This document shows, piece after piece, positions 1-64,000 of a stretch of DNA of 64,000 nucleotides. The translations under genes and the position numbers were made by a program. Source of the DNA: Metallumcola ferriviriculae (GTDB taxonomy: Bacteria > Bacillota > JADQBR01); assembly GCF_035573695.1 (NCBI RefSeq), contig NZ_CP121694.1, positions 1,526,501-1,590,500 of the forward strand. The letters are read 5' to 3'. Positions within the stretch are counted from its first letter, which is position 1. Each line of letters starts with the position of its first letter. Under the pieces are notes generated by a model. It was not told where the DNA came from. It made no database searches and was given only the letters and a program-made list of their open reading frames with translations.

Positions 1-185
1 TGATAGTGCGTTACTTGGGTCCCGAGGAAATTATTGAAGTATATAAAACCCACTTTTACCCTTATCTTAATATGACTAAAGCAATGGAAGGGAAAATAGC
101 TGATTATGTCAGGGAGAAAACGATGGACGGACGCTATCGGGAGGAACGCCGGTTTACCATAGGTTACCTTTGCTGGGATGTTTAA
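1..185 (+). CDS. 3' end of an unidentified protein gene (5' end outside window)
   Basis: The frame starting at base 3 is open to a TAA at 183-185 and encodes the last 60 residues of a protein ending in GYLCWDV. The composition is mixed and charged, with no membrane segment, so it looks like a normal soluble protein C-terminus. I do not recognise the family from this tail alone. The start lies upstream of the window. No clear terminator follows before the next gene. Confidence 0.6.
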   Translation, partial: IVRYLGPEEIIEVYKTHFYPYLNMTKAMEGKIADYVREKTMDGRYREERRFTIGYLCWDV

Positions 186-281
186 ATAATTTAACTGTAA
201 CAACCCATTAAACTATAGCATGTGACCATTAAGACATGTTAAACTGATAGGTGAAGATTAACCGAAGGGTGGTTTTTTGCT

Positions 282-527
282 ATGAGCTTGGAGCAGCGGT
301 TCCAGGAAGAATTTAAATGTAGCAAATGTGGCAATTTGGGGGCACATACGAAAAAGTTGGCCATGACCGGTACAGGTCTTTCTAAAATGTTTGACATTCA
401 AATGAACAAATATTTATTTGTGTCCTGTACAAGCTGTGGTTTTAGTGAAGTTTATAACCTGCGCACTTTAGAGGGTAAAAGTGGTATGGATGCGACAGAT
501 ATTTTCGATGTTCTCTTTGGTGGATAA
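282..527 (+). CDS. Small zinc-ribbon protein (DUF2082-like nucleic-acid-binding family)
   Basis: An 81-residue protein with two CxxC pairs, CSKCG near residue 13 and CTSCG near residue 49, spaced as in a zinc ribbon. The segment between them (LAMTGTGLSKMFDIQMN) and the C-terminus with FDVLFGG resemble the small YpzJ/DUF2082 proteins annotated as zinc-ribbon nucleic-acid-binding proteins. The function is unknown in the family. The ATG has a good ribosome binding site (GAAGGGTGG) about nine bases upstream. The gene stands alone and is followed by a terminator at 548-576. Confidence 0.8.
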   Translation: MSLEQRFQEEFKCSKCGNLGAHTKKLAMTGTGLSKMFDIQMNKYLFVSCTSCGFSEVYNLRTLEGKSGMDATDIFDVLFGG

Positions 528-547
528 TTTATCCTTAGCAGCAAGTT

Positions 548-576
548 AGTCCACGCTTTGGTGGACTTATTTTTTT
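548..576 (+). terminator. Rho-independent terminator after the zinc-ribbon gene
   Basis: A 7-bp perfect stem AGTCCAC/GTGGACT with a six-base loop, followed by a run of seven T. Confidence 0.85.
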
Positions 577-648
577 AATAGTACTTGGAACAAAATTATT
601 ATACTGTCGTCTAATACCATGAGGGCTGTCATGAAAGGGGGCCTTGAA

Positions 649-1251
649 GTGAGTTTGACCAATGATCGGCTGCTTGAGAGAAGCAGAGCCGGTGATGTGG
701 ATGCTTTTCAAGAGTTGATTAATCAGTACGAAAAAAAGATATATACTATTGCTTATAGGTTTATGGGTAATCATGAGGATGCCAGTGATCTGGCCCAAGA
801 GGCAATGTTGAAGGCCTTTAGGTCTATCAGTAAGTTTCGCGGTGAAGCGTCCTTTAAAACCTGGCTTTATCACATAACCGCCAATGTTTGTCGGGATGAA
901 TTACGTAAAAGGAGCCGCCGGCACGAGGTATCGCTGGATGAACCGCTGGTTTTTGACGAAGGTGAGGTACCAAAGCAAACCGCTGATTGGTCCGGGGTAC
1001 CGGAAAAGCTTTATGAGGAACGGGAACTGCAGGAATATCTCAACGGCCTAATTCAAAAGCTTACTCCTGAGTACCGAATGGTGATAGTAATGCGGGAAAT
1101 CCAAGAACTGAGTTATGAGGAAATAGCCATTAAGCTGGATTGCTCGTTGGGAACGGTGAAATCTCGCTTGAACAGGGCGCGGAAAGCGCTTAAGGATAAA
1201 ATAGTCTCTGACCGGGAACAAATGACTGAAGGAAAGCGTCTAACCAAGTGA
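649..1251 (+). CDS. ECF-type RNA polymerase sigma factor (SigW-like)
   Basis: A 200-residue extracytoplasmic-function sigma factor. Region 2 is visible from about residue 15 to 85 (YEKKIYTIAYRFMGNHEDASDLAQEAMLKAF, cited here as the family pattern in two parts: YRFMGNHEDASD and AQEAMLKAF). Region 4 is near the C-terminus with a helix-turn-helix (YEEIAIKLDCSLGTVKSRL). Upstream in-frame ATGs at 619 and 631 exist, but the GTG at 649 has the best ribosome binding site (AAAGGGGG) and gives the usual family length. The TGA overlaps the next gene's leader and the following zf-HC2 anti-sigma protein starts 15 bases later, so the two are almost certainly co-transcribed partners. Confidence 0.9.
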   Translation: MSLTNDRLLERSRAGDVDAFQELINQYEKKIYTIAYRFMGNHEDASDLAQEAMLKAFRSISKFRGEASFKTWLYHITANVCRDELRKRSRRHEVSLDEPLVFDEGEVPKQTADWSGVPEKLYEERELQEYLNGLIQKLTPEYRMVIVMREIQELSYEEIAIKLDCSLGTVKSRLNRARKALKDKIVSDREQMTEGKRLTK

Positions 1252-1265
1252 AAGGAGGGAGGACA

Positions 1266-2552
1266 ATGGCATGCGAAAAATTCCAAGAAATGCTTTCGGC
1301 TTACCTCGACCAGGCATTAAATCCAGCCGATGTTGAACTGTTAGAAGCACATTTGGAAGAATGTGAGCAATGTCGTCAGGAATTGGCGGATTTAAAGGAT
1401 ACAGTTACTATGCTGCGTTCAATGGCAGAAATTGAACCGCCGGCTGAATTCAAGCAGCAGCTGCGGGAGCGTCTGCAGGCGGAAAAACAGCAAGTAAAGA
1501 ATCAGAGTCCCTCCTTGATGCGTAGAGTGATACGTTCTCCTTGGCTTCCGTTATCTGCAGCAGCCGCTTTGTTTTTCGTGTTCATTGGTGTTTTTGGTAT
1601 TAGTTTTTGGCTGCAACCCATGGGTAGGAGTGCCGATACGGCTAAACAAGAGCAGTCAGTCGCCCCGGAAATGGGATTTGATGAACAAAATAAATCTGCT
1701 GCTCCCATGGAGTATGCCGATGATGCTGAATTTGACCAGCCGGAGATAGCCAGAGACCAGGGTCAGCTGGAAAGTCAGGATATGAAAATAGCCGGTAGTG
1801 CGGCGGGGATTGCCAAAGAGGAAGCGCTGCCACCCGCTGCGGTTAAATATGAGCAACGTGTAGAGCGTAAGGTTGTTCGCCGGGCAAGCTTTACACTTGA
1901 AGTAAAGGATGTGCCAGGGGCGGAACAAAGTCTGCGCCAGTCTGTGGAAAAGTTTGGCGGTTATGTTGAGTCGGCTAATATGCAGAAACAAACGGAAGAC
2001 AGATATTTTGCCAATCTAACATTGCGAGTACCCCAAGATAGCTTTAACCAAATGCTAGATGACATTAAAAAATTAGGTGAAGTTAGAGATACGTCTTTTA
2101 ATGGCGATGATGTCACCCGACAGTATTACGATACTCAGGCGCGGTTAAAGGTAATGCGGGAAGAAGAAGAAAGCCTGCTCGAGGTACTTGATAAAGCAAG
2201 CAAGATTGAAGATATCATGCAGGTAAGGCGTGAACTGAGTCGCGTGCGTCAGGAAATAGAATCTTTAGACAGCCAGTTAAAAAATCTGTCCCAAATGGCA
2301 GATCTCGCTACAATTAACGTAAGTTTAAGAACGGAAGACGTACCCAAAAATACTATTAGTACCACGGGAATGGGCGGTGTCTGGTCTCGGACCATGCAGG
2401 CATTTGTTCTTTCCACTAACCGTCTTATCAGAGGATTAGGTGAGACGCTGATTGGGGTAGGGGCGCTGCTGCCCATCTTAATATTGCTGGCGGCGTTGAT
2501 ATTGTTTGTGGCGGCGATAGTTCGCTTCAGGAGACAAAGTAAATCGGAGTAA
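1266..2552 (+). CDS. Anti-sigma factor with zf-HC2 and DUF4349 domains
   Basis: A 428-residue membrane protein. Residues about 3-40 form a zf-HC2 anti-sigma domain with an H-x3-C-x2-C motif (HLEECEQC). A first membrane segment lies near residues 88-110. The extracytoplasmic part carries a DUF4349 domain (about 195-365) that includes a coiled coil, and a second membrane segment sits near the C-terminus. DUF4349 proteins typically face outside the cell and may sense envelope state. The ATG at 1266 is preferred over the overlapping GTG at 1248 because AAAGGAGG lies seven bases before it. It should bind and inhibit the sigma factor encoded just upstream; the signal is unknown. Confidence 0.85.
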   Translation: MACEKFQEMLSAYLDQALNPADVELLEAHLEECEQCRQELADLKDTVTMLRSMAEIEPPAEFKQQLRERLQAEKQQVKNQSPSLMRRVIRSPWLPLSAAAALFFVFIGVFGISFWLQPMGRSADTAKQEQSVAPEMGFDEQNKSAAPMEYADDAEFDQPEIARDQGQLESQDMKIAGSAAGIAKEEALPPAAVKYEQRVERKVVRRASFTLEVKDVPGAEQSLRQSVEKFGGYVESANMQKQTEDRYFANLTLRVPQDSFNQMLDDIKKLGEVRDTSFNGDDVTRQYYDTQARLKVMREEEESLLEVLDKASKIEDIMQVRRELSRVRQEIESLDSQLKNLSQMADLATINVSLRTEDVPKNTISTTGMGGVWSRTMQAFVLSTNRLIRGLGETLIGVGALLPILILLAALILFVAAIVRFRRQSKSE

Positions 2553-2557
2553 GGTAA

Positions 2558-2595
2558 CGGTGTGCAGGAAATAAAAGCCTGCACACCGAATTTTT
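2558..2595 (+). terminator. Rho-independent terminator of the sigma/anti-sigma operon
   Basis: An 11-bp perfect stem (CGGTGTGCAGG/CCTGCACACCG) with a nine-base loop, followed by GAATTTTTA. Confidence 0.85.
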
Positions 2596-2624
2596 ATATA
2601 TAGGGCGATTTTGGGGCGGAGAGG

Positions 2625-3797
2625 ATGACTTCGGTGGGTAAAAGCAGAGGTGCGGGCGTACTATTATCCATGATAGCGGGTGTGTTGGCTGGGGTGCTTG
2701 CGGCCGGTTTGGTAATGCTTGCCTTTAATAGCACCACCTGGGGTCGGGTATCTGAAGAAGCAGCTCCGGTGTTTAATATGGAAGCAGGTAGCCCTCGGGT
2801 TTCTCTGGCTGCTGTGGGTGATATAATGCTGGCGCGTAAAGTTGGCCGTTTGATGGAGGAAAAGGGTAATCACTATCCCGTGGACGCTATAGCTCAGCGT
2901 CTTGCCGCAGCAGATGTGACTTTTGGCAACTTGGAATCACCTATTGGTACAGGGGGCACTCCTTTGCCGCAAAAGGGGATATGGTTTCGGGCCAAGCCGG
3001 AAAGGGTGGAAGCGCTGGTGCTTTCAGGCTTCGATGCGGTCAGTATCGCCAATAACCATGCCCTCGATTATGATAGTAAGGTCTTTTTAGATACGCTGGA
3101 TATTCTAGACCAAAGGGGTATCAAAGCGGTTGGCGGTGGAGTGGATATTGATCATGCGAGAAAACCGGTCATAATTGAAAAAAACGGTCTTAGTATCGGA
3201 TTTCTAGCTTATAGCGAGATGGCGGATATCATTTGGAGCTTTAACTATCCTAGGATGCTGATGGCATCTGAGGATACGCCGGGCATCGCGCCTGCGGGGC
3301 CCCGGTATGAAGCGGAGATACTAGAAGATGTTGAAAAGCTGGCTCCGAATGTGGATATAGTAGTAGTATCACTACACTGGGGCACTGAATATCAATACAG
3401 TCCCATGGACAGCCAACGCGACTTTGGCCACCGTTTGATTGATGCAGGAGTGGACTTAATTATTGGACATCATCCTCACACCTTGCAGGGGTTGGAACGA
3501 TACGGCAATGGATTAATTGCTTATAGCTTGGGGAACTTTATCTTTGATCAGAATTTTTCCCAACAGACAACCGAAGGGCTGCTGCTGGAAGTGACCCTGA
3601 CGCCTATGGGAGTGGAGAATGCTACCGTTAGCCCTGTGGTTATTCCTCAGTCCCAACCTAGGATAGCAGCGGGGGAAGATGCAGCGAGGGTTAATAAGCT
3701 TACCGCCTCACTTTCGAAAGACTTGGGATTAGACTTTGAGTGGCAGTTTGACATGCCGGTACTGTCCTTACAGGAAGACTCGGGTATGAAGATATAG
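2625..3797 (+). CDS. CapA family protein (poly-gamma-glutamate/capsule metallophosphatase-like)
   Basis: A 390-residue protein with an N-terminal membrane anchor (about residues 13-33) and one extracytoplasmic CapA domain of the calcineurin-like metallophosphoesterase fold. Visible motifs are VGDIML, GNLESPI, ANNHALDYD, SLHWGTEY and GHHPHTLQG followed by YSLGNFIFDQ. In Bacillus CapA/PgsA takes part in poly-gamma-glutamate capsule synthesis or export, but no capB or capC lies nearby, so the substrate here is uncertain. The ATG has a GGGGCGGAGAGG leader. polA follows 30 bases after the stop. Confidence 0.85.
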   Translation: MTSVGKSRGAGVLLSMIAGVLAGVLAAGLVMLAFNSTTWGRVSEEAAPVFNMEAGSPRVSLAAVGDIMLARKVGRLMEEKGNHYPVDAIAQRLAAADVTFGNLESPIGTGGTPLPQKGIWFRAKPERVEALVLSGFDAVSIANNHALDYDSKVFLDTLDILDQRGIKAVGGGVDIDHARKPVIIEKNGLSIGFLAYSEMADIIWSFNYPRMLMASEDTPGIAPAGPRYEAEILEDVEKLAPNVDIVVVSLHWGTEYQYSPMDSQRDFGHRLIDAGVDLIIGHHPHTLQGLERYGNGLIAYSLGNFIFDQNFSQQTTEGLLLEVTLTPMGVENATVSPVVIPQSQPRIAAGEDAARVNKLTASLSKDLGLDFEWQFDMPVLSLQEDSGMKI

Positions 3798-3827
3798 GTT
3801 TCAGCAGTAACCAAGGGGGATATTAAG

Positions 3828-6443
3828 ATGAAAAGGTTTTTGGTCATTGACGGCAACAGTTTAATACATAGGGCATTTTATGCGCTGCCGCCGCTTCAAA
3901 ATAAAAGCGGGCAGTATACCAACGCTGTATATGGTTTTACCAAGATGTTTTTAAAGGTTTTGGCTGAGCAGCAGGCAGATTATGTCGCTGTTTGTTTCGA
4001 TAAGGGGAAGATAACTTTTCGCCATGATAAATTTGAAGATTATAAAGGTACTAGAAAGGCCACGCCCTCTGAGCTAAGGCCGCAGTTTGCTTTGGTAAAA
4101 GAAGTTTTGGCGTCACTTGGGGTGACTATGTTTGAACTGGATAATTATGAAGCAGACGATTTGATTGGCTCCTTGGCCTGCGCTGCTGAGAAAGAAGGTT
4201 TCCGCACTTTAATTGTCACCGGTGACCGTGACGCTCTGCAGTTGGCTTCAAAGAATACTGAGATACTCCTTACCAAAAGAGGTATTTCTGAACTTGATTG
4301 CTACGGAATTGCTACGGTACAGGAAAAATATGGTTTAGAACCCTATCAATTGATAGATGTCAAGGGCTTGATGGGTGACCAGTCAGATAATATTCCGGGG
4401 GTGCCCGGTGTAGGTGAAAAGACAGCGCTAAAACTGATCAACCAGTTTGGCTCATTGGAGGAGGTCCTGGCAAATATTGACCAGGTTTCCGGGAAAAAGC
4501 TGAAGGAGCGTTTGACGGAATATCAAGAGCAGGCCGTGCTAAGCAAAGAGTTGGCTACGATAGACTGTCAGGTACCGCTGGAGATGGACCTCGAAGGCTG
4601 CTGCGTCGGCGCGCCAGATTATCCAAGAGTATTAAAATTATTTAAGGAATTGGAATTTGCCAGCTTAGTGAAAGAGATATTGGCACGGATGGAAAAGAGT
4701 GATAGAAAAGAAGGTAAACCACAGCAACTGGGTACTGTTACCGTAGCTAAAGACCAGCGGCATTTTAAAGAATTACTCAACTCTTTCGACAGCGCAAAAC
4801 CCTTAGCTTTATACATAGAGCATGATGCTGGTGATAATTCTCAAATAATGGGTCTAGGTGTATCTGACGGACACGATATGCTAGCACTTTCTTTTAATGA
4901 TGAGAGTGATGGAAGTGGGAAAGAATTAGCTGAACTGATTCAAAAAGTCAGCGTTATTACCCATGATGCCAAGCTCGTCTTTCGCACAGTGGGATTAGCG
5001 GCCAATGTTGTGGGCGATACCTTATTAGCGGGTTACTTGCTTAACCCTTCTCTCAGCAGTCATGAACTGTCCCAATTGGCAGTAGAGCATTTGGACCTAG
5101 CCCTGATCGAAGAGGGACCAGAAGGTTGGGGCTATCGGGCAGGGGCTATTGCCAGGATGGAGCCGCTGTTGCGGGAAAAGCTTGAAAACGATGGCCTAGA
5201 TAAACTGTACCTGGAGGTCGAGTTACCCCTGGCAAAAGTCCTAGCAAGTATGGAACAGACCGGCATTAAAGTGGACGGCCAAAAGCTTGAGGAAATGGGT
5301 AAAGCGCTGCATAAGGATATTGATAGACTTACTACAGAAATTTATCAACTGGCGGGAAAGGAATTTAACATTAATTCCCCGAAACAGTTGGGCGTATTAT
5401 TGTTTCAGGATTTAGGGCTTCCGCCACTAAAGAAAACTAAGACCGGCTATTCAACCAGTGCTCAGGTGTTGGAGGAATTGGCTCCGAAGCACGATATAGT
5501 CGCAAAGATTCTTGAATATCGGACCATTGTGAAACTTCGTTCCACCTATATTGAAGGTTTAAAGCCGTTAATAAATCCCAAAAGCGGCAAAATACATACC
5601 ACATTCAACCAGACAATTACCTCTACCGGCAGATTGAGCAGCACGGAACCAAACTTACAGAATATCCCGGTACGTCTGGAAATTGGTCGGAAAATTCGGC
5701 AGGCATTTGTACCGTCTTCATCGGACAGGGTTCTACTAGCTGCGGACTATTCACAGATTGAGTTGCGGGTGTTAGCCCATATTTCTGGGGATAATACCTT
5801 AATGCAGGCCTTTCACAACGGCGAGGACATTCATACACGGACTGCTGCTGAAGTTTTCGATGTATCCATTGACGCAGTTACCCGGGAAATGCGCCGTAGC
5901 GCCAAGGCGGTCAACTTTGGTATTGTCTATGGAATCAGTGATTTTGGTTTAGCTCAGGACTTAGGTATCAGTCGTAAAAAAGCCAAGGATTATATCGAGC
6001 GTTATTTTGCACGTTATCATGGGGTTAAAGAGTGGATTGACCGGGTAATTGTCCGGGCTAGGGAAGAAGGGTTTGTGACGACATTGCTTAACCGCCGCCG
6101 CTATCTACCGGACTTGCTCAGTTCAAATTTCAACGTACGGAAATTTGGTGAACGAACGGCGATGAATACACCCATCCAAGGCAGCGCCGCGGATATTATT
6201 AAATTGGCCATGCTTACGGTGGATCGGCACTTATCCGGAGTTGACGGTGTGGAAATGCTGCTGCAGGTACACGATGAGTTAATACTAGAGGTAGAAAAGG
6301 AGCAGTTGATATCAACAGCCCAAGAAGTGAAGCAATTTATGGAGCAGGCATTTGAGTTGAATGTGCCTTTGGTGGTGGATTTAAAAAGCGGGTCGGATTG
6401 GTATCAATTGGAGCCGTTAGATTTACGTGAATCAAATGCATAG
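3828..6443 (+). CDS. polA: DNA polymerase I
   Basis: An 871-residue family A DNA polymerase that fills gaps after excision repair and removes primers. Residues 1-290 form the 5' nuclease (EADDLIG, TGDRDALQL, GDQSDNIPGVPGVGEKTA). Residues about 300-470 are a 3'-5' exonuclease-like domain that appears inactive: at the usual DxE position the sequence reads ALYIEHDA, and the later YxxxD is not recognisable. Residues 470-871 are the polymerase, with motif A DYSQIELR (near 640), motif B RRSAKAVNFGIVYG (near 690) and motif C VHDE (near 814). It begins a repair/housekeeping cluster with mutM 21 bases downstream. Confidence 0.97.
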   Translation: MKRFLVIDGNSLIHRAFYALPPLQNKSGQYTNAVYGFTKMFLKVLAEQQADYVAVCFDKGKITFRHDKFEDYKGTRKATPSELRPQFALVKEVLASLGVTMFELDNYEADDLIGSLACAAEKEGFRTLIVTGDRDALQLASKNTEILLTKRGISELDCYGIATVQEKYGLEPYQLIDVKGLMGDQSDNIPGVPGVGEKTALKLINQFGSLEEVLANIDQVSGKKLKERLTEYQEQAVLSKELATIDCQVPLEMDLEGCCVGAPDYPRVLKLFKELEFASLVKEILARMEKSDRKEGKPQQLGTVTVAKDQRHFKELLNSFDSAKPLALYIEHDAGDNSQIMGLGVSDGHDMLALSFNDESDGSGKELAELIQKVSVITHDAKLVFRTVGLAANVVGDTLLAGYLLNPSLSSHELSQLAVEHLDLALIEEGPEGWGYRAGAIARMEPLLREKLENDGLDKLYLEVELPLAKVLASMEQTGIKVDGQKLEEMGKALHKDIDRLTTEIYQLAGKEFNINSPKQLGVLLFQDLGLPPLKKTKTGYSTSAQVLEELAPKHDIVAKILEYRTIVKLRSTYIEGLKPLINPKSGKIHTTFNQTITSTGRLSSTEPNLQNIPVRLEIGRKIRQAFVPSSSDRVLLAADYSQIELRVLAHISGDNTLMQAFHNGEDIHTRTAAEVFDVSIDAVTREMRRSAKAVNFGIVYGISDFGLAQDLGISRKKAKDYIERYFARYHGVKEWIDRVIVRAREEGFVTTLLNRRRYLPDLLSSNFNVRKFGERTAMNTPIQGSAADIIKLAMLTVDRHLSGVDGVEMLLQVHDELILEVEKEQLISTAQEVKQFMEQAFELNVPLVVDLKSGSDWYQLEPLDLRESNA

Positions 6444-6464
6444 AATTTAATAAGGAGTGACATC

Positions 6465-7286
6465 ATGCCGGAACTGCCGGAAGTGGAAACTGTCAGACGT
6501 TCCCTTGAGCCCCGATTGTTGGGGCGAAGCATTAAACAGGCGTATATCTATTTACCGCGAATAATTAAAAAACCGGATGCGGAGAGCTTTACCAGACTGC
6601 TCGCCGGCCGCACGGTGGAGACTGTGGACCGCCGGGGTAAATATCTGCTAATTCGCTTGGCAGGGGACTATACCTGGGTAGTGCACCTGCGTATGACCGG
6701 CCAGCTGGTTTATTCAGAGATAAAAAGCGAGCACAAGCACTTGCGGCTCACCTTTGAATTAGATGATGGTAACTGGTTGAACTTTATTGACATGCGTACC
6801 TTTGGCAGTATGTATCTACTTTCTGATGACCGGCTGGATGAAATAAATGGTCTAAAAACGATGGGCCCCGAGCCGTTAGAAGATGATTTTATTATGGCTG
6901 ACTTTTATCAGCGTTTACAAGGGAGCAGCAGGGCGGTAAAGAATTTGCTGCTTGACCAGACGGTAGTGGCCGGGCTGGGTAATATTTATGTAGATGAGGC
7001 TTTGTTTTTGGCCGGAATACATCCGTCTCGCGGCGGCTCATCATTAACCGAGGAGGAAGCCGCTAAGCTTTTTCAAGCGATAAAAGAGGTGCTCCAAAAG
7101 GGTATTGAAAACCGAGGTACTACTTTTCGCGATTATGTAGACGGTGCCGGCGCGAAGGGCAAAAATCAGCATACCCTCAATGTTTACGGACGCGGTGGCG
7201 AGTCATGCTCTCTTTGTGGTACAAAGTTAGTGAAGTTTCGCTTGGGAGGTAGGGGGACAGTTTTTTGCCCTGATTGCCAGAAATAG
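6465..7286 (+). CDS. mutM: Formamidopyrimidine-DNA glycosylase (Fpg/MutM)
   Basis: A 273-residue base-excision repair enzyme that removes 8-oxoguanine and other oxidised purines and nicks the abasic site. The N-terminus MPELPEVE provides the catalytic proline and glutamate after Met removal. The RRGKYLL segment carries the conserved lysine. The C-terminus has a four-cysteine zinc finger (CSLCG...CPDC). The length is normal. It lies 21 bases after polA with its own good site (AAGGAGTGACATC), an arrangement common in Firmicutes. Confidence 0.97.
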   Translation: MPELPEVETVRRSLEPRLLGRSIKQAYIYLPRIIKKPDAESFTRLLAGRTVETVDRRGKYLLIRLAGDYTWVVHLRMTGQLVYSEIKSEHKHLRLTFELDDGNWLNFIDMRTFGSMYLLSDDRLDEINGLKTMGPEPLEDDFIMADFYQRLQGSSRAVKNLLLDQTVVAGLGNIYVDEALFLAGIHPSRGGSSLTEEEAAKLFQAIKEVLQKGIENRGTTFRDYVDGAGAKGKNQHTLNVYGRGGESCSLCGTKLVKFRLGGRGTVFCPDCQK

Positions 7287-7349
7287 TACACGCACGGCTG
7301 AAGGGCTCCTTCATATATTGGTTATTAACCGTAATGTGAAGGGGGCTTG

Positions 7350-7988
7350 ATGGTGTTTCTTTCTGCACTGATATTTGCTTTGGCGGTAAGCATGGATGGT
7401 TTTGGGGTGGGTTTTGCTTACGGCATGCGTAAGATTAAAATCCCATTGTTTTCACTGTTGATTATTTGTTTATCTTCAGCTGCTGCAATTACTTTGTCCA
7501 TGTTTTTTGGTGGTTTGGTACGCAATCTTTTTAATCCCGCTTTTGGTGAAAGGTTTGGCGCCGGAGTTATTGTATTAGTCGGCTTATATCTAATATTCCA
7601 GGCTTTGGCGGCGCCGGGAAACAAAAAAATTAGCGATACTCAGCCATATAAAGTCTTTAGGTTAAATTTATCCCGGTTGGGTATTGTCATTGAAGTATTG
7701 CGCCAACCGGCGAAAGCGGACTTTGACCGGTCCGGCACCATCAATTCATGGGAAGCCATGGTATTGGGATTTGCTTTGGCCATGGATGCCCTAGGTGCCG
7801 GTTTCGGAGCGGCAGTCGCAGGATTTCGGATATGGCTGACTCCTGTATTGGTAGCTGTTTGTAAATTTTTATTGGTATCTGCCGGGGTTAATCTTGGTAA
7901 GAACGCCAGTTCTAAGAGATTGTCAGGCAGATTTGTCAGTGTGCTTCCCGGATTAATTTTGATTTTAATTGGCATTGCAAAGATTTGA
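7350..7988 (+). CDS. ytaF: Sporulation membrane protein YtaF (MntP-like)
   Basis: A 212-residue integral membrane protein with about six membrane segments arranged as two related halves; each half has a conserved acidic motif (AVSMDGFGVG near the start, LAMDALGAG near residue 145). This matches YtaF, the sporulation-linked relative of the MntP/cadmium-resistance family. Its transport role is not established. TTG at 7347 directly precedes the ATG at 7350; the ATG is preferred. AAGGGGG supplies the ribosome binding site. Position between mutM and coaE is the typical clostridial order. Confidence 0.9.
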   Translation: MVFLSALIFALAVSMDGFGVGFAYGMRKIKIPLFSLLIICLSSAAAITLSMFFGGLVRNLFNPAFGERFGAGVIVLVGLYLIFQALAAPGNKKISDTQPYKVFRLNLSRLGIVIEVLRQPAKADFDRSGTINSWEAMVLGFALAMDALGAGFGAAVAGFRIWLTPVLVAVCKFLLVSAGVNLGKNASSKRLSGRFVSVLPGLILILIGIAKI

Positions 7989-7997
7989 GGTGATTTT

Positions 7998-8606
7998 ATG
8001 ATAATCGGGCTGACCGGCGGTATTGGAGCCGGCAAAAGCCTAGTGTCTTGGCGCCTAGGTCAACTAGGCGCATACATACTTGATGCGGATGTTATTGCCC
8101 GCCAAGTAGTGGAACCGGGGCGGCGTGCTTATTATCAAATTGTGGAGCGATTTGGTAGGGGAGTACTAAACTCAGACGGTGCCATTGACCGCAAGGCGCT
8201 GGCGGAGGTGGTATTTACTGACCCGGCAGCGCGTGAGGACTTAGAGGCAATCATACATCCGCAGGTGCGGAAAACCACAGACAATTTGGCGGAAGCCTTT
8301 TTATTGGACAACCCTGCTGGGGTAATAGTAAACGATGCGCCACTTTTAATTGAAGCGGGTATGCATCGCCGGGTAGACCAAGTATGGGTAGTAACTGCTG
8401 ATGAAGATCAGCGTCTCAACCGGGTGTCAAAAAGGGATAGGACATCAAGGGAACATGTGAAGCAGAGGATGGCAGCGCAGTTGAGTCAAAAAGAAAGAGT
8501 GAAATACGCCGATGTAATCATAGATAACAGCGGCTCCAGGGAGGAAACAATCAGTCAGGTAGATCAATTATGGCGAAAGATATGTAATGGTGATCTAAAA
8601 AAATAA
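7998..8606 (+). CDS. coaE: Dephospho-CoA kinase
   Basis: A 202-residue P-loop kinase that phosphorylates dephospho-CoA in the last step of coenzyme A synthesis. The Walker A motif GLTGGIGAGKS is at residues 4-14. DADVIARQVVEPG and RLNRVSKRDR match the substrate and lid regions of the family. Start ATG follows ytaF by nine bases with a GAGGTG site. Normal family length. Confidence 0.96.
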   Translation: MIIGLTGGIGAGKSLVSWRLGQLGAYILDADVIARQVVEPGRRAYYQIVERFGRGVLNSDGAIDRKALAEVVFTDPAAREDLEAIIHPQVRKTTDNLAEAFLLDNPAGVIVNDAPLLIEAGMHRRVDQVWVVTADEDQRLNRVSKRDRTSREHVKQRMAAQLSQKERVKYADVIIDNSGSREETISQVDQLWRKICNGDLKK

Positions 8607-8646
8607 ATATACTAGCACTAAACGAAGCTGTTGCTGGAGTGATATA

Positions 8647-9216
8647 ATGTTTGGCCTGAGTACTTGGAACAAATTTGTAATTATAGTGATAGTTTTGATG
8701 CTCCTTTTTTCTGCCTTTTTACTTACCGGGCAATGGAAGGAATTAGGCAAGCTGTTTTACCCGCTGCCTTATCGTGAGGATATTTTCCGTTACAGCAGAC
8801 AATTTGATTTGGACCCTTATTTTATTGCGGCAGTTATGCGGGTAGAGAGCCGCTATTATTCTAAAGCGTTATCTAAAAGAGGTGCCCGGGGATTGATGCA
8901 GCTGATGCCGGAGACGGCTCGCTGGGTTGCCGGCCAAATGAATATTGAATATAACGATGAGCTGTTATATCAACCGGATTATAACATTCAGCTTGGTTGT
9001 TGGTATTTGGCTAATTTATTGGTAGAGTTTCAGGGGAACTTTGCTGCCGTCCTTGCGGCATATAACGGCGGGAGGGGGCGGGTTGCCCGTTGGTTGGATG
9101 AAGGTACTTGGGACGGTCGATTGGAGAGCACGGCAGACATCCCTTTTCCGGAGACGCGTACGTTTGTGGATAGAGTCTGGCGGGACTATCAAATCTACCG
9201 TCATATTTATAATTGA
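8647..9216 (+). CDS. Membrane-anchored lytic transglycosylase (SLT domain)
   Basis: A 189-residue protein with an N-terminal membrane anchor (about residues 7-28) and a soluble lytic transglycosylase domain. The catalytic glutamate is in RVESRYY, followed by the typical SKRGARGLMQLMPETA and AAYNGGRGRV motifs. It cleaves the glycan strands of peptidoglycan outside the membrane. In Firmicutes, short single-domain enzymes of this type next to coaE are common. It starts 40 bases after coaE with a GGAGTGATATA site. Confidence 0.93.
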   Translation: MFGLSTWNKFVIIVIVLMLLFSAFLLTGQWKELGKLFYPLPYREDIFRYSRQFDLDPYFIAAVMRVESRYYSKALSKRGARGLMQLMPETARWVAGQMNIEYNDELLYQPDYNIQLGCWYLANLLVEFQGNFAAVLAAYNGGRGRVARWLDEGTWDGRLESTADIPFPETRTFVDRVWRDYQIYRHIYN

Positions 9217-9347
9217 TTGCGGATAGAAGCCTGACGCAGCCCTAAATATGGCTTAAGGGCTTGGAATTTGTCAATAAAAAAAGGTATTTCGGAAATCATA
9301 ACGAATATAGTATTGATTTTTTGACATTGGCAGGGAGTGAAGGAGAA

Positions 9348-10382
9348 TTGAAACCACTGGAGAATTTAAAGCAGGTTAATGAACTAAAAGTAGACCCCAA
9401 TAGTAGGTTTTTTTCGGCGCAGCATGACGAAATAACCGGTGGGATGACCACTGATATATATTTTATAAAGACCAGGGAGATTTTAGAGCATCTGGATTTA
9501 GGAAATACACCCGTGACAGCAGAGATATTTGCTCGTAAATCGGGCGTGCTGGTAGGCGTTGAAGAGGTGAAACGGCTCTTAGAAAGCACCGGTGTGGAAG
9601 TGTGGTCATTAAAAGAAGGCCAAAGCTTTTCTCCTAACGAGGTGGTTATGCGAATTCGTGGCCCGTATAACAACTTTGGTTTTTATGAGACGGTACTTCT
9701 TGGGATGCTGGCCAGCTCCAGCGGTTGGGCTACCCGGGCTAGAGAAGCCAAGCAGGCAGCCGGGGACAAGCCTATTTTTTGTTTTGGCGCAAGACACGTA
9801 CATCCGGCAGTAGCACCAGTGATGGAGCGAGCGGCCATGCTTGGCGGTGCAGATGGCGCCAGCTGTATTCTTGGGGCTAAATTGCTGGGTAGAGAGCCGG
9901 CTGGAACAGTGCCCCACGCGGTTTTCTTATTGGTGGGGGATACGGTCAAAGTGGCCCAGGCATACGATGAACTGATGCCTCCGCAGGCTTTACGATTGGT
10001 ATTAGTAGATACTTTTAAGGATGAGGTGGAGGAGTCCTTGCGAGTAGCTGATGCATTGGGTGAGAGGCTAGAGGGGATTCGTCTGGATACTCCCAGCGAG
10101 AGGGGTGGCGTAACCACCGGACTGGTTAATGAGGTGCGGCTGCGGTTGGATGCTGCAGGGTTTAACAAAGTAAAGATATTTGTTTCCGGCGGATTGGTTC
10201 CAGATAGAATCCAACTGCTAAGTGCTGCCGGTGCTGATGCTTTTGGCGTAGGCAGCTTTATATCAGCGGCACCTCCTATAGACATGACTATGGATATTAA
10301 GGAAGTTGGCGGCAAACCCATTGCCAAACGGGGGCGTATCCCAGGCATTGCGGAAAACCAACGGTTGGAAAAACTGCTGTAG
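9348..10382 (+). CDS. pncB: Nicotinate phosphoribosyltransferase
   Basis: An enzyme of NAD salvage joining nicotinate to PRPP. Family signatures are RFFSAQHDEI near the start, TTDIYFIKT, the catalytic region around FGARHVHPA, and VSGGL and GVGSFISAAPP in the barrel. The start is uncertain: the frame is open to a TTG at 9261 (373 residues), but homologous N-termini normally begin close to KPLENLKQ, so I use the TTG at 9348 (344 residues), although its AGGAGA site lies very close. A terminator follows at 10382-10407. Confidence 0.88.
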   Translation: MKPLENLKQVNELKVDPNSRFFSAQHDEITGGMTTDIYFIKTREILEHLDLGNTPVTAEIFARKSGVLVGVEEVKRLLESTGVEVWSLKEGQSFSPNEVVMRIRGPYNNFGFYETVLLGMLASSSGWATRAREAKQAAGDKPIFCFGARHVHPAVAPVMERAAMLGGADGASCILGAKLLGREPAGTVPHAVFLLVGDTVKVAQAYDELMPPQALRLVLVDTFKDEVEESLRVADALGERLEGIRLDTPSERGGVTTGLVNEVRLRLDAAGFNKVKIFVSGGLVPDRIQLLSAAGADAFGVGSFISAAPPIDMTMDIKEVGGKPIAKRGRIPGIAENQRLEKLL

Positions 10383-10407
10383 GGGAAGCACCGGCTTCTC
10401 CTTTTTT
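10382..10407 (+). terminator. Rho-independent terminator after pncB
   Basis: An 8-bp stem GGGGAAGC/GCTTCTCC with one G-T pair and a short loop, followed by six T. Confidence 0.8.
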
Positions 10408-10482
10408 ATTGAAAAGTCCAGTGCAGCGCAGGTGAGCGGCGTATTTTTTTAAATTTATATCTGAAATTCGGGAGAGATAACA

Positions 10483-11934
10483 GTGCGTATTAATAGTTGG
10501 ATTATTATGCTGACAGTGCTGCTGTTGACGGTGGGCTGTACCCGCCCTGCGGAACCGCCCAAATCGCCACAACCACAATCGGAAAAACAAGCAGTATTGA
10601 CTGAGGTAAAGATAGCGTCCACTGAAGAAATAGGCAGTTTGGACCCGCTGAAGATTAATTCACCCATGGAATTTCAAATTGCTCAAGCGATATATCAAGG
10701 TCTAGTCGAATTTGATGAGAGTACCCGAAGGTATCAACCACTATTAGCGGAAAAGTTTACTGATAATGAAGATGGCACCGGGTTAATATTTACAATTAAA
10801 TCAGGAATTGCTTTCCAGGACGGGACTCCACTTGATGCGGAAGTGGTAAGAGCATCTCTTGAGCGCTGGTTAACATCATACCAGGAACCGTGGCTTTCCC
10901 CCATAGATGTGGTCAAGGTGGAGGACAACTATACCTTATTGCTAACATGGCGCCGCAGCAAGGAAGAAATGCTGGCAGCCTTAGCCGGGCCGCGGGCTTC
11001 AGTGCTTTCCGCCGGTAAATTGGAAAACCCGGGATTTCAGGCGGGAACATATTTCGAGCCTACTAGACTGGAAGCGGGGACGGGACCGTATTTTGTGCAG
11101 GAGTGGGCTGACGGCCAATGGATCACTCTGGCAGCTAATAAAAAATATCAGGGCGATTTGCCGGCAGTGGAGCGCTGGGAGATATGGTTTAATTATCTTC
11201 CTGAGGATGCTTTGACCGATATGCAAAGTCGCAGGGTTGACATGGTTCAAGGGCTTGACCAAGGTCTTTTAACTATAGGGCATGAGATGAATATGGATAG
11301 TTTACTAAAAATAAACAAACTTAGCAGCGGCATATTTTTATCCTTTAACCCGGTAGTTTTCAAGGAACCTGCCATGCGTCAATCCCTGGCCGGATTAATA
11401 GATAGACGTGAGGTATCCCGGGCACTTAAGGGCTTACATCTACCGATGTACCGTTATTTGCCAAAAACCGGTGGCGGTGTCAGTGTATCTGATGTGGTTT
11501 ATCCCCAAGGAGCAGCGGCACTGCTGGAGGCAGGGTTGGCCGATCTGACTTGGAGTGAGTCTCGGCAATTAAGCATAAGCATAAGACAGCAGACTCTCGC
11601 CCAACTTGAGGATAAAGGGATTTTGGTGGAGCCGGTAGAGCAGGATAAAGTGGCGGACTTGAGATTAATCATCTGGACTGAGCCCTATCAACACCCTAAC
11701 GCAGTTCTTGAGCTGTGGCAAAGGCATAATTTAGAAAAGGGAACGCTTCCACGGGGTGTTAGCGAAAACTCCCGCGAGCACATTGAATTATTGAGTCGCA
11801 ATTTTGCTGCCCAAAGCAAATTGATACCACTGCTGGCGCTGCGTCAAGCTTTATATGTTAGAAAGATAGATGTTCCTTTATCTGATTGGGGGTACTTAGA
11901 CCTAGCATCATACCACCCTGCCGACGGTGAATAA
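10483..11934 (+). CDS. ABC transporter solute-binding lipoprotein, family 5 (peptide/nickel type)
   Basis: A 483-residue lipoprotein with signal peptide and lipobox LTVGC (Cys at residue 19). The mature part is a family 5 extracellular solute-binding protein: EEIGSLDPLKI, IYQGLVEF, LLAEKFTDNEDGT, FTIKSGIAFQDGTPLDAE. No permease or ATPase genes lie next to it, so it may serve a transporter encoded elsewhere (for instance the Opp system at 37-42 kb) or act as an orphan. The C-terminal third is shorter and more divergent than in OppA. Start GTG with a GGGAGAG site. Confidence 0.85.
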   Translation: MRINSWIIMLTVLLLTVGCTRPAEPPKSPQPQSEKQAVLTEVKIASTEEIGSLDPLKINSPMEFQIAQAIYQGLVEFDESTRRYQPLLAEKFTDNEDGTGLIFTIKSGIAFQDGTPLDAEVVRASLERWLTSYQEPWLSPIDVVKVEDNYTLLLTWRRSKEEMLAALAGPRASVLSAGKLENPGFQAGTYFEPTRLEAGTGPYFVQEWADGQWITLAANKKYQGDLPAVERWEIWFNYLPEDALTDMQSRRVDMVQGLDQGLLTIGHEMNMDSLLKINKLSSGIFLSFNPVVFKEPAMRQSLAGLIDRREVSRALKGLHLPMYRYLPKTGGGVSVSDVVYPQGAAALLEAGLADLTWSESRQLSISIRQQTLAQLEDKGILVEPVEQDKVADLRLIIWTEPYQHPNAVLELWQRHNLEKGTLPRGVSENSREHIELLSRNFAAQSKLIPLLALRQALYVRKIDVPLSDWGYLDLASYHPADGE

Positions 11935-12023
11935 GTATGCGTCTAAGAGTTATAATAAGTGGGAGTTATTTACTATTAAGGTTATGACTCATTTATTATA
12001 GCGTTTTATGCGGGAGGCTGGGC

Positions 12024-12884
12024 ATGATTGATTTTCGTTATCATATCACGACACTAGTTGCTGTATTCTTAGCTTTAGCATTGGGTATTCTGGTGGGCAC
12101 TACTATGGTTAGCGATCAAATGCTGGTCCAGCAGCAAAAACAGATGATTGACAGTTTGGAGATTGATTTTGCCGCCTTAAGGGAGCAAAATCGTACATCC
12201 AGGCAGGAAATGGCTGTATTTAAAGCGACTACCGATAATTATAGTAAATTTGCCCACGATATTTACCCGCTGCTGGTCAGTGGGCGGCTGCAGGGTATTC
12301 AGGCGGCATTAATTGTCACTGGCAGCGGTAAAGTTTCTGACTTGGCAGCGGATTTATCATTGTCTGGGTTAGAAATTAGTCCGGTAATAACAGTGCCGCT
12401 GCCGATGGAAAAGGGCGATGGTGAAGAAGAGGACACTGCTGTGACAAAGGCGGATATCAGCTTTTCTGAAGCCAAGATTCTGGCGAAACAGCTGGTGGAA
12501 TTTGCAATTTCGGGCAAGGTAAATGACCCGCTGCAGGCATGGCAGAGTCGAGGCATTTTTGAAATTCACACTCCACACAATGATACCAAACCGGATATTG
12601 TGTTAGTGGTAGGGGGTTCAGAGACGGAAAACCCTGACTGGGTAAAGAACTTCGATATTCCGCTCATTCGGGGATTTAAGGAACAGGAAAAGATAGTGGT
12701 GGGTACGGAATACAGCCAAGTAGGATTTTCCTATATGCCATATTACCAACTGGAAGGTATTAGTACTGTGGATAATATTGACTTGGTCATTGGCCAAACT
12801 GCCTTGACCTTTTTGTTAGAGGGAAGGCCCGGGCATTATGGTATTAAGCCTACCGCTAAAGCACTGCTGCCGGAGTTTGACTGA
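12024..12884 (+). CDS. MctB-like 'copper transporter' family protein (DUF3186)
   Basis: A 286-residue protein that starts MIDFRYHITTLVAVFLALAL, which is characteristic of the family named after mycobacterial MctB. One N-terminal membrane segment is followed by a coiled-coil stretch (about 35-70) and an extracytoplasmic domain. In clostridia such genes usually sit next to steA and sporulation genes, and a copper role has not been shown there. Here it stands alone between the binding protein and tRNA-Leu. GGGAGG precedes the ATG. Confidence 0.8.
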   Translation: MIDFRYHITTLVAVFLALALGILVGTTMVSDQMLVQQQKQMIDSLEIDFAALREQNRTSRQEMAVFKATTDNYSKFAHDIYPLLVSGRLQGIQAALIVTGSGKVSDLAADLSLSGLEISPVITVPLPMEKGDGEEEDTAVTKADISFSEAKILAKQLVEFAISGKVNDPLQAWQSRGIFEIHTPHNDTKPDIVLVVGGSETENPDWVKNFDIPLIRGFKEQEKIVVGTEYSQVGFSYMPYYQLEGISTVDNIDLVIGQTALTFLLEGRPGHYGIKPTAKALLPEFD

Positions 12885-12901
12885 CTGCCTTTTTATGGTT
12901 G

Positions 12902-12931
12902 TTGACAAGGATTGAATAGTTTGGTTATAAT
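12902..12931 (+). promoter_or_regulatory. Sigma-A promoter of tRNA-Leu(GAG)
   Basis: TTGACA and TATAAT, both perfect, separated by 18 bases; the -10 ends 35 bases before the tRNA. Confidence 0.85.
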
Positions 12932-12965
12932 ATGTAGGTGACTCACTAAGCTTTAAAAAGAATAT

Positions 12966-13052
12966 GCAGGAGTGCTGGAATCGGCAGACAGGCATGTTTG
13001 AGGGGCATGTGTCCAATTGGGCGTGCGGGTTCAAGTCCCGCCTCCTGCACCA
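12966..13052 (+). tRNA. tRNA-Leu (anticodon GAG)
   Basis: An 87-nt class II tRNA including an encoded CCA. The acceptor stem GCAGGAG pairs with CTCCTGC. The anticodon loop TTGAGGG gives GAG, and there is a long variable arm as expected for leucine tRNA. The T arm contains GGTTCAAGTCC. A perfect promoter precedes it and a strong terminator overlaps its last base. Confidence 0.96.
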
Positions 13053-13090
13053 AAATAAACCTCGCAGTTTTCACTGCGAGGTTTATTTTG
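13052..13090. terminator. Bidirectional terminator between tRNA-Leu and the small minus-strand gene
   Basis: A 16-bp perfect inverted repeat (AAAATAAACCTCGCAG and its complement) with a six-base loop; A/T-rich outer arms serve as U-tracts for both strands. Confidence 0.85.
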
Positions 13091-13098
13091 GATTTAGT

Positions 13099-13272
13099 TT
13101 AATCACTCACCCCGGGATCCCAGGTGACTTCTTCTGTTAGAACCTCCCAAGGGGAAATTTTTTCTTCGGGCAGAACGATCCTATTTTCCATCTTTTCACC
13201 AAGATCAAAGGTGAAGAATTCTTTCGGTTTTTCCGGATGATCTCGCTTAAGCTTAATTTCTCGACTATCCAT
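13099..13272 (-). CDS. Small conserved-looking acidic protein (57 aa), function unknown
   Basis: On the minus strand an ATG at 13272 opens a 57-codon frame ending at 13099-13101. The protein begins MDSREIKLKRDHPEKPKEFF and ends TWDPGVSD; it is charged, without membrane segments. A good ribosome binding site (AAGGGTGG) lies about seven bases before the ATG, and the gene ends just before the shared terminator at 13052-13090, which supports it as real. I do not recognise a family. A longer frame in another phase (13137-13349, minus) lacks this support. Confidence 0.65.
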   Translation of the reverse strand: MDSREIKLKRDHPEKPKEFFTFDLGEKMENRIVLPEEKISPWEVLTEEVTWDPGVSD

Positions 13273-13378
13273 GGTTTATCCCACCCTTCAACCATAAGTT
13301 TTCCCCAATAGACAAGGTTAAATATTGGTAAGTGTTGGGCGATAACCAAAAAATAAGCTACATAAATAAGTTCGTGTT

Positions 13379-13411
13379 AATTTACTAATTTTAGGGGGCA
13401 ATTAGTAAATT
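13379..13411. repeat. 12-bp inverted repeat in the intergenic region
   Basis: AATTTACTAATT and its exact complement are separated by nine bases (TTAGGGGGC). No T-run follows on the plus strand. It could be an operator or a hairpin in a leader; nothing else in the sequence decides. Confidence 0.6.
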
Positions 13412-13597
13412 TATTTTGTCGAATGCCTAAAAGTTCAACAATGATACGACAATGCTTTACATATATTGGGAACACATTTCCAAGGGAAACGTCAATTTGA
13501 GGCAAAAAGCAGTAAAAAATTTCCATGTTATTTGTCAGAAATATCATTAGCAAGTCGTTAATAAGTTTTCATCACCGACAAACTTTTACGGACGACC

Positions 13598-13642
13598 CCA
13601 CAAACATCTGTTAACATTTGTAAAAACAGATAAAGTTTGTGG
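13598..13642 (+). promoter_or_regulatory. Alternative (anti-P1) hairpin of the c-di-GMP-II leader
   Basis: CCACAAAC (13598-13605) pairs perfectly with GTTTGTGG (13635-13642), with an inner ATCTGTT/AACAGAT helix. The 3' arm contains the 5' strand of the riboswitch P1 helix (GTGG), so this hairpin and the aptamer exclude each other. Confidence 0.65.
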
Positions 13643-13709
13643 AAACAATGATCGGCTGCCGATAAGTTGGGCATCTAGGTAGCCAGGAGTGAGTGATGCA
13701 ACCGGCCAC
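13639..13709 (+). ncRNA. Cyclic-di-GMP-II riboswitch aptamer
   Basis: The segments GGAAACAATGAT, GTTGGGCATCTAGG and GTGATGCAACCGGCC occur in the order and spacing of the class II c-di-GMP aptamer known from Clostridium acetobutylicum, where the matching parts are GGAAACAAUGAU, UUGGGCACUUGA and AGUGCAACCGACC. P1 forms from GTGG (13639-13642) and CCAC (13706-13709). The inner helix is GCATC/GATGC. The 3' P1 strand is also part of the terminator at 13705-13745. This predicts that ligand binding blocks the terminator, an ON switch for the downstream wzy-like and Tad pilus genes. The aptamer is identified from remembered consensus, not from a model search. Confidence 0.88.
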
Positions 13710-13745
13710 TATCTAAAGCGAAATTTAGATTAGTGGCTTTTTTTA
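13705..13745 (+). terminator. Terminator forming the expression platform of the c-di-GMP-II riboswitch
   Basis: GCCACTATCTAAA pairs with TTTAGATTAGTGGC around a GCGAAA loop and is followed by seven T. Its 5' arm includes the 3' strand of aptamer P1. Confidence 0.85.
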
Positions 13746-13769
13746 TTTGGTAAGCGTGGAGGCGTTAAG

Positions 13770-15083
13770 ATGAAGAATGCTAGGGCCTTAGATGAATTAC
13801 TTTTAGTATTTTTAGGTTTAACTGTGGTACTGGTACCGCTGCTATATCCGGAATTCTCTTTGGGTTCAATTACGATAACCATTACTGATTTAGCTACTTT
13901 ACTGCTCGGTATCGGCTTTTTATTAAGACTTACCCAGAGGAAGTTGGATTTAAAGCCTACTAAGGTGGACATCGTCTTCTTTGCTTTGATAATTTGGGGG
14001 GCAATCAGTCTATTAAAAACCGTAAACCTACCGGATTCAATGAGGGATTTCCTCTGGTTGCTAAATTCAGGCTTGGTCTTTTACATAGTCAGTCATGCCG
14101 ACTTAAAAGAAGATGAAGTTATAAGAATATTCAGAACGGCATGTTATGGAGCGGCATTAATTGCAGTTATGAGTATTTGGCAGCACTACGTTCTGCATCA
14201 GCGCACCTATTTTACCTTACACAATGCCAATCACTTAGCCGGATATCTAATTTTTTACCTGCCAATTCTAATCGGCTTTAAGTATGGAAAGAGAGTTGAT
14301 CAGAGATTCTTTTGGGGAATTCTCGCTACTGTAGTAAGTACCGCGCTGGTGGTCACTTATACTCGCGGGGGTTGGATAGCAGCTATAATATCCTTGGTAG
14401 TTATGGCTGTAATGAAAGATAAAAAATTATTGATATTTCTTATCATTTATATAATGGCTTACACATGGCTTTTTACACCTGTAGGAAATCGAGATATTTT
14501 CGTGACCAATGGAATGGCAGTCGGGGATAGGGCTTTAAGCATATTGAAAGAACATGAAACTGCCAATGGGCAATACCGTATTCAGCTGTGGTTGACTGCA
14601 CTGCAAATGTTTAGAGATAACCCGATGGACGGTGTGGGCATAGGAAATTACTACAATCTGCATGACATATATTTGGCTAAATATCCGTACCTGGATAGAG
14701 GAAGACCAGCACGAAATCCGCATAGTTCTTTTTTAAAAATTCTTGCAGAGACAGGTATAATCGGGTTTGCTCTTTTTATGGGTTTACTGGTCGCTGTGGC
14801 AAAACAGAGCTTTATGTTGTGGTATAAGTTGGGGTCTAGGGGAGATGCATTAATCGTCGGTTTCATCTGCGGGGCGGGTGCTGTAATCATCCAGGCAAAT
14901 ACTAATATCTTATTTCATTTATCTAGAGGGGTGTTTGGGGTATGGGTGGGATCGGCATTGGTAATGCAATTGGCCAAAGAGGCTCAGACTGCATCTTTGC
15001 AAGAAAGTGTACCGGCCAAAGGCAAGTGGTTTGAGATGAACAACGTAGCCCGGCCTGCTATAGGAAAAAAATTAAATTGTTAG
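13770..15083 (+). CDS. O-antigen ligase family membrane protein (Wzy_C)
   Basis: A 437-residue polytopic membrane protein with about ten or more membrane segments. The Wzy_C signature is present: TRGGWIA near residue 195 and a large extracytoplasmic loop followed by ARNPHSSFLKILAETGIIG near residue 315. Members ligate or polymerise lipid-linked glycans, or act as O-oligosaccharyltransferases on pilins. This organism seems to lack an outer membrane, so an LPS ligase role is unlikely. As the first gene after the c-di-GMP-II switch and directly before the Flp pilin, a role in glycosylating or decorating pili is possible but unproven. The ATG has a GGAGGCGTTAAG site. Confidence 0.85.
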   Translation: MKNARALDELLLVFLGLTVVLVPLLYPEFSLGSITITITDLATLLLGIGFLLRLTQRKLDLKPTKVDIVFFALIIWGAISLLKTVNLPDSMRDFLWLLNSGLVFYIVSHADLKEDEVIRIFRTACYGAALIAVMSIWQHYVLHQRTYFTLHNANHLAGYLIFYLPILIGFKYGKRVDQRFFWGILATVVSTALVVTYTRGGWIAAIISLVVMAVMKDKKLLIFLIIYIMAYTWLFTPVGNRDIFVTNGMAVGDRALSILKEHETANGQYRIQLWLTALQMFRDNPMDGVGIGNYYNLHDIYLAKYPYLDRGRPARNPHSSFLKILAETGIIGFALFMGLLVAVAKQSFMLWYKLGSRGDALIVGFICGAGAVIIQANTNILFHLSRGVFGVWVGSALVMQLAKEAQTASLQESVPAKGKWFEMNNVARPAIGKKLNC

Positions 15084-15170
15084 TACTGCCATATATTGGT
15101 TTTATATAGAAAAGTTAAATTCGAATGTATTGGCGGTATCTAAAAACTATTTGAGAAAGGAGGAGTGTAG

Positions 15171-15335
15171 GTGAGCAATTTACTTAAGCGTTTGATAAAT
15201 GAGGAGTCCGGTCAGGGTATGGTGGAATATGCTTTGATAATTGCCTTAATTGCCATTGTTGTAATGGCTGCTTTAGGACCTTTGGGCACGACAATCAAAG
15301 AGAAGTTCGAAGACGTCACAAGTGAACTGTCATAG
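15171..15335 (+). CDS. flp: Flp/Fap-type major pilin prepilin
   Basis: A 54-residue prepilin starting at GTG 15171, seven bases after AAAGGAGG. The sequence ESG|QGMVEYALI shows the class III leader: cleavage after Gly14, with Glu at +5 and Tyr at +6 of the mature protein, followed by a hydrophobic helix (ALIIALIAIVVMAALG). This is the structural subunit of a Tad (tight adherence) pilus. Prepilin peptidase tadV follows directly after a strong terminator, so pilin is likely made in excess of the assembly machinery. Confidence 0.93.
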   Translation: MSNLLKRLINEESGQGMVEYALIIALIAIVVMAALGPLGTTIKEKFEDVTSELS

Positions 15336-15346
15336 TTTGAGGGCAG

Positions 15347-15368
15347 AGGGCCCGAAAGGGCCCTTTTT
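15347..15368 (+). terminator. Terminator between pilin gene and Tad assembly genes
   Basis: AGGGCCC-GAAA-GGGCCCT hairpin followed by five T. Its position inside the locus suggests partial termination, giving more flp than downstream mRNA. Confidence 0.85.
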
Positions 15369-15388
15369 ACCAATAAACGGAGGTTATT

Positions 15389-15901
15389 ATGTACCAAGTA
15401 TTAGTTACTTTACTTATAGTATTAACATGTACTTTTTGGGACATAAAAGAACACCGCATCCCCAATAAAGTAACCTTACCAGCAATTGTTTTTGGAATTA
15501 TTCTTAATTCATATTTAAACAGCTGGTTAGGATTAAGGGAAAGTATCTTTGGAGCGGCACTTGGAATAGGACCGCTGCTTATTCCCTTTATTATGGGTGT
15601 TATCGGCGGTGGCGATGTTAAACTCCTTGCAGCAGTTGGCGCTATCAATGGTGTGGATTTTGTTATTTGGGCATTTCTTTACAGCGCTTTAGCGGGAGGG
15701 GTGATGGCCTTGAGTTATTCCCTGATTAAAGGTCAGTTGAGGGTGGTTATAAGTAACATAACCTTTACTACTACTTCATATATTTTAGGAATTAAGAATG
15801 GGTCAGGGACAAAGGGTTTGGTTTTTGCACCATCAGGGCTTTATCTTCCTTATGCCGTGGCCATTCTAGTAGGTACGTTAGCTACATATGCTTTGAGGTG
15901 A
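15389..15901 (+). CDS. tadV: Prepilin peptidase TadV/CpaA (A24 family)
   Basis: A 170-residue membrane aspartyl protease that cleaves the Flp prepilin leader. Both catalytic aspartates are visible: FWDIKEHRIPNK near residue 24 and GGGDVKLLAAVG near residue 76, the GxGD motif. About five membrane segments. It lacks the methyltransferase half of PilD, as is usual for TadV. An ATG with a CGGAGG site follows the flp terminator. Confidence 0.92.
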   Translation: MYQVLVTLLIVLTCTFWDIKEHRIPNKVTLPAIVFGIILNSYLNSWLGLRESIFGAALGIGPLLIPFIMGVIGGGDVKLLAAVGAINGVDFVIWAFLYSALAGGVMALSYSLIKGQLRVVISNITFTTTSYILGIKNGSGTKGLVFAPSGLYLPYAVAILVGTLATYALR

Positions 15902-15905
15902 TTTA

Positions 15906-16331
15906 ATGTTTTTTAAATTTAGGAATGATACGAAAGGTCAAAGCCTAGTCGAATTAACTTTAATCCTCCCTTTTTTAATATTCCTTTTGCTGGGCATTAT
16001 GGAAGGAGGCCGGCTTTTTGCTGGTTATCTGGAGTTGCAAAACGCCGCAAGAGATGGAGCGCGTTATGCTGCGGTTCATACAGAGATAGATGCGGTGTTA
16101 ATCGTAGATAAGACAAAGGATTATATCAAAGGGCGTTTTACTATGTTAGATCCAACCGAGCTGGACGTCACTGGTAATTACGTACTAAACCTTGAAGAAA
16201 GTGCAGATAAGAAAGATCTCTGGGTAGAGATAAAACTAAATTATCCGTTTAAGATAATCACGCCCGTTATCAGTACAGTACTTGGTAATCCTTTTGAAAT
16301 TAGTGCAACCATGTCAATGAGAAGGGAGTAG
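15906..16331 (+). CDS. tadE: TadE-like minor pseudopilin
   Basis: A 141-residue protein with a TadE-like N-terminus: KGQSLVELTLILPFLIFLLL followed by NAARDGARYAA. The leader G|QSLVEL is a prepilin-type cleavage site, then one hydrophobic helix and an extracytoplasmic domain. TadE proteins are minor pilins required for assembly of the Tad pilus. It starts five bases after tadV and ends one codon region before tadG, so the genes are coupled. Confidence 0.88.
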   Translation: MFFKFRNDTKGQSLVELTLILPFLIFLLLGIMEGGRLFAGYLELQNAARDGARYAAVHTEIDAVLIVDKTKDYIKGRFTMLDPTELDVTGNYVLNLEESADKKDLWVEIKLNYPFKIITPVISTVLGNPFEISATMSMRRE

Positions 16332-16337
16332 TTGAGA

Positions 16338-17432
16338 ATGCAACATTTTAGAGAAGAAAAAGGTTCGGCACTTGTGCTGGTTGCTTTAACTATAGTTGTA
16401 CTATTTGGCTTTGCTGCCTTGGCAATAGACGGTGGTTATTTATATTACCGACATACAAGATTGCAGGATGTGGCTGATGCAACCGCTTTAGCTTCAGCAA
16501 TTGAACTGTCGAAAAATCCACCGAAAAACTTGAATGCAACAAAGGAAGAGCAAAAGAAGAAAGCAGCATTTGAAGCTGCGGTGAAATATGTTGGTTTAAA
16601 TGGGATATCAGTTAGTAATACCAGTAACTATACTGCAGATATTTCCCTTAATTCCAGCAACGAGCAGGGAAAAATGATAGTCAGTTTTCCTGAGAGCCTT
16701 AGTAAGGCTAAAGTTGATATTGAGCTAAACACAAACTTATACTTTGCCAGGGTGCTTGGCAAGGACTTAACCCTTGTTCCTGTAACTGCTGTTGCTCAAG
16801 TTGGTTCAGCTAGTAAGCAAACAGGGGGATTAATACCTGTGGCAATTGTTGATGATCCTGATGATCCGACTGATGGGAACTATGTTCAGTGGCGTCAGTA
16901 CGAAATGACTTTGGGGCCCGGTGGTGGTGCCAACGGTAATTTCGGCTGGTTAGACTTTGGGGCGTATGAGGGTGTCGGGGGAAATACTTTATCTTATTAT
17001 TTAGAACACGGGTACCCTGGTACGTTGGAAGCGGAAGAAACAATAGAAACTAAAACGGGGGTAAGTGTTGGTCTAGCTGCAGATGCCATAGACAACAGGT
17101 TGTCGTTATGTAACGCTTCTACTTACGACCTTGAGACTTATATACCAGAAGGGGACACTTTTACCAATTATTATGAAGCCAGAGTAAAAGAGCATTTAGA
17201 ACAACATGAAGACTGCTCAAGATTAGTTTATACTCCCATCGTTAATAGCATTGGTGAAAATGGAAGCTCTACCGTTACAATAGTTGGCTTTGCTGCCTTT
17301 TTTTTAGACAGCTATGTTCATAATGGCGACGAAATAACTTTAGTGGGAGCCTTTATTGATGTATTAAATCCAGAGGACATTATGCCGAACATGTTAGATT
17401 ACACTGTGCAGTCAGTGATGTTGATTGAATAG
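16338..17432 (+). CDS. tadG: TadG-like pilus assembly protein
   Basis: A 364-residue protein with an N-terminal membrane segment in the TadG/Flp_N pattern (EKGSALVLVALTIVVLFGFA, then AIDGGYLYYRHTRLQDVADATALA). The rest is extracytoplasmic, with a region containing several Cys and no recognisable von Willebrand domain. TadG-like proteins are thought to hold the pilus to the envelope. An in-frame TTG at 16332 precedes the ATG at 16338; the GGGAG site fits the ATG better. Confidence 0.8.
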   Translation: MQHFREEKGSALVLVALTIVVLFGFAALAIDGGYLYYRHTRLQDVADATALASAIELSKNPPKNLNATKEEQKKKAAFEAAVKYVGLNGISVSNTSNYTADISLNSSNEQGKMIVSFPESLSKAKVDIELNTNLYFARVLGKDLTLVPVTAVAQVGSASKQTGGLIPVAIVDDPDDPTDGNYVQWRQYEMTLGPGGGANGNFGWLDFGAYEGVGGNTLSYYLEHGYPGTLEAEETIETKTGVSVGLAADAIDNRLSLCNASTYDLETYIPEGDTFTNYYEARVKEHLEQHEDCSRLVYTPIVNSIGENGSSTVTIVGFAAFFLDSYVHNGDEITLVGAFIDVLNPEDIMPNMLDYTVQSVMLIE

Positions 17433-17480
17433 AGCATAATTGTAGGGTGTCTGTTATCAATCACAAAAGGAGTTTTACGC

Positions 17481-18230
17481 ATGAAAAATTCTAAAGCCCG
17501 CATCATCTTTATATTAACAATTATTCTAGCCGGTGTTTTGGCTTTTCTGGTACGTAACTATTTAGTTCAAGTTGAAGAGCAAGCAGTTATGGCCCAGAAG
17601 AAAGCGGAAGTACTAGCTACTATGGTAGCTGCCAGCAAGCCAATCCCCGAAGGAACAAAGGTAGATAAATCTATGCTTAAAGAGGTAGATGTACCTAAAG
17701 AATTGATACACCCTCAAGCTGTTAAAACAATCGAAGAGGCTATTGGCCAGTTTACAACTGTCAGCCTATTAGCTGACGAGTTAATATTAACGACCAAACT
17801 AGCTTCTTCTGCAACCAGTAATGAATTACCATATCGAATACCCGAGGGGAAAAGGGCGATTACTATCTCGGTTAATCCTTTGATTGGAGTGGGAGGTCAT
17901 ATAAAACCGGGTCATTATATAGATGTTCTTGGGATATTTAAGTTTGAACCGGGCGAAGAGGCTAAGCCCGAGGTTTTGACATTATTGCAAAATATTAAGG
18001 TCTTAGCAATTGGCCCTAACATTAAAAAACTAGAAGGGGTCATGGAAGCACCAAATATAACTATAGCAGTTTCGCCGGAAGAGGCCGAATACATAACTCT
18101 TACAGAAAACATCGGCCGTATGAAATATACCCTTAGACCGGTTGGCGAAAAAGATGTTCATAATCTGCCAACTGCTACTGAAGAGCGCTTGAAAGCAAAA
18201 TATCGGGTGGGTGGCAATGAAGAAAATTAG
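17481..18230 (+). CDS. cpaB: Flp pilus assembly protein CpaB/RcpC
   Basis: A 249-residue protein with an N-terminal membrane segment (about residues 8-28) and a SAF domain (ATMVAASKPIPEGTKVDKSML onward, near residues 47-110; quoted part limited to the family pattern) followed by the RcpC/CpaB domain (RAITISVNPLIGVGGHIKPG). In diderm bacteria it works with the secretin RcpA; none is encoded here, so in this monoderm it probably acts in the wall zone. It has AAAGGAG before the ATG, and its 3' end overlaps tadZ by 14-20 bases. Confidence 0.88.
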   Translation: MKNSKARIIFILTIILAGVLAFLVRNYLVQVEEQAVMAQKKAEVLATMVAASKPIPEGTKVDKSMLKEVDVPKELIHPQAVKTIEEAIGQFTTVSLLADELILTTKLASSATSNELPYRIPEGKRAITISVNPLIGVGGHIKPGHYIDVLGIFKFEPGEEAKPEVLTLLQNIKVLAIGPNIKKLEGVMEAPNITIAVSPEEAEYITLTENIGRMKYTLRPVGEKDVHNLPTATEERLKAKYRVGGNEEN

Positions 18231-19404
18231 CATCTTAATTTTAGACCAAAAAAAACAGCCCGAACTCGAGGAAATTCTAAACAAAAGGCAGGATTTCCAA
18301 CTGCTTAAAAGTACCACAAACATGGACTTGGGGTTTACCCTTGCAGAACGCTACCAACCTACGGTAATTCTTTTAAATGTTGATTTACCGGGCAATGAAG
18401 GCATGATACTGGCAGAAGTCTTTACTAATGAATTTCCTGCATCCAGCTTAATATTAACTACTCAAGAAGATAGTGAACAGGCATTAAGACATGCGTTAAA
18501 CATCGGGGCTCAGGATGTATTGACTTTGCCAACAAGTGAAGAAAAACTATGTACGACTATCCAAAGAACAGTTCAACGGGATGCCAAAAGAAGGGAATTG
18601 TTTACCGAGCAAGGTAAAGAACAACCTCAATTTAAGACTATTTTGGTATTTGGTCTAAAAGGCGGAGTAGGGAAGACTACATTGGCAACCAATCTAGCTT
18701 TGGCGATTAAAAGGATTACTGGTAAAAGAGTAGCATTGCTGGATTTAGACTTAGCCGCCGGTAATGTGGCGCTAATGACAGGAATAAGTTGGAGCAGAAC
18801 ATTAAAAGATTTGGTTGATGAAATAAGTGATGTCGATGCGGAACTGATAGATACATATTGTGCTGATCATCCTTTAGGGGTCAAGATAATTCAATCACCG
18901 GCAGATCCGGAGGTCGCAAGTCTAATTAAGTCTGATCATATTGATAAAATTCTTAAGGTTGTCCGTAATTCTTTCAACTATGTCATTATTGATGCTCCCT
19001 CAGCATTCAGTGATACTATATTGCCGGCTTTGGAGCAGGCAAAGGATATTATGTTGGTGACCACTTTAGATGTAGCTGCTATTCAAAACCTTAAAAAATG
19101 TTTGGACATGTTAGACAGCTTAAACTATGGCCGCAAGGCCAAAGTAATTGTCAACAAAGTAGGTTACAGCGGGGGAATTAAACTTCAGGATTTAAAAGAC
19201 GTAATAGGGTTTGAGCCTATTTGTACTGTTTCTAATTGTGAAAAGCAGGCGATTAATGCTATTAACCGAGGCGAACCACTGACATTATCGTACCAGAACA
19301 GTAAAGCGGCTAAAGAGATAGAGCAATTAGCCCTAAAAATTACCAAGGATGATAGACCCACTGCCATAAAGAAACGTAAGCTCCTAAGAAGAGGTGTCCG
19401 TTAA
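18211..19404 (+). CDS. tadZ: Pilus localisation ATPase TadZ/CpaE
   Basis: A 397-residue protein. Residues about 5-120 form an atypical receiver-like domain (ILLNVDLPGNEGM). Residues about 140-370 are a ParA/MinD-type ATPase with a deviant Walker A motif FGLKGGVGKTTLATNL and VALLDLDLAAGN. TadZ proteins place the Tad machinery at a cell pole. The GTG at 18211 and the ATG at 18217 both fit. It overlaps cpaB upstream and shares a TAATG junction with tadA. Confidence 0.9.
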   Translation: MAMKKISILILDQKKQPELEEILNKRQDFQLLKSTTNMDLGFTLAERYQPTVILLNVDLPGNEGMILAEVFTNEFPASSLILTTQEDSEQALRHALNIGAQDVLTLPTSEEKLCTTIQRTVQRDAKRRELFTEQGKEQPQFKTILVFGLKGGVGKTTLATNLALAIKRITGKRVALLDLDLAAGNVALMTGISWSRTLKDLVDEISDVDAELIDTYCADHPLGVKIIQSPADPEVASLIKSDHIDKILKVVRNSFNYVIIDAPSAFSDTILPALEQAKDIMLVTTLDVAAIQNLKKCLDMLDSLNYGRKAKVIVNKVGYSGGIKLQDLKDVIGFEPICTVSNCEKQAINAINRGEPLTLSYQNSKAAKEIEQLALKITKDDRPTAIKKRKLLRRGVR

Positions 19405-20780
19405 TGGTTTCATTGCTTCAACAGCGTTTAGCTCAACAAAAGAAAATACAAGAAAATAATGAAGTTGAGCAGGGTAAAATCAGTGACCCGGTTTCCCAAA
19501 AACACGAGGTTAAGTCCATAAAAGAAAAGGTGCTATCCGAACTAGTTGCTACAGTAGATACTGCAATGATAAAGGACAAGAACCAAGACGAAATAACACG
19601 CCACTTATCGGTACAAATAGAAAAGTTACTTGACCAGCATCTATTGGAGATGGGTGTTACATTTAAACGCAGTACGAGACACCGTATAACCGGGGAAATA
19701 ATTAGCGAAGCCATCGGCTATGGTCCAATTACACCATTGCTGCAGGATAACACGATTAGTGAAGTTATGGTTAACGGGCCGAAACAGGTGTACATAGAAA
19801 GAAACGGCCTATTGGAGTTGACTGATATTCAGTTTAGAGATAATGACCATGTTCGTAACGTTATTGAACGGATTATTTCACCGTTAGGGAGACGGATTGA
19901 CGAGAGTTCCCCGATGGTAGATGCACGGTTGCCCGATGGTTCCAGGGTCAATGCGGTAATTCCTCCCCTTGCCATTGATGGACCTACTATTACTATCCGG
20001 AAGTTTTCAGATGACCCTTACAAGTTATCTGACCTAATAAATTTTGGAACAGTATCTACTAATATGGGGCTGCTGTTAAAGGCAGCAGTACAGGGTGAGA
20101 TGAACATTTTGGTGGGAGGAGGTACAGCCAGTGGTAAAACCACTACCTTAAACGTACTGTCTGATTTTATTCCTGCCAGTGAAAGAATTGTTACTATTGA
20201 GGATGCGGCAGAACTTCAACTTCGTCAACCTCATGTTGTACGAATGGAGTCCCGCCAAGCCAATGTGGAAGGTAAGGGAAGGATTGCAATACGCGATTTA
20301 GTGATTAATTCATTGCGGATGAGGCCGAATAGGATAATTGTTGGTGAGGTTAGAGGCGGTGAGGCGTTGGACATGCTGCAGGCAATGAATACCGGTCACG
20401 ATGGTTCCATAACCACTATTCACGCTAATTCCCCAAGGGACTGTCTTTCCCGCCTAGAAACAATGGTCTTAATGGCGGGGGTAGATCTGCCGGCTAGAAG
20501 CATTAGGGAGCAGATCGCTTCAGCGATAGATTTGATAGTGTATCAAGCCCGCCTTAAAGACGGCAGCAGAAAAATAACCTATATCACGGAAGTGGTTGGG
20601 ATGGAAGGTGATATTATCACCCTTCAGGATATATTTCTCTATCATCAAAAGGAACTTAATGAAAAAGGAAAAGTGGTTGGAAACTTCGTGCCTACCGGGG
20701 TAATTCCCAGATTTTATACTTCATTGAAGTCGATTGGGGTTCATGTACCCAACTCAATCTTTTTAAAGTCTGGTGATTAG
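19404..20780 (+). CDS. tadA: Tad pilus secretion ATPase TadA/CpaF
   Basis: A 458-residue secretion ATPase that powers Tad pilus extension and possibly retraction. Visible elements are the N-terminal domain, DEVMVNGP-like SEVMVNGPKQVYIERNG near residue 115, Walker A GGGTASGKTTTLNVL near residue 237, the Asp box VTIEDAAELQL, Walker B RMRPNRIIVGEVRGGEA and the His box TGHDGSITTIHANSP. The length is normal. It starts at the TAATG junction with tadZ and ends directly at the tadB start. Confidence 0.95.
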   Translation: MVSLLQQRLAQQKKIQENNEVEQGKISDPVSQKHEVKSIKEKVLSELVATVDTAMIKDKNQDEITRHLSVQIEKLLDQHLLEMGVTFKRSTRHRITGEIISEAIGYGPITPLLQDNTISEVMVNGPKQVYIERNGLLELTDIQFRDNDHVRNVIERIISPLGRRIDESSPMVDARLPDGSRVNAVIPPLAIDGPTITIRKFSDDPYKLSDLINFGTVSTNMGLLLKAAVQGEMNILVGGGTASGKTTTLNVLSDFIPASERIVTIEDAAELQLRQPHVVRMESRQANVEGKGRIAIRDLVINSLRMRPNRIIVGEVRGGEALDMLQAMNTGHDGSITTIHANSPRDCLSRLETMVLMAGVDLPARSIREQIASAIDLIVYQARLKDGSRKITYITEVVGMEGDIITLQDIFLYHQKELNEKGKVVGNFVPTGVIPRFYTSLKSIGVHVPNSIFLKSGD

Positions 20781-21752
20781 ATGTTAAACCTCATTGTAAT
20801 TTTTTCGTTTGTTTTTATTGTATTTACACTCAATTCAATATACCTTGCGGCTAGTTCGAACAGGCGGCTAGCGAAATTACAGTTGGCTCAAGTAGTGCAG
20901 AGCACATCACTTACTGAAAGTACGACATCGTTACCTGTAAGCACACAAAGAGGCTTTAAAATATTGGGAAATTTAGCTTCTGTATTTTCTCGTATAATGG
21001 GCCCTAAATTTATGTCCAGGCTGGGAAACAATTTGATAAATGCCGGCATTGCCCTGCGGCCGGAAGAATTTATCCTATTAGACACTATTACAGCTTTGCT
21101 GTTTCTAGTACTATCAAGTGTTTTTGTACCAAGCAGAATAGTAAGTATAATTGCGGGATTGGCAGGGCTATGGTTACCCTTTTTAGTAATTGCCTTACTG
21201 AAAAAAAACCGTTTGATAAAATTTGAGGCCCAACTGCTAGATGGATTAGTCCTATTAGCAAATGGACTCCGTTCCGGTTTGTCGCTGATGCAGGCATGGG
21301 GGGTGGCCGCGAGAGAGATAGAACCCCCGCTCAGTGATGAATTTAAAAAGGTGATACGGGAAAATAGTTTGGGAGTTGGTGTAAAGGAGTCTTTGCAAAA
21401 TATGTCTGAGCGAGTGCAAAGCAAGGATGTAGAGTTGGTAATCAGCGGTATTTTGATTCAACGGGAAATCGGTGGAAACTTAGCGGAGGTTCTTGACAGT
21501 ATTGCTTATACAATTGAACAGCGGATAAAAATGAGGGGAAAAATTAAGGTGTTGACGGCCCAAGGGCGTATTTCCGGGGTAATTGTCTCCTTACTCCCTA
21601 TTTTGTTAGGTGCATTTATTTTTACTTTTTACCCGGAATTTGGTGAGGTTCTACTGACTGACCCAATCGGCAAGATGATGCTGGTTGGAGCGGCGGTATC
21701 ATTATTAATAGGTATATATATCGTTCATAAGGTTGTGACTTTTGATGATTAA
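20781..21752 (+). CDS. tadB: Tad pilus inner platform protein TadB
   Basis: A 323-residue membrane protein of the type II secretion F superfamily. The T2SSF domain is near residues 145-275 (LLDGLVLLANGLRSGLSLMQ, ISGILIQREIGGNLAEVLD) with membrane segments before and after it. It forms the membrane platform with TadC. It begins right after the tadA stop and overlaps tadC by 11 bases. Confidence 0.92.
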   Translation: MLNLIVIFSFVFIVFTLNSIYLAASSNRRLAKLQLAQVVQSTSLTESTTSLPVSTQRGFKILGNLASVFSRIMGPKFMSRLGNNLINAGIALRPEEFILLDTITALLFLVLSSVFVPSRIVSIIAGLAGLWLPFLVIALLKKNRLIKFEAQLLDGLVLLANGLRSGLSLMQAWGVAAREIEPPLSDEFKKVIRENSLGVGVKESLQNMSERVQSKDVELVISGILIQREIGGNLAEVLDSIAYTIEQRIKMRGKIKVLTAQGRISGVIVSLLPILLGAFIFTFYPEFGEVLLTDPIGKMMLVGAAVSLLIGIYIVHKVVTFDD

Positions 21753-22683
21753 GGACTATTCTTTAATACTAATTTCAGGATTCACTTTTTTTCTAATAGT
21801 GATGTTAATAAATTCTATTTATCAAATTGCTAGCTTTCGCCGCAAGCAGATACTTGATCGGCTGCGGGGGGTGGAAACAAAACGACCTGTGGACCAGGAA
21901 GAAGTATTTGATAAGCCTTTCCTTCAACGTTTAATCGGCCCTCTGGCGAATTTTTTAAAGAATGGGAGCAGTAAACTAGCACCGAAAGCAATGCAGCAGG
22001 CGGTACAAAATAGACTGATACGGGCTGGAAAAACGGGTATAAAGGCAACTGATTTCATAGCATTTTTGGTGATCATTTCTACTTTAATCGCTGTAGTCTC
22101 ATGGTTCTTGTTGTCCTTACTTGGTACTGAATTTCTTAAGGCGATACTGCACTCGATGCTTATTGGCTTTTTAGGGGGTTTTGTCAGCTGGTTCTCACTT
22201 GGGCGATCAGCTACGCAACGACAGGAGCAGATTAGAAAGCGCTTACCGGATGCAATGGACTTGTTGGTGATTAGTGTCGAAGCTGGATTGGCGTTTGATA
22301 TGGCGCTGCAAAAAGTAGCCCAGCAATTTCCCGGGCCGCTTGCTGAGGAATTTAATAAAACCTTACACGAAATGAAAATGGGTATGTCTCGTAAAGAAGC
22401 TCTAAAGGGCCTTGGGCGACGTGTGGATATCGAGGAACTAAAGGGAATGGTTAGCGCCGTTATACAAAGTGATCAGTTAGGATCAAGTTTAGCTGGGGTA
22501 CTAAGAATGCAAGGAGATCTAATTAGAACCAAACGGCAGCAGCAAATTGAAGAACGCGCAATGAAAGCGCCGATAAAAATGCTTTTTCCTTTGGTTTTCT
22601 TTATCTTTCCCTCGATGTTTGTAGTGTTACTAGGTCCCGCGTTTATAAATATTATGAGAGTACTAGGTGATATGGGAAAGTGA
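21742..22683 (+). CDS. tadC: Tad pilus inner platform protein TadC
   Basis: A 313-residue T2SSF membrane protein, paralogous to TadB: LPDAMDLLVISVEAGLAFDM near residue 168 and SAVIQSDQLGSSLAGVL near residue 240, plus membrane segments at both ends. It overlaps tadB by 11 bases, which indicates translational coupling. It closes the Tad core operon. Confidence 0.92.
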   Translation: MMIKDYSLILISGFTFFLIVMLINSIYQIASFRRKQILDRLRGVETKRPVDQEEVFDKPFLQRLIGPLANFLKNGSSKLAPKAMQQAVQNRLIRAGKTGIKATDFIAFLVIISTLIAVVSWFLLSLLGTEFLKAILHSMLIGFLGGFVSWFSLGRSATQRQEQIRKRLPDAMDLLVISVEAGLAFDMALQKVAQQFPGPLAEEFNKTLHEMKMGMSRKEALKGLGRRVDIEELKGMVSAVIQSDQLGSSLAGVLRMQGDLIRTKRQQQIEERAMKAPIKMLFPLVFFIFPSMFVVLLGPAFINIMRVLGDMGK

Positions 22684-22716
22684 TTGTTAACTTAAGCATA
22701 AGGGGAAGGGGTCTGT

Positions 22717-23079
22717 ATGACTGGAATTAAAGAGATGGTAATTAACCTTAGTTCAGGGCGGGTTCTAGTGAAAGATTTAATAAAGGCAGATTCCTTCTTG
22801 AGGCGGTTAAAAGGCCTAATCCCTTATAAAGGTCTTGAGCATGGGGAAGGGCTCTTACTAACACCCTGCCGAAGCGTACATACTTGCTTTATGTGTTTCG
22901 CTATTGATGTCCTTTACTTAGACGAAAATATGACAGTAATAGCCGCCTTTTCCGATGTAGGCCCTTGGCGGTTTTTGCCTGGGCGGAAAGGAACAAGGCA
23001 AGTACTGGAACTCCCGGCAGGGACTTTGGTGGCTACAGGTACAGAAAAGGGACACAGATTACAGTTCGGACGGAACTAA
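22717..23079 (+). CDS. DUF192 family protein
   Basis: A 120-residue single-domain DUF192 protein (FLRRLKGLIPYKGL, LLTPCRSVHTCFMCFAIDVLYLD, VLELPAGTLVATG). The family is widespread, often secreted and of unknown function. Here there is no signal peptide. DUF192 genes are often found next to Tad loci, and this one follows tadC by 34 bases with its own AAGGGGAAGGGG site, so it probably belongs to the operon. Confidence 0.85.
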   Translation: MTGIKEMVINLSSGRVLVKDLIKADSFLRRLKGLIPYKGLEHGEGLLLTPCRSVHTCFMCFAIDVLYLDENMTVIAAFSDVGPWRFLPGRKGTRQVLELPAGTLVATGTEKGHRLQFGRN

Positions 23080-23249
23080 GTTAAAGACTAGCTAGCAGTT
23101 TTTTTATAAGATTAACCTTGCTATATCATGTAAAATTATTCAATTTAAGTAAATATGTTGAAAATACCATAGGGGGAGGGGTTACCTTAACAGTTTGTTT
23201 ATTTAGAGGTTCACATCGGCGGGGAAAAAAAAAAGAGGGAGTGTGAATA

Positions 23250-25688
23250 TTGAAAACCATAGGGCTAGGTAAAGGAAAAGGAAGCAAAGTATTATCAGTT
23301 TTCATAATTATAAGCTTATTGCTGGTCTATGTTATCTGGGACGGTACGTTACAAAAAGCATATGCAGGAAGTACTCAATTTAGTTTGAGAGGTATGACAT
23401 ACGATAATACAGGTGGTCTTGATTGGGCTTCGGGGTCCGGTAATTTGTCAGGCTGGCGCGAATTGCAGGGGGTCCCATATAGGATGGAAATTAAAAATGC
23501 GGAAGAAGGAGTAAAATATCGTTTTGCAGTTTTTCACGATCATCAGGATAAAGACAGCGGAATATATGGAGTTGAAACTGTAGGTTCGCCATCGGTTTCT
23601 GACGAGGCTTATGCATCAAATTTTAGTTATGAAATAGTTACTGATAGCAATTCCCAAACAGACCTCATAGGTTATGAATTCACGGTATCATTTTCTAAAT
23701 CAGGTGATTACGAGGTGGAGTGGGAGGCCTACATTGCTTCAGGAGCACATGAATTCCCCGGTGCTTCGCTGCATGCCCACGCGGGGTATCTTTATGTCAA
23801 TGATGTGAAGGATAGTATAGGTAAACAGGATGTTCCCATAGATTTAGTCAAAATGCCATCAATAAGTGTAACTAAGACAGCAGATAAGAGCAGCTATAAT
23901 GTAGGGGAGACTGTTAACTACAGCATTCAGGTGACAAACGATGGTGAAACAGATTTAGACAATGTGACTGTAGTGGATTCCAAGATTGACTTAAATATAA
24001 ACATTGGCTCCCTCGGCGCCGGTGATATATGGAATCATGACGATACTTATCCAGTGACTGATAGTGATCTGCCGGGTCCCCTTATGAATACTGTAGAGGT
24101 CCGCGCTACACCGCCAAGGGGTGAAGATCTGACTGAAAGCGCCAGCGTATCCGTTGATTTGCAGGTGCCGGCTGAACCTGGCTTGACAATAGTTAAAGAA
24201 GCCGACGTAATAGAAGCAGAGGCAGGGGATACAGTAAACTACACAATTACAGTGGAGAACACCGGTAACGTAACCTTAAGCAATATAGCTGTAACAGATA
24301 CAATGTTAGGTTTGAATGAGGTAATTGTTGAATTAGCTGCGGGAGCAAGTGAGACCCTTACCGGCAGCTACGAGGTGCAGTTAACAGACTTCAATAATGA
24401 AACGTCCAATCTGGTTAATACTGCCACTGCATCAGTCACTTATGAGCAGGAAGAGCTAGCAGTTAATGATGACGCGACGGTAACCTTAGTAGAAACCTTT
24501 GTGGCTGACCCAGAACTGACCATAACTAAAGACGCCAGCCCAACCCAGGCTGAGGTAGGAGATACAATAACATACACTATCATCGTGGAGAATACCGGTA
24601 ATGTAACTTTGAACAATATAGCAGTAACTGATGATATGTTAAGTTTGAATGAGATAGTTACCGAATTGGCTGCGGGAGCAAGTGAGACCCTTACCGGCAG
24701 CTACGAGGTGCAGTTAACAGACTTCAATAATGAAACGTCCAATCTGGTTAATACTGCGACTGCATCAGTCACTTATGAGCAGGAAGAGCTAGCAGTTAAT
24801 GATGACGCGACGGTAACCTTAGTAGAAACTTTTGTGGCTGATCCAGAACTGACAATAGCTAAAGGAGCCGACGTAACAGAAGCAGAGGCAGGGGATACAG
24901 TAAACTACACAATTACAGTGGAGAACACCGGCAACGTAACCTTGAGTAATATAGCTGTAACAGATGCAATGTTAGGATTAAATGAAGTAATTAATGAGTT
25001 AGCCGTAGGGGCAAGTAAAACCCTTACCGGCAGCTACCAGGTGCAACCGGAAGACTTTAACGGTGAGGCAGCAACACTAGATAACACTGCTTATACTTCA
25101 GTAGATTATGACGAAACAACTATTTCTAAAGATGCTACTGCATCTGTGGATCTAGTCAGCAGTGGCGGTGGTGGCGGCGGTCATCACCACCACTCAAGCC
25201 ATAACCCCACTGCAGTGGATAACGAGGCAGCTACGGACAGTAATAACTCAATAAATATTGACGTATTAGCAAATGATGATGATTCCAGAGGGCACTATTT
25301 AACAGTCATTGATGCAACTTATGGTAATCATGGGGAAACAATGATAAATGAAGACGGTACGATAACATTTATCCCCGAAACCGATTGGTCCGGAAGCGAT
25401 CAATTTGAATACACCATCGAATGCTCTAGTGGAGATACGGATACGGCAACTGTTGACGTGACAGTTAATGAAAAGATAGCACTCGAGGAGACCAGTGACA
25501 CCGAGGAAGATCAGATAATCGAAGTCTTCCCGGAACCACCCACAACTGGGCCTGAGCAGCCTCAACCATCAGCTCAACCGCCAAAAGACCTGCCGAATAC
25601 CGGCGGCAGCTATTTATGGCCGGTCTTAATTGGAATTAGTTTGATTGGAGCAGGTTTACTCTTGCGGAGAAAAAAGCAGTTAGCTTAG
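23250..25688 (+). CDS. LPXTG-anchored surface protein with DUF11-type repeats
   Basis: An 812-residue cell-wall protein. Signal peptide ends around KAYAG (residue 37). The N-terminal region (about 40-205) is unique. Then come four DUF11-like beta-sandwich repeats: one divergent (about 206-305) and three close copies with a period of exactly 111 residues (about 311-640). A linker with six Gly and four His follows, then an Ig/cadherin-like domain (about 660-745), a proline-rich stretch, LPNTG at about residue 781, a hydrophobic helix and RRKK. It starts with TTG after GAGGGAG. The sortase gene follows. It is probably an adhesin or stalk exposed on the wall, anchored by that sortase. Confidence 0.9.
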   Translation: MKTIGLGKGKGSKVLSVFIIISLLLVYVIWDGTLQKAYAGSTQFSLRGMTYDNTGGLDWASGSGNLSGWRELQGVPYRMEIKNAEEGVKYRFAVFHDHQDKDSGIYGVETVGSPSVSDEAYASNFSYEIVTDSNSQTDLIGYEFTVSFSKSGDYEVEWEAYIASGAHEFPGASLHAHAGYLYVNDVKDSIGKQDVPIDLVKMPSISVTKTADKSSYNVGETVNYSIQVTNDGETDLDNVTVVDSKIDLNINIGSLGAGDIWNHDDTYPVTDSDLPGPLMNTVEVRATPPRGEDLTESASVSVDLQVPAEPGLTIVKEADVIEAEAGDTVNYTITVENTGNVTLSNIAVTDTMLGLNEVIVELAAGASETLTGSYEVQLTDFNNETSNLVNTATASVTYEQEELAVNDDATVTLVETFVADPELTITKDASPTQAEVGDTITYTIIVENTGNVTLNNIAVTDDMLSLNEIVTELAAGASETLTGSYEVQLTDFNNETSNLVNTATASVTYEQEELAVNDDATVTLVETFVADPELTIAKGADVTEAEAGDTVNYTITVENTGNVTLSNIAVTDAMLGLNEVINELAVGASKTLTGSYQVQPEDFNGEAATLDNTAYTSVDYDETTISKDATASVDLVSSGGGGGGHHHHSSHNPTAVDNEAATDSNNSINIDVLANDDDSRGHYLTVIDATYGNHGETMINEDGTITFIPETDWSGSDQFEYTIECSSGDTDTATVDVTVNEKIALEETSDTEEDQIIEVFPEPPTTGPEQPQPSAQPPKDLPNTGGSYLWPVLIGISLIGAGLLLRRKKQLA
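24182..25140 (+). repeat. Three tandem 333-bp repeats inside the surface-protein gene
   Basis: Units begin near 24182, 24515 and 24848. Landmarks such as the GCTGCGGGAGCAAGTGAGACC segment (24336, cited by position) recur at 24669 and, diverged, at 25002: a spacing of exactly 333 bases twice. Units 1 and 2 are nearly identical over about 140 bases at the DNA level, which indicates recent duplication or gene conversion. Confidence 0.9.
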
Positions 25689-25780
25689 GTTAAAAAGAAA
25701 TTGGGCGCCATCTTGCTCGCCGCTTTAGCAGTACTTGGGGGGGCGGGCGTGGCGTCCCATTTTTTTGTGGAGGGAATCTT
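25689..25780 (+). other. In-frame hydrophobic small ORF between surface protein and sortase
   Basis: Directly after the surface-protein TAG, the same reading frame stays open for about 30 codons to a TGA that overlaps the sortase ATG (ATGA). The encoded stretch is KKKLGAILLAALAVLGGAGV followed by ASHFFVEGIL, a typical signal-like or membrane helix. TTG at 25703 could start a 26-27 residue peptide. There is no clear ribosome binding site, so it may be chance, a coupling peptide or a decayed leader. Confidence 0.35.
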
Positions 25781-26428
25781 ATGAAATGGTTATATCGGTT
25801 TTTAATAGTAGTGGGCATTGTTTTGGTATTCAGTCCTGTTGCCGCAGAAACTTATACATACTATCAGCAGGGAATCCTTAATAGTAAGCTGATGGCTGAT
25901 GCTGGGCAAGTTGATGAGGAGGATCCCACCGTTGTTTATCCCGAAGAATTAACAACGGTGGAAGGGTTTAGCGAAAATAGCAGGGAAGAACTTCAAGTGA
26001 GTAAACCGGTAAAAGAAGAACCAATAAATGCTCCATTTAAATTAACCATCCCTAAAATTAAGCTAGATGCCGTGGTGGTTGATGGGGTGGGCAAGCAGGA
26101 TTTGCGTAAAGGGCCCGGTCTTTACCCTCAGGGCAGCCTGCCCGGTGCACCGGGAAATGTAGCAATAGCAGCTCACCGTACTACATATGGCGCTTGGTTT
26201 AACCACCTAGATCGACTTGGTTCCGGAGATGAGATTACTATTTCTCGGGAAGGCCGCGATATTATCTACCAGGTCGAGAAAGTATTTACTACTACCAAAG
26301 ACGACTGGTCGGTAATTGAGCCAATGGGCTATAATACCTTAACGTTAACCACTTGCGATCCGCCGGGATCCGTAAAAAGACGTTTAATCGTCAGGGCTCG
26401 GCAGGAGGCAGAGGGTGATGGCGACTAG
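25781..26428 (+). CDS. Class D-type sortase
   Basis: A 215-residue transpeptidase with an N-terminal membrane segment (about 7-24). The sortase barrel contains all three catalytic residues: His in AAHRTTYG (near 130), Cys in TLTTCDPPG (near 191) and Arg in RRLIVRAR (near 203). It joins LPXTG proteins to the cell wall; the LPNTG protein upstream is the obvious substrate. The start ATG overlaps the end of the small in-frame ORF; GGAGGG lies seven bases upstream. Its last bases overlap the convergent transglutaminase gene. Confidence 0.93.
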   Translation: MKWLYRFLIVVGIVLVFSPVAAETYTYYQQGILNSKLMADAGQVDEEDPTVVYPEELTTVEGFSENSREELQVSKPVKEEPINAPFKLTIPKIKLDAVVVDGVGKQDLRKGPGLYPQGSLPGAPGNVAIAAHRTTYGAWFNHLDRLGSGDEITISREGRDIIYQVEKVFTTTKDDWSVIEPMGYNTLTLTTCDPPGSVKRRLIVRARQEAEGDGD

Positions 26429-27426
26429 AGAGTACTAGGGACGTTATCTATTTCAATACTATAGTCAAAGGAAATATTTAATTTACCGCCTTTATAGCTG
26501 CCGCTTATAGGCAGATCACCGTAATTCTGAATAATATAGTAACCTGCGGATAAAGAGCCAAAACGGCTGTTGGTAGCAGTGCCTAGGGTCGGGTCGACAG
26601 GTATCCAGCCTTGTCCCGGTAGGTAGAATTCGGCCCATTGATGTCTTTGTTTTTCTAATCGGGACGAAGAGCTAGTATCAGCTAAAACTTTCGAGTAGTG
26701 GGCAAAACCGTTAACGATCCGGGCAGGAATACCTGCAGCCCGATTTAATGCTACGAACAGGGAGGCATATTCTACACAAGTGCCTTCGCCTTCTCTAAGG
26801 CCGGCAAGTGCGCCTTTGTCTGCTGAGGATGCGTTAAGGTTATATTGCAAAGAGTCTCTCGTATAATCATAGGCGGCTTTGGCAAATGTTAAAGTTTCAC
26901 TGGTGGTTTTCGGTTTACTATCGCCATTCAGTGCATTTGCCACTTGGCGTATTTTATCAGAATCGCTTTCAATCTTTTCTTCCTGCTGTAAATAATTTTG
27001 CAGCTGCTTACCGGTACTTTGATTGATTTCTTCTTTTTTCTTTGATAAAGAGAAGGGTATTAATTTAATAATATATGTTTGTTTGATAGGAAATTTCTCT
27101 CCCGCAGCCAGGCGTTTAACTTGAAGCCTGGCTTTTTTGTTGCCTCTTGTGGTTATAGTCTCAGAAATAGGTTCGATTGAATAAATTCTTGACAGTACTT
27201 TCTGGTACGGTGAGTTGATTTGGGCCATAGTTGGGATGTTTAAAGAGATATCCCGCGCAGGCTCAGCGCCGGAATTTTCCACCCAAACAGTAACCGTCAG
27301 TGCATAGGTTTCAGTAGTATCTGCAGAATTATCGGTATTAGAAAAAGCCGTCCTCGTAGGAAATACTAAGATGATAAAAGCGAGTGAAAGCGTAAGCACA
27401 CTTTTAAAAAATCTAGCATTATTCAT
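26425..27426 (-). CDS. Secreted transglutaminase-like cysteine enzyme
   Basis: A 333-residue protein with a signal peptide (FKSVLTLSLAFIILVFPTRT). The N-terminal half (about 40-150) looks like a beta-rich domain; the C-terminal half is a transglutaminase-like core with Cys in GEGTCVEYASLF, His in RHQWAEFYLPG and Asp in PVDPTLG. Members act as crosslinking enzymes or as cysteine proteases. The ATG at 27426 with GGGGGAGAGGAA upstream is chosen; a longer frame to 27501 would run into the riboswitch leader. It is convergent with the sortase gene (4-base overlap) and controlled by the c-di-GMP-I riboswitch at 27516-27606. Confidence 0.9.
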   Translation of the reverse strand: MNNARFFKSVLTLSLAFIILVFPTRTAFSNTDNSADTTETYALTVTVWVENSGAEPARDISLNIPTMAQINSPYQKVLSRIYSIEPISETITTRGNKKARLQVKRLAAGEKFPIKQTYIIKLIPFSLSKKKEEINQSTGKQLQNYLQQEEKIESDSDKIRQVANALNGDSKPKTTSETLTFAKAAYDYTRDSLQYNLNASSADKGALAGLREGEGTCVEYASLFVALNRAAGIPARIVNGFAHYSKVLADTSSSSRLEKQRHQWAEFYLPGQGWIPVDPTLGTATNSRFGSLSAGYYIIQNYGDLPISGSYKGGKLNISFDYSIEIDNVPSTL

Positions 27427-27459
27427 TTGATTTCCTCTCCCCCATAGAGACCTTATACC

Positions 27460-27485
27460 AATAAGAAAGCCTGCCACAGCAAGGC
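27460..27485 (-). terminator. Weak terminator-like hairpin in the transglutaminase leader
   Basis: On the minus strand GCCTTGC/GCAGGC with one bulge and a TGTG loop is followed by TTTCTTATT. It lies between the c-di-GMP-I aptamer and the start codon and may be the expression platform; the U-tract is imperfect. Confidence 0.4.
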
Positions 27486-27515
27486 GCCATAACAGACCCA
27501 AATCAACAATATTAG

Positions 27516-27606
27516 TCGTTGGCGGCCCGGCTGCCGTAACTCAAAATGAGTTTTAGACCCGTAGCTTTGCGTCCCTGTCTTTCGACAAGTTTGCCTTTAT
27601 CGGACA
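27516..27606 (-). ncRNA. Cyclic-di-GMP-I (GEMM-I) riboswitch aptamer
   Basis: Read on the minus strand, the segment contains GGCAAACTTGTCGAAAGACA, then GGGACGCAAAGC (27564-27575), TACGGGTCTAAAACTC and GGCAGCCGGGCC (27524-27535). These match, in order, the GEMM-I consensus: GGCAAA, the GAAA tetraloop, GGGACGCAAAGCC, the CCUAA tetraloop receptor and the GGCAGCCGGG-type 3' strand. It sits in the leader of the secreted transglutaminase-like gene, just downstream of a predicted promoter. Whether it turns the gene on or off cannot be read with certainty. Confidence 0.93.
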
Positions 27607-27618
27607 AGCTTTGTCCAT

Positions 27619-27647
27619 ATTTTACCAATAAACTACTTATTTGTCTA
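27619..27647 (-). promoter_or_regulatory. Predicted sigma-A promoter of the c-di-GMP-I leader
   Basis: On the minus strand TAGACA, 17 bases, TAAAAT. Transcription would start near 27612, just before the aptamer. Confidence 0.6.
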
Positions 27648-27773
27648 CAATTAAATAAAAAATTTATCAACTTAAATTTAGAAGGAAAAAATTCAAGGGG
27701 CATAGATTATTCTTTAACAGAATAACTTGTACAGGCGGTCCAAAAGTAATATGTCAGAAATTTCATTATTATC

Positions 27774-27803
27774 TTGACAATAATTGAAAGGGTTAATTAT
27801 AAT
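27774..27803 (+). promoter_or_regulatory. Sigma-A promoter of the fadR-fadN-fadA-fadE operon
   Basis: Perfect TTGACA and TATAAT separated by 18 bases. Confidence 0.88.
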
Positions 27804-27810
27804 GGACACA

Positions 27811-27826
27811 GAATGAATCTTCATTC
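27811..27826. promoter_or_regulatory. FadR-type operator overlapping the start of transcription
   Basis: GAATGAA-TC-TTCATTC, a 7+7 perfect inverted repeat eight bases after the -10 box. It agrees with the Bacillus FadR consensus TGAATGA(N4)TCATTCA at nearly all positions, which suggests autorepression relieved by long-chain acyl-CoA. Confidence 0.75.
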
Positions 27827-27848
27827 AGTAATAATGGGGGTGTTTACT

Positions 27849-28463
27849 TTGGAGGAAAAAAGAGGCGGGCAAAAGTATGATGCGATTTTGCAGGCCGCCG
27901 TAAAGGTCTTTGCCCAAAAAGGTTTTCACCGATCTCGAGTCAGTCAAATTGCTGAGCAAGCAGGTATCGGCGATGGTACGGTCTACCTTTATTTTCATAA
28001 TAAGGAAGACATCTTAGTTTCACTTTTTCAAGAGCGCATGACTGATTTTGTTTACCATTTGAGGCGCCGTTTAGAGCATACCACAACGTTTTATGATACG
28101 TTAAAAATCTTGATTCATTATCATTTTGAAGTGATGGAGTTCAATCCCGATCAAGCAATAGTGACCCAATTTGAGCTGCGACAGCAAAATGCAGACATTA
28201 ATGAAGGGATATCTCCATATTTACGCAAGTATTTTCGCATAATCGAGGAGGTGGTGGATAGAGGGAAGAAACAGGGGTTTGTGAAACAGGACATACCTAC
28301 TGTGGTGGCCCGAAAAATGATTTTTGGCACCATCGACGAGGTAGTGACAGACTGGGTTAACTGTAATTGCACCGATTTTCTGAAAGAAATGACAGAAATT
28401 GTTTACCAGCTATTGATTTATGGCTTATTGGACAGCAAAGCAAGTGAGAGGGGAAACTTGTAA
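27849..28463 (+). CDS. fadR: TetR-family fatty-acid regulator (FadR-like)
   Basis: About 204 residues. The N-terminal helix-turn-helix (AAVKVFAQKGFHRSRVSQIA, GDGTVYLYFHNKEDIL) closely resembles Bacillus FadR/YsiA. The C-terminal domain would bind acyl-CoA. The frame is open to 27774, but that would begin inside the -35 box; the TTG at 27849 with GGGGG eight bases upstream, or ATG 27834, is likely. It is followed by fadN after 11 bases, and a FadR-like operator lies in its promoter, so it should repress its own beta-oxidation operon. Confidence 0.88.
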   Translation: MEEKRGGQKYDAILQAAVKVFAQKGFHRSRVSQIAEQAGIGDGTVYLYFHNKEDILVSLFQERMTDFVYHLRRRLEHTTTFYDTLKILIHYHFEVMEFNPDQAIVTQFELRQQNADINEGISPYLRKYFRIIEEVVDRGKKQGFVKQDIPTVVARKMIFGTIDEVVTDWVNCNCTDFLKEMTEIVYQLLIYGLLDSKASERGNL

Positions 28464-28474
28464 AGGAGGTTGAG

Positions 28475-30880
28475 ATGAATATGCAGATTAAGAGTGCAGC
28501 GGTATTAGGAGCAGGCATAATGGGTAGTACCATAGCGGCGCACCTGGCGAATGTGGGTATTCCAACATATTTGCTGGATATCGTGCCCAGGGAACTGACA
28601 GAGAAAGAAAAGTCTCAGGGTCTTACTATGGAAAGTCCTGCCGTACGTAATCGCCTGGCAGCCGGTGGTAAACAGGCACTACTAAAGGCTAAGCCTGCAC
28701 CGCTCTACAGTAAGACGGATGTTGAATTAATAAATGTGGGTAACTTTGAAGATGACTTAAAGGTTTTGGGTGAAGTTGATTGGATCATTGAGGTTGTAGT
28801 GGAAAATTTGGCTATCAAGAAAAAACTATTTGCCAGGGTTGATGAGTACCGCAAACCCGGTACTATCGTAAGTTCCAATACTTCCGGTATTTCTATCAAT
28901 GCAATGATTGAGGATATGCCGCAGGAATTTAAAGAACATTTCCTCGGAACTCATTTCTTCAACCCACCGCGGTACATGAAGCTTTTAGAGATTATTCCTG
29001 CCAAGGAAACTAAGCAGGAAGTAGTAGACTTCATGATGCATTTTGGCGAGCGGGTACTCGGCAAAGGTGTTGTCTTGGCTAAGGACACCCCAAACTTTAT
29101 TGCCAACCGCATCGGTACTTATGGCTTGATTGCTACCGCCAAGGAAATGCAAGAAAGAGGGCTGAGCATATCCCAGGTTGACGCAATCACCGGCCCGGCT
29201 ATGGGTAGACCCAAGAGTGCGTCTTTCCGAACTTTAGACATGGTGGGTCTGGATACCTTTGTCCATGTGGCTAATAATGTGGTGGAAAACACGGACAGCG
29301 CGGAAGAAAAGGCAGCTTTTGACGTACCGAAATTTATGCTTGATATGGTGGATAAAAAGTGGTTGGGCGATAAGAGCGGTCAAGGGTTTTACCGTAAGGA
29401 AAGAACGCCTAAGGGTAAGCAAATTTTAGAAATTGATTACAACTCTATGGACTATAAGCCCAAGGAAAAGGCCGGGTTCGCTTCATTGGAAGCTGCTAAA
29501 GCCGCACCGGGAAGCAGTGTAGATAAGTTGAAGATGCTGATATACGGTAAAGATGAAGCAGCGAAGTTTGCTTGGGAGACCGCTAAGAAAGCGCTGCTTT
29601 ACACTGCGGCTAAGATACCCGAGATCGCCGATGATATAGTCAGTATTGATAAAGCGATGAAGTGGGGCTTTAATTGGAAGATGGGACCATTCGAAACATG
29701 GGATGCCATTGGTGTTGAAAAGTCCGTAGAGCGAATGAAGCAGGATGGAGAGGATTTGCCGCCACTTGTTGAAAAACTCTTGGCAAAAGGGTATAAGTCC
29801 TTTTATAAGAAGGATGAAGGCAGGTTATATTATTTCGATTTAGAGAGCGGCGGCTATAAGCCAACTATCGAAAAGCCTGAAATCATCCAATTGAAAGAAA
29901 TGAAAAAGGCAGATAAAGTTATCAAGGCTAATTCCGGTGCCAGCCTTATCGATATGGGCGACGGCGTTGCATGTCTTGAGTTCCATTCTCCTAATAACGC
30001 CATTGGTGCCGATATAGTGCAGATGATTAACTACGCTGTGGAAGAAGTGGAGAAGAACTATGAAGGGTTGGTAGTCGGTAATCAAGGCAAAAATTTCTGT
30101 GTCGGTGCAAACTTGATGCTTTTATTAATGGAAGCTCAGGATGACAATTGGGACGATATTAACTTCATTGTTAAAGGATTTCAGGACGCCTGTATGACAT
30201 TGAAATATAGCCAAAAACCTGTGGTAGCGGCACCTTTCGCTATGACCTTAGGCGGCGGCTGTGAAGTAATGCTTGGAAGTCACCGGGTGAGAGCGGCTGC
30301 AGAAACTTATATTGGCCAAGTTGAGAGCGGCGTTGGTCTTATCCCCGGCGGCGGTGGCAACAAAGAGGTGCTTATACGCTACACCGAAGGAGTAACTGAC
30401 CCCAAAGCGGACCTGCAGCCATATGTAAATAAAGCATTTGAAATGATTGCCATGAGTAAGGTTGCCACCAGTGCTAAGGAAGCTCAAGATATGAACCTGC
30501 TTCGGGACACTGATAAGATTACCGTAAATCAAGATTACCTGCTTTACGATGCCAAGCAGACCGTCCTCGCTATGGCTCAGGAAGGATTTGAACCGCTGCG
30601 TCCAAAGAAGCTGCGCGTGGTGGGCGAGACGGGTTATGCTGCTCTTAAGCTTGGTGCCTATACGATGAGAGAAGGCGGTTTCATCAGCGCACATGATGAA
30701 AAAATTGCCAACAAGATATCTTACGTCTTAACTGGCGGGTCCGTACCGGCTAATACATTGGTTACTGAACAATATCTGCTGGATCTCGAGCGGGAAGCAT
30801 TCTTAAGTCTTTGCGGTGAGCCAAAATCTCAAGAGCGGATGATGCACATGTTGAAAACCGGGAAACCGTTGAGGAATTAA
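28475..30880 (+). CDS. fadN: 3-hydroxyacyl-CoA dehydrogenase / enoyl-CoA hydratase (FadN)
   Basis: An 801-residue bifunctional beta-oxidation enzyme. An N-terminal Rossmann domain ([21 protein letters not shown]) is followed by the 3-hydroxyacyl-CoA dehydrogenase domains ([26 protein letters not shown]), and the C-terminal third is an enoyl-CoA hydratase (crotonase) domain ([36 protein letters not shown]). This dehydrogenase-first order is that of Bacillus FadN, not of E. coli FadB. AAAGGAGG lies five bases before the ATG. Confidence 0.95.
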
Positions 30881-30894
30881 GGAGGGGAGAAGCT

Positions 30895-32070
30895 ATGCAA
30901 GAAGCTGTAATAGTCTCAGGTGTTCGAACTGCAGTTGGCAGGGCCCCTCGGGGTACTTTAAAGAACTATCGCCCTGAGGATATGGGTGCACAGGTGATTA
31001 ATGAAGCCATTAGCCGTGCACAGGGATTAAAACCTGAAGAAATTGATGACATAGTTGTTGGTTGTTCTTTCCCCGAAGGTGAACAGGGAATGAACATGGG
31101 TAGAATACTGGCCCTGCGGGCAGGTTTGCCGGAAACTGTACCCGGTTTTACCATAAATAGATTTTGCTCTTCCGGGCTTCAGTCCATTGCCATTGCCGCG
31201 GAAAAAATCATGGTAGGCTGGGCAGATGTTGTGATAGCCGGTGGTGTGGAGAGTATGAGTCAGGTGCCCATGGGTGGTAATAAAATTGCTCCTAATCCGT
31301 ATTTAATGGAGCACTATCCTTCGGCATATTTAGGCATGGGTCTTACCGCAGAAAATGTGGCTCAGCGATACGACATCAGTCGAGAACAGCAGGACGAATT
31401 TGCAGTGAGAAGCCACCAAAGGGCGGCAGCGGCCATTAAAGAGGGGCGCTTTAAGGACGAAATACTGCCTTTGCAATTGCCGATAAAAGAGATGGTAGGA
31501 AATAAGGTGGTAGAAAAGACAATTACCTTTGACACCGATGAAGGGGTCCGGCCGAATACCAGCATGGAAATATTGGCTAAGCTGCGCCCGGCATTTCATG
31601 TAAAAGGCAGTGTCACAGCAGGTAACTCTTCTCAGACCAGTGATGCCGCAGCTGCACTGGTGGTCATGTCCAGGGAAAAAGCTGATAAACTGGGCTTAAA
31701 GCCTTTAGGCGTATTTCGTTCTTTTGCTGTGGGCGGAGTGCATCCTGATGAGATGGGCATTGGTCCAGTAGTTGCCATTCCTAAGGCGGTTAAATTGGCC
31801 GGCATTAACATCGAAGATGTTGATTTATTTGAACTGAACGAAGCGTTTGCATCACAGTCACTCTATGTAGTGCGCGAGCTTGGTATTGATATTGACAAGG
31901 TCAATGTCAACGGCGGTGCTATTGCCTTGGGTCACCCGTTAGGGTGCACCGGCAGCAAGCTGTCGGTAACCCTGCTCAATGAAATGCAGCGCAGAGATGC
32001 AAGGTATGGCGTTGTTACCATGTGTATCGGCGGCGGTATGGGTGCAGCCGGTGTCTTCGAAAGAATATAA
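30895..32070 (+). CDS. fadA: Acetyl-CoA acyltransferase (thiolase, FadA)
   Basis: A 391-residue thiolase catalysing the last step of beta-oxidation. The acylated Cys is in [12 protein letters not shown] (near 90), the catalytic His in [14 protein letters not shown] (near 348) and the second Cys in [10 protein letters not shown] (near 379). It begins 14 bases after fadN with AAGGAGGGG and is normal in length. Confidence 0.96.
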
Positions 32071-32102
32071 ACCAAAAAGGAGTTAAGAGGGAGGGGAATT
32101 AA

Positions 32103-33878
32103 ATGTCTGGAGAGTTTGTCAAGGGCGGTAGTTTTATAATTGATGGGGCGAAACCCCAAGATGTATTTACCCCGGAGGATTTCACCGAAGAACATAAGAT
32201 GATTGCCGAAACCGCCGCCAGTTTTGTGGCGGGCGAGGTGGAACCGAATCTGGATGATTTAGAAGCACAAAAAGAAGGCTTGATGCCGGAATTATTACGC
32301 AAGGCTGCGGAATTGGGTCTTTTAGGTGCTGATGTGCCCGAGGATTTCGGTGGGATGGAGCTTGATAAAATCAGTTCCATGCTTATTACTGAAAACCTTG
32401 TTCGTGGTGGCTCCTTCAGTTTGGGTCACGGTGCCCACACAGGTATCGGCAGCTTGCCAATCGTCTTTTTCGGCAATCGTGCCCAAAAAGAGAAATACCT
32501 TCCGGCATTGGCCAGCGGCGAGAAGTTTGCTGCATACGCCCTTACGGAGCCGGGCGCCGGTAGTGATGCTTTGTCTGCTAAGAGTAAGGCTGTTCTCTCT
32601 GAAGACGGCAAGTATTATATCTTAAACGGTGCTAAACAGTTTATTACTAATGCTGGTTTTGCCGATGTCTTTGTTACTTATGCTAAGATTGACGGTGAGA
32701 AGTTTACTTCATTTATTGTCGATGCTGACAGCGAAGGCCTTTCCTTGGGTGTTGAAGAAAAAAAGCTGGGCATCAAGGGTTCATCCACTCGTAGTGTAAT
32801 CTTTGAGGACGTCAAGGTGCCGGTGGAGAATGTACTTTACGGAATCGGTAAAGGCCATGTAGTTGCTTTTAATATTTTAAACATTGGCCGCTACAAACTG
32901 GCCCTGGGCTGCATCGGCTCTTCCAAGATTGCCTTAGAATACGCTGTAAAGTATGCTAATGAGCGTAAGCAGTTTAACGTACCTATATCATCGTTTGGCT
33001 TGATTAAGGAAAAAATCGGGATGATGGCCGCAAAGATTTATGCATCTGAAAGTATGGCTTATCGCAGCGGCGGTCTTATTGATGACATACTTCACGGTAT
33101 TGATATGAACGCTGACGATGCCGGGCTGAAGGCCGCGGAAGGCATTTCCGAGTACGCCATTGAGTGTTCTATTAATAAGATTCACGGTTCTGAGGTGTTA
33201 GATTTCTGTAGTGATGAAACACTTCAGATATACGGCGGCTATGGTTATACTCAAGAATATCCGGCGGAGCGCTTCTATCGTGACTCTCGTATCAATCGGA
33301 TTTTTGAAGGTACTAACGAAATCAATCGGTTGATTATTCCCGGAACTTTATTAAGAAAAGCCATGAAGGGTGAGCTGCCGCTCTTGGCCGCAGCTCAAAA
33401 GCTGATGGGGGAACTGATGACACCCAGCATGCCGGTAGAAGATGGCTCCTATTTAGGAGAACAAAAGCAAATCGTCGAAAAGGCAAAGAAGATGGTGCTG
33501 ATGGTAGCGGGAACCGCTGCACAAAAGTATGGTGATAAGCTGCAGCACCAGCAGGAAATTCTCGGCCGGGCCGCAGATATGATTGTAGAAGTATTTGCGA
33601 TGGAAAGTGCCCTGCTTCGTACATTAAAAGCTTATGAAAAAGACGGAGAGGAAGCTACTGCCGCCAAGAAAGCACTGACAGAAGCTTATATCAACGATGC
33701 CATTGGCAAGATGGAACTGTGGGCCAAGGAGGCTTTGGCCGCAGTGGAAGATGGCGATATGCTGCGTACTCAGCTTGCCGCCCTAAGAAAACTTTCCCGC
33801 TACACGCCGATAAACAGTGTAAAAGTCAAGCGGGAAGTTGCCGATAGGGTAATTAAAGCAGAGAAATATATAGTATAA
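32103..33878 (+). CDS. fadE: Acyl-CoA dehydrogenase (FadE-like)
   Basis: A 591-residue FAD-dependent enzyme for the first oxidation step of beta-oxidation. The typical acyl-CoA dehydrogenase core covers about residues 30-400: YALTEPGAGSDA, GAKQFITNAG, IYGGYGYTQEYPAERFYRD and RIFEGTNEINR. A C-terminal extension of about 190 residues is characteristic of the Bacillus FadE type. It ends the operon and is followed by a terminator. Electron transfer partners (etfAB) are not in the window. Confidence 0.94.
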   Translation: MSGEFVKGGSFIIDGAKPQDVFTPEDFTEEHKMIAETAASFVAGEVEPNLDDLEAQKEGLMPELLRKAAELGLLGADVPEDFGGMELDKISSMLITENLVRGGSFSLGHGAHTGIGSLPIVFFGNRAQKEKYLPALASGEKFAAYALTEPGAGSDALSAKSKAVLSEDGKYYILNGAKQFITNAGFADVFVTYAKIDGEKFTSFIVDADSEGLSLGVEEKKLGIKGSSTRSVIFEDVKVPVENVLYGIGKGHVVAFNILNIGRYKLALGCIGSSKIALEYAVKYANERKQFNVPISSFGLIKEKIGMMAAKIYASESMAYRSGGLIDDILHGIDMNADDAGLKAAEGISEYAIECSINKIHGSEVLDFCSDETLQIYGGYGYTQEYPAERFYRDSRINRIFEGTNEINRLIIPGTLLRKAMKGELPLLAAAQKLMGELMTPSMPVEDGSYLGEQKQIVEKAKKMVLMVAGTAAQKYGDKLQHQQEILGRAADMIVEVFAMESALLRTLKAYEKDGEEATAAKKALTEAYINDAIGKMELWAKEALAAVEDGDMLRTQLAALRKLSRYTPINSVKVKREVADRVIKAEKYIV

Positions 33879-33884
33879 TCTCAG

Positions 33885-33909
33885 AGGGCCCTTCGGGGTC
33901 CTTTTTTTG
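33885..33909 (+). terminator. Terminator of the beta-oxidation operon
   Basis: AGGGCCC-TTCG-GGGTCCT hairpin followed by seven T. Confidence 0.88.
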
Positions 33910-34003
33910 ATCGAACGTAATTATATTTCGTGACGGTTTTTTTATAATTTTTGTGTCAATTACAAAACATAAAGATAACCTTTGCTAGCAAGGTGGTGAG
34001 ATT

Positions 34004-34387
34004 TTGAATATTGGACCTCAGGTAAAATGCCAGGTAAACACCTGCGTTCACTGGATTAAAGATTTATGTGCGGCCGGAAATATCGATATTTTGTATGAAG
34101 AAGAGGGAAAAATGGCCCAGCAACAGGAGCAGACCGAGTGTAAAACATTTTATAAAAAGCGCGGCTTGGCTAATTTCATCGGTGGTATGGATAACGTAAA
34201 TTGGCTGGGCATGGCCAAGGAATATGTAATGCCCGGGCAGCAGATGAGCCCTTCCGTTACTTGTATAGTAAGCAGCTGTAAATATTGGGCTCAGGGAGAC
34301 CTATGTAATGCCCAAGAGATTGATATCACAGGTATTGATGCCAGAGAATGTCAAGATACCGACTGCAGCACCTTCGTGGACCGTTAG
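34004..34387 (+). CDS. Protein with two DUF1540 modules
   Basis: A 127-residue cysteine-rich protein with two copies of the DUF1540 pattern: VKCQVNTCVHW...C...CKTF near residues 7-47 and VTCIVSSCKYWAQGDLCNA...CQDTDCSTF near residues 85-124. Each has four Cys that probably bind a metal. Function unknown; such proteins are common in spore formers. It starts with TTG after AAGGTGGTGAG. It lies just upstream of the CotJC-like gene. Confidence 0.85.
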   Translation: MNIGPQVKCQVNTCVHWIKDLCAAGNIDILYEEEGKMAQQQEQTECKTFYKKRGLANFIGGMDNVNWLGMAKEYVMPGQQMSPSVTCIVSSCKYWAQGDLCNAQEIDITGIDARECQDTDCSTFVDR

Positions 34388-34466
34388 TGGGAAAATATTC
34401 CTAGAATAGCTCATTTCTTTGGAGGAACTATATAATAGAAGTTAAAAAAAATGGAGGTGAATCCTT

Positions 34467-35153
34467 TTGTTTAGGCATGACAAAAAATTACTACATGAGG
34501 TTCGGGTAGATAAGCCCAACCCGCATTATGGCGCCCTGCTTCAGGAACAATTGGGTGGAGCTAACGGAGAGATTAAGGCAGGTATGCAATACTTCACTCA
34601 AAGTTTCCGTTGCCAGGACAAAAGAATTAAAGATTTGATGTTGGATATTGCTTCAGAGGAATTTGGCCATGCGGAAATGGTAGCCACGATGATTACCATG
34701 CTTAATGGGCATGATGTCAATCCTCAAGAAACCGCTATGACACACCAACAGCAGCCCCATGGGAATGTGGAGGCGGCAGTACTCGGAGGGCTAGGCCCAT
34801 CACTGACCAATGCTTCCGGCTCACCCTTTACCGGGAACTTTATTAATTCAACCGGTGACTTGGTGGCTGATTTACTTTCTGATATGGCAGCAGAGCAGAG
34901 AGCGAAGGTGGTTTATGAATATCTTTACCGTCAGATTCACGACAAGGGCGTGCGTTATACCATCGATTTTCTATTGAATAGAGAGGAAGCACATAACGCC
35001 TTATTTAGAGAAGCTTTGGAAATTGTGCGGGATACCGGCTCGAATCAGGACTTTGGTACAACAAAAGATGCTCAAATGTATTTTGACCTATCACAACCGG
35101 GACGATATTTCCGTAACCCTAATCAAAACCCACAGCAAATAAACGATCATTAA
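34467..35153 (+). CDS. cotJC: Manganese catalase family protein, CotJC-like spore coat component
   Basis: A 228-residue ferritin-like di-manganese protein. Metal ligands of Mn catalase are present: Glu in GANGEIKAGMQY, Glu and His in EEFGHAEM, Glu in MAAEQRAKVVYEY and His in REEAHNALF. CotJC is a spore-coat member in Bacillus; the clostridial relatives may break down peroxide during sporulation. It starts with TTG after GGAGGTG. Two terminators follow. Confidence 0.87.
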   Translation: MFRHDKKLLHEVRVDKPNPHYGALLQEQLGGANGEIKAGMQYFTQSFRCQDKRIKDLMLDIASEEFGHAEMVATMITMLNGHDVNPQETAMTHQQQPHGNVEAAVLGGLGPSLTNASGSPFTGNFINSTGDLVADLLSDMAAEQRAKVVYEYLYRQIHDKGVRYTIDFLLNREEAHNALFREALEIVRDTGSNQDFGTTKDAQMYFDLSQPGRYFRNPNQNPQQINDH

Positions 35154-35170
35154 ACAATTTAGCAAACAAT

Positions 35171-35200
35171 TTAGCCCGCAGAGTCTGCGGGCTAAAAAAT
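35171..35200 (+). terminator. Terminator after cotJC
   Basis: TTAGCCCGCAGA-G-TCTGCGGGCTAA perfect hairpin followed by an A/T-rich tail. Confidence 0.8.
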
Positions 35201-35202
35201 TA

Positions 35203-35228
35203 GGCCAGCGACAACTGGCCATTTTTTC
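35203..35228. terminator. Bidirectional terminator between convergent genes
   Basis: GGCCAG/CTGGCC hairpin with T-runs on both strands; it also ends the minus-strand operon at 35241. Confidence 0.75.
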
Positions 35229-35240
35229 GTATTTAAATTT

Positions 35241-35615
35241 TTAGTCGCCACCAGAAATACCCTGCATGGAGTGCAGGCCGAACTTTTCGAAATCATCTCG
35301 TAAATAATTAATTGCCTTGGCCGTGACACCGAATTCTTGGGCAATTTCCTGATCAGATTTGTTTTGCTTAAAGCCATCAATTAGTTGGTCTACATCCACG
35401 CCAATTTCTTCAGCTTTTTCTTTTAAACTTGGTTGTAAATCCCAAGGTGGGCCTAAGGTACTGAAGTCATCACTGGGATGGCGGTTACCCTCAGACCCGG
35501 CAGTTACGTCACCTTCTTTTTCAGACTTGCCGTCCAGGTTAACTCGGGTCGCTGAACCGAGATGTTCCGATACAAATTCCGCTTCATATTCCTTATTCTT
35601 ATTTTTTTCGGTCAT
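35241..35615 (-). CDS. Acidic protein with a C-terminal helix-turn-helix-like segment, function unknown
   Basis: A 124-residue hydrophilic protein. The first half is highly charged and probably disordered (MTEKNKNKEYEAEFVSEH). The second half reads KSDQEIAQEFGVTAKAINYL, which resembles a helix-turn-helix. I do not recognise a named family. The ATG overlaps the TGA of the 38-codon gene upstream (ATGA), and GGGAGG precedes it, so the two are translationally coupled. Confidence 0.75.
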   Translation of the reverse strand: MTEKNKNKEYEAEFVSEHLGSATRVNLDGKSEKEGDVTAGSEGNRHPSDDFSTLGPPWDLQPSLKEKAEEIGVDVDQLIDGFKQNKSDQEIAQEFGVTAKAINYLRDDFEKFGLHSMQGISGGD

Positions 35616-35728
35616 ATTGTTGGCCTCCCTTTTTTCTTTTTGTTAAAGACTTCATAATCATCAGGATTTTTATTACTGGCAGCGTTCATCTCGGCAGCTG
35701 ATAGTTCTTTCTTTTTTTCCTCTTTCAA
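35612..35728 (-). CDS. Small basic protein (38 aa), function unknown
   Basis: A 38-codon frame starting with TTG after a perfect AAAGGAGG and ending in a TGA that overlaps the next gene's ATG. The protein begins MKEEKKKELSAAEMNAASNK and ends KKKKGRPTI; it is Lys-rich and soluble. The ribosome binding site and the coupled stop/start argue that it is translated. No family recognised. Confidence 0.65.
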   Translation of the reverse strand: MKEEKKKELSAAEMNAASNKNPDDYEVFNKKKKGRPTI

Positions 35729-35743
35729 TTTAAGTAACCTCCT

Positions 35744-35962
35744 TTAAAGAGATACAGGGTCAATGAAAACCTTTTCATCATAACCGCAGCTGGGGCAAGC
35801 CGCGATATGGACGCATTGATTACTAACAATTTGTTCCAGGTATGGACTGTAAGGGCCGGCATAATTAGAAAGAGAGCCAGTATCCTCTAGTTGCTGGTGG
35901 CAGTAGGTGCAGTGTCGGTCTATGCTAATTAAACCGTTACACAGCGGACATTGTTTCGTCAT
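35744..35962 (-). CDS. Small zinc-finger protein
   Basis: A 72-residue protein with three CxxC motifs: CPLCNG near residue 5, CTYCHQ near 18 and CPSCGYD near 56. It probably binds zinc through a ribbon-type fold. It is the first gene of a three-gene minus-strand operon ending at 35241. Function unknown. Confidence 0.75.
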   Translation of the reverse strand: MTKQCPLCNGLISIDRHCTYCHQQLEDTGSLSNYAGPYSPYLEQIVSNQCVHIAACPSCGYDEKVFIDPVSL

Positions 35963-36117
35963 AAGTATGCCCCCAATTTGCTTTAGTCTTAGGTTTTGTT
36001 TCTTACATAAATCAATACGATGAAATAATTACCTGCAGTGATTTTTTTATATGTTAAATGGCCCAAAGGCGTCTGAGTTCTCAAAAGCAGATTAGGATGT
36101 ATAAATTAAAAAAATAG

Positions 36118-36146
36118 TTGATTAGCATCTGGTAATGAGATATAAT
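36118..36146 (+). promoter_or_regulatory. Sigma-A promoter of the tryptophan transporter gene
   Basis: TTGATT, 17 bases, TATAAT. Confidence 0.75.
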
Positions 36147-36172
36147 AAATGCAATTAAATATCGAGAGGGGT

Positions 36173-36205
36173 GAGACGAGTAGAGTTGAGTTGAGAATAG
36201 CTGAG
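36173..36205 (+). promoter_or_regulatory. Candidate TRAP-binding site (seven phased (G/U)AG triplets)
   Basis: Triplets GAG, GAG, GAG, GAG, GAG, TAG, GAG start at 36173, 36178, 36183, 36188, 36193, 36198 and 36203: a strict five-base period with two-base spacers, the signature of RNA sites for the trp RNA-binding attenuation protein. A second, less regular cluster (36233-36258) with TAG and GAG triplets overlaps the ribosome binding site. By analogy with Bacillus trpP, bound TRAP would block translation when tryptophan is plentiful. Confidence 0.82.
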
Positions 36206-36265
36206 GTGTTTTTTCTTATTTTCAGACATTTTTAGTAGGTGAGTTAAGGAGAGGAGAGATAAGTA

Positions 36266-36805
36266 ATGAGTTTAAGAGAGTCTATTCAGGTGTCCTTATT
36301 GTTAGGTATAGGTGCTTTGCTGCATCTAATCACTCCCCAGATTTTGCCGGGGATGAAGCCGGACCCATCACTTGCGATGCTATTTGTGGTGGTTATGCTC
36401 CACCGCAATATTCGTCCAATTATTTTAGCCGGTATGGTAGCGGCATTGCTGGCAGCTCTTACCGGTACTCCCGGAATGCAGGTTGCCAATTTAATTGATA
36501 AGTTTTCTACTACACTGATAGTTTATCTGGTTCTAGTAAAACCGATGTACGGTAAAATTAATGACAAGGTGCTGGCCGGCATTTGCGGTCTTTTTGGTAC
36601 TATGATCAGCGGCGGTATCTTTTTAACAGCCGCTATCTTTGTTTTAGGTTTGGAGATGAACTTTACTGCCTTGTATGCAACCATTGTCCTGCCCACAGCA
36701 ATTATCAATACTGTGGTTACAGTAGTACTTTACCCGCTGGTGGTCTTCAGTAAGAATGTGGTTGAAAAGACAAGTGTCTATAAAAGCTATAATCGTAAAG
36801 CGTAA
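36266..36805 (+). CDS. trpP: Tryptophan transporter TrpP-like
   Basis: A 179-residue membrane protein with about five or six helices (LLLGIGALLHLITPQILPGM at the start, then SLAMLFVVVMLHRN). It matches the TrpP/YhaG family of tryptophan transport proteins, which resemble S components of ECF transporters. The upstream phased (G/U)AG repeats support a tryptophan-related role independently. The ATG follows AAGGAGAGGAGAG, which lies in the second triplet cluster. A terminator follows. Confidence 0.88.
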   Translation: MSLRESIQVSLLLGIGALLHLITPQILPGMKPDPSLAMLFVVVMLHRNIRPIILAGMVAALLAALTGTPGMQVANLIDKFSTTLIVYLVLVKPMYGKINDKVLAGICGLFGTMISGGIFLTAAIFVLGLEMNFTALYATIVLPTAIINTVVTVVLYPLVVFSKNVVEKTSVYKSYNRKA

Positions 36806-36827
36806 AATGATAACAGGCAATAACAGG

Positions 36828-36855
36828 GCGAGGCCGAAAGGTTTCGCTTTTTTTG
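36828..36855 (+). terminator. Terminator after trpP
   Basis: GCGAGGCC-GAAA-GGTTTCGC hairpin followed by seven or eight T. Confidence 0.85.
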
Positions 36856-37037
36856 TTTTCAGCCCGCCCATGCCTCTGGTGTGGGGAAGGATGGATATGG
36901 AAAAAGAGGAAATTTGCCTAATAAGCGCGAAGTAAAATGATAGAGTTGGGCCGGTTTATAATGCCTAAGGTAACTAACTGTGCTTGGCTCGCCTGGCATG
37001 GTAAAACGACATAATACTTCAAGGGGGTCAGGAAAAT

Positions 37038-38702
37038 TTGTTAAGAAAAAGCAAATTATTATTTGTTGTTGCATTGACATTGGTGGTAGTATTTGCATTG
37101 GCTGGCTGCGGCGCTCCGAAGAATGAAGGCAAGGGTAGCGATAACGCGGGTAAAGAAGAAGTAAAACAGAAGATCACCTATAATTTAGGCAGCGAACCCG
37201 AAACGCTAGACCCGGGTAAAGTAACCGGTAATCCTGATATGACCGCTATTAATGCAATGATGGAGGGTTTGACCCGTTATAATATGGACGGTGAATTAGA
37301 GCCGGCTATGGCCAAAGATTGGGACATTTCTCCCGATGGCACAGTTTACACTTTTAAAATCAGGGAAGATGCCAAGTGGAGCAATGGAGACCCGGTAACG
37401 GCTGAAGATTTTGAATTTGCATGGCGCCAGATTCTTGACCCTGAATTTGCTGCTGACTATGCCTATGAATTATATTACTTGAAAAACGCTGCTGCTTATA
37501 ACGATTTCGAAGATACTTCCGTGACCAGTCCGGACCAAATAGGTGTTGAGGCAGTAGATGCGAAGACCCTAGAAGTAACCTTGGCAGCGCCGGCACCACA
37601 ATTTCTAGGATTGACTGCATTCCCGGCATATTTCCCGGTGCATAAGGCAACTGCGACAGCTAATCCCGATTGGCATGCAGAGCCTGAGACTTATGTGAAC
37701 AATGGCCCCTTTAAGATGACTGTGTGGGAGCATGACCAAAAGATTGTTTTTGAGAAAAATGAAACCTACTGGGATAAGGATAGTGTGAGACTGGATGAAT
37801 TGGTGATGACTCTGGTGTCTTCAGAGTCTACGGAGTTGGCGATGTTTGAAACCGGAGATATTGATGTCGGTGACAATCCGCCTAATGAAGAAATGGACAG
37901 GTTAAAAGCAGATGCTAATTACGGATTAACAATCGGTGGGGACCTGTCTACATACTACTATGTCTTTAATACAACTGCTAAGCCTTTTGATGATGTACGG
38001 GTAAGAAAGGCGCTGACTATGGCTATCGATCGTGAAGCAATTGTGGAGAACATTGCCAAAGCAGGTCAAATTCCGGCTTTTGCTTATGTTCCTTTTGGTT
38101 TAGACGATGCTGATAAGTCTAAAGACTTCCGGGAAGAAGGCGGTAACGACTATTTTGCAGAAAACTTGGAAAAAGCCCAGGAACTTTTAGCTGAAGCAGG
38201 CTACCCCAATGGCGAAGGGTTCCCCGAATTCGAAATCTTGAACACTGACAGGGAATTATACTTAAATATTGCTCAAGCAATTCAAGAAATGTGGAAGCAG
38301 AATCTTGGCATTGAGGGTGTAAAAGTCATATCCCAGGAATGGGGTTCCTACCTGAAGGCCCGTGCCGAACTGGATTATCTAGTAGCTGCTGCCGGATGGG
38401 GTGCTGATTATGCTGACCCGATGACATTTTTAGATATGTATATTAAGGACGGCGGTAATAATGACACCGGCTGGAGTGACGAGCGCTATGACCAGTCGAT
38501 TGCCAAAGCTAACAGTACTAATGACCAGGCAGTAAGAATGCAGGCCATGCATGAAGCAGAAGATATTTTGATGGAAGCTATGCCGCTTATGCCCATATAT
38601 TTCTACACTAACCCATATATAATGAAGGATTACGTAAAGGATGTAGTAGTGCCCGATTTTGGCCCTAATATGGACTTCAAATGGGCGTATGTTGAGAAGT
38701 AA
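37038..38702 (+). CDS. oppA: Oligopeptide ABC transporter binding lipoprotein (OppA)
   Basis: A 554-residue family 5 solute-binding protein. Signal peptide with lipobox ALAGC (Cys near residue 24). The OppA signature is clear: GSEPETLDPGKVTGNPD, LTRYNMDGELEPAMAKDWD, TAEDFEFAWRQILDP. It captures peptides outside the membrane for OppBCDF encoded downstream. It starts with TTG after AAGGGGG. A hairpin terminator between it and oppB suggests a higher dose of the binding protein. Confidence 0.93.
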   Translation: MLRKSKLLFVVALTLVVVFALAGCGAPKNEGKGSDNAGKEEVKQKITYNLGSEPETLDPGKVTGNPDMTAINAMMEGLTRYNMDGELEPAMAKDWDISPDGTVYTFKIREDAKWSNGDPVTAEDFEFAWRQILDPEFAADYAYELYYLKNAAAYNDFEDTSVTSPDQIGVEAVDAKTLEVTLAAPAPQFLGLTAFPAYFPVHKATATANPDWHAEPETYVNNGPFKMTVWEHDQKIVFEKNETYWDKDSVRLDELVMTLVSSESTELAMFETGDIDVGDNPPNEEMDRLKADANYGLTIGGDLSTYYYVFNTTAKPFDDVRVRKALTMAIDREAIVENIAKAGQIPAFAYVPFGLDDADKSKDFREEGGNDYFAENLEKAQELLAEAGYPNGEGFPEFEILNTDRELYLNIAQAIQEMWKQNLGIEGVKVISQEWGSYLKARAELDYLVAAAGWGADYADPMTFLDMYIKDGGNNDTGWSDERYDQSIAKANSTNDQAVRMQAMHEAEDILMEAMPLMPIYFYTNPYIMKDYVKDVVVPDFGPNMDFKWAYVEK

Positions 38703-38749
38703 TAAATTTTAGAATGGCATTAAGCAAAGAATTGCTGTTATGGGTATGG

Positions 38750-38789
38750 GGTGTATGTGGTCTTTTGGGCTGCATATACCTCAATTTTT
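38750..38789 (+). terminator. Terminator/attenuator between oppA and oppB
   Basis: An 11-bp stem GGTGTATGTGG/CTGCATATACC with some G-T pairs and a nine-base loop, followed by TCAATTTTTA. Confidence 0.7.
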
Positions 38790-38832
38790 ATAAGGCAGGT
38801 AGTGGAGAAACGTTTTAGGGAGTGAATGGAAC

Positions 38833-39762
38833 GTGAGTTATCTGATGAGAAAGTTTAGTTCAGCTTTAGTTGCTGTGCTGGTTATCATTACCGTCACGTT
38901 TTTCCTAATGCATTCTATTCCCGGTGGACCGTTTGACTCCGAAAGGAAGCTGCCTAACACCATTATGAAGAATATTAATGCACGGTATCATCTAGATGAC
39001 CCTCTATGGGTGCAGTACACAGATTATTTGCAGAATATCGTAAAAGGAGATTTAGGGCCTTCGTTTAGGTACGAGACCAGAACTGTAAATGACATTATTC
39101 GTGACGGATTTCCGGTGTCAGCGGCCATAGGGGCTATAGTGATACTGTTGGCCCTCGGCATTGGCATATTGCTGGGGGTTATTGCTGCCTTAAATCATAA
39201 TAAATGGCAGGATTACGGTGCTATGCTAATAGCGACTATTGGTGTATCAGTGCCTAGTTTTATCGTTGCCGGTTTGGCGATGTATGTCTTTGCGGAGAAA
39301 CTGCGTTGGTTTCCTCCGGCGTTGTGGGAAGGGCCTGAGTCTATGGTGCTTCCGGTGATTGCCCTTGCCGGATTACCTACGGCGGTAATCGCTCGTTTGA
39401 TGCGTTCTAGTATGCTGGAGGTATTAAACCAGGATTATATTAAAACTGCCAGAGCCAAGGGTTTGGCAACCCGGGTGATAGTTTATCGTCATGCGTTGAG
39501 AAACGCAATATTACCGGTTGTTACCTATCTGGGACCCGCTGTTGCCGGAATTGTTACCGGCAGTTTTATAGTAGAAAATATTTTCGCTATACCAGGTTTG
39601 GGCAAATGGTTCGTCATGAGTATCAGTAATAGGGATTATCCGGTGATATTAGGGGTAACCATTTTCTACAGCACACTGCTGATTTTTATGAACATGATAG
39701 TGGATATTGCTTATGCTGTGATTGACCCCCGCATTAAACTGTCGGATAGAAAGGGTGAGTAG
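38833..39762 (+). CDS. oppB: Oligopeptide ABC transporter permease OppB
   Basis: A 309-residue inner-membrane permease with about six helices. The N-terminal FLMHSIPGGPFD and the cytoplasmic loop around SMLEVLNQDYIKTARAKGL (the EAA motif that contacts the ATPases) are typical. It starts with GTG, preceded by GGGAGTGAATG. It ends one base before oppC. Confidence 0.94.
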   Translation: MSYLMRKFSSALVAVLVIITVTFFLMHSIPGGPFDSERKLPNTIMKNINARYHLDDPLWVQYTDYLQNIVKGDLGPSFRYETRTVNDIIRDGFPVSAAIGAIVILLALGIGILLGVIAALNHNKWQDYGAMLIATIGVSVPSFIVAGLAMYVFAEKLRWFPPALWEGPESMVLPVIALAGLPTAVIARLMRSSMLEVLNQDYIKTARAKGLATRVIVYRHALRNAILPVVTYLGPAVAGIVTGSFIVENIFAIPGLGKWFVMSISNRDYPVILGVTIFYSTLLIFMNMIVDIAYAVIDPRIKLSDRKGE

Positions 39763-39763
39763 G

Positions 39764-40687
39764 ATGACACAAAAAAGCATTTCCGCAGAGTTATTTCAAC
39801 CCGTAAAGAGCAGTACGGGTGATGCTGAAGTGATTGTTCGGCCGAGTGTGTCCTACCGGGCAGATGCGTGGCAGCGGTTAAAACAGAATAAGGCGGCGAT
39901 AGCAGGGTTAATCATTATCTTATTATTAATAACGATGGCCATAATAGGGCCGCATTTGAACAAATGGTCTTATTCTGAACAGGTATTAGCCAATGCCAAT
40001 GAAGCGCCCAGCAGTGAATACTGGTTTGGGACTGATTCTTTAGGCAGAGACCTTTTTACCCGGGTTTGGTATGGTGCCAGGATATCTTTGATGATTGGTT
40101 TTATTACCAGTGTTAGCAGTATTCTGGTGGGGACTATCTACGGCAGTATTTCCGGTTACTTCGGCGGTCGGGTGGACGATATCATGATGCGAATTGTGGA
40201 GATATTTTATGGTGTCCCTTTTTTGTTGTACGTAATTTTATTAATGTTAATCATGGAGCCGGGCTTAAAGACTATTATCATTGCTTTGGGGGCGGTTTAC
40301 TGGATGGGCACGGCCAGGATAGTGCGCGGTCAGGTGCTCAAGCTTAAACAAGAGGAATTCGTGCTGGCTGCGAAAACCTTGGGTGGCAGTGCCGCTAGAA
40401 TTATTTTGAGACACCTAATTCCAAATAGCATGGGTCCGATTATCGTCATGATGACACTTACCATTCCAGAAGCCATCTTCACCGAAGCTTTTTTGAGCTT
40501 CTTGGGATTGGGCGTCGGTGTACCTAAGGCCAGTTGGGGCTATTTGGCCAACGATGGCATTCAAGCTATCAGGTCATTTCCTTGGCAGCTGCTTTTCCCG
40601 GCATTTTTTATCAGTTTAACCATGCTGGCATTTAACTTGCTTGGAGATGGACTACGTGACGTTTCTGACCCACGCATGCGTAAGTAA
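39764..40687 (+). CDS. oppC: Oligopeptide ABC transporter permease OppC
   Basis: A 307-residue permease with an OppC-type N-terminal domain (WQRLKQNKAAIAGLIIILLL) and the standard permease core with the EAA loop (LKLKQEEFVLAAKTLGGS). ATG 39764 has AAAGGGTGAG upstream; an in-frame codon at 39722 lies inside oppB and is not needed. It pairs with OppB. Confidence 0.94.
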   Translation: MTQKSISAELFQPVKSSTGDAEVIVRPSVSYRADAWQRLKQNKAAIAGLIIILLLITMAIIGPHLNKWSYSEQVLANANEAPSSEYWFGTDSLGRDLFTRVWYGARISLMIGFITSVSSILVGTIYGSISGYFGGRVDDIMMRIVEIFYGVPFLLYVILLMLIMEPGLKTIIIALGAVYWMGTARIVRGQVLKLKQEEFVLAAKTLGGSAARIILRHLIPNSMGPIIVMMTLTIPEAIFTEAFLSFLGLGVGVPKASWGYLANDGIQAIRSFPWQLLFPAFFISLTMLAFNLLGDGLRDVSDPRMRK

Positions 40688-40702
40688 CAGGAGGTGAAGT
40701 TG

Positions 40703-41701
40703 ATGGACCCAGGACAGCTTCTCAAAATAGATGATTTGAAAGTATCATTCTTCACCCATGCAGGTGAGGTAAAAGCGGTACGCGGCGTTAATCTGCATCT
40801 TAATAAAGGGGATACGCTGGGTATTGTAGGAGAATCCGGCTGCGGTAAGAGTGTTACTGCGCAATCAATTATGAAGTTAATCCCTTCACCTCCGGGTAGG
40901 ATTGTCTGTGGCTCCATCAACTTTGCTGGTGTTGAGATAGCCACCAAGACTGAACGGGCCATGCAAAAAATTCGGGGTAACGATATCAGTATGATTTTTC
41001 AAGATCCCATGACATCTTTAAACCCAACCATGGGCATCGGCAGACAAATTGTTGAGGGACTTCAACTGCATCAAAAAATGAACGCGGATAAAGCACGTAA
41101 GAGAACTTTGGAACTACTGGGCTTGGTTGGTATCCCCAATCCGGAAAAGTGCATCACTCAATACCCCTACCAATTAAGCGGCGGCATGCGACAGCGGGTC
41201 ATGATTGCCATTGCCTTGGCGTGTGAACCGAAGCTTTTGATCGCGGATGAGCCGACCACGGCGCTGGATGTTACCATCCAAGCACAGATATTGGATTTGA
41301 TGAAGGATTTACAAAAGAAACTAGATACGGCAATTGTCCTCATTACCCATGATTTAGGAGTTGTGGCAGAGGTCTGTGACCGGGTGCTGGTTATGTATGC
41401 CGGGAAGGTGGTAGAAGAAGGAAATATCCGTGATATTTTCTATCACTCCCAGCACCCCTACAGTTGGGGACTGCTCAAGTCGGTACCGCGGATGGATAAC
41501 GAGGCCAAATCCAACTTGGTGCCTATTAATGGTCAGCCGCCGGATTTAATCAGCCCGCCCAAGGGTTGTGCCTTTAGTCCCCGGTGTGAGAAGGCAATGC
41601 AGGTATGTCAGCAGCATCAGCCGGAAATGTTTAATATTCGGGACGGCCATTCTGCGGCTTGTTGGTTGTTAGACCCTAGAGCCAAAGGGGTGGTATCATG
41701 A
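40703..41701 (+). CDS. oppD: Oligopeptide ABC transporter ATPase OppD
   Basis: A 332-residue ATPase: Walker [15 protein letters not shown] loop [10 protein letters not shown], signature LSGGMRQRV, Walker [13 protein letters not shown], and a C-terminal oligopeptide-transporter region with Cys residues ([15 protein letters not shown]) that in relatives can hold an iron-sulphur cluster. ATG 40703 follows AGGAGG by eight bases; an in-frame GTG at 40694 overlaps that site. It overlaps oppF by four bases. Confidence 0.95.
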
Positions 41702-42684
41702 CCGAAGCACTAATTAAAGTAAGAAATCTTAAAAAGTACTTTCCGGTGTCTAAGGGAATGTTGGCGCCAAAAAGCTATTTGAGAGCCGTTGACGGGGTTT
41801 CCTTTAATATAGTGAAGGGAGAGACTCTAGGGCTGGTAGGCGAGAGTGGATGCGGTAAAACTACAGTGGGCCGGACTATTATCAGATTATATCAGCCTAC
41901 CGACGGCAAAGTGCTTTATAAAGGGAAAAATATTTTCGACATGAAGGGCAAAGAAGCGGCAAGTCTTAACCGCAGTATGCAGATGATTTTTCAGGACCCC
42001 TATGCTGCTCTTAACCCCAGGATGACCGTTAGTGATATTATTGGTGAGGCTTTGGATATTCACAAATTGGCTCAAGGCAAAGAGCGTACCAAACGCATAC
42101 ATCATTTATTGGAAATGGTGGGGTTAAACCGCGAACATGCTTCCAGATTTCCGCATGAATTTAGCGGCGGGCAGAGGCAGCGTATTGGTATCGCCCGGGC
42201 GCTCGCTGTGGAACCGAAATTTATCATTTGTGACGAGCCCATTTCTGGGTTGGATGTATCAATTCAGGCCCAGGTGGTGAATCTGCTTGAAAAACTACAG
42301 CAGGAGCTGGGATTGACATATCTTTTCATTGCCCACGACCTGGCAATGGTCAAGCACATCAGCAGCAGAGTAGCAGTAATGTATTTGGGGCGAATGATAG
42401 AATTGGCGGCAAACGATGAACTGTATAGTAATCCACTGCACCCTTATACTAAGGCCTTATTATCCGCTATACCCATTCCCGACCCCGACAGGGCGGCAGC
42501 CAAGCAGAGACAGCGGCTGGCAGGGGAAATGACCAGTGTCATTTCCCCTGCGTCAGGATGCAGCTTTGTCAATCGCTGTCCGATCGCTAAAGACATCTGT
42601 AAAAACAAAACGCCGGCCCTTAAGGATGCCGGCGGCGGTCACCTAGTGGCTTGTCATTTCCCGGGTAACCTTCTTCTTCGGTGA
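41698..42684 (+). CDS. oppF: Oligopeptide ABC transporter ATPase OppF
   Basis: A 328-residue ATPase: Walker [26 protein letters not shown], signature [15 protein letters not shown], Walker [13 protein letters not shown], and the C-terminal Cys motif ([15 protein letters not shown]). It begins at an ATGA overlap with oppD and ends the opp operon, where it overlaps the convergent small gene at 42620-42865 by 65 bases. Confidence 0.95.
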
Positions 42685-42865
42685 GGCGGTTTCGCAGCTC
42701 TTCCGCTTCTTTTGTATCCGCCGGATTAAGACTCATGGCCAATCTAAACCGGTCTAATGCTAAATGTGCGGAAGACTTCATATTGGGGTTGATGCTTCCC
42801 GCGCGTGCCATTAATTCTTCTGCCAACTCTTCATTTTCATCGCGTTTATCTCGTTTATTATCCAT
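42620..42865 (-). CDS. Small helical protein, function unknown
   Basis: An 81-residue, highly charged protein beginning MDNKRDKRDENEELAEELMA; the pattern HLALDRFRLAMSLNPADTKE resembles one tetratricopeptide-like helix pair. A perfect ribosome binding site (AGGAGG) lies eight bases before the ATG on the minus strand, which favours it over the competing plus-strand frame. Its 3' end overlaps oppF by 65 bases. Function unknown. Confidence 0.6.
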   Translation of the reverse strand: MDNKRDKRDENEELAEELMARAGSINPNMKSSAHLALDRFRLAMSLNPADTKEAEELRNRLTEEEGYPGNDKPLGDRRRHP

Positions 42866-42981
42866 AAGATGACCTCCTAAATTTTATTCACTTTTTCTAA
42901 TTTGATTTATTTGTTTATTTTGTGCCTAATTCTGATATAATATTTCATGAATTGTGTAAGAAATATTTGGAGGGATGAATC

Positions 42982-43812
42982 ATGAAAGGACTCTGGTTTA
43001 CCGAAAGGCAAAACCCAGGGCTTGAGATATCTTGTTTAACTAAAAAAACTCTGCACTGGGAGAAAACAGACTATCAGGAGTTGGCAGTAATTGATACTGA
43101 GACATTTGGCAGGATGCTGCTGCTGGATGGGGTCATTCAAACAACTATTGAGGACGAATTTGTCTATCACGAAATGATTTCCATGGTCGCTTTAAATACC
43201 CATCCTAATCCCGAAAAAGTGCTGGTAATTGGTGGCGGCGACGGCGGCACCATTAGAGAAATTGCCAAGCATCCTAAGGTAAAAGAAGCGGTGCTGGTGG
43301 AGATAGACGGTCAGGTAGTGGAAACAGCAAAAAAATATTTACCGGAGATATCCGTTGGCTTAGATAATCCTAAAGTCAGAGTAATCATTGACGACGGTAT
43401 TAAACACGTGCAGGACAATGAAAATACATATGATGTAATCATTGTGGATTCAACTGACCCGGTGGGGCCGGCAGTTGGGCTGTTTTCCGGTGAATTCTAT
43501 CGCCAGATACATAAAGCACTGACACCGGATGGAATTTTTGTAGCGCAAACAGAATCTCCCTTTTTTAATAAGGACCTTATTAAAGGAATCCAAAAGGACC
43601 TAGCGGACATTTTTGCTATAAATAAACTAATATTGGCAAATGTACCTACTTACCCAGGGGGATTGTGGACTTTTTCTCTGGGCAGCAAGAAATATGATCC
43701 AGAGAAAGTGGAAAGGGAGAGTATTGCCGAGCTTGATACCAAATACTATTCCCGGGATGTTCACTTTAGTGCCCTGGTACTGCCGCCTTTTGTCAAGGAA
43801 TTGATGCCATAG
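42982..43812 (+). CDS. speE: Spermidine synthase
   Basis: A 276-residue polyamine aminopropyltransferase that makes spermidine from putrescine and decarboxylated SAM. Motifs: [20 protein letters not shown], the SAM-binding [13 protein letters not shown], and the catalytic DSTDPVGP with the following QTESPFF. A -10 like box (TATAAT at 42936-42941) and GGAGGG precede the ATG. speB follows after 10 bases. Confidence 0.95.
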
Positions 43813-43822
43813 GAGGTTAGTT

Positions 43823-44659
43823 ATGACGTTGTTTATGGGGAGTATAGATAAAGCCTTAGGAGCAAAGGTAGTGTTGATCGGGGCACCGATGGATTTTACA
43901 GTTAGTTTTCGCCCCGGCACCCGGCTCGGACCGCAGCAGATGCGCAATGTTTCCGACGGGCTCGAAGAGTATAGTCACGATTTGGGCCGGGAATTAGTAG
44001 AAACTAAGTTTTTCGACAGTGGCGACCTTGAGCTGCCCTTTGGTAATGTAAGCCGAAGTTTAGACATTATTGGCGGAGCAATTCGAGATATCTTAAAGGA
44101 GGGGCAGATGCCTTTCTTGTTGGGCGGAGAACATCTGGTCAGCTTTCCCGCCGTGGAGGCAGTTTATAATAAATATCAGGACCTTGTGGTACTCCATTTT
44201 GATGCTCATGCCGACCTGCGTACAGATTACCTCGGAGAAAGTCAATCCCACGCAACGGTCATCAGAAAGGTAAGCGAGCTCATCGGCGGGCAGAATGTCT
44301 ATCAATTTGGTATCCGCTCAGGTACAAAAGAAGAGTTTGCCTATGCTCGTGACAACACTAACCTCTATTATAAAACAGTGAAGGATGCCCTGGCCGAAGT
44401 GTTGCCGACAATTAAGGGGCGCCCTGTCTATCTGACCATAGATATTGATGTATTGGACCCCGCCTTTGCTCCGGGTACCGGCACGCCCGAACCTGGCGGT
44501 ATTTGCAGTAGGGAATTATTCGAAAGCATTTATTTGCTGAAAGGGCAGCGGGTAGTAGGCATGGACCTAGTGGAAGTTTCACCATTTGGCGATGAGACCT
44601 GGCGCACGGCTCTCGCCGGTGCTAAAATTATCCGGGAACTGCTTTTGTTGTTCGCATAG
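43823..44659 (+). CDS. speB: Agmatinase
   Basis: A 278-residue ureohydrolase that converts agmatine to putrescine and urea, the substrate step before SpeE. The binuclear Mn ligands are visible in GGEHLVSFP, HFDAHADLRTDY and DIDVLDPAFAPGTGTPEPGG. AGGAGG lies before the ATG. The speE-speB pair forms a complete agmatine-to-spermidine branch except for SAM decarboxylase and arginine decarboxylase, which are elsewhere. Confidence 0.95.
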   Translation: MTLFMGSIDKALGAKVVLIGAPMDFTVSFRPGTRLGPQQMRNVSDGLEEYSHDLGRELVETKFFDSGDLELPFGNVSRSLDIIGGAIRDILKEGQMPFLLGGEHLVSFPAVEAVYNKYQDLVVLHFDAHADLRTDYLGESQSHATVIRKVSELIGGQNVYQFGIRSGTKEEFAYARDNTNLYYKTVKDALAEVLPTIKGRPVYLTIDIDVLDPAFAPGTGTPEPGGICSRELFESIYLLKGQRVVGMDLVEVSPFGDETWRTALAGAKIIRELLLLFA

Positions 44660-44771
44660 TGATTTGGTAAAGATTGATGGTATAACCTTTTATTTTTATA
44701 ATTGACCCGTCCAACCTCATCATGTTATAATAGCTTTGCGCTTGTGAGGGCAATGTTACCAAAGATTTCTT

Positions 44772-44800
44772 TTGACAATTTGCCTTAAATTGTGTATACT
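44772..44800 (+). promoter_or_regulatory. Sigma-A promoter of the tRNA Asp-Phe-Gly operon
   Basis: TTGACA, 17 bases, TATACT, ending 43 bases before tRNA-Asp. Confidence 0.85.
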
Positions 44801-44843
44801 AGATTTTGTCGCTGGAAAAAACAAAATAGAAATTGCAGAGTAT

Positions 44844-44919
44844 GGAGCTGTGGTGTAGAGGCTAACATGCCGGCCTGTCACGCCGGAGATCGCGGGTTCG
44901 ACCCCCGTCAGCTCCGCCA
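44844..44919 (+). tRNA. tRNA-Asp (anticodon GTC)
   Basis: A 76-nt tRNA with encoded CCA. Anticodon stem CCGGC/GCCGG with loop CTGTCAC gives GTC. T arm GGGTTCGACCC. First of three tandem tRNAs. Confidence 0.97.
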
Positions 44920-44924
44920 TATCT

Positions 44925-45000
<76 letters not shown>

Positions 45001-45005
45001 TTTTT

Positions 45006-45080
45006 GCGGGTGTAACTCAGTGGTAGAGTGCGACCTTGCCAAGGTCGAAGTCGAGGGTCCGAATCCCTTCACCCGCTCCA
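45006..45080 (+). tRNA. tRNA-Gly (anticodon GCC)
   Basis: A 75-nt tRNA with encoded CCA. Acceptor GCGGGTG/CACCCGC; anticodon stem CGACC/GGTCG with loop TTGCCAA gives GCC. Confidence 0.97.
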
Positions 45081-45103
45081 ATTTTTTATAACGAGCTGAT
45101 ACC

Positions 45104-45146
45104 AATAAGGATTGAAACTTAATTGTTTCAATCCTTATTTTTTTTA
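45104..45146 (+). terminator. Terminator of the tRNA operon
   Basis: A 15-bp perfect stem (AATAAGGATTGAAAC and complement) with a six-base loop, then at least eight T. Confidence 0.92.
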
Positions 45147-45312
45147 CTGCAAGGGATAAAGTGATAAAGGTCAACAAGTGCAAAAAAGCCTACTATTTTC
45201 TGCGTAGGCACAGACGGAAAATTATGCATAATTTAGAGGTATTTGTTATTATTTGTCGAAAAAACCAAGGGATTGGTTGTGATAAATTTAACAAACAAGG
45301 GGTGAGTATTAA

Positions 45313-46701
45313 ATGGGGAATATTTTTACGTTAGGTAGTAAAAACAATGTAAGAAAAGAAAAAAATGCATTGCCCGAGGAAGCTATTTTAAAAGCCATTA
45401 AGAAATTAGAGAATGGCGAAAGTGCTTACGTCACGGAAGAAGAATTTGGATCGCGAGAAGTTGCACAAGCTTGGAACCAAATGATTGATTCACTATGCAA
45501 TAACCGCGGCAAATGCGTCCTTCATTTGGGTAAAGTTAATGACGTGCTTTTAGACTTAACCCGAATGGATTTTGCGAAAGACCTAATTAATGATATCCGA
45601 GAGCAGACGCGGTCATTTGAAGAAATGGCAGCATCCAGTGAAGAAATGGCAGCGTCCATCAACGAAATAGCTGGCCATGCCCAATCGGTGGCTAGCAGTG
45701 CCGACGCAGCAGACCGTGTATCGATGGAGGGTGAAGAAAACATTACTCAAGCATTTAACTTTGTGGAGAATGCCTTTAGTGAAATTGAAACGGTTAACAA
45801 ACAAATGGAAGTAGTAATGGATAAAACCTATCAGATAAATGCCATTGTCGATATCGTCAAAGAAATTGCAGATCAGACTAATCTATTGGCATTAAATGCG
45901 GCCATAGAAGCTGCGCGAGCAGGTGAACAAGGTAGGGGCTTCGCGGTGGTGGCGGAAGAGGTAAGAAATCTCGCTGAAAATACCAAGCAATCTGTTGCGG
46001 ATATTCAAGAGAACATCAGCCAGCTGGAAAAGGAAATACAGAATTCCGGCACAAAGACTAAGGAAACTTCAGATAGACTTAATGATGGTAAAATGCTAGT
46101 GGATGAGGCGCTTCAATCAATAAAATCTATCACAGCAGAAGTTAGGGAAGTAAGTGGCGCAGTTACTCAAATTTCAGCTAATGCTCAGGAGCAAAACGCA
46201 GTGAGTGAAAACTTTACAGAAGACATTAATAAGGTCTCGGGCTTTGCAGAAAGACTTCTCAATGAAGCTGACCAAACAGGTAGAGCGATTTTTGAGGTTA
46301 GTAAATTGTGTAATGGTCTAAAACTTAATATTCTTAACGATGGCGCACAATTAAGCACGAAGGATTTATTAGATGTATGCAAGACAGATCATCTAATGTG
46401 GCGTTGGCGTATATATAACATGATTCTAGGATATGAAACAGTGGATACTGACAAGATTGGTACTCACCATGACTGCCGTTTAGGAAAGTGGTATTATAGT
46501 GAGGAAGCAGATCAATTTAAGAAAACGCAGTTATATAAAGAAATGGAAGGGCCTCATGCAGAACTCCATAAGTTAGCTAAAGAGGCATCCCTGGCATATA
46601 AAGGTAGGGATATTAAAACTGCGGAAAAGGCTTTGGAAGAGATGGATAAATGCTCAGATAACATACTTCGCAGCTTGGATGAAATGAAAGCGATGTTATA
46701 A
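45313..46701 (+). CDS. Cytoplasmic methyl-accepting chemoreceptor with a CZB domain
   Basis: A 462-residue chemoreceptor without membrane segments. The signalling hairpin tip is IADQTNLLALNAAIEAARAGE with GRGFAVVAEEVR (about residues 185-225). The C-terminal 110 residues are a chemoreceptor zinc-binding (CZB) domain: DHLMWRWRIYN, THHDCRLGKWYY and HAELHKLAKEA supply the His-Cys-His-His zinc site. CZB receptors can sense zinc or hypochlorous acid through the reactive Cys. It stands alone, with GGGG before the ATG and a terminator after it. Confidence 0.92.
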   Translation: MGNIFTLGSKNNVRKEKNALPEEAILKAIKKLENGESAYVTEEEFGSREVAQAWNQMIDSLCNNRGKCVLHLGKVNDVLLDLTRMDFAKDLINDIREQTRSFEEMAASSEEMAASINEIAGHAQSVASSADAADRVSMEGEENITQAFNFVENAFSEIETVNKQMEVVMDKTYQINAIVDIVKEIADQTNLLALNAAIEAARAGEQGRGFAVVAEEVRNLAENTKQSVADIQENISQLEKEIQNSGTKTKETSDRLNDGKMLVDEALQSIKSITAEVREVSGAVTQISANAQEQNAVSENFTEDINKVSGFAERLLNEADQTGRAIFEVSKLCNGLKLNILNDGAQLSTKDLLDVCKTDHLMWRWRIYNMILGYETVDTDKIGTHHDCRLGKWYYSEEADQFKKTQLYKEMEGPHAELHKLAKEASLAYKGRDIKTAEKALEEMDKCSDNILRSLDEMKAML

Positions 46702-46734
46702 AAAAAGTGCCCAAAAGGGTAGCAAGTTGGATAC

Positions 46735-46768
46735 AACACCGCAGGCAATTTCTTGGCGGTGTTTTATC
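46735..46768 (+). terminator. Terminator after the chemoreceptor gene
   Basis: AACACCGC/GCGGTGTT stem with a loop of about 13 bases, followed by TTTATCTTAT. Confidence 0.7.
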
Positions 46769-46861
46769 TTATGTCCGAGAAGTGTAGAGGATGCCAAATA
46801 TTAAATTTAACACATTTGATTAAAAAACTATTGAATACAAAAATTTTAAATGGTAAACTAA

Positions 46862-47050
46862 CAACGTACCCTTACCCCTGAGGGGTAGGGTGATTTCTCC
46901 GGGAGAAGTCTGTTACAGGTAATTTATTGGTATTGTTTATCTACTGTTACTACTAATGGTAGTAGGTTAAGCGTTAGTTTTCTAGGGGGTGGCCCACAAT
47001 TCGTAATACCGTAAGGTCTGCATTGATTGGCCTAGACCTAGACTAAAAGA
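46862..47050 (+). ncRNA. Unidentified structured leader or small RNA (candidate)
   Basis: No gene lies between 46702 and 47080. The segment contains several helices in series: ACCC-TACCCC/GGGGTA-GGGT around TGA (46866-46891); GATTTCTC/GAGAAGTC; TACTAC/GGTAGTA; and a long-range pairing TTAG...CTAGG with CCTAG...CTAA (about 46973-46988 with 47030-47045) that encloses GGTCT/AGACC. The density of compensating helices is unusual for this AT-rich spacer. It does not match any riboswitch consensus I know. It could be a cis leader of the gene at 47081 or an independent RNA. Confidence 0.45.
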
Positions 47051-47080
47051 AGCGTATAAGACGCAGAAAGGAAAACCCCT

Positions 47081-47659
47081 ATGAGTAAACAGAGCAAGAA
47101 GTTATTAACTTTTTTAGCAGTAATTTTGGGGATTGGGCTAGTAATTGGTCTCTTGTTTTGGGTACCGCTTCAAAAAATTCCTGAGCTAGAAAAGGGAACG
47201 GAAGATGCAACTTTTTTACCCAAGACATTGAAAGAAAAAGATATTAACAAAGAATTATTCCCCCAAAAACTAGGGGCACTAAAGCTGGTGCAGTTGCTGG
47301 AGGGTGAAGAAGCAAAACAAAATGTCTATAAGCTGCACGGAACCACAATGGAACTTGCTGGAGCATTTGTGGCTAACTATGCCAGTGATTTTGAACAGGT
47401 AACAATTTGGGCCTCGGTTGCTCCTAATAAAAAGGAGGCAAAAGAGCAAGTTAATGCGATGCACATAAAGATGGAAATCAGTGAAGTTTTTACTGACCAT
47501 CAACATGCTCCTGTAGGAAATACTCTTTATCATTCAGTTTTAGGTATGGGTCAATCCCACCTATTTTATCAGCGAGGTGACGATGTCATTTGGATCTCCG
47601 TTCAGGCTAAACCGGGTAATGTAAGGGAATTCATTTCCCAAACCGTTGAATTTCTTTAA
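47081..47659 (+). CDS. Membrane-anchored protein of unknown function
   Basis: A 192-residue protein with one N-terminal membrane segment (about residues 8-28) and a soluble extracytoplasmic domain. The domain has an alternating alpha/beta character (VTIWASVAPNKKEAKEQVNA; VIWISVQAKPGNVREFI). No family recognised. It has AAAGGAAAA before the ATG and is followed by a second membrane protein and lgt, perhaps an operon. The structured region 46862-47050 directly precedes it. Confidence 0.75.
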   Translation: MSKQSKKLLTFLAVILGIGLVIGLLFWVPLQKIPELEKGTEDATFLPKTLKEKDINKELFPQKLGALKLVQLLEGEEAKQNVYKLHGTTMELAGAFVANYASDFEQVTIWASVAPNKKEAKEQVNAMHIKMEISEVFTDHQHAPVGNTLYHSVLGMGQSHLFYQRGDDVIWISVQAKPGNVREFISQTVEFL

Positions 47660-47684
47660 GAATATTAAGTTTGGAGTGAGGTCT

Positions 47685-48131
47685 ATGAAAGACAAATTAC
47701 TAAAAGTGGCAATATTTATTTTCATTTTTACTTTGCTTCCGGCAGCACCTGCTTTGTCCACTGTGGGAGTTACAAAGAAAAGCCCAGAGTTTCATAATGT
47801 CGGGCATGTTCGTTTTTGGGGAGATTCGGCCTTATCAGGCATCGATGCGCATCTATTTGTATTTTTGTTTATAATAATACCTTTATGTGCCGTTGGATTT
47901 TTACTTTATAAACATAAACAAAAGGCTAAAGAAGGGGATGACCCAGGAGGTAAAGAAGAGGAGATCTTTCATCATCTGGTGACCAGGCAGAAGAGCTTGA
48001 TGAAAATGATTCAGCAGTTGGAAGAACAGCGGGGAAAGAGTCAGTTAAACGAGGAAACTTATCAAAAACTGAAAGATGAGTATAACCGGCGCTTGTCAAA
48101 GGTAGAAGCAAAGTTAGAAGAGTTAATATAG
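47685..48131 (+). CDS. Secreted or membrane protein with a coiled-coil tail, function unknown
   Basis: A 148-residue protein: signal-like N-terminus (VAIFIFIFTLLPAAPALS), short extracytoplasmic loop, one membrane segment near residue 65 (LFVFLFIIIPLCAVGFLLY) and a charged cytoplasmic coiled coil to the end (TYQKLKDEYNRRLSKVEAKL). The start ATG 47685 follows GGAGTGAGG; an upstream in-frame ATG at 47646 overlaps the previous gene and lacks a site. The topology resembles small CcmH- or CcmI-like membrane proteins, but I would not assign it. Confidence 0.75.
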   Translation: MKDKLLKVAIFIFIFTLLPAAPALSTVGVTKKSPEFHNVGHVRFWGDSALSGIDAHLFVFLFIIIPLCAVGFLLYKHKQKAKEGDDPGGKEEEIFHHLVTRQKSLMKMIQQLEEQRGKSQLNEETYQKLKDEYNRRLSKVEAKLEELI

Positions 48132-48192
48132 AGCAGTATTGCTAACACGAGCCGATAGTTAGTGGTATATATCATGGGAAGTGGTGAAGTGC

Positions 48193-49041
48193 ATGAGTAA
48201 AACCCTTTTTCAGGTAAGTCATTTTGAGGTGAAATTATTTGGTGTAACTATAGCTTTGGGTATTTTATTCGGCCTTTGGTTAGCTGTGAAAGAAGCAAAA
48301 CGGCGGGGTCTTAATACAGAACAGATTCAGGAACTTGTCCTGTACTCTGCTCTAGGCGGGTTACTGGGAGCCAGAGTGGCATACATTCTCTTTTATAGCC
48401 CACAGTACTATCTGGCTAATCCCCTTGCTGTTTTTAAGATTTATGAAGGTGGCTTATCTATTCACGGTGGAATTTTGGGTGGACTAATTGTAGGTGCATT
48501 TTTTGTTCGTAAGAAAGGGCTGCCCTTTTGGAAAACGGCTGATACTTTAACCCCTGCCCTAATTTTGGGTCAGGCAATTGGTCGTGTTGGCTGTGATGTT
48601 TTTGGTAAGCCGATGGCAGGGAATTGGTTTTGGGGTGTTTCTCTTAATGGCCAGCTACTCCACCCTGTTCAGATATATGAATCCTTACTAAATTTCTTAT
48701 TATTTTTTATTTTGTGGCGAAAGCGTAGAAATCTGCAATACGATGGTCCGCTCTTTACTACCTATTTATGGGCATTTCCGGTAATCCGGGGTGTGGTGGA
48801 ATTATTTAGGGTAAATCCCCAAGTATTCGGTTTTTCAGTAGCCCACATGTTAACCGCAGGATTTATTGTGGCGGCCTTATTACTAAAAATTAGGCTCAAG
48901 GAAATCCCTTATAAAAAAGATAAGAAGCAACCGTCAAAGAAGAAGCAACCCTCAAAGAGCCAAGACCGTTTTTGGCTGGAGCTGGGCTCGGTGGTCGCCG
49001 GCGCAGTGGTATCAATTATTGTTTACTACGGAGCTTACTAA
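48193..49041 (+). CDS. lgt: Prolipoprotein diacylglyceryl transferase
   Basis: A 282-residue integral membrane enzyme that moves a diacylglyceryl group from phosphatidylglycerol to the lipobox Cys of prelipoproteins, such as the two binding proteins in this window. Motifs: GARVAYILFY, YEGGLSIHGGILGG and the signature GQAIGRVGCDVFGKPMAG, in which the usual GRxGNFxN is altered to GRVGCDVFG. The C-terminus has a Lys-rich stretch and an extra membrane segment. ATG 48193 preferred over GTG 48181. Confidence 0.9.
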   Translation: MSKTLFQVSHFEVKLFGVTIALGILFGLWLAVKEAKRRGLNTEQIQELVLYSALGGLLGARVAYILFYSPQYYLANPLAVFKIYEGGLSIHGGILGGLIVGAFFVRKKGLPFWKTADTLTPALILGQAIGRVGCDVFGKPMAGNWFWGVSLNGQLLHPVQIYESLLNFLLFFILWRKRRNLQYDGPLFTTYLWAFPVIRGVVELFRVNPQVFGFSVAHMLTAGFIVAALLLKIRLKEIPYKKDKKQPSKKKQPSKSQDRFWLELGSVVAGAVVSIIVYYGAY

Positions 49042-49099
49042 AGGGGGAAGGAGGGGTTAGTTAAGTCTTTTGCAGAATATGGGGGAAGGAGGGATCATT

Positions 49100-49240
49100 T
49101 TGAAAAGGGGATTGGTACTTACTGTTTTGGTGGTTTGTATTTTTGCTTTATTATTCTTTTTAGCTTACAGAAGTCATCCACCGGCCCTAAAAGGGGATGA
49201 ATACGCTATGATATTGGAGTATATTGTCGTGGGGACCTAA
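49100..49240 (+). CDS. Small single-span membrane protein (46 aa)
   Basis: A TTG at 49100, eight bases after GGAAGGAGGG, opens a 46-codon frame ending in TAA at 49238-49240. The product has one hydrophobic helix (LVLTVLVVCIFALLFFLAY) and a short acidic tail ending YIVVGT. The ribosome binding site is strong. Function unknown; it may be co-transcribed with lgt. Confidence 0.6.
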   Translation: MKRGLVLTVLVVCIFALLFFLAYRSHPPALKGDEYAMILEYIVVGT

Positions 49241-49306
49241 ATGACTTTAGCGGCGGTATTTAAGTGGGCTAGCAGGCTGTTATCAGTATGGCACCTAAAC
49301 GTTTAC

Positions 49307-49335
49307 TTGACTACTTTATCAAGAGTGTATATACT
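49307..49335 (+). promoter_or_regulatory. Probable promoter of tRNA-Cys
   Basis: TTGACT, 17 bases, TATACT; a further TATAAT overlaps at 49335. The tRNA begins about 150 bases downstream. Confidence 0.55.
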
Positions 49336-49484
49336 ATAATTTGCTGTAGAAAAACCAGTCCAAAACCATTGATATTACCAGTTTTTATAACTTGCGTTTT
49401 ACACTATTTTTATGTATAATGGTTTTTGCACGACTTGTTGGCATTGCAAAACATTATTTTTTTTAATGTGTTTATAGCCTATAT

Positions 49485-49559
49485 GGCGACATGGCCAAGT
49501 GGCTAAGGCAGAGGACTGCAAATCCTTTATCCCCGGTTCGAGTCCGGGTGTCGCCTCCA
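49485..49559 (+). tRNA. tRNA-Cys (anticodon GCA)
   Basis: A 75-nt tRNA with encoded CCA. Acceptor GGCGACA/TGTCGCC; anticodon loop CTGCAAA gives GCA. Confidence 0.96.
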
Positions 49560-49561
49560 GT

Positions 49562-49590
49562 AAAAACACCGCTTATAAGCGGTGTTTTTT
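49562..49590 (+). terminator. Terminator after tRNA-Cys
   Basis: Perfect stem ACACCGCTT/AAGCGGTGT followed by six T. Confidence 0.9.
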
Positions 49591-49596
49591 GCAACT

Positions 49597-49713
49597 CTAA
49601 TCGAAGGCATCAATCCAACATCTTTTGCACGCTTTCATTAAATCATGGACTGCCTTGATTCTTTCTCGAATTTCATCTACTTTATGGAGTTCTAAATAAG
49701 AAGGACAATCATT
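49597..49713 (-). pseudogene. N-terminal remnant of a PflX-like radical SAM protein (tentative)
   Basis: On the minus strand a short frame bounded by stops reads PSYLELHKVDEIRERIKAV then HDLMKACKRC before ending. The pattern resembles the N-terminus of PflX-type radical SAM proteins, where ..CRLCPR.C follows. The start codon and the radical SAM CxxxCxxC core are missing. It is probably a decayed fragment; the assignment rests on about 35 residues. Confidence 0.4.
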
Positions 49714-49903
49714 TTAGATGGCTCCTAAAAGGATTATATCTAGTTTAACTAATCTTACAATGGAAATCACATAAGACTATTAATTATTACGGGTAAAGAT
49801 TGGTATTGCATCGAAGGGTTGATTTTGTTACAATGGTTAAGCTACACATACTATAGTCTCAGACATCCTTTTCTATAAAGCACTATATGGGTAGCTTTTC
49901 TAG

Positions 49904-49932
49904 TTGCATTTTGTTTTGGCATTTGTTATACT
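49904..49932 (+). promoter_or_regulatory. Promoter of tRNA-Leu(TAA)
   Basis: TTGCAT, 17 bases, TATACT, ending 25 bases before the tRNA. Confidence 0.7.
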
Positions 49933-49957
49933 GTTTAATGTTCTCACAATAAAATGT

Positions 49958-50046
49958 GCCGGGGTGGCGGAACTGGCAGACGCACAGGACTTAAAATCCT
50001 GCGGGCTTTGCGGCCCGTACCGGTTCGATTCCGGTCCTCGGCACCA
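49958..50046 (+). tRNA. tRNA-Leu (anticodon TAA)
   Basis: An 89-nt class II tRNA with encoded CCA. Acceptor GCCGGGG/CCTCGGC (one wobble-type pair); anticodon stem CAGGA/TCCTG with loop CTTAAAA gives TAA; long variable arm. An integrase remnant lies just downstream on the other strand, the usual layout of an element inserted at a tRNA 3' end. Confidence 0.96.
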
Positions 50047-50058
50047 GTTTTTCTCAAT

Positions 50059-50094
50059 AATACCAAGGGTTTCACGGCTTTGGTATTTTTTTTA
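50059..50094 (+). terminator. Terminator after tRNA-Leu(TAA)
   Basis: AATACCAA/TTGGTATT stem with a 13-base loop, then eight T. Confidence 0.85.
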
Positions 50095-50144
50095 TTTATG
50101 AGAATCCAGCGGATTTTAGGATTTGCTAACGGTTTGCTACGGAG

Positions 50145-50606
50145 CTATTTTTGCTGTGTAAGTATTGCATCAAACTGGTCAGCAGTTTCTTTATCCGCTT
50201 CCTGTAAAACATGGGCATAAATATCCATCGTTATACTAATGGTGCTGTGACCTAATCGTTCTGATATTAGTTTAGATTGGACACCCTTTTTAACCAGCAA
50301 GGATGCATGTGAGCGTTGTTTGGTGAAATTTCTTTCATAGCTTTCATAAGTATTAGGAGTTTGATTTGGCTTACAACATTCTTCTAACCAATATTTGAGA
50401 TATTGCCCAAAAGTAATGTTTGGTTCATCGATGAAAGTGCCGGTATCCAATTCCCTCAATTATTCAGTTAAGAATTTTTCTGCTTGTTTTTTGTTGCCCT
50501 GTACGGTAAACCATTTCTGCTTTCTCTTCCCGGTTAAAGGGTCATTTCCTAAATCAATTATGATTGAATAAGAATCTTTTGATCGCTTTCTAATGTGTCC
50601 TCGCAT
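50145..50606 (-). pseudogene. Tyrosine integrase pseudogene (nonsense codon and internal deletion)
   Basis: On the minus strand an ATG at 50606 with AAAGGAGG opens the arm-binding N-terminus (MRGHIRKRSKDSYSIIIDLG; WFTVQGNKKQAEKFLTE), then an in-frame TAA interrupts it near 50460. After the stop the same frame continues with ELDTGTF, TFGQYLKYWLEECC (start of the core-binding domain), and after about 15 residues jumps to SHASLLVKKGVQSKLISERL, GHSTISITMDIYAHVL, the C-terminal catalytic part with HxxL and Tyr. About 200 residues are missing between them. The first catalytic Arg region is gone, so it is inactive. Confidence 0.85.
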
Positions 50607-51047
50607 TAATTTCTTTCCTCCTTTCAGGCTTTCAGGCTCGAGGACAACTTAATTATATCATGTACTGCCTTATTATTAATTCTAGGCGCCATGGGGTTGT
50701 TATTAAAGAAGATCTGGGGCCTGAAAACATATCTAATTTCCATGGGCATGCTGTTTCATGAGTCCGGGCTATTTTCTTTCTAATATTGGCTATTGTTTTG
50801 CTTTAGACTTATTGCTCCAAAAAGGTAAAATGCTTCCCCAGTAGGAAGGTGTTTGATCTTACCAAAGAAGTGCACAGTAAAAAGCTGAGTAGTAATGCAT
50901 AAGAGAAATAAGAAAAGACAAATTCATAATTTCACGTATAGCTTAATTCATTAAGCCATAGTTAAAATCAAAATCGAAATTCCACAAAAATCTAGTTTTG
51001 TCCAACATCTTCTTATTGAAGATGTTTTTTATACCACTAGAATATAG
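50607..51047. other. Intergenic region without recognisable genes
   Basis: About 440 AT-rich bases. I see only short frames without ribosome binding sites and a hairpin with T-run at 51004-51031. It probably represents decayed element DNA next to the integrase remnant. Confidence 0.5.
51004..51031. terminator. Terminator-like hairpin
   Basis: AACATCTTC/GAAGATGTT with a five-base loop followed by TTTTTAT. Confidence 0.65.
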
Positions 51048-51076
51048 TTGACATACAATATGTTATAACATATAAT
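51048..51076 (+). promoter_or_regulatory. Promoter of the 2TM-PaaX-MBL gene group
   Basis: TTGACA, 17 bases, TATAAT, both perfect. Confidence 0.85.
51058..51073. promoter_or_regulatory. 16-bp perfect palindrome between -35 and -10 (operator)
   Basis: ATATGTTATAACATAT lies in the spacer and touches the -10 box. A partial second copy, ATGTTATAA, begins at 51093. The regulator may be the PaaX-like protein encoded at 51371. Confidence 0.7.
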
Positions 51077-51117
51077 AAATACAAACAAACAAATGTTATA
51101 AGACGGAGGGGTTACAA

Positions 51118-51327
51118 ATGAATAATGAAAAAAAGTTTGACAAAAACAGAGTGGAAGAAGAAAAAAGGGGTTTTGTCATTCACAGGATGGTCTATTTTTG
51201 TGTGATTACCTTGCTGGCGTTTATTAACTTGACTTTTTCTCCTGAATTTATCTGGTTTGTCTTTCCTCTAATTGGCTGGGGGCTGGGACTCACAATTCAT
51301 TACATTAATATCCGTAACCTAGTTTAA
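51118..51327 (+). CDS. 2TM domain protein
   Basis: A 69-residue protein with a charged N-terminus (NNEKKFDKNRVEEEKRGF), two membrane segments (about 24-40 and 45-62) and HYINIRNLV at the end, the layout of the 2TM domain family, which is often found in small bacterial membrane proteins and next to LytTR or HTH regulators. Function unknown. ACGGAGGGG precedes the ATG. Confidence 0.75.
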   Translation: MNNEKKFDKNRVEEEKRGFVIHRMVYFCVITLLAFINLTFSPEFIWFVFPLIGWGLGLTIHYINIRNLV

Positions 51328-51370
51328 TCTGATTTAAAGCATACTAAGATGCAAAGGCGGTGGTTAATAA

Positions 51371-52222
51371 GTGAAAATAATTTTACGAAAAAAAGATAGT
51401 GTGACCAGTATTGTCTTATTTATCTTTAACATCTATGGGGAATATACAAATCAATACTCAATTCAGCTAAGGCATTTAATAGACTTTATGATGCTGTTTA
51501 ATAAGAATGAAACGTCGACCCGCATGGGCTTATCCAGGATGGTCAAAGCAGGGATATTGATTAATAGAAAAGTAGATAATGAAGTCGTTTATCAACTTAC
51601 TGAATTTGGTCTCGACAACATTAATATTTGGAATGACGGCATAACCAATTTTTTTAAACGCTATCAAAAAAGATTCCAAGCATGGGACGGGAAATGGTCT
51701 GCAATTATTTTGTTAGACTTTAACAAGTCAGATAAAGAACGACAACCGGTAATTGATGAACTAACCGAGATGGGATTGCGGGAGGTTAATAGAAACAACT
51801 GGATTTGCCCATACCAAGTATCAGATGACGTTAAGGCTCTAACCGCCAAAGAAAATATACGTTACCTTGCACTTAATGGCGCCGAAATCCAAAGTGATGT
51901 TTCTGGATATAAACTTCTTGATAATGTTTTCGAAGTTGCATCGGTTAGAAAAAAATATCTAGGGTTTTTAGAAATGTTGCAGGAGATAAAAAATGAAATT
52001 GACGGTTTAGGAGGGAACGAGGGTTATTGTTTAGCGCTTTTGTTTAAGTTGGGTTGGAATTTTTACGATATTGCTGTTTCCGATCCGGCTTTGCCCAAGG
52101 AATTTCTTGAAGACTGGGAGGGTGACAGGGTAGTTGAAGAATTTCAACGGTTAAGGACTTACTTATATCAGAAAGTAGTACAGTATTTTATTAAGAAAAA
52201 TGACTTTACATCATCTGATTAA
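51371..52222 (+). CDS. PaaX-like transcriptional regulator
   Basis: A 283-residue protein. The N-terminal winged helix resembles PaaX (IVLFIFNIYGEYTNQYS, TSTRMGLSRMVKAGILINRK, VYQLTEFGLDNI). The middle and C-terminal parts correspond to the PaaX-type domains (WDGKWSAIILLDF; DPALPKEFLEDWEGDR). PaaX represses phenylacetate degradation genes in response to phenylacetyl-CoA; no such genes are nearby, so the ligand is open. It starts with GTG after GGCGGTGG. Confidence 0.8.
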   Translation: MKIILRKKDSVTSIVLFIFNIYGEYTNQYSIQLRHLIDFMMLFNKNETSTRMGLSRMVKAGILINRKVDNEVVYQLTEFGLDNINIWNDGITNFFKRYQKRFQAWDGKWSAIILLDFNKSDKERQPVIDELTEMGLREVNRNNWICPYQVSDDVKALTAKENIRYLALNGAEIQSDVSGYKLLDNVFEVASVRKKYLGFLEMLQEIKNEIDGLGGNEGYCLALLFKLGWNFYDIAVSDPALPKEFLEDWEGDRVVEEFQRLRTYLYQKVVQYFIKKNDFTSSD

Positions 52223-52236
52223 ATGGGGGGATTAGG

Positions 52237-53211
52237 TTGACTAACCTTTTAATTACTATAATTGCTGTTTTATGCTTGGTTCTTATGCTGGCCTTGCTTG
52301 TACCTATAGTTAAATTCATTAAAAACAAAAAGCTTGAAGAAAAATCTTGGCAGGAAAGCGAGTTCGAAAGTATTACTGACTTGGGCACTGTTAAGGAATT
52401 AAAAATTTTACCTTTAATAGATTTTTATACAAAAGACGAGAAATTAATTGGGGAGCCTGGAGTAGCTTACCTTATCTGTGCCAATGATAAAAAGATTCTT
52501 TTCGATGTTGGTTATAATTCCAAAAACCAACACCCCTCGCCACTGTTGCATAATATGAAAAAGTTGGGGGTAGAAGTATCCGATATTGACAGCATTGTCA
52601 TTTCTCATAATCATGCGGACCATGTAGGGGGCATGCAGGCTAAGAAAAATAACACCTTTGCTCTCTCCAGGAAAGATATTGACTTAAAGGTTAAGGCTTT
52701 CGTACCTGAACCGATGTCTCATGTGGCTGCGGACATTAAGGTTTCTACAAAGCCTCAAAAATTGTTTGAGGGAGTTGCAACCATTGGGACTATAGATAGG
52801 GCTCTTTGCTTTATGGGGCTGACTGCAGAGCAGGCATTAGCAATAAATCTTGAAGGTAAAGGGATTGTGTTAATAGTAGGCTGCGGCCATCAGAAAGCAG
52901 AAAGAATTATGAAAAGGACAAAGGAACTGTTTTCAGAGCCTATTTACGGAATAATTGGAGGACTGCATTTCCCTGTTGAAACGTCAAGAATGAAATTCAA
53001 TATGCAAAAAGTTTTGGGGACTGGCAAATTTCCCTGGCAAAGAATAAGTAAGGATGAGGTTCAGGCAGCAATTTCCAAATTGGATAAAACTAATTTAAAG
53101 CTTATAGGACTTTCAGCGCACGATAGCTGTGATTGGGCTTTAAGAACGTTTAGGGATTATTTTAAGGAAAGATATGTTGATGTGACAGTGGGCGAAGAAA
53201 TAACAATCTAG
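52237..53211 (+). CDS. Metallo-beta-lactamase fold hydrolase with membrane anchor
   Basis: A 324-residue protein with an N-terminal membrane helix (LLITIIAVLCLVLMLALLVP) and an MBL fold. The metal motif is ISHNHADHVGGM (near 125). GVAYLICANDKKILFDVG and GIVLIVGCGHQKAERIMKRT resemble the family annotated as dihydropterin ribofuranosylaminobenzene phosphate synthase-like or MBL hydrolases. The substrate is unknown. It starts with TTG 15 bases after the PaaX-like gene, after GGGGGGATTAGG. Confidence 0.82.
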   Translation: MTNLLITIIAVLCLVLMLALLVPIVKFIKNKKLEEKSWQESEFESITDLGTVKELKILPLIDFYTKDEKLIGEPGVAYLICANDKKILFDVGYNSKNQHPSPLLHNMKKLGVEVSDIDSIVISHNHADHVGGMQAKKNNTFALSRKDIDLKVKAFVPEPMSHVAADIKVSTKPQKLFEGVATIGTIDRALCFMGLTAEQALAINLEGKGIVLIVGCGHQKAERIMKRTKELFSEPIYGIIGGLHFPVETSRMKFNMQKVLGTGKFPWQRISKDEVQAAISKLDKTNLKLIGLSAHDSCDWALRTFRDYFKERYVDVTVGEEITI

Positions 53212-53331
53212 AGAAATTTAACTCGTATTATTTTCAAGGCGCCGCAAAAAAATAGGAACTTCGTGGGGAGAAAATAACGGCAGTAGGGAAATAGTAAGTG
53301 TTGAGGCCAAAGTTGATACATCTTAATATAA

Positions 53332-53460
53332 TTTGAAAATTGTATTAAGGTAGGGGTAGCCGCATCGGGGGATTTTACCGCCCTTGAATATTTCAAGGAA
53401 GGGGTTGGCATGGTAAAAGAGAATTTATATATGGTGATGCCCGAGTTACATCAAGCTTAG
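53332..53460 (+). other. Possible coding remnant
   Basis: A stop-bounded frame reads VGVAASGDFTALEYFKEGVG, then MVKENLYMVMPELHQA. The composition looks protein-like, and the ATG at 53410 has AAGGAAGGGG five bases upstream, but the product would be only 16 residues. The rest of 53212-53497 shows nothing I can assign. Confidence 0.25.
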
Positions 53461-53497
53461 TAAATTTTTACATCAAATAAGACCAAGGAGGCAAAAA

Positions 53498-53878
53498 ATG
53501 ATTGATAAAATTAGCAAGATAACTTTATTTGTAAATAATCAAGAGGAAGCTAAGAAATTTTGGACGGAAAAGTTAAATTTTGAGGTTAAATTTGAGAAAC
53601 CAATGGGGCCGGACATGAAATGGTTAGAAGTTGGCCCCAGTGAAAATGAGTTTACTACTTTTGTTTTATATGATAAGAACATAATGAAAACCCAAAACCC
53701 CTCAGCTAATGTTTCGCACCCCAACGTAATATTAAGCACAACAGACATTGATAGTGCATTTAATCAAATGAAAGAAAATGAAGTTGAAGTAGGCGAATTA
53801 ATGAGGATGCCGTACGGAAAAATGTTTTCCTTTAAAGACCAAGACGGAAATGATTACTTATTGCGAGAAGATAAATGA
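53498..53878 (+). CDS. VOC (glyoxalase/bleomycin-resistance) family protein
   Basis: A 126-residue single-domain protein of the vicinal oxygen chelate superfamily: KITLFVNNQEEAKKFWTEKL at the start, then FEVKFEKPMGPDMKWLEVGP and GKMFSFKDQDGNDYLLRE at the end, with two beta-alpha-beta modules. Members include dioxygenases, glyoxalases and drug-binding proteins; the function here cannot be assigned. AAGGAGG precedes the ATG. Confidence 0.85.
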   Translation: MIDKISKITLFVNNQEEAKKFWTEKLNFEVKFEKPMGPDMKWLEVGPSENEFTTFVLYDKNIMKTQNPSANVSHPNVILSTTDIDSAFNQMKENEVEVGELMRMPYGKMFSFKDQDGNDYLLREDK

Positions 53879-53946
53879 AATAGACACTGGATTGATGCAT
53901 ATGAAAGCGAACTTGTGCAGTACAATAACAGCGAGATAGTTAAAAA

Positions 53947-53996
53947 AAGATAGTGCGGGACCGTCAAATAATAGGTTACTGCGCTATTTTTTTTTA
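53947..53996 (+). terminator. Terminator after the VOC gene
   Basis: An imperfect stem (ATAGTGCGGGACC with GGTTACTGCGCTAT), followed by at least nine T. Confidence 0.7.
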
Positions 53997-54033
53997 TTGA
54001 ACAAAAAAAGATGTGCGAAACAGCAAATATTTA

Positions 54034-54062
54034 TTGACAATAAAATGACAGCCCGCTATAAT
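54034..54062 (+). promoter_or_regulatory. Sigma-A promoter of the TetR gene
   Basis: Perfect TTGACA, 17 bases, perfect TATAAT. Confidence 0.88.
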
Positions 54063-54065
54063 ATT

Positions 54066-54079
54066 AACGAACGTTAGTT
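54066..54079. promoter_or_regulatory. Probable TetR operator
   Basis: AACGAACGTTAGTT, a near-palindrome (six of seven pairs) three bases after the -10 box, placed for autorepression. Confidence 0.6.
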
Positions 54080-54103
54080 AGTATAAGGAGGGTTAAGCTA
54101 AAG

Positions 54104-54745
54104 GTGAATAAAAAAGAAGTATTCCAAAAAATGATTAATGATGCTGCCACAACGAAGGAACGGATTTTTTATAGTGCCGTGTATCTTTTTTCTACTAAAG
54201 GCTTTGCCAATGTTGGCATCAGAGAATTATGTCGTTCTGTTGACATTAAAGAAAGTGCTCTTTATAACCACTATAAGAGTAAAGAGGATTTGTTTTTAAG
54301 CATATTGGAGGTTTTTAAAGAAGCAAGCAGTAAAGTGGTTTTTTCTGATGAGGAGATAGAGTCAGCTGTGCAGTCAGGTGATATTGCATTGTTTTTCAAA
54401 GAGAATATGAAGAAGTTTAGCTATAGTACCAATAATCCTTTATACCATACCATTCTGCAGATCATCTTGATGGAAAGTTACACCAATGCACATGCACACG
54501 ACTTGGCTAGGAGTCATTTGTATTATCTCCGCCGCGACTACACCGAAAAAGTATTAAGAGGAATGATGGACAATGGAGATATAAAAGAATGTGATGTTGA
54601 AGTGGTAACTGCTGAGTACTATTACGGCCTCAAAGGCTTATTAGACGAATATCTTCTACGGGAAGTGTGGAATGAAGACACCGATGTAATTATGAAAAGA
54701 ATAGAAAAGCACATTGCTTTCTTTGTGGAAATTTTAAAGAAGTAA
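54104..54745 (+). CDS. TetR/AcrR family regulator
   Basis: A 213-residue regulator. The helix-turn-helix is at about residues 20-60 (AVYLFSTKGFANVGIRELCR, KESALYNHYKSKEDLFLSI). The C-terminal ligand domain gives no clue to the ligand. It starts with GTG after AAGGAGGG. A perfect promoter with an overlapping palindrome suggests autorepression. The next gene, a membrane protein 24 bases downstream, is the likely target. Confidence 0.88.
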   Translation: MNKKEVFQKMINDAATTKERIFYSAVYLFSTKGFANVGIRELCRSVDIKESALYNHYKSKEDLFLSILEVFKEASSKVVFSDEEIESAVQSGDIALFFKENMKKFSYSTNNPLYHTILQIILMESYTNAHAHDLARSHLYYLRRDYTEKVLRGMMDNGDIKECDVEVVTAEYYYGLKGLLDEYLLREVWNEDTDVIMKRIEKHIAFFVEILKK

Positions 54746-54769
54746 CCTTCAAAGAGGTGGGTGATTTTT

Positions 54770-55336
54770 ATGGGTTCGGTCCTTAGGGAATTGCCTCCGG
54801 CAAAACAAAAAGATATATTTACCAGTTGGCAAGAAAAACTTAAAAGTATCTGTGAATATGTTCTAGCTGAAAAAGAAGGGAAGTTGGAAACTACGGCAGA
54901 TTTTATTGAATACCTGGTGAATTTGCTTTTGCGGGAAACGTTACAAAAGTCAGTTTGGTTGAAGATCGCGGGTTTTGAAGGACATACACAGCTTTCGCTT
55001 CAGGAAAGCGTACAACTGGGGGTTTACAAGATACTGGTGCTATTCGCTTGGCCCTCTGTTTGGTATATTACCTTGATTTATGCCATCGGCAAGCAGTTCA
55101 TCATGGCAAATGGCAGCATTCCAACTTGGGTAGTTCTGTCGATAATGGTCCTGGGGCCCGGTGCAGAAATGGCGATTGGAGCGGTCTTATTACGTCAAGA
55201 AGGACGTAGTCTAACAATACAAGACTTTTGCAACAGAATTAGACTCAGATGGCCCACTGGGCAAAGAGTCTGGATTATAGCTGTTATCGTGTTCTTACTC
55301 GCAATGGGCATAAGCATGCTCAGACGATTTTTTTAG
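54770..55336 (+). CDS. Membrane protein, possibly a truncated CPBP-type protease relative
   Basis: A 188-residue protein. The first 85 residues are soluble and helical; then come about three membrane segments (ILVLFAWPSVWYITLIYAIG, WVVLSIMVLGPGAEMAIGAV, VWIIAVIVFLLAMGISML). The stretch SIPTWVVLSIMVLGPGAEMA followed by LLRQEGRSLT resembles the N-terminal part of CPBP intramembrane proteases, but the catalytic EExxR and HxxxN motifs are absent, so it is either truncated or an unrelated protein. AAGAGGTGGG precedes the ATG. It follows the TetR gene. Confidence 0.6.
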   Translation: MGSVLRELPPAKQKDIFTSWQEKLKSICEYVLAEKEGKLETTADFIEYLVNLLLRETLQKSVWLKIAGFEGHTQLSLQESVQLGVYKILVLFAWPSVWYITLIYAIGKQFIMANGSIPTWVVLSIMVLGPGAEMAIGAVLLRQEGRSLTIQDFCNRIRLRWPTGQRVWIIAVIVFLLAMGISMLRRFF

Positions 55337-55412
55337 TGAAGGCCTTGATTGGCAATTGAGACTAGCTAAAAACCTTTCATGAATTTTTACCAGGATTAAG
55401 GAGTAATAGAGA

Positions 55413-55625
55413 ATGCACGAGATAAGTATATATCATATTGAGGTGAAGGGCTTGATGGATGAGGACGCCTTTAATGCAACAAGCCCGCTTGAGGTGGCAG
55501 AAGTGCAAGCAGATCCTGCTGCTACTATGTTTATAATCTGCACTGATCAGTCGGGTCTCATCGGCTTGGTAAGGCACCTGCATCGACAAGGATTGGTGCT
55601 CTTGTCAGTACATCGTGAACGATAG
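55413..55625 (+). CDS. Small protein of unknown function
   Basis: A 70-residue soluble protein beginning MHEISIYHIEVKGLMDEDAF and ending LVLLSVHRER. The ATG has AAGGAG ten bases upstream. No family recognised. The next frame downstream is broken, so the neighbourhood is decaying; this gene could be a remnant too. Confidence 0.5.
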   Translation: MHEISIYHIEVKGLMDEDAFNATSPLEVAEVQADPAATMFIICTDQSGLIGLVRHLHRQGLVLLSVHRER

Positions 55626-55641
55626 AAGGAGGACTTTTCAA

Positions 55642-56038
55642 ATGAAGCAAGAGGGAACAGTTAAAGAAAAATTCTCTTTTTACAAGGTAAATGGACCCGT
55701 GTCATCGTCACAACCATCGGAGTGATTTTTGGAATCTGTTAACGTCTTATTTAGAAACGAAATTCAAACCAGATTTTACTATTGATGAAGGGTATAATCT
55801 TTCCGAATATGGACTTGATGCTAAAGTTCTTTATCTTCCGGGGCACTCAAAAGGGTCAATCGGAATACTGACAGCCAACGGAGATCTTTTTTGTGGCGAT
55901 TTGTTTACGAATACAAGTAAGCCAGCCATTAGTTCTATTATCGACGACCCTGAGAAAGCAAATTTAAGTATCGAGAAATTAAAAAGCTTAAAAATCAATA
56001 CAGTTTCCGGGACATGGAAAACCTTTCCCAATGAATAG
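55642..56038 (+). pseudogene. Metallo-beta-lactamase fold protein remnant
   Basis: An ATG at 55642 with GAAGGAGGAC upstream is followed by 27 codons to a stop. A second frame (55691-56038) then gives the C-terminal half of an MBL hydrolase (AKVLYLPGHSKGSIGILTAN, GDLFCGDLFTN). The HxHxDH metal motif is absent, and the usual C-terminal GHG is changed to SGTWKTFP. It is therefore a truncated, frameshifted and inactive copy. Confidence 0.75.
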
Positions 56039-56081
56039 TTTCGATAATCCGTAGGGATAACTTAGTGCACTTTTAGCTCCC

Positions 56082-56132
56082 AAAAGCCCAACGTCAAGTC
56101 TCTGAAGCCTGACAGTCGGGCTTTTATTTTTT
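56082..56132. terminator. Bidirectional terminator before the BlaR1-like gene
   Basis: AAAAGCCC/GGGCTTTT outer stem enclosing an imperfect inner helix, with T-runs on both sides. Confidence 0.7.
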
Positions 56133-56156
56133 ATTACAGTCTGCTAAATCTATTAT

Positions 56157-58310
56157 TTACTTAACCAAGTGATAAGATTCCAGGCTGGAAGATATTTTTT
56201 CTCCTCCGACAACAAAATCCTGTTCGACCATTCCAATACCTTTTGCATAATACTGATACATGACCGAACTATCTACTGAAGACGTACTCTTTACCTTAAT
56301 GCAATTTATAAACGTACCTGCCGGTGTTTCTATTGTGGCGGCAGTATCAATTATCTCTAATTGAGAGTTGCCGTCATTCCATTTCGTGCCGATGGACAGG
56401 GGGGATTTGAGTATAATTCTTTGCTCATTAATCTTTTCGTTCAGCCGATTGACGGGCTCAGAGGGCTCTTCCTGTTTAAATATTTCAATCACAGCATCAT
56501 TAGCAACTTGATATATTTTGGTTACATCAGCGCCTCCGTTAATTTCCAAGGCTTGTGCGAGGCTGCCTTTGGTGAACAGAACTTCTCTGCTAAAAGAAGC
56601 ATATTCGTTTCCTGTGCCCTGGTAGACCCACTTGCTGCCCTTTTTCAGAGGAAAGTAATCTTCCAAGTTAATGACTTCAGATTCGGCAGTTTGTTTAGAA
56701 ACAGTTATATTTTCAGTTTTAAGAGGTTTGTTATTAAATATCTGATCAACTTCCTCATAACCTGTCGGAAAGGCGTAATTGTAACGTGCAGGCAAAGCAA
56801 AAACATATCCGTTATTGCGGCCGAGTTCACTTGGTCTGATGGGTGCAGCGCCAATATGGAATTCATCCTGTTGGAGCGAATTCCACTGGTCCAGAGTAAA
56901 GATCATGACGGGGATGTCCTGCCGCTTGTTTTCTGAAGTCCACAAAGGATGCCTGATGGAAATCATTGGACCGGTTTCAACAGTCTGATTGCCCCCTATA
57001 GCCAGCCCTTCCCATTTGTCAGTAATAATAGAGTAACCTTTCCAACTTGCCGGCAAATCAAAACTAAAACCGTATTCGGTATTTCTATAGACAAGGGAAT
57101 CCTGTGCAGTTTGTCCTGCTGTTTCCTGCGGTAATTTTCCGTCAGTTCCCTTCTTGTCGGCTGATGCAGCTAATTCGTTTTGAGTTTTGGCCGGAGGGGT
57201 ATCATGCTTAGCTGCCTTAACACCTGAATTGGGGAATGTCATGGCGATAACGGCGACAGCTATGATTGCAGCGGCACCTAACAGCGACCATTTGAAAGAA
57301 CGTTTCTTAAATAAAGTGATCATCCTAATTCTCCTTTTACTTAGTGACTTGCCTCCGGAAATTCCAACAGTACTGATAAGCTGAGGTGGATTGGAACCGG
57401 CGAACTCCAGCACACGAATCAAGGTCCGTCCATAATCTTTAACAGCCTCTGGTTTTAAATATTTTACCGCTTGAGCATCGCGCGACATTTCCTGATCATC
57501 CTGCCATCGCTTTAAGCCATACCATATCAAAGGATTAAACCAATGCAATACCCGCAAAGCGGCAGCAATCCAGTTAACAGCAATATCATGACGCTTGAAA
57601 TGGACAAGTTCGTGTAGAAAAATGTGAGCAAGCTGCTCAGATGTTAAACTATTGGCCAGACCGGTCGGAAGCAGCAATCGTGTCCGAAAGACTCCAAAAA
57701 GCGCCGGACTTTTTAAAGTGTCAGTTTCCATTAGGGGTATGGTTTTGCTAACGCCAGCAAGTAGCTTGCAGTCTTCAAGTACAGCAAGCAGGCGGGGCTC
57801 GCTGACCGGTTTGGTCTTTATGATTTTCTTGCGGAAGATGTATTCGGCTAAAAAGATCCATACGATTAAGAAAGCTGCTCCTGCAAGCCAAAGCCATGCC
57901 CCGAGTTCCCATATGGTATGCACCTTTAGCTCGGTATAAGCCGAACCAGGTTCTGGAGCTGCAGGTAAAGGGCTGCTTATGGTTGAAGAATTTAGCTCGC
58001 TATCAGAAGTCGGAGACTGTGTAGAAACTGAATGCGATAATTCAGTATTTGAACTTGGCGCTAGATCCGAAGGTATAATAGTTTCCATAAAAGAAGCTGG
58101 GATAGCTTTATAGATACCTAACGGATTGGATGGAGCCCAGGGAACGACCAGTTGTAGAAATAGAATAAACCAAACGGCATAATGCCAATTTGCATCCAGT
58201 TTATTCCTCAACAAGAACTTAATTAGAAGTATGAATACTACAAGAATACCGCCTTTAACTGAGGAAAGGAATACCCAGTGAAAAACCTGAGGCAAGATGG
58301 AGACCATCAC
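56157..58310 (-). CDS. BlaR1/MecR1-family (M56) membrane metallopeptidase
   Basis: A 717-residue membrane protein. Four N-terminal membrane segments flank the M56 zinc peptidase (HELVHFKRHD, the HExxH motif, near residue 232). A further membrane segment near residue 345 (WSLLGAAAIIAVAVIAMTFP) leads to an extracytoplasmic part of about 340 residues with a PsbP/lipoprotein-like region (FSFDLPASWKGY) and no penicillin-binding motif. So it is a BlaR1-like signal transducer with a different sensor. Together with the adjacent BlaI-like repressor it should cleave or inactivate that repressor on receiving a signal. Confidence 0.88.
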   Translation of the reverse strand: MMVSILPQVFHWVFLSSVKGGILVVFILLIKFLLRNKLDANWHYAVWFILFLQLVVPWAPSNPLGIYKAIPASFMETIIPSDLAPSSNTELSHSVSTQSPTSDSELNSSTISSPLPAAPEPGSAYTELKVHTIWELGAWLWLAGAAFLIVWIFLAEYIFRKKIIKTKPVSEPRLLAVLEDCKLLAGVSKTIPLMETDTLKSPALFGVFRTRLLLPTGLANSLTSEQLAHIFLHELVHFKRHDIAVNWIAAALRVLHWFNPLIWYGLKRWQDDQEMSRDAQAVKYLKPEAVKDYGRTLIRVLEFAGSNPPQLISTVGISGGKSLSKRRIRMITLFKKRSFKWSLLGAAAIIAVAVIAMTFPNSGVKAAKHDTPPAKTQNELAASADKKGTDGKLPQETAGQTAQDSLVYRNTEYGFSFDLPASWKGYSIITDKWEGLAIGGNQTVETGPMISIRHPLWTSENKRQDIPVMIFTLDQWNSLQQDEFHIGAAPIRPSELGRNNGYVFALPARYNYAFPTGYEEVDQIFNNKPLKTENITVSKQTAESEVINLEDYFPLKKGSKWVYQGTGNEYASFSREVLFTKGSLAQALEINGGADVTKIYQVANDAVIEIFKQEEPSEPVNRLNEKINEQRIILKSPLSIGTKWNDGNSQLEIIDTAATIETPAGTFINCIKVKSTSSVDSSVMYQYYAKGIGMVEQDFVVGGEKISSSLESYHLVK

Positions 58311-58685
58311 TTACTCACTCCTCTCATCAAGAAGCTGCTTGAGGTCCTTAATATCATCCGCCGTCAGTTTTTCATCCCTAATAAACTGGACGAGCATTGG
58401 TTTTAGCGCACCGCCATATACTCTTTGCAGGAAAGATTTGTTTTCGACTCTAATGCATTCAGTCTTGGTAACCAAAGGAAAATAAGAATAAGTACGGTCA
58501 ACATTACGATAGCCTACAGCATTCTTTTTTACAAGCCTTGCCAACAGCGTTTTTACGGTGGTTGGCTTCCACTTTGTATCGTTAGCCAAAGCCTCAATTA
58601 TTTCACTGGCGGTACAGGGTGTTTTTTCCCAGAGTACTCTTAAAACTTCCCATTCGGCTTCCGAAATTTTAGGTATATCTTTCAT
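58311..58685 (-). CDS. blaI: BlaI/MecI-family repressor
   Basis: A 124-residue winged-helix repressor: ISEAEWEVLRVLWEKTPCTA, WKPTTVKTLLARLVKKNAVG and the C-terminal dimerisation segment. Its stop directly abuts the ATG of the BlaR1-like gene, the usual pairing. Two dyads of the BlaI type lie upstream (58703-58714, 58733-58746). No beta-lactamase lies in the window, so the other target is unknown. Confidence 0.92.
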   Translation of the reverse strand: MKDIPKISEAEWEVLRVLWEKTPCTASEIIEALANDTKWKPTTVKTLLARLVKKNAVGYRNVDRTYSYFPLVTKTECIRVENKSFLQRVYGGALKPMLVQFIRDEKLTADDIKDLKQLLDERSE

Positions 58686-58702
58686 ATCCAGTCTCCCCCT
58701 GA

Positions 58703-58714
58703 CTACATTTGTAG
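58703..58714. promoter_or_regulatory. BlaI-type operator dyad (proximal)
   Basis: CTACATTTGTAG, matching the TACA-n4-TGTA pattern of BlaI/MecI sites, downstream of the predicted start of transcription. Confidence 0.7.
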
Positions 58715-58730
58715 CTTATAGCTTAACATT

Positions 58731-58759
58731 AGACTACACCTGTAGTTAGGGCATGTCAA
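58731..58759 (-). promoter_or_regulatory. Promoter of the blaI-blaR1 operon with overlapping operator
   Basis: On the minus strand TTGACA, 17 bases, TAGTCT. The perfect dyad ACTACACCTGTAGT (58733-58746) covers the spacer and -10. Confidence 0.75.
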
Positions 58760-58825
58760 TGGAAATTAAAACCACCGGAATGTGCCGTATATGAAATAGT
58801 TTTTTCTCCAGGTTTAAGACCTGAT

Positions 58826-59326
58826 CATCACTATGTATGCCAAAGGAATGTCCACTCGTGATATTGAGGATCACATGCAGGACATTTACGGCATAGATGT
58901 ATCACCCACCATGGTTAGCAAAATCACCGATAAGATCATGCCGATGATACAGAATGGCAGTCCCGGCCCTTAGACCGTATTTACCCCATTGTTTATCTTG
59001 ATGCAATTCACTTCAAAGTGCGTAAGGAAAACAGAATAATAAACAAAGCAGCCTATAGCGTTTTAGGGATTACCATGGACGGCTTCAAAGAGATTTTGGG
59101 AATTTGGGTTGGTGAGAACGAAAGTGCTAAGTTCTGGCTGGGCGTATGTAATGACCTTAAAAACAGAGGCGTTGATGATATCCTTATCTATTATAGAGGG
59201 ATAAACAAAAATAATGTCAGTGGTATATGCAAGGGAAACCTAGTTCCTGCTGTAACGAAAACATATTCCTTTGGCGGAACCGAATGCAGATCTCATCAGC
59301 AACTATGTTTTAGGATTATAATTTGA
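58826..59326 (+). pseudogene. IS256-family (mutator) transposase remnant
   Basis: The frame beginning near 58829 encodes ITMYAKGMSTRDIEDHMQDI and SPTMVSKITDKIMP; a frameshift near 58951 moves to the frame with RPLDRIYPIVYLDAIHFKVR and ITMDGFKEILGIWVGENESA. These are IS256-family motifs, and the first catalytic Asp (YLDAIH) is retained. The N-terminal ~120 residues and everything after DDILI are missing or replaced. No terminal repeats visible. Long inactive. Confidence 0.85.
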
Positions 59327-59370
59327 AAAAAAATTTAACAAGACCCAAGAAGTACAGCGTTCTAGATGTT

Positions 59371-59817
59371 CTAGAGTAGACGGGTATTTTTGTCTATTAT
59401 TCTTAAACTATATGCCAGAGTGACACCATAAATCAAGGCGCCTATGAATGTTGTTAAAGCGGGAGTAGGTGGTATATCCTGGAATTGGGCGAGGTTGAAA
59501 ATAGTTCCAAACCCCATTAATAGAAACCATAATATCGCTCCATAACCTAATCCTTTAAGTACGAAGTACCTATGCGAGGTTAACAAGATAATGTAAGAAA
59601 ACAGGACGCCAAACATGGTGCCAACAATAATATGACCAATAAATCCGACGATTGTACCTATCAGAGTTTGGGCAGGTTTGTTCATGATTAGTACCTCTGC
59701 AAAGTCGCTAAAAGATCTATCAGTTATCCCTGTTGCTTTAATAACTGCCCCGTAGATATTTTGTATTACTCCTGCAATTAATCCAGCGATGCCGCCAGAA
59801 ATGAGCCTGTCCTTCAT
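59371..59817 (-). CDS. Four-helix membrane protein, paralogue of the adjacent gene
   Basis: A 148-residue membrane protein with about four helices. It begins MKDRLISGGIAGLIAGVIQN, almost the same N-terminal pattern as the gene at 59843-60286 (MKDRLSRGFTAGITGGIAMN), and both share a GTIFNL/GLIFNL segment and a C-terminal FIGALIYG/FIGSSIYG motif. The pair is a tandem duplication. Function unknown. It starts 25 bases after the paralogue's stop. Confidence 0.75.
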   Translation of the reverse strand: MKDRLISGGIAGLIAGVIQNIYGAVIKATGITDRSFSDFAEVLIMNKPAQTLIGTIVGFIGHIIVGTMFGVLFSYIILLTSHRYFVLKGLGYGAILWFLLMGFGTIFNLAQFQDIPPTPALTTFIGALIYGVTLAYSLRIIDKNTRLL

Positions 59818-59842
59818 TATTAAACCCCCATTAGAAACTTTT

Positions 59843-60286
59843 TTATCTTATTGAAAGATCTAAATGTTTTAATACTTTAGATGAAACAATGCCATAAATG
59901 GATGATCCAATAAAATTTGAAATGGCGGTAGTAAGTGCTACTTTCTCTAAGAGCGGCAAATTAAAAATAAGTCCGGCAGCATAAATAAAGAACCAGCACA
60001 TTATACCAAATACCCATCCTTTGAAAAGATAATTCTCACTTGTTACATAGGTAAAAGCATAGGATAGAATAATCCCTAGAAAGCCTGCGAAAACGATCTG
60101 AGTAATCTGGGCAAAGATAACCTGGGCCAAATTTGTCGGAGCTTTTCCATAAACAAACATAGCTGCATAATCTAAAAACCTTGTTTTGGCGAGACCAAAC
60201 CAATAGTAGGACATGTAATTAAAGATATTCATTGCAATCCCGCCGGTTATTCCAGCCGTAAATCCCCTGCTTAACCTATCCTTCAT
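59843..60286 (-). CDS. Four-helix membrane protein, paralogue of the adjacent gene
   Basis: A 147-residue membrane protein with about four helices; first gene of the minus-strand pair. Conserved points shared with its paralogue are the MKDRL start, GGIA, the AxxxxxxxPA/T region, IFNL, and FIGSSIYG near the end. The similarity is clear but distant, so the duplication is old. No transport or enzyme motif seen. Confidence 0.75.
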   Translation of the reverse strand: MKDRLSRGFTAGITGGIAMNIFNYMSYYWFGLAKTRFLDYAAMFVYGKAPTNLAQVIFAQITQIVFAGFLGIILSYAFTYVTSENYLFKGWVFGIMCWFFIYAAGLIFNLPLLEKVALTTAISNFIGSSIYGIVSSKVLKHLDLSIR

Positions 60287-60570
60287 TATTTATTTCACCC
60301 ATTTCGCAATGTCATGTTTGTAGTTTTTGTTTTGCAACCAATTTTATTACTTTTTTTTAAAACATAAATGAAAACTGGGGCATTAATACTTCCCTCCTTT
60401 TTAATGGCCAGACGCACTGTGAAGAAGTGCCGGCTAAAAGGTTTTCATACTTATTATTTGGAGCTAAAACGGGAGGAAGGTTACAGTATCAATAAAAACA
60501 ACGGTTATCCGGTCTAAACTTAGTGTGATATAATCGGATAGAAACTAATTCAAAAAGTGGGGTTGCTGAA

Positions 60571-61269
60571 GTGAAAAAGGGGTTACTCATATTGTGTGCT
60601 GTAATAATGGTATTTATCCTTTCATTATTCGGCAGTTATAAACTGATGAATTCACGAACCTATCAGGTGTTCGGCGGATTAACCAGTCACCAAGAAACAA
60701 ATCGAAAAGTAGTAGCATTAACATTTGATGACGGCCCTTCAGAGAATGTGGAACAGATATTACCTATTCTGGATAAGTATAATGCAAAGGCAACCTTTTT
60801 CTTAATTGGAAATGAGTTGGAGAGGAACTTGGAGGAGGGACAAAAAATAGTAGGGGCAGGGCATCAAGTAGGAAATCATACGTACTCTCATAAACGAATG
60901 ATCTTCAAAAGTTCTTCTTATTTTAGGCGAGAAATAGAAAAAACCAACCAATTAATTCGCCAAATAGGGTTTAAGGGGGAAATTGATTTTCGACCACCTA
61001 ATGGGAAAAAGCTCGTTGGTTTGCCATATTATCTTAAGAGACACCAAATGGACACAATTACATGGGATCTGGAACCCGACACTTATTATACTTCTGTTTC
61101 AGATAAGATAGATTACGTAGAAAAAAATGTACAACCGGGGTCTATTATTCTGCTGCACCCAATGTATGATAACACCGGGGATGAATTAGAAGTAATTCAA
61201 GGAATATTGGAGCATCTATCCCAAAAAGGGTATAAATTTTTAACGGTAAATGAGTTGCAGAAATTATAG
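60571..61269 (+). CDS. Polysaccharide deacetylase (NodB domain)
   Basis: A 232-residue secreted or membrane-anchored enzyme; one N-terminal helix (about 4-20) and a NodB domain. Motif 1 is LTFDDGPSENV (two metal/catalytic Asp), motif 2 is GNHTYSHKRM, motif 3 is FRPPNGKK, and the C-terminal motif contains ILLHPMYDN. It probably removes acetyl groups from peptidoglycan or other glycans. It starts with GTG after AGTGGGG; a TATAAT box lies at about 60529. Confidence 0.92.
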   Translation: MKKGLLILCAVIMVFILSLFGSYKLMNSRTYQVFGGLTSHQETNRKVVALTFDDGPSENVEQILPILDKYNAKATFFLIGNELERNLEEGQKIVGAGHQVGNHTYSHKRMIFKSSSYFRREIEKTNQLIRQIGFKGEIDFRPPNGKKLVGLPYYLKRHQMDTITWDLEPDTYYTSVSDKIDYVEKNVQPGSIILLHPMYDNTGDELEVIQGILEHLSQKGYKFLTVNELQKL

Positions 61270-61421
61270 TTGCCCTGCAGCAAGAAGTTGTTTGCGAAGC
61301 TTATGTGCAACGGGAAGTGTATGCCTCGGTCTGAGAATGAACAATAATCCCGTTTTCGTGGCAAGTTCCTTTCTGTTTAATTGTTTTACATTATTGTTTT
61401 AGCACCGGGCTTTTTCTGCGG

Positions 61422-61697
61422 TTAAAATGCAGTGCCGGTAGCGAATTTTTTGAAATTGATCATCAACAATGTAATAAATATCACCCAAGGTATCAGGGAT
61501 AGTAAAGAAAATATCATACCTAATACACCGGCCGATGACGGTATAATCATCAAAAATCCTGAGGCTAATCCCCACAAACCAACTGACTTTTTAAACTTGG
61601 GGCTCTTTATTAAGGCATATGCAAACAGTAACAGCAATCATATAGCATCGGGTATTACAACCCAAGACGTAACAGTATAGATTTTCGAACTGTTCAT
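61422..61697 (-). pseudogene. Small membrane protein gene with an in-frame TGA
   Basis: On the minus strand an ATG at 61697 reads MNSSKIYTVTSWVVIPDAI, then TGA, then LLLLFAYALIKSPKFKKSV and further membrane segments up to a stop at 61422. The TGA falls where a Trp would fit a membrane helix. Without the TGA it would be a 91-residue protein with three helices. No clear ribosome binding site. It is likely a decayed fragment of a larger membrane protein. Confidence 0.45.
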
Positions 61698-61765
61698 TGC
61701 TGACTGCTTTATCAGCCAAATTCGGTAATGGAGTCCAAGGGCGAGCGGAGCGAGGGCGCAAGCCT

Positions 61766-61960
61766 TTACCAGGTCAGGTCGTTGTCTTGATAGCCGGCTC
61801 CGAACTGAAGTCGGTTTTTTTGGTGCTTTTTCAGGGACAGAAGCTCTTCAACTGCGGACTTAGAAAAGATTGATACACCTCTGCGCGGTGGATTACATAA
61901 TAAATGCGGTCCTTGGTACCAAATATCGGTAACAGCATAATTATAAACAAAACGGATAAT
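61766..61960 (-). pseudogene. Fragment of a tyrosine integrase catalytic domain
   Basis: On the minus strand the segment SKSAVEELLSLKKHQKNRLQ then FGAGYQDNDL, ending in TAA at 61766-61768, matches the middle of phage-type tyrosine integrases (usually ...VSIP..VVEEL..HK..Q...RL..G..YQDNDLVF). Start and end of the gene are missing and the terminal residues after DNDL are changed by a frameshift. It corresponds to the portion deleted in the integrase remnant at 50145-50606. Confidence 0.5.
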
Positions 61961-62027
61961 ATTTTTACCCATGTTTATTGATATAATTTTTATAATAAGC
62001 TTTTTTACAGACAAGGGGTGTTTACAG

Positions 62028-62582
62028 TTGAGTATTTGTATAAACTGTATTTGGGAGGAATTCAGTGTACCACTCAAAAGGTTCATTAAGAAACGAGTAG
62101 CAAACGACCAAGACGCTGAGGATATTTTCCAAGAGATTTTTATAAAAATCCACAGCAATATTGGAAGCTTGAGGAATGATAATAGAATCCATGCCTGGAT
62201 ATATCGAATAGCTCGTAATACTATTACGGATTATTATAGGAATCAGAATAATATTGAAACAACAGAACTCCCCGGAGATATGGAAAGTAGCAAAGAAGAG
62301 GAGTTATCTGCAAATCCTGAAATAGCCTCCTGCTTAAAAGTAATGATAGGCAATTTACCTGAGATATATAAACAGGCTGTACTTCTGACGGAATTTCAAA
62401 ACATGACACAAAAAGAGTTAAGTGAGGAAATGGGGATTTCCATATCAGGAGCAAAATCAAGGGTTCAGCGTGCAAGAAAAATGTTAAAAGAAATGTTGTT
62501 AGACTGCTGTCAGTTGGAAATCGATAGAAGAGGAAATATTATCGCCTATGAGCATAAAAATAGTGAATGCAAATATTGCTGA
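62028..62582 (+). CDS. sigZ: ECF sigma factor SigZ-like
   Basis: A 184-residue sigma factor: region 2 with AEDIFQEIFIKIHSNIGSLR and IHAWIYRIARNTITDYYR, region 4 with MTQKELSEEMGISISGAKSR. The C-terminal tail beyond region 4 (CCQLEIDRRGNIIAYE, then CKYC) is the SigZ hallmark and holds several Cys. The frame is open to 61971, but the TTG at 62028 with AAGGGG is the likely start. No anti-sigma gene follows. The arsM gene directly downstream is its probable target or partner. Confidence 0.87.
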   Translation: MSICINCIWEEFSVPLKRFIKKRVANDQDAEDIFQEIFIKIHSNIGSLRNDNRIHAWIYRIARNTITDYYRNQNNIETTELPGDMESSKEEELSANPEIASCLKVMIGNLPEIYKQAVLLTEFQNMTQKELSEEMGISISGAKSRVQRARKMLKEMLLDCCQLEIDRRGNIIAYEHKNSECKYC

Positions 62583-62588
62583 AAAAAT

Positions 62589-62616
62589 GGGCGTAAAAGT
62601 TGCGTCCTTTTTTCTT
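62589..62616 (+). terminator. Terminator between sigZ and arsM
   Basis: GGGCGT/GCGTCC stem (with wobble pairs) around AAAAGTT, followed by TTTTTTC. Confidence 0.65.
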
Positions 62617-62672
62617 TTCTTACGTCTTAATAGGTGAGAACCTTTGAATAATAGCTGGATGGAGGGTATGGT

Positions 62673-63530
62673 ATGACAAAAAGTAAAGAAGAGATTAGAG
62701 ACTTTATCAGGAAAAACTATGCGGAAGTCGCACAGAAAGGGTCTGAAGGAGGTTGCTGCGCTGGTGGATGTAGTTGTAGCGGTGCTCCGGCAGATATAAG
62801 TGAAACATCTATCAAAATCGGTTATGCCGAAGGTGATCTTGCAAATGTGCCGCCTGAAGCCAACATGGGACTTGGCTGCGGGAATCCCATCGCTATAGCC
62901 GCATTAAAAGAGGGGGAGGTAGTCCTTGACCTTGGCAGCGGAGGCGGTTTTGATTGCTTCCTTGCCAGAAGGCAGGTGGGGGAAACCGGACATGTGATTG
63001 GGGTTGATATGACACCTGATATGATTAAGCTGGCGAGGAAAAATGCTGAGAGAAGTGGGTATACAAATGTAGAGTTCAGATTGGGCGAGATTGAACATCT
63101 GCCTGTAGCCGATAGTTCAGTGGATATTATTATATCTAATTGTGTAATTAACCTTTCTCTGGATAAGGAACAGGTATTTAAAGAGGCTTTCAGGGTTCTT
63201 AAACCTGGTGGAAGGCTATCAACATCGGATGTTGTTGCAACAATGCAATTACCTCAAAATATTAAACAGGATTTGGCATTAATTGCAAGTTGTATTGGTG
63301 GCGCAGAGTATGTTGAAAATATCAAAGCAATGCTGCAAAAAGCGGGTTTTTGTGATATCCGAATGACCCGAAAAGAAAACAGCGGCGAAATTGTAAAGTC
63401 GTGGGCACCGGATAAGAATATTGAAGATTATGTTGCTTCTTACATAATTGAGGCAACAAAAGAGGTTAGTACGGTAACGAGCGGTGAGCCCTGCTGTAAT
63501 CCGTCTACATTAAAAGGCAGTTGTTGCTAG
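62673..63530 (+). CDS. arsM: Arsenite S-adenosylmethionine methyltransferase
   Basis: A 285-residue class I methyltransferase that methylates arsenite. SAM motif I is VVLDLGSGGGFDCFLA (near 85). The three Cys that bind As(III) are recognisable: GLGCGNP, ISNCVINLS and IASCIGGAEY. A Cys-rich N-terminus (GGCCAGGCSCSG) and a Cys-rich C-terminus (EPCCNP...GSCC) add further thiols. GGAGGG precedes the ATG. Next to sigZ and upstream of an MFS gene, it forms an arsenic-response group, although arsR, arsB and arsC are not in the window. Confidence 0.94.
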   Translation: MTKSKEEIRDFIRKNYAEVAQKGSEGGCCAGGCSCSGAPADISETSIKIGYAEGDLANVPPEANMGLGCGNPIAIAALKEGEVVLDLGSGGGFDCFLARRQVGETGHVIGVDMTPDMIKLARKNAERSGYTNVEFRLGEIEHLPVADSSVDIIISNCVINLSLDKEQVFKEAFRVLKPGGRLSTSDVVATMQLPQNIKQDLALIASCIGGAEYVENIKAMLQKAGFCDIRMTRKENSGEIVKSWAPDKNIEDYVASYIIEATKEVSTVTSGEPCCNPSTLKGSCC

Positions 63531-63649
63531 TTGTATTTTAAAACATGCGTTACCCAACCTCAGCCTGCCGGCTTTTGACTTTGCATGTAGACCCCAGAAG
63601 GTAATAATAAGGAGTACAGGCAATTGGTTTAAACTTAATCGCTAAGGCT

Positions 63650-63684
63650 AATCCCTGGTCTAAAAAGACTGGGATTTTTTTTAT
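63650..63684 (+). terminator. Terminator between arsM and the MFS gene
   Basis: AATCCC-T-GGTCT/AGACT-GGGATT hairpin with an AAAA loop and one bulge, followed by eight T. Confidence 0.82.
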
Positions 63685-63765
63685 TTTAACCAGAAGTCTT
63701 TTCAAACTCCTAGCAATGATATATAATTATATTCGAAAATACTTATATAGTTTTGGGGTGAGAAA

Positions 63766-64000
63766 ATGAAAACAAACAAGTTTATCGGCGTTCTAGGACT
63801 TGCCGGCTTTGTAGTTATGGCAGACAACTGGGTAGTTTCACCTATATTACCCGCAATAGCCAATGACCTTGGCTTGGAAATCAGTGAGGCAGGGCTGCTG
63901 ATTACCGCTTATATGATTCCTTTCGGTCTTTTGCAGCTGATTTTTGGACCGCTGGCGGATCGGTACGGTAAGCGGCAGGTAATAACTGCTTCTATGTTGT
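63766..64000 (+). CDS. MFS transporter, 5' part (runs off the window)
   Basis: An ATG at 63766 with TGGGGTGAG upstream opens a frame that remains open to the window end (78 codons). The first helix (FIGVLGLAGFVVMADNWVVS) and second helix (LLITAYMIPFGLLQLIFGPL) followed by ADRYGKRQV, the MFS motif A (GxLaDRxGrkx), identify a major facilitator. Its position after arsM might hint at export of an organoarsenical or drug, but the substrate cannot be told. Confidence 0.9.
   Translation, partial: MKTNKFIGVLGLAGFVVMADNWVVSPILPAIANDLGLEISEAGLLITAYMIPFGLLQLIFGPLADRYGKRQVITASML

Follow-up and report, generated by a model that had tools for sequence, protein, structure and literature searches.

A two-cluster candidate TRAP-binding leader ahead of the tryptophan transporter gene trpP in Metallumcola ferriviriculae

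The trpP gene and its leader

The region described here belongs to a stretch of 64,000 nucleotides of the Metallumcola ferriviriculae genome (the window), whose positions are used below unless a contig or locus is named. On its plus strand, positions 36266..36805 encode TrpP, a tryptophan transporter of 179 aa that is recognised by PF17099 with E=2.4e-36 (125.5 bits against a cut-off of 27.2), in agreement with the TrpP-like gene that an earlier, sequence-only reading had placed there. A terminator-like hairpin is predicted downstream of the gene, by consensus scan only (36825..36850, plus strand), which suggests that trpP forms a single-gene unit. A single-sequence TrpP search of the genome contigs returned one relative only. 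Further along the window, two tandem tRNA genes are found on the plus strand (44844-44997).

Upstream of trpP, a sigma-A-like promoter of the form TTGATT-17-TATAAT is predicted on the plus strand (36118..36146); it matches the consensus at 10 of 12 positions, and its TATAAT is aligned across three genera. According to this match, transcription would start at about 36153, giving a leader of about 113 nt and, as the promoter-like sequence is located just upstream, the first group of triplets (cluster I, 36166..36205, plus strand) would stand at the extreme 5′ end of the transcript. Cluster I, a candidate loading site for TRAP (a ring-shaped protein that senses tryptophan), contains eight (G/U)AG triplets, the last seven of which are in strict 5-nt register: GAG at 36173, 36178, 36183, 36188 and 36193, TAG at 36198 and GAG at 36203. 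The sequence-only reading had described seven phased triplets between 36173 and 36205, and both their coordinates and their spacing of exactly 5 nt were confirmed; the eighth, a GAG at 36166, is located 4 nt upstream of this run. Counterparts of cluster I are present in the sister-genus loci L027 (whose sequence is identical to that of L024) and L029.

Cluster I is followed by a linker (36206..36235, plus strand) with a T-rich tract, TGTTTTTTCTTATTTT, at 36207-36222 (13 T of 16). After the linker comes cluster II (36236..36263, plus strand), which is composed of six NAG triplets, also in strict 5-nt register, and reads TAG-gt-GAG-tt-AAG-ga-GAG-ga-GAG-at-AAG. As had been proposed for the additional triplets of the leader, this run covers the Shine-Dalgarno (SD) sequence, AAGGAGAGGAG, which is read in the sequence at 36246..36256 (plus strand), 9-14 nt before the ATG at 36266. 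The core of cluster II, AGGAGAGGAGAG, is identical across three genera in the alignment. The tally is, consequently, of seven strict triplets plus one in cluster I and of four (G/U)AG in cluster II, or six counting AAG. The leader thus presents what is seen in TRAP-regulated leaders, namely 7-11 (G/U)AG (NAG) triplets, mostly 2-3 nt apart, and a tryptophan-metabolism gene downstream (trpP, by PF17099).

Other kinds of leader regulation were also considered. Control of trpP by a T-box or a riboswitch was ruled out, as there were zero Rfam matches at the leader with E up to 1. Additionally, the consensus scan found no attenuator-type terminator between 36205 and 36266, where only a weak hairpin of -2.0 kcal/mol is predicted, and the leader therefore lacks the terminator hairpin and U-run between TRAP site and gene that characterise attenuators of the trp-leader type.

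Runs as long as that of cluster I are not expected from base composition. In 100 Markov-1 sequences of 128 kb each, the longest strict triplet run was of 3 or 4 units and never of 7, and the frequency of KAG in the window predicts about 2e-5 seven-unit runs for the 3.72-Mb genome, with both strands counted. When the genome was searched for five units in register (here, genome-wide statements refer to pattern and profile searches), matches were obtained in two places only, the trpP leader and that of trpB2, a gene for a TrpB-like enzyme (TIGR01415/NF009057). Because the same pattern read backwards, used as a control, also gave two matches in the genome, a run of five is weak evidence by itself; seven units together with their context are not.

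TRAP and triplet clusters across the phylum

The mtrB search proposed with the sequence-only reading found the gene for TRAP in this genome, at C1:3275699-3275899, with E=2e-40, above the Pfam cut-off. Its product can be aligned with TRAP rings of solved structure, and the alignment includes FHH-EKLDKGE and KIRG, two segments that we take to hold residues that contact RNA and that are intact. The other proposed check, for triplet runs before trpE, also turned out positively: the trp operon, with the order trpEGDCFBA, is preceded by a perfect promoter, 11 triplets and two terminator-like hairpins, and a triplet cluster is also found before trpE in at least one sister genus.

No anti-TRAP gene was found above the cut-off in the genome. 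The best match, a 69-aa ORF with E=0.013 (below the cut-off), was discarded, as it resembles an ordinary small zinc-ribbon protein and has no T-box nearby. Autoregulation of mtrB was likewise rejected; a few GAGs are found on its own SD, but no cluster is kept in the sister genera or in 30 other mtrB leaders.

The relation between TRAP and the triplets was followed in 398 genomes of the phylum, among which mtrB was found in 200 and TrpP in 110. For TrpP genes that were clearly identified (E<1e-20), the leaders were scored for chains of triplets located no more than 150 nt from the start of the match, and the presence or absence of mtrB was taken from the table of the phylum-wide mtrB search. 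All 42 TrpP leaders of the main set from mtrB-containing genomes scored at least 4.0 and all 32 from genomes without mtrB scored at most 2.2, by a scoring rule of our own that was settled once these leaders had been inspected for the first time, but that makes no use of the mtrB label and leaves the two groups non-overlapping. These groups comprise 21 and 13 families, respectively (34 in total), and no family is found in both. The site is, therefore, kept in relatives and missing where mtrB is missing, with two exceptions. In one genome (G083), there are clusters, yet no mtrB was detected; this is most likely an assembly gap, because the assembly has 450 contigs and a congener (G117) contains mtrB. 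The other is a second TrpP paralogue (L131) of an mtrB-containing genome (G149), which has no cluster and was omitted from the count of 42. In any case, whether trpP is preceded by triplet clusters can be predicted almost without error from the presence of mtrB.

These data bear on the simplest alternative, according to which the triplets result from chance and a purine-rich SD region, with TRAP not involved. GAG is natural within GA-rich SD sequences, and the backwards control mentioned above shows that five units may occur without any such meaning. However, seven triplets in register far from the SD, an identical layout in the sister genera and the lack of clusters in every leader from genomes without mtrB make this reading extremely improbable, and the co-occurrence contradicts it. 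By contrast, the earlier proposal of a candidate TRAP-binding leader is supported at the sequence level by mtrB, by the trpE leader and by co-occurrence across 34 families.

Most of the TRAP targets known are those of Bacillus, where trpP is generally described with a single TRAP site that overlaps the SD. Control of trpP (yhaG) translation by TRAP in Bacillus subtilis was reportedly studied by Sarsero (2000) and Yakhnin (2004). The leader analysed here resembles that of B. subtilis in gene family, regulator, SD triplets and expected repression by tryptophan, but it has an extra upstream cluster of 7-8 triplets, which the T-rich linker separates by about 30 nt from the SD cluster. Thus, instead of a single continuous site over the SD and the start codon, there are two clusters with a 30-nt linker, and the overlap with the SD is preserved. 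The sequence-only reading had pointed to this difference; the layout is real, although it is not peculiar to this genome.

In fact, both sister genera share the two-cluster leader and, of the 43 leaders that were scored (G083 among them), 19 contain at least two clusters of at least three triplets each, with linkers of 10-35 nt. The layout is, thus, recurrent in at least eight families, the count being given as a minimum because one upper cluster (L063) probably sits above the promoter. In one genome (G362, locus L092), two TrpP genes are found in tandem, each with a separate two-cluster triplet leader.

A third arrangement was observed in 18 distant TrpP-like genes (L132-L149; E between 1e-8 and 1e-18), all from mtrB-containing genomes. 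They have 6-10 triplets located 55-350 nt upstream and, in 16 of the 18, the cluster is followed by a terminator-like hairpin (in a scan run without shuffled control). Judging from these sequences, such genes would have an attenuator like that of the trp operon, and their product is a probable tryptophan transporter. Additionally, the region from -139 to -1 of the TrpP match in the orthologue L076 contains a cluster, a hairpin with a T-run and then an SD cluster, that is, an attenuator combined with a translational site, which is a possible link between the attenuator and two-cluster forms. Control of tryptophan import would, consequently, take three forms in one phylum: an SD site only, two clusters, or an attenuator.

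Proposed control of trpP and the role of the linker

From the sequence evidence, we consider it highly probable that TRAP, once activated by tryptophan, targets the trpP leader through an SD-blocking core, a judgement that excludes the readings of the linker discussed below. The triplets, the promoter match, the SD overlap, the presence of TRAP, the conservation and the co-occurrence with mtrB are features of the sequences themselves; TRAP binding, the direction of control and the loading order are what we infer. When tryptophan is abundant, TRAP would load onto cluster I as the nascent RNA exits RNA polymerase. Once the ring is fixed at this site, the triplets of cluster II would be occupied by those of its subunits that are still free, or by a second ring. 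The SD would then be covered, ribosomes would be unable to start and synthesis of the importer would be halted. When tryptophan is scarce, TRAP would be released and trpP translated. The principle of blocking the SD with TRAP is known from B. subtilis, where trpP is repressed by TRAP bound over its SD (PMC13170310); what appears to be new is that the layout has two parts and occurs widely.

Stable TRAP binding is reported for seven or more triplets (PMC4027176) and, by this rule, cluster I would suffice by itself, while the good triplets of cluster II are too few for binding without cluster I. Counting against the model, two of the six positions of cluster II are AAG, which are expected to bind TRAP less well. 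For blocking ribosomes, a single repeat over the RBS has been reported to suffice (PMC4347634). The seven strict triplets of cluster I and the four (G/U)AG of cluster II add up to 11, which is also the number of sites per ring and would fit a single ring that spans the linker. Two-cluster leaders would, in this respect, be a natural test of whether one ring can bridge separated half-sites. Room is left for a second ring because eight multi-cluster leaders exceed eleven triplets: they have at least 12 (some counts including triplets of the first codons), above one 11-mer, whereas no one-cluster leader has more than 11. This might indicate that two TRAP rings bind, one on each cluster, which we nevertheless consider decidedly unlikely, as the (G/U)AG triplets of cluster II number only four in this leader and 4-5 in many relatives, fewer than the seven reported for stable binding (PMC4027176), and the triplet count depends on our own chain-scoring rules.

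The linker could act as a NusG-type pause site, as a hairpin-less TRAP-dependent terminator or as an SD-pairing arm, roles that are not mutually exclusive. It contains a TTNTTT motif, and the NusG of this genome has, within VVRNTPGVTGF, the N-T pair that corresponds to N81/T82 of B. subtilis (in our own numbering) and that is reported to read TTNTTT (PMC12288461). This would resemble the NusG-dependent pausing that gives time for TRAP binding, the likeness being one of motifs, although most TTNTTT sites give no pause (PMC12288461). Because about 14 nt of RNA are held inside RNA polymerase (PMC4027176), a pause near 36220-36226 would leave all of cluster I exposed. As a general mark of two-cluster leaders, the T-tract was rejected: TTNTTT is present in 6 of 18 linkers, and the rest are mostly A-rich.

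Like the trp leader of B. subtilis, the trpP leader has an upstream TRAP site followed by a U-rich stretch, with possible pausing and refolding that hides the SD; unlike it, it lacks the antiterminator/terminator pair and has triplets on the SD itself. A refolding switch such as that of B. subtilis trpE, in which the U-tract would pair with cluster I without TRAP and be freed by TRAP to pair with the SD, is an alternative that we consider unlikely. In the folds predicted for this leader, the U-tract is paired with upstream sequence as long as the SD has not been transcribed, and it can afterwards pair with the SD (-10.5 versus -10.3 kcal/mol), pairing with cluster I or with the SD having similar predicted energies. 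The two sister genera show the same predicted alternative, and the SD hairpin becomes weaker when the T-tract is randomised, in this comparison of only three sequences (1%, 0.3% and 17% of the controls are equally stable). However, block shuffles pair equally well, and the pairing is, for this reason, explained by base composition. Moreover, taken as a whole, the leader does not exceed its shuffles in stability (z=-0.16), so a conserved stable structure was discarded, and the full-length predicted fold hides the SD even without TRAP, leaving no clear on-state at equilibrium.

Another alternative, which we regard as possible but doubtful, is dual control, in which TRAP on cluster I would cause hairpin-less termination of transcription in the T-rich linker, and translation of the transcripts that escape would be blocked independently at cluster II. 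In B. subtilis in vivo, TRAP terminates without its attenuator if an A+U-rich stretch follows its site, and deletion of the attenuator hairpin barely matters (PMC3913778). Here, the T-tract begins 1 nt past cluster I, and 3-6 nt past it in the two sister genera; in 14 of 15 leaders with two clusters, the A+T content of the linker exceeds that of its own upstream DNA, and the hairpins of L076 and of the distant TrpP-like genes place a terminator after a cluster. Nevertheless, the terminator hairpin is missing from all three leaders of the class, A+T-richness is common to intergenic DNA anyway, and hairpin-less termination is known only from mutated B. subtilis leaders and not from minimal in vitro reactions (PMC3913778). 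Its more specific form, with a natural hairpin-less TRAP-dependent terminator at cluster I and the T-tract and the same or a second ring blocking translation of the escapers, is somewhat less likely still. If it were true, the two-cluster leaders, in at least eight families, would represent a general dual-control design for tryptophan import. Such leaders would also be a natural test of hairpin-less TRAP termination beside a T-tract, otherwise known only from the mutated leaders of B. subtilis.

TRAP-like sites elsewhere in the genome

Under the preferred reading, that of a TRAP target with an SD-blocking core, trpP would not be alone. Inside the trp operon, a weaker TRAP-like site covers the SD of trpD (L025:8651-8681), and triplets on this SD are shared by the three genera of the class (also at L184:2187-2217, minus strand, and at L183:2684-2718). 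In the case of trpB2, about eight phased triplets extend over the SD and the start codon (L005:1492-1539, minus strand; C1:2941278-2941325 in the genome), a site that is common to both sister genera. We know of no trpB2 gene described as a TRAP target in Bacillus. Taken together, the sites of the trp operon leader, trpD, trpB2 and trpP seem to form a coherent set of TRAP-like sites, and the set of a class distant from Bacillus is now laid out. A near-perfect inverted repeat, AACTTGACAAAAAGGTGCCAGGCACCTTTTTGTCAAGTT, was also observed between trpB2 and the gene upstream of it (L005:1610-1655).
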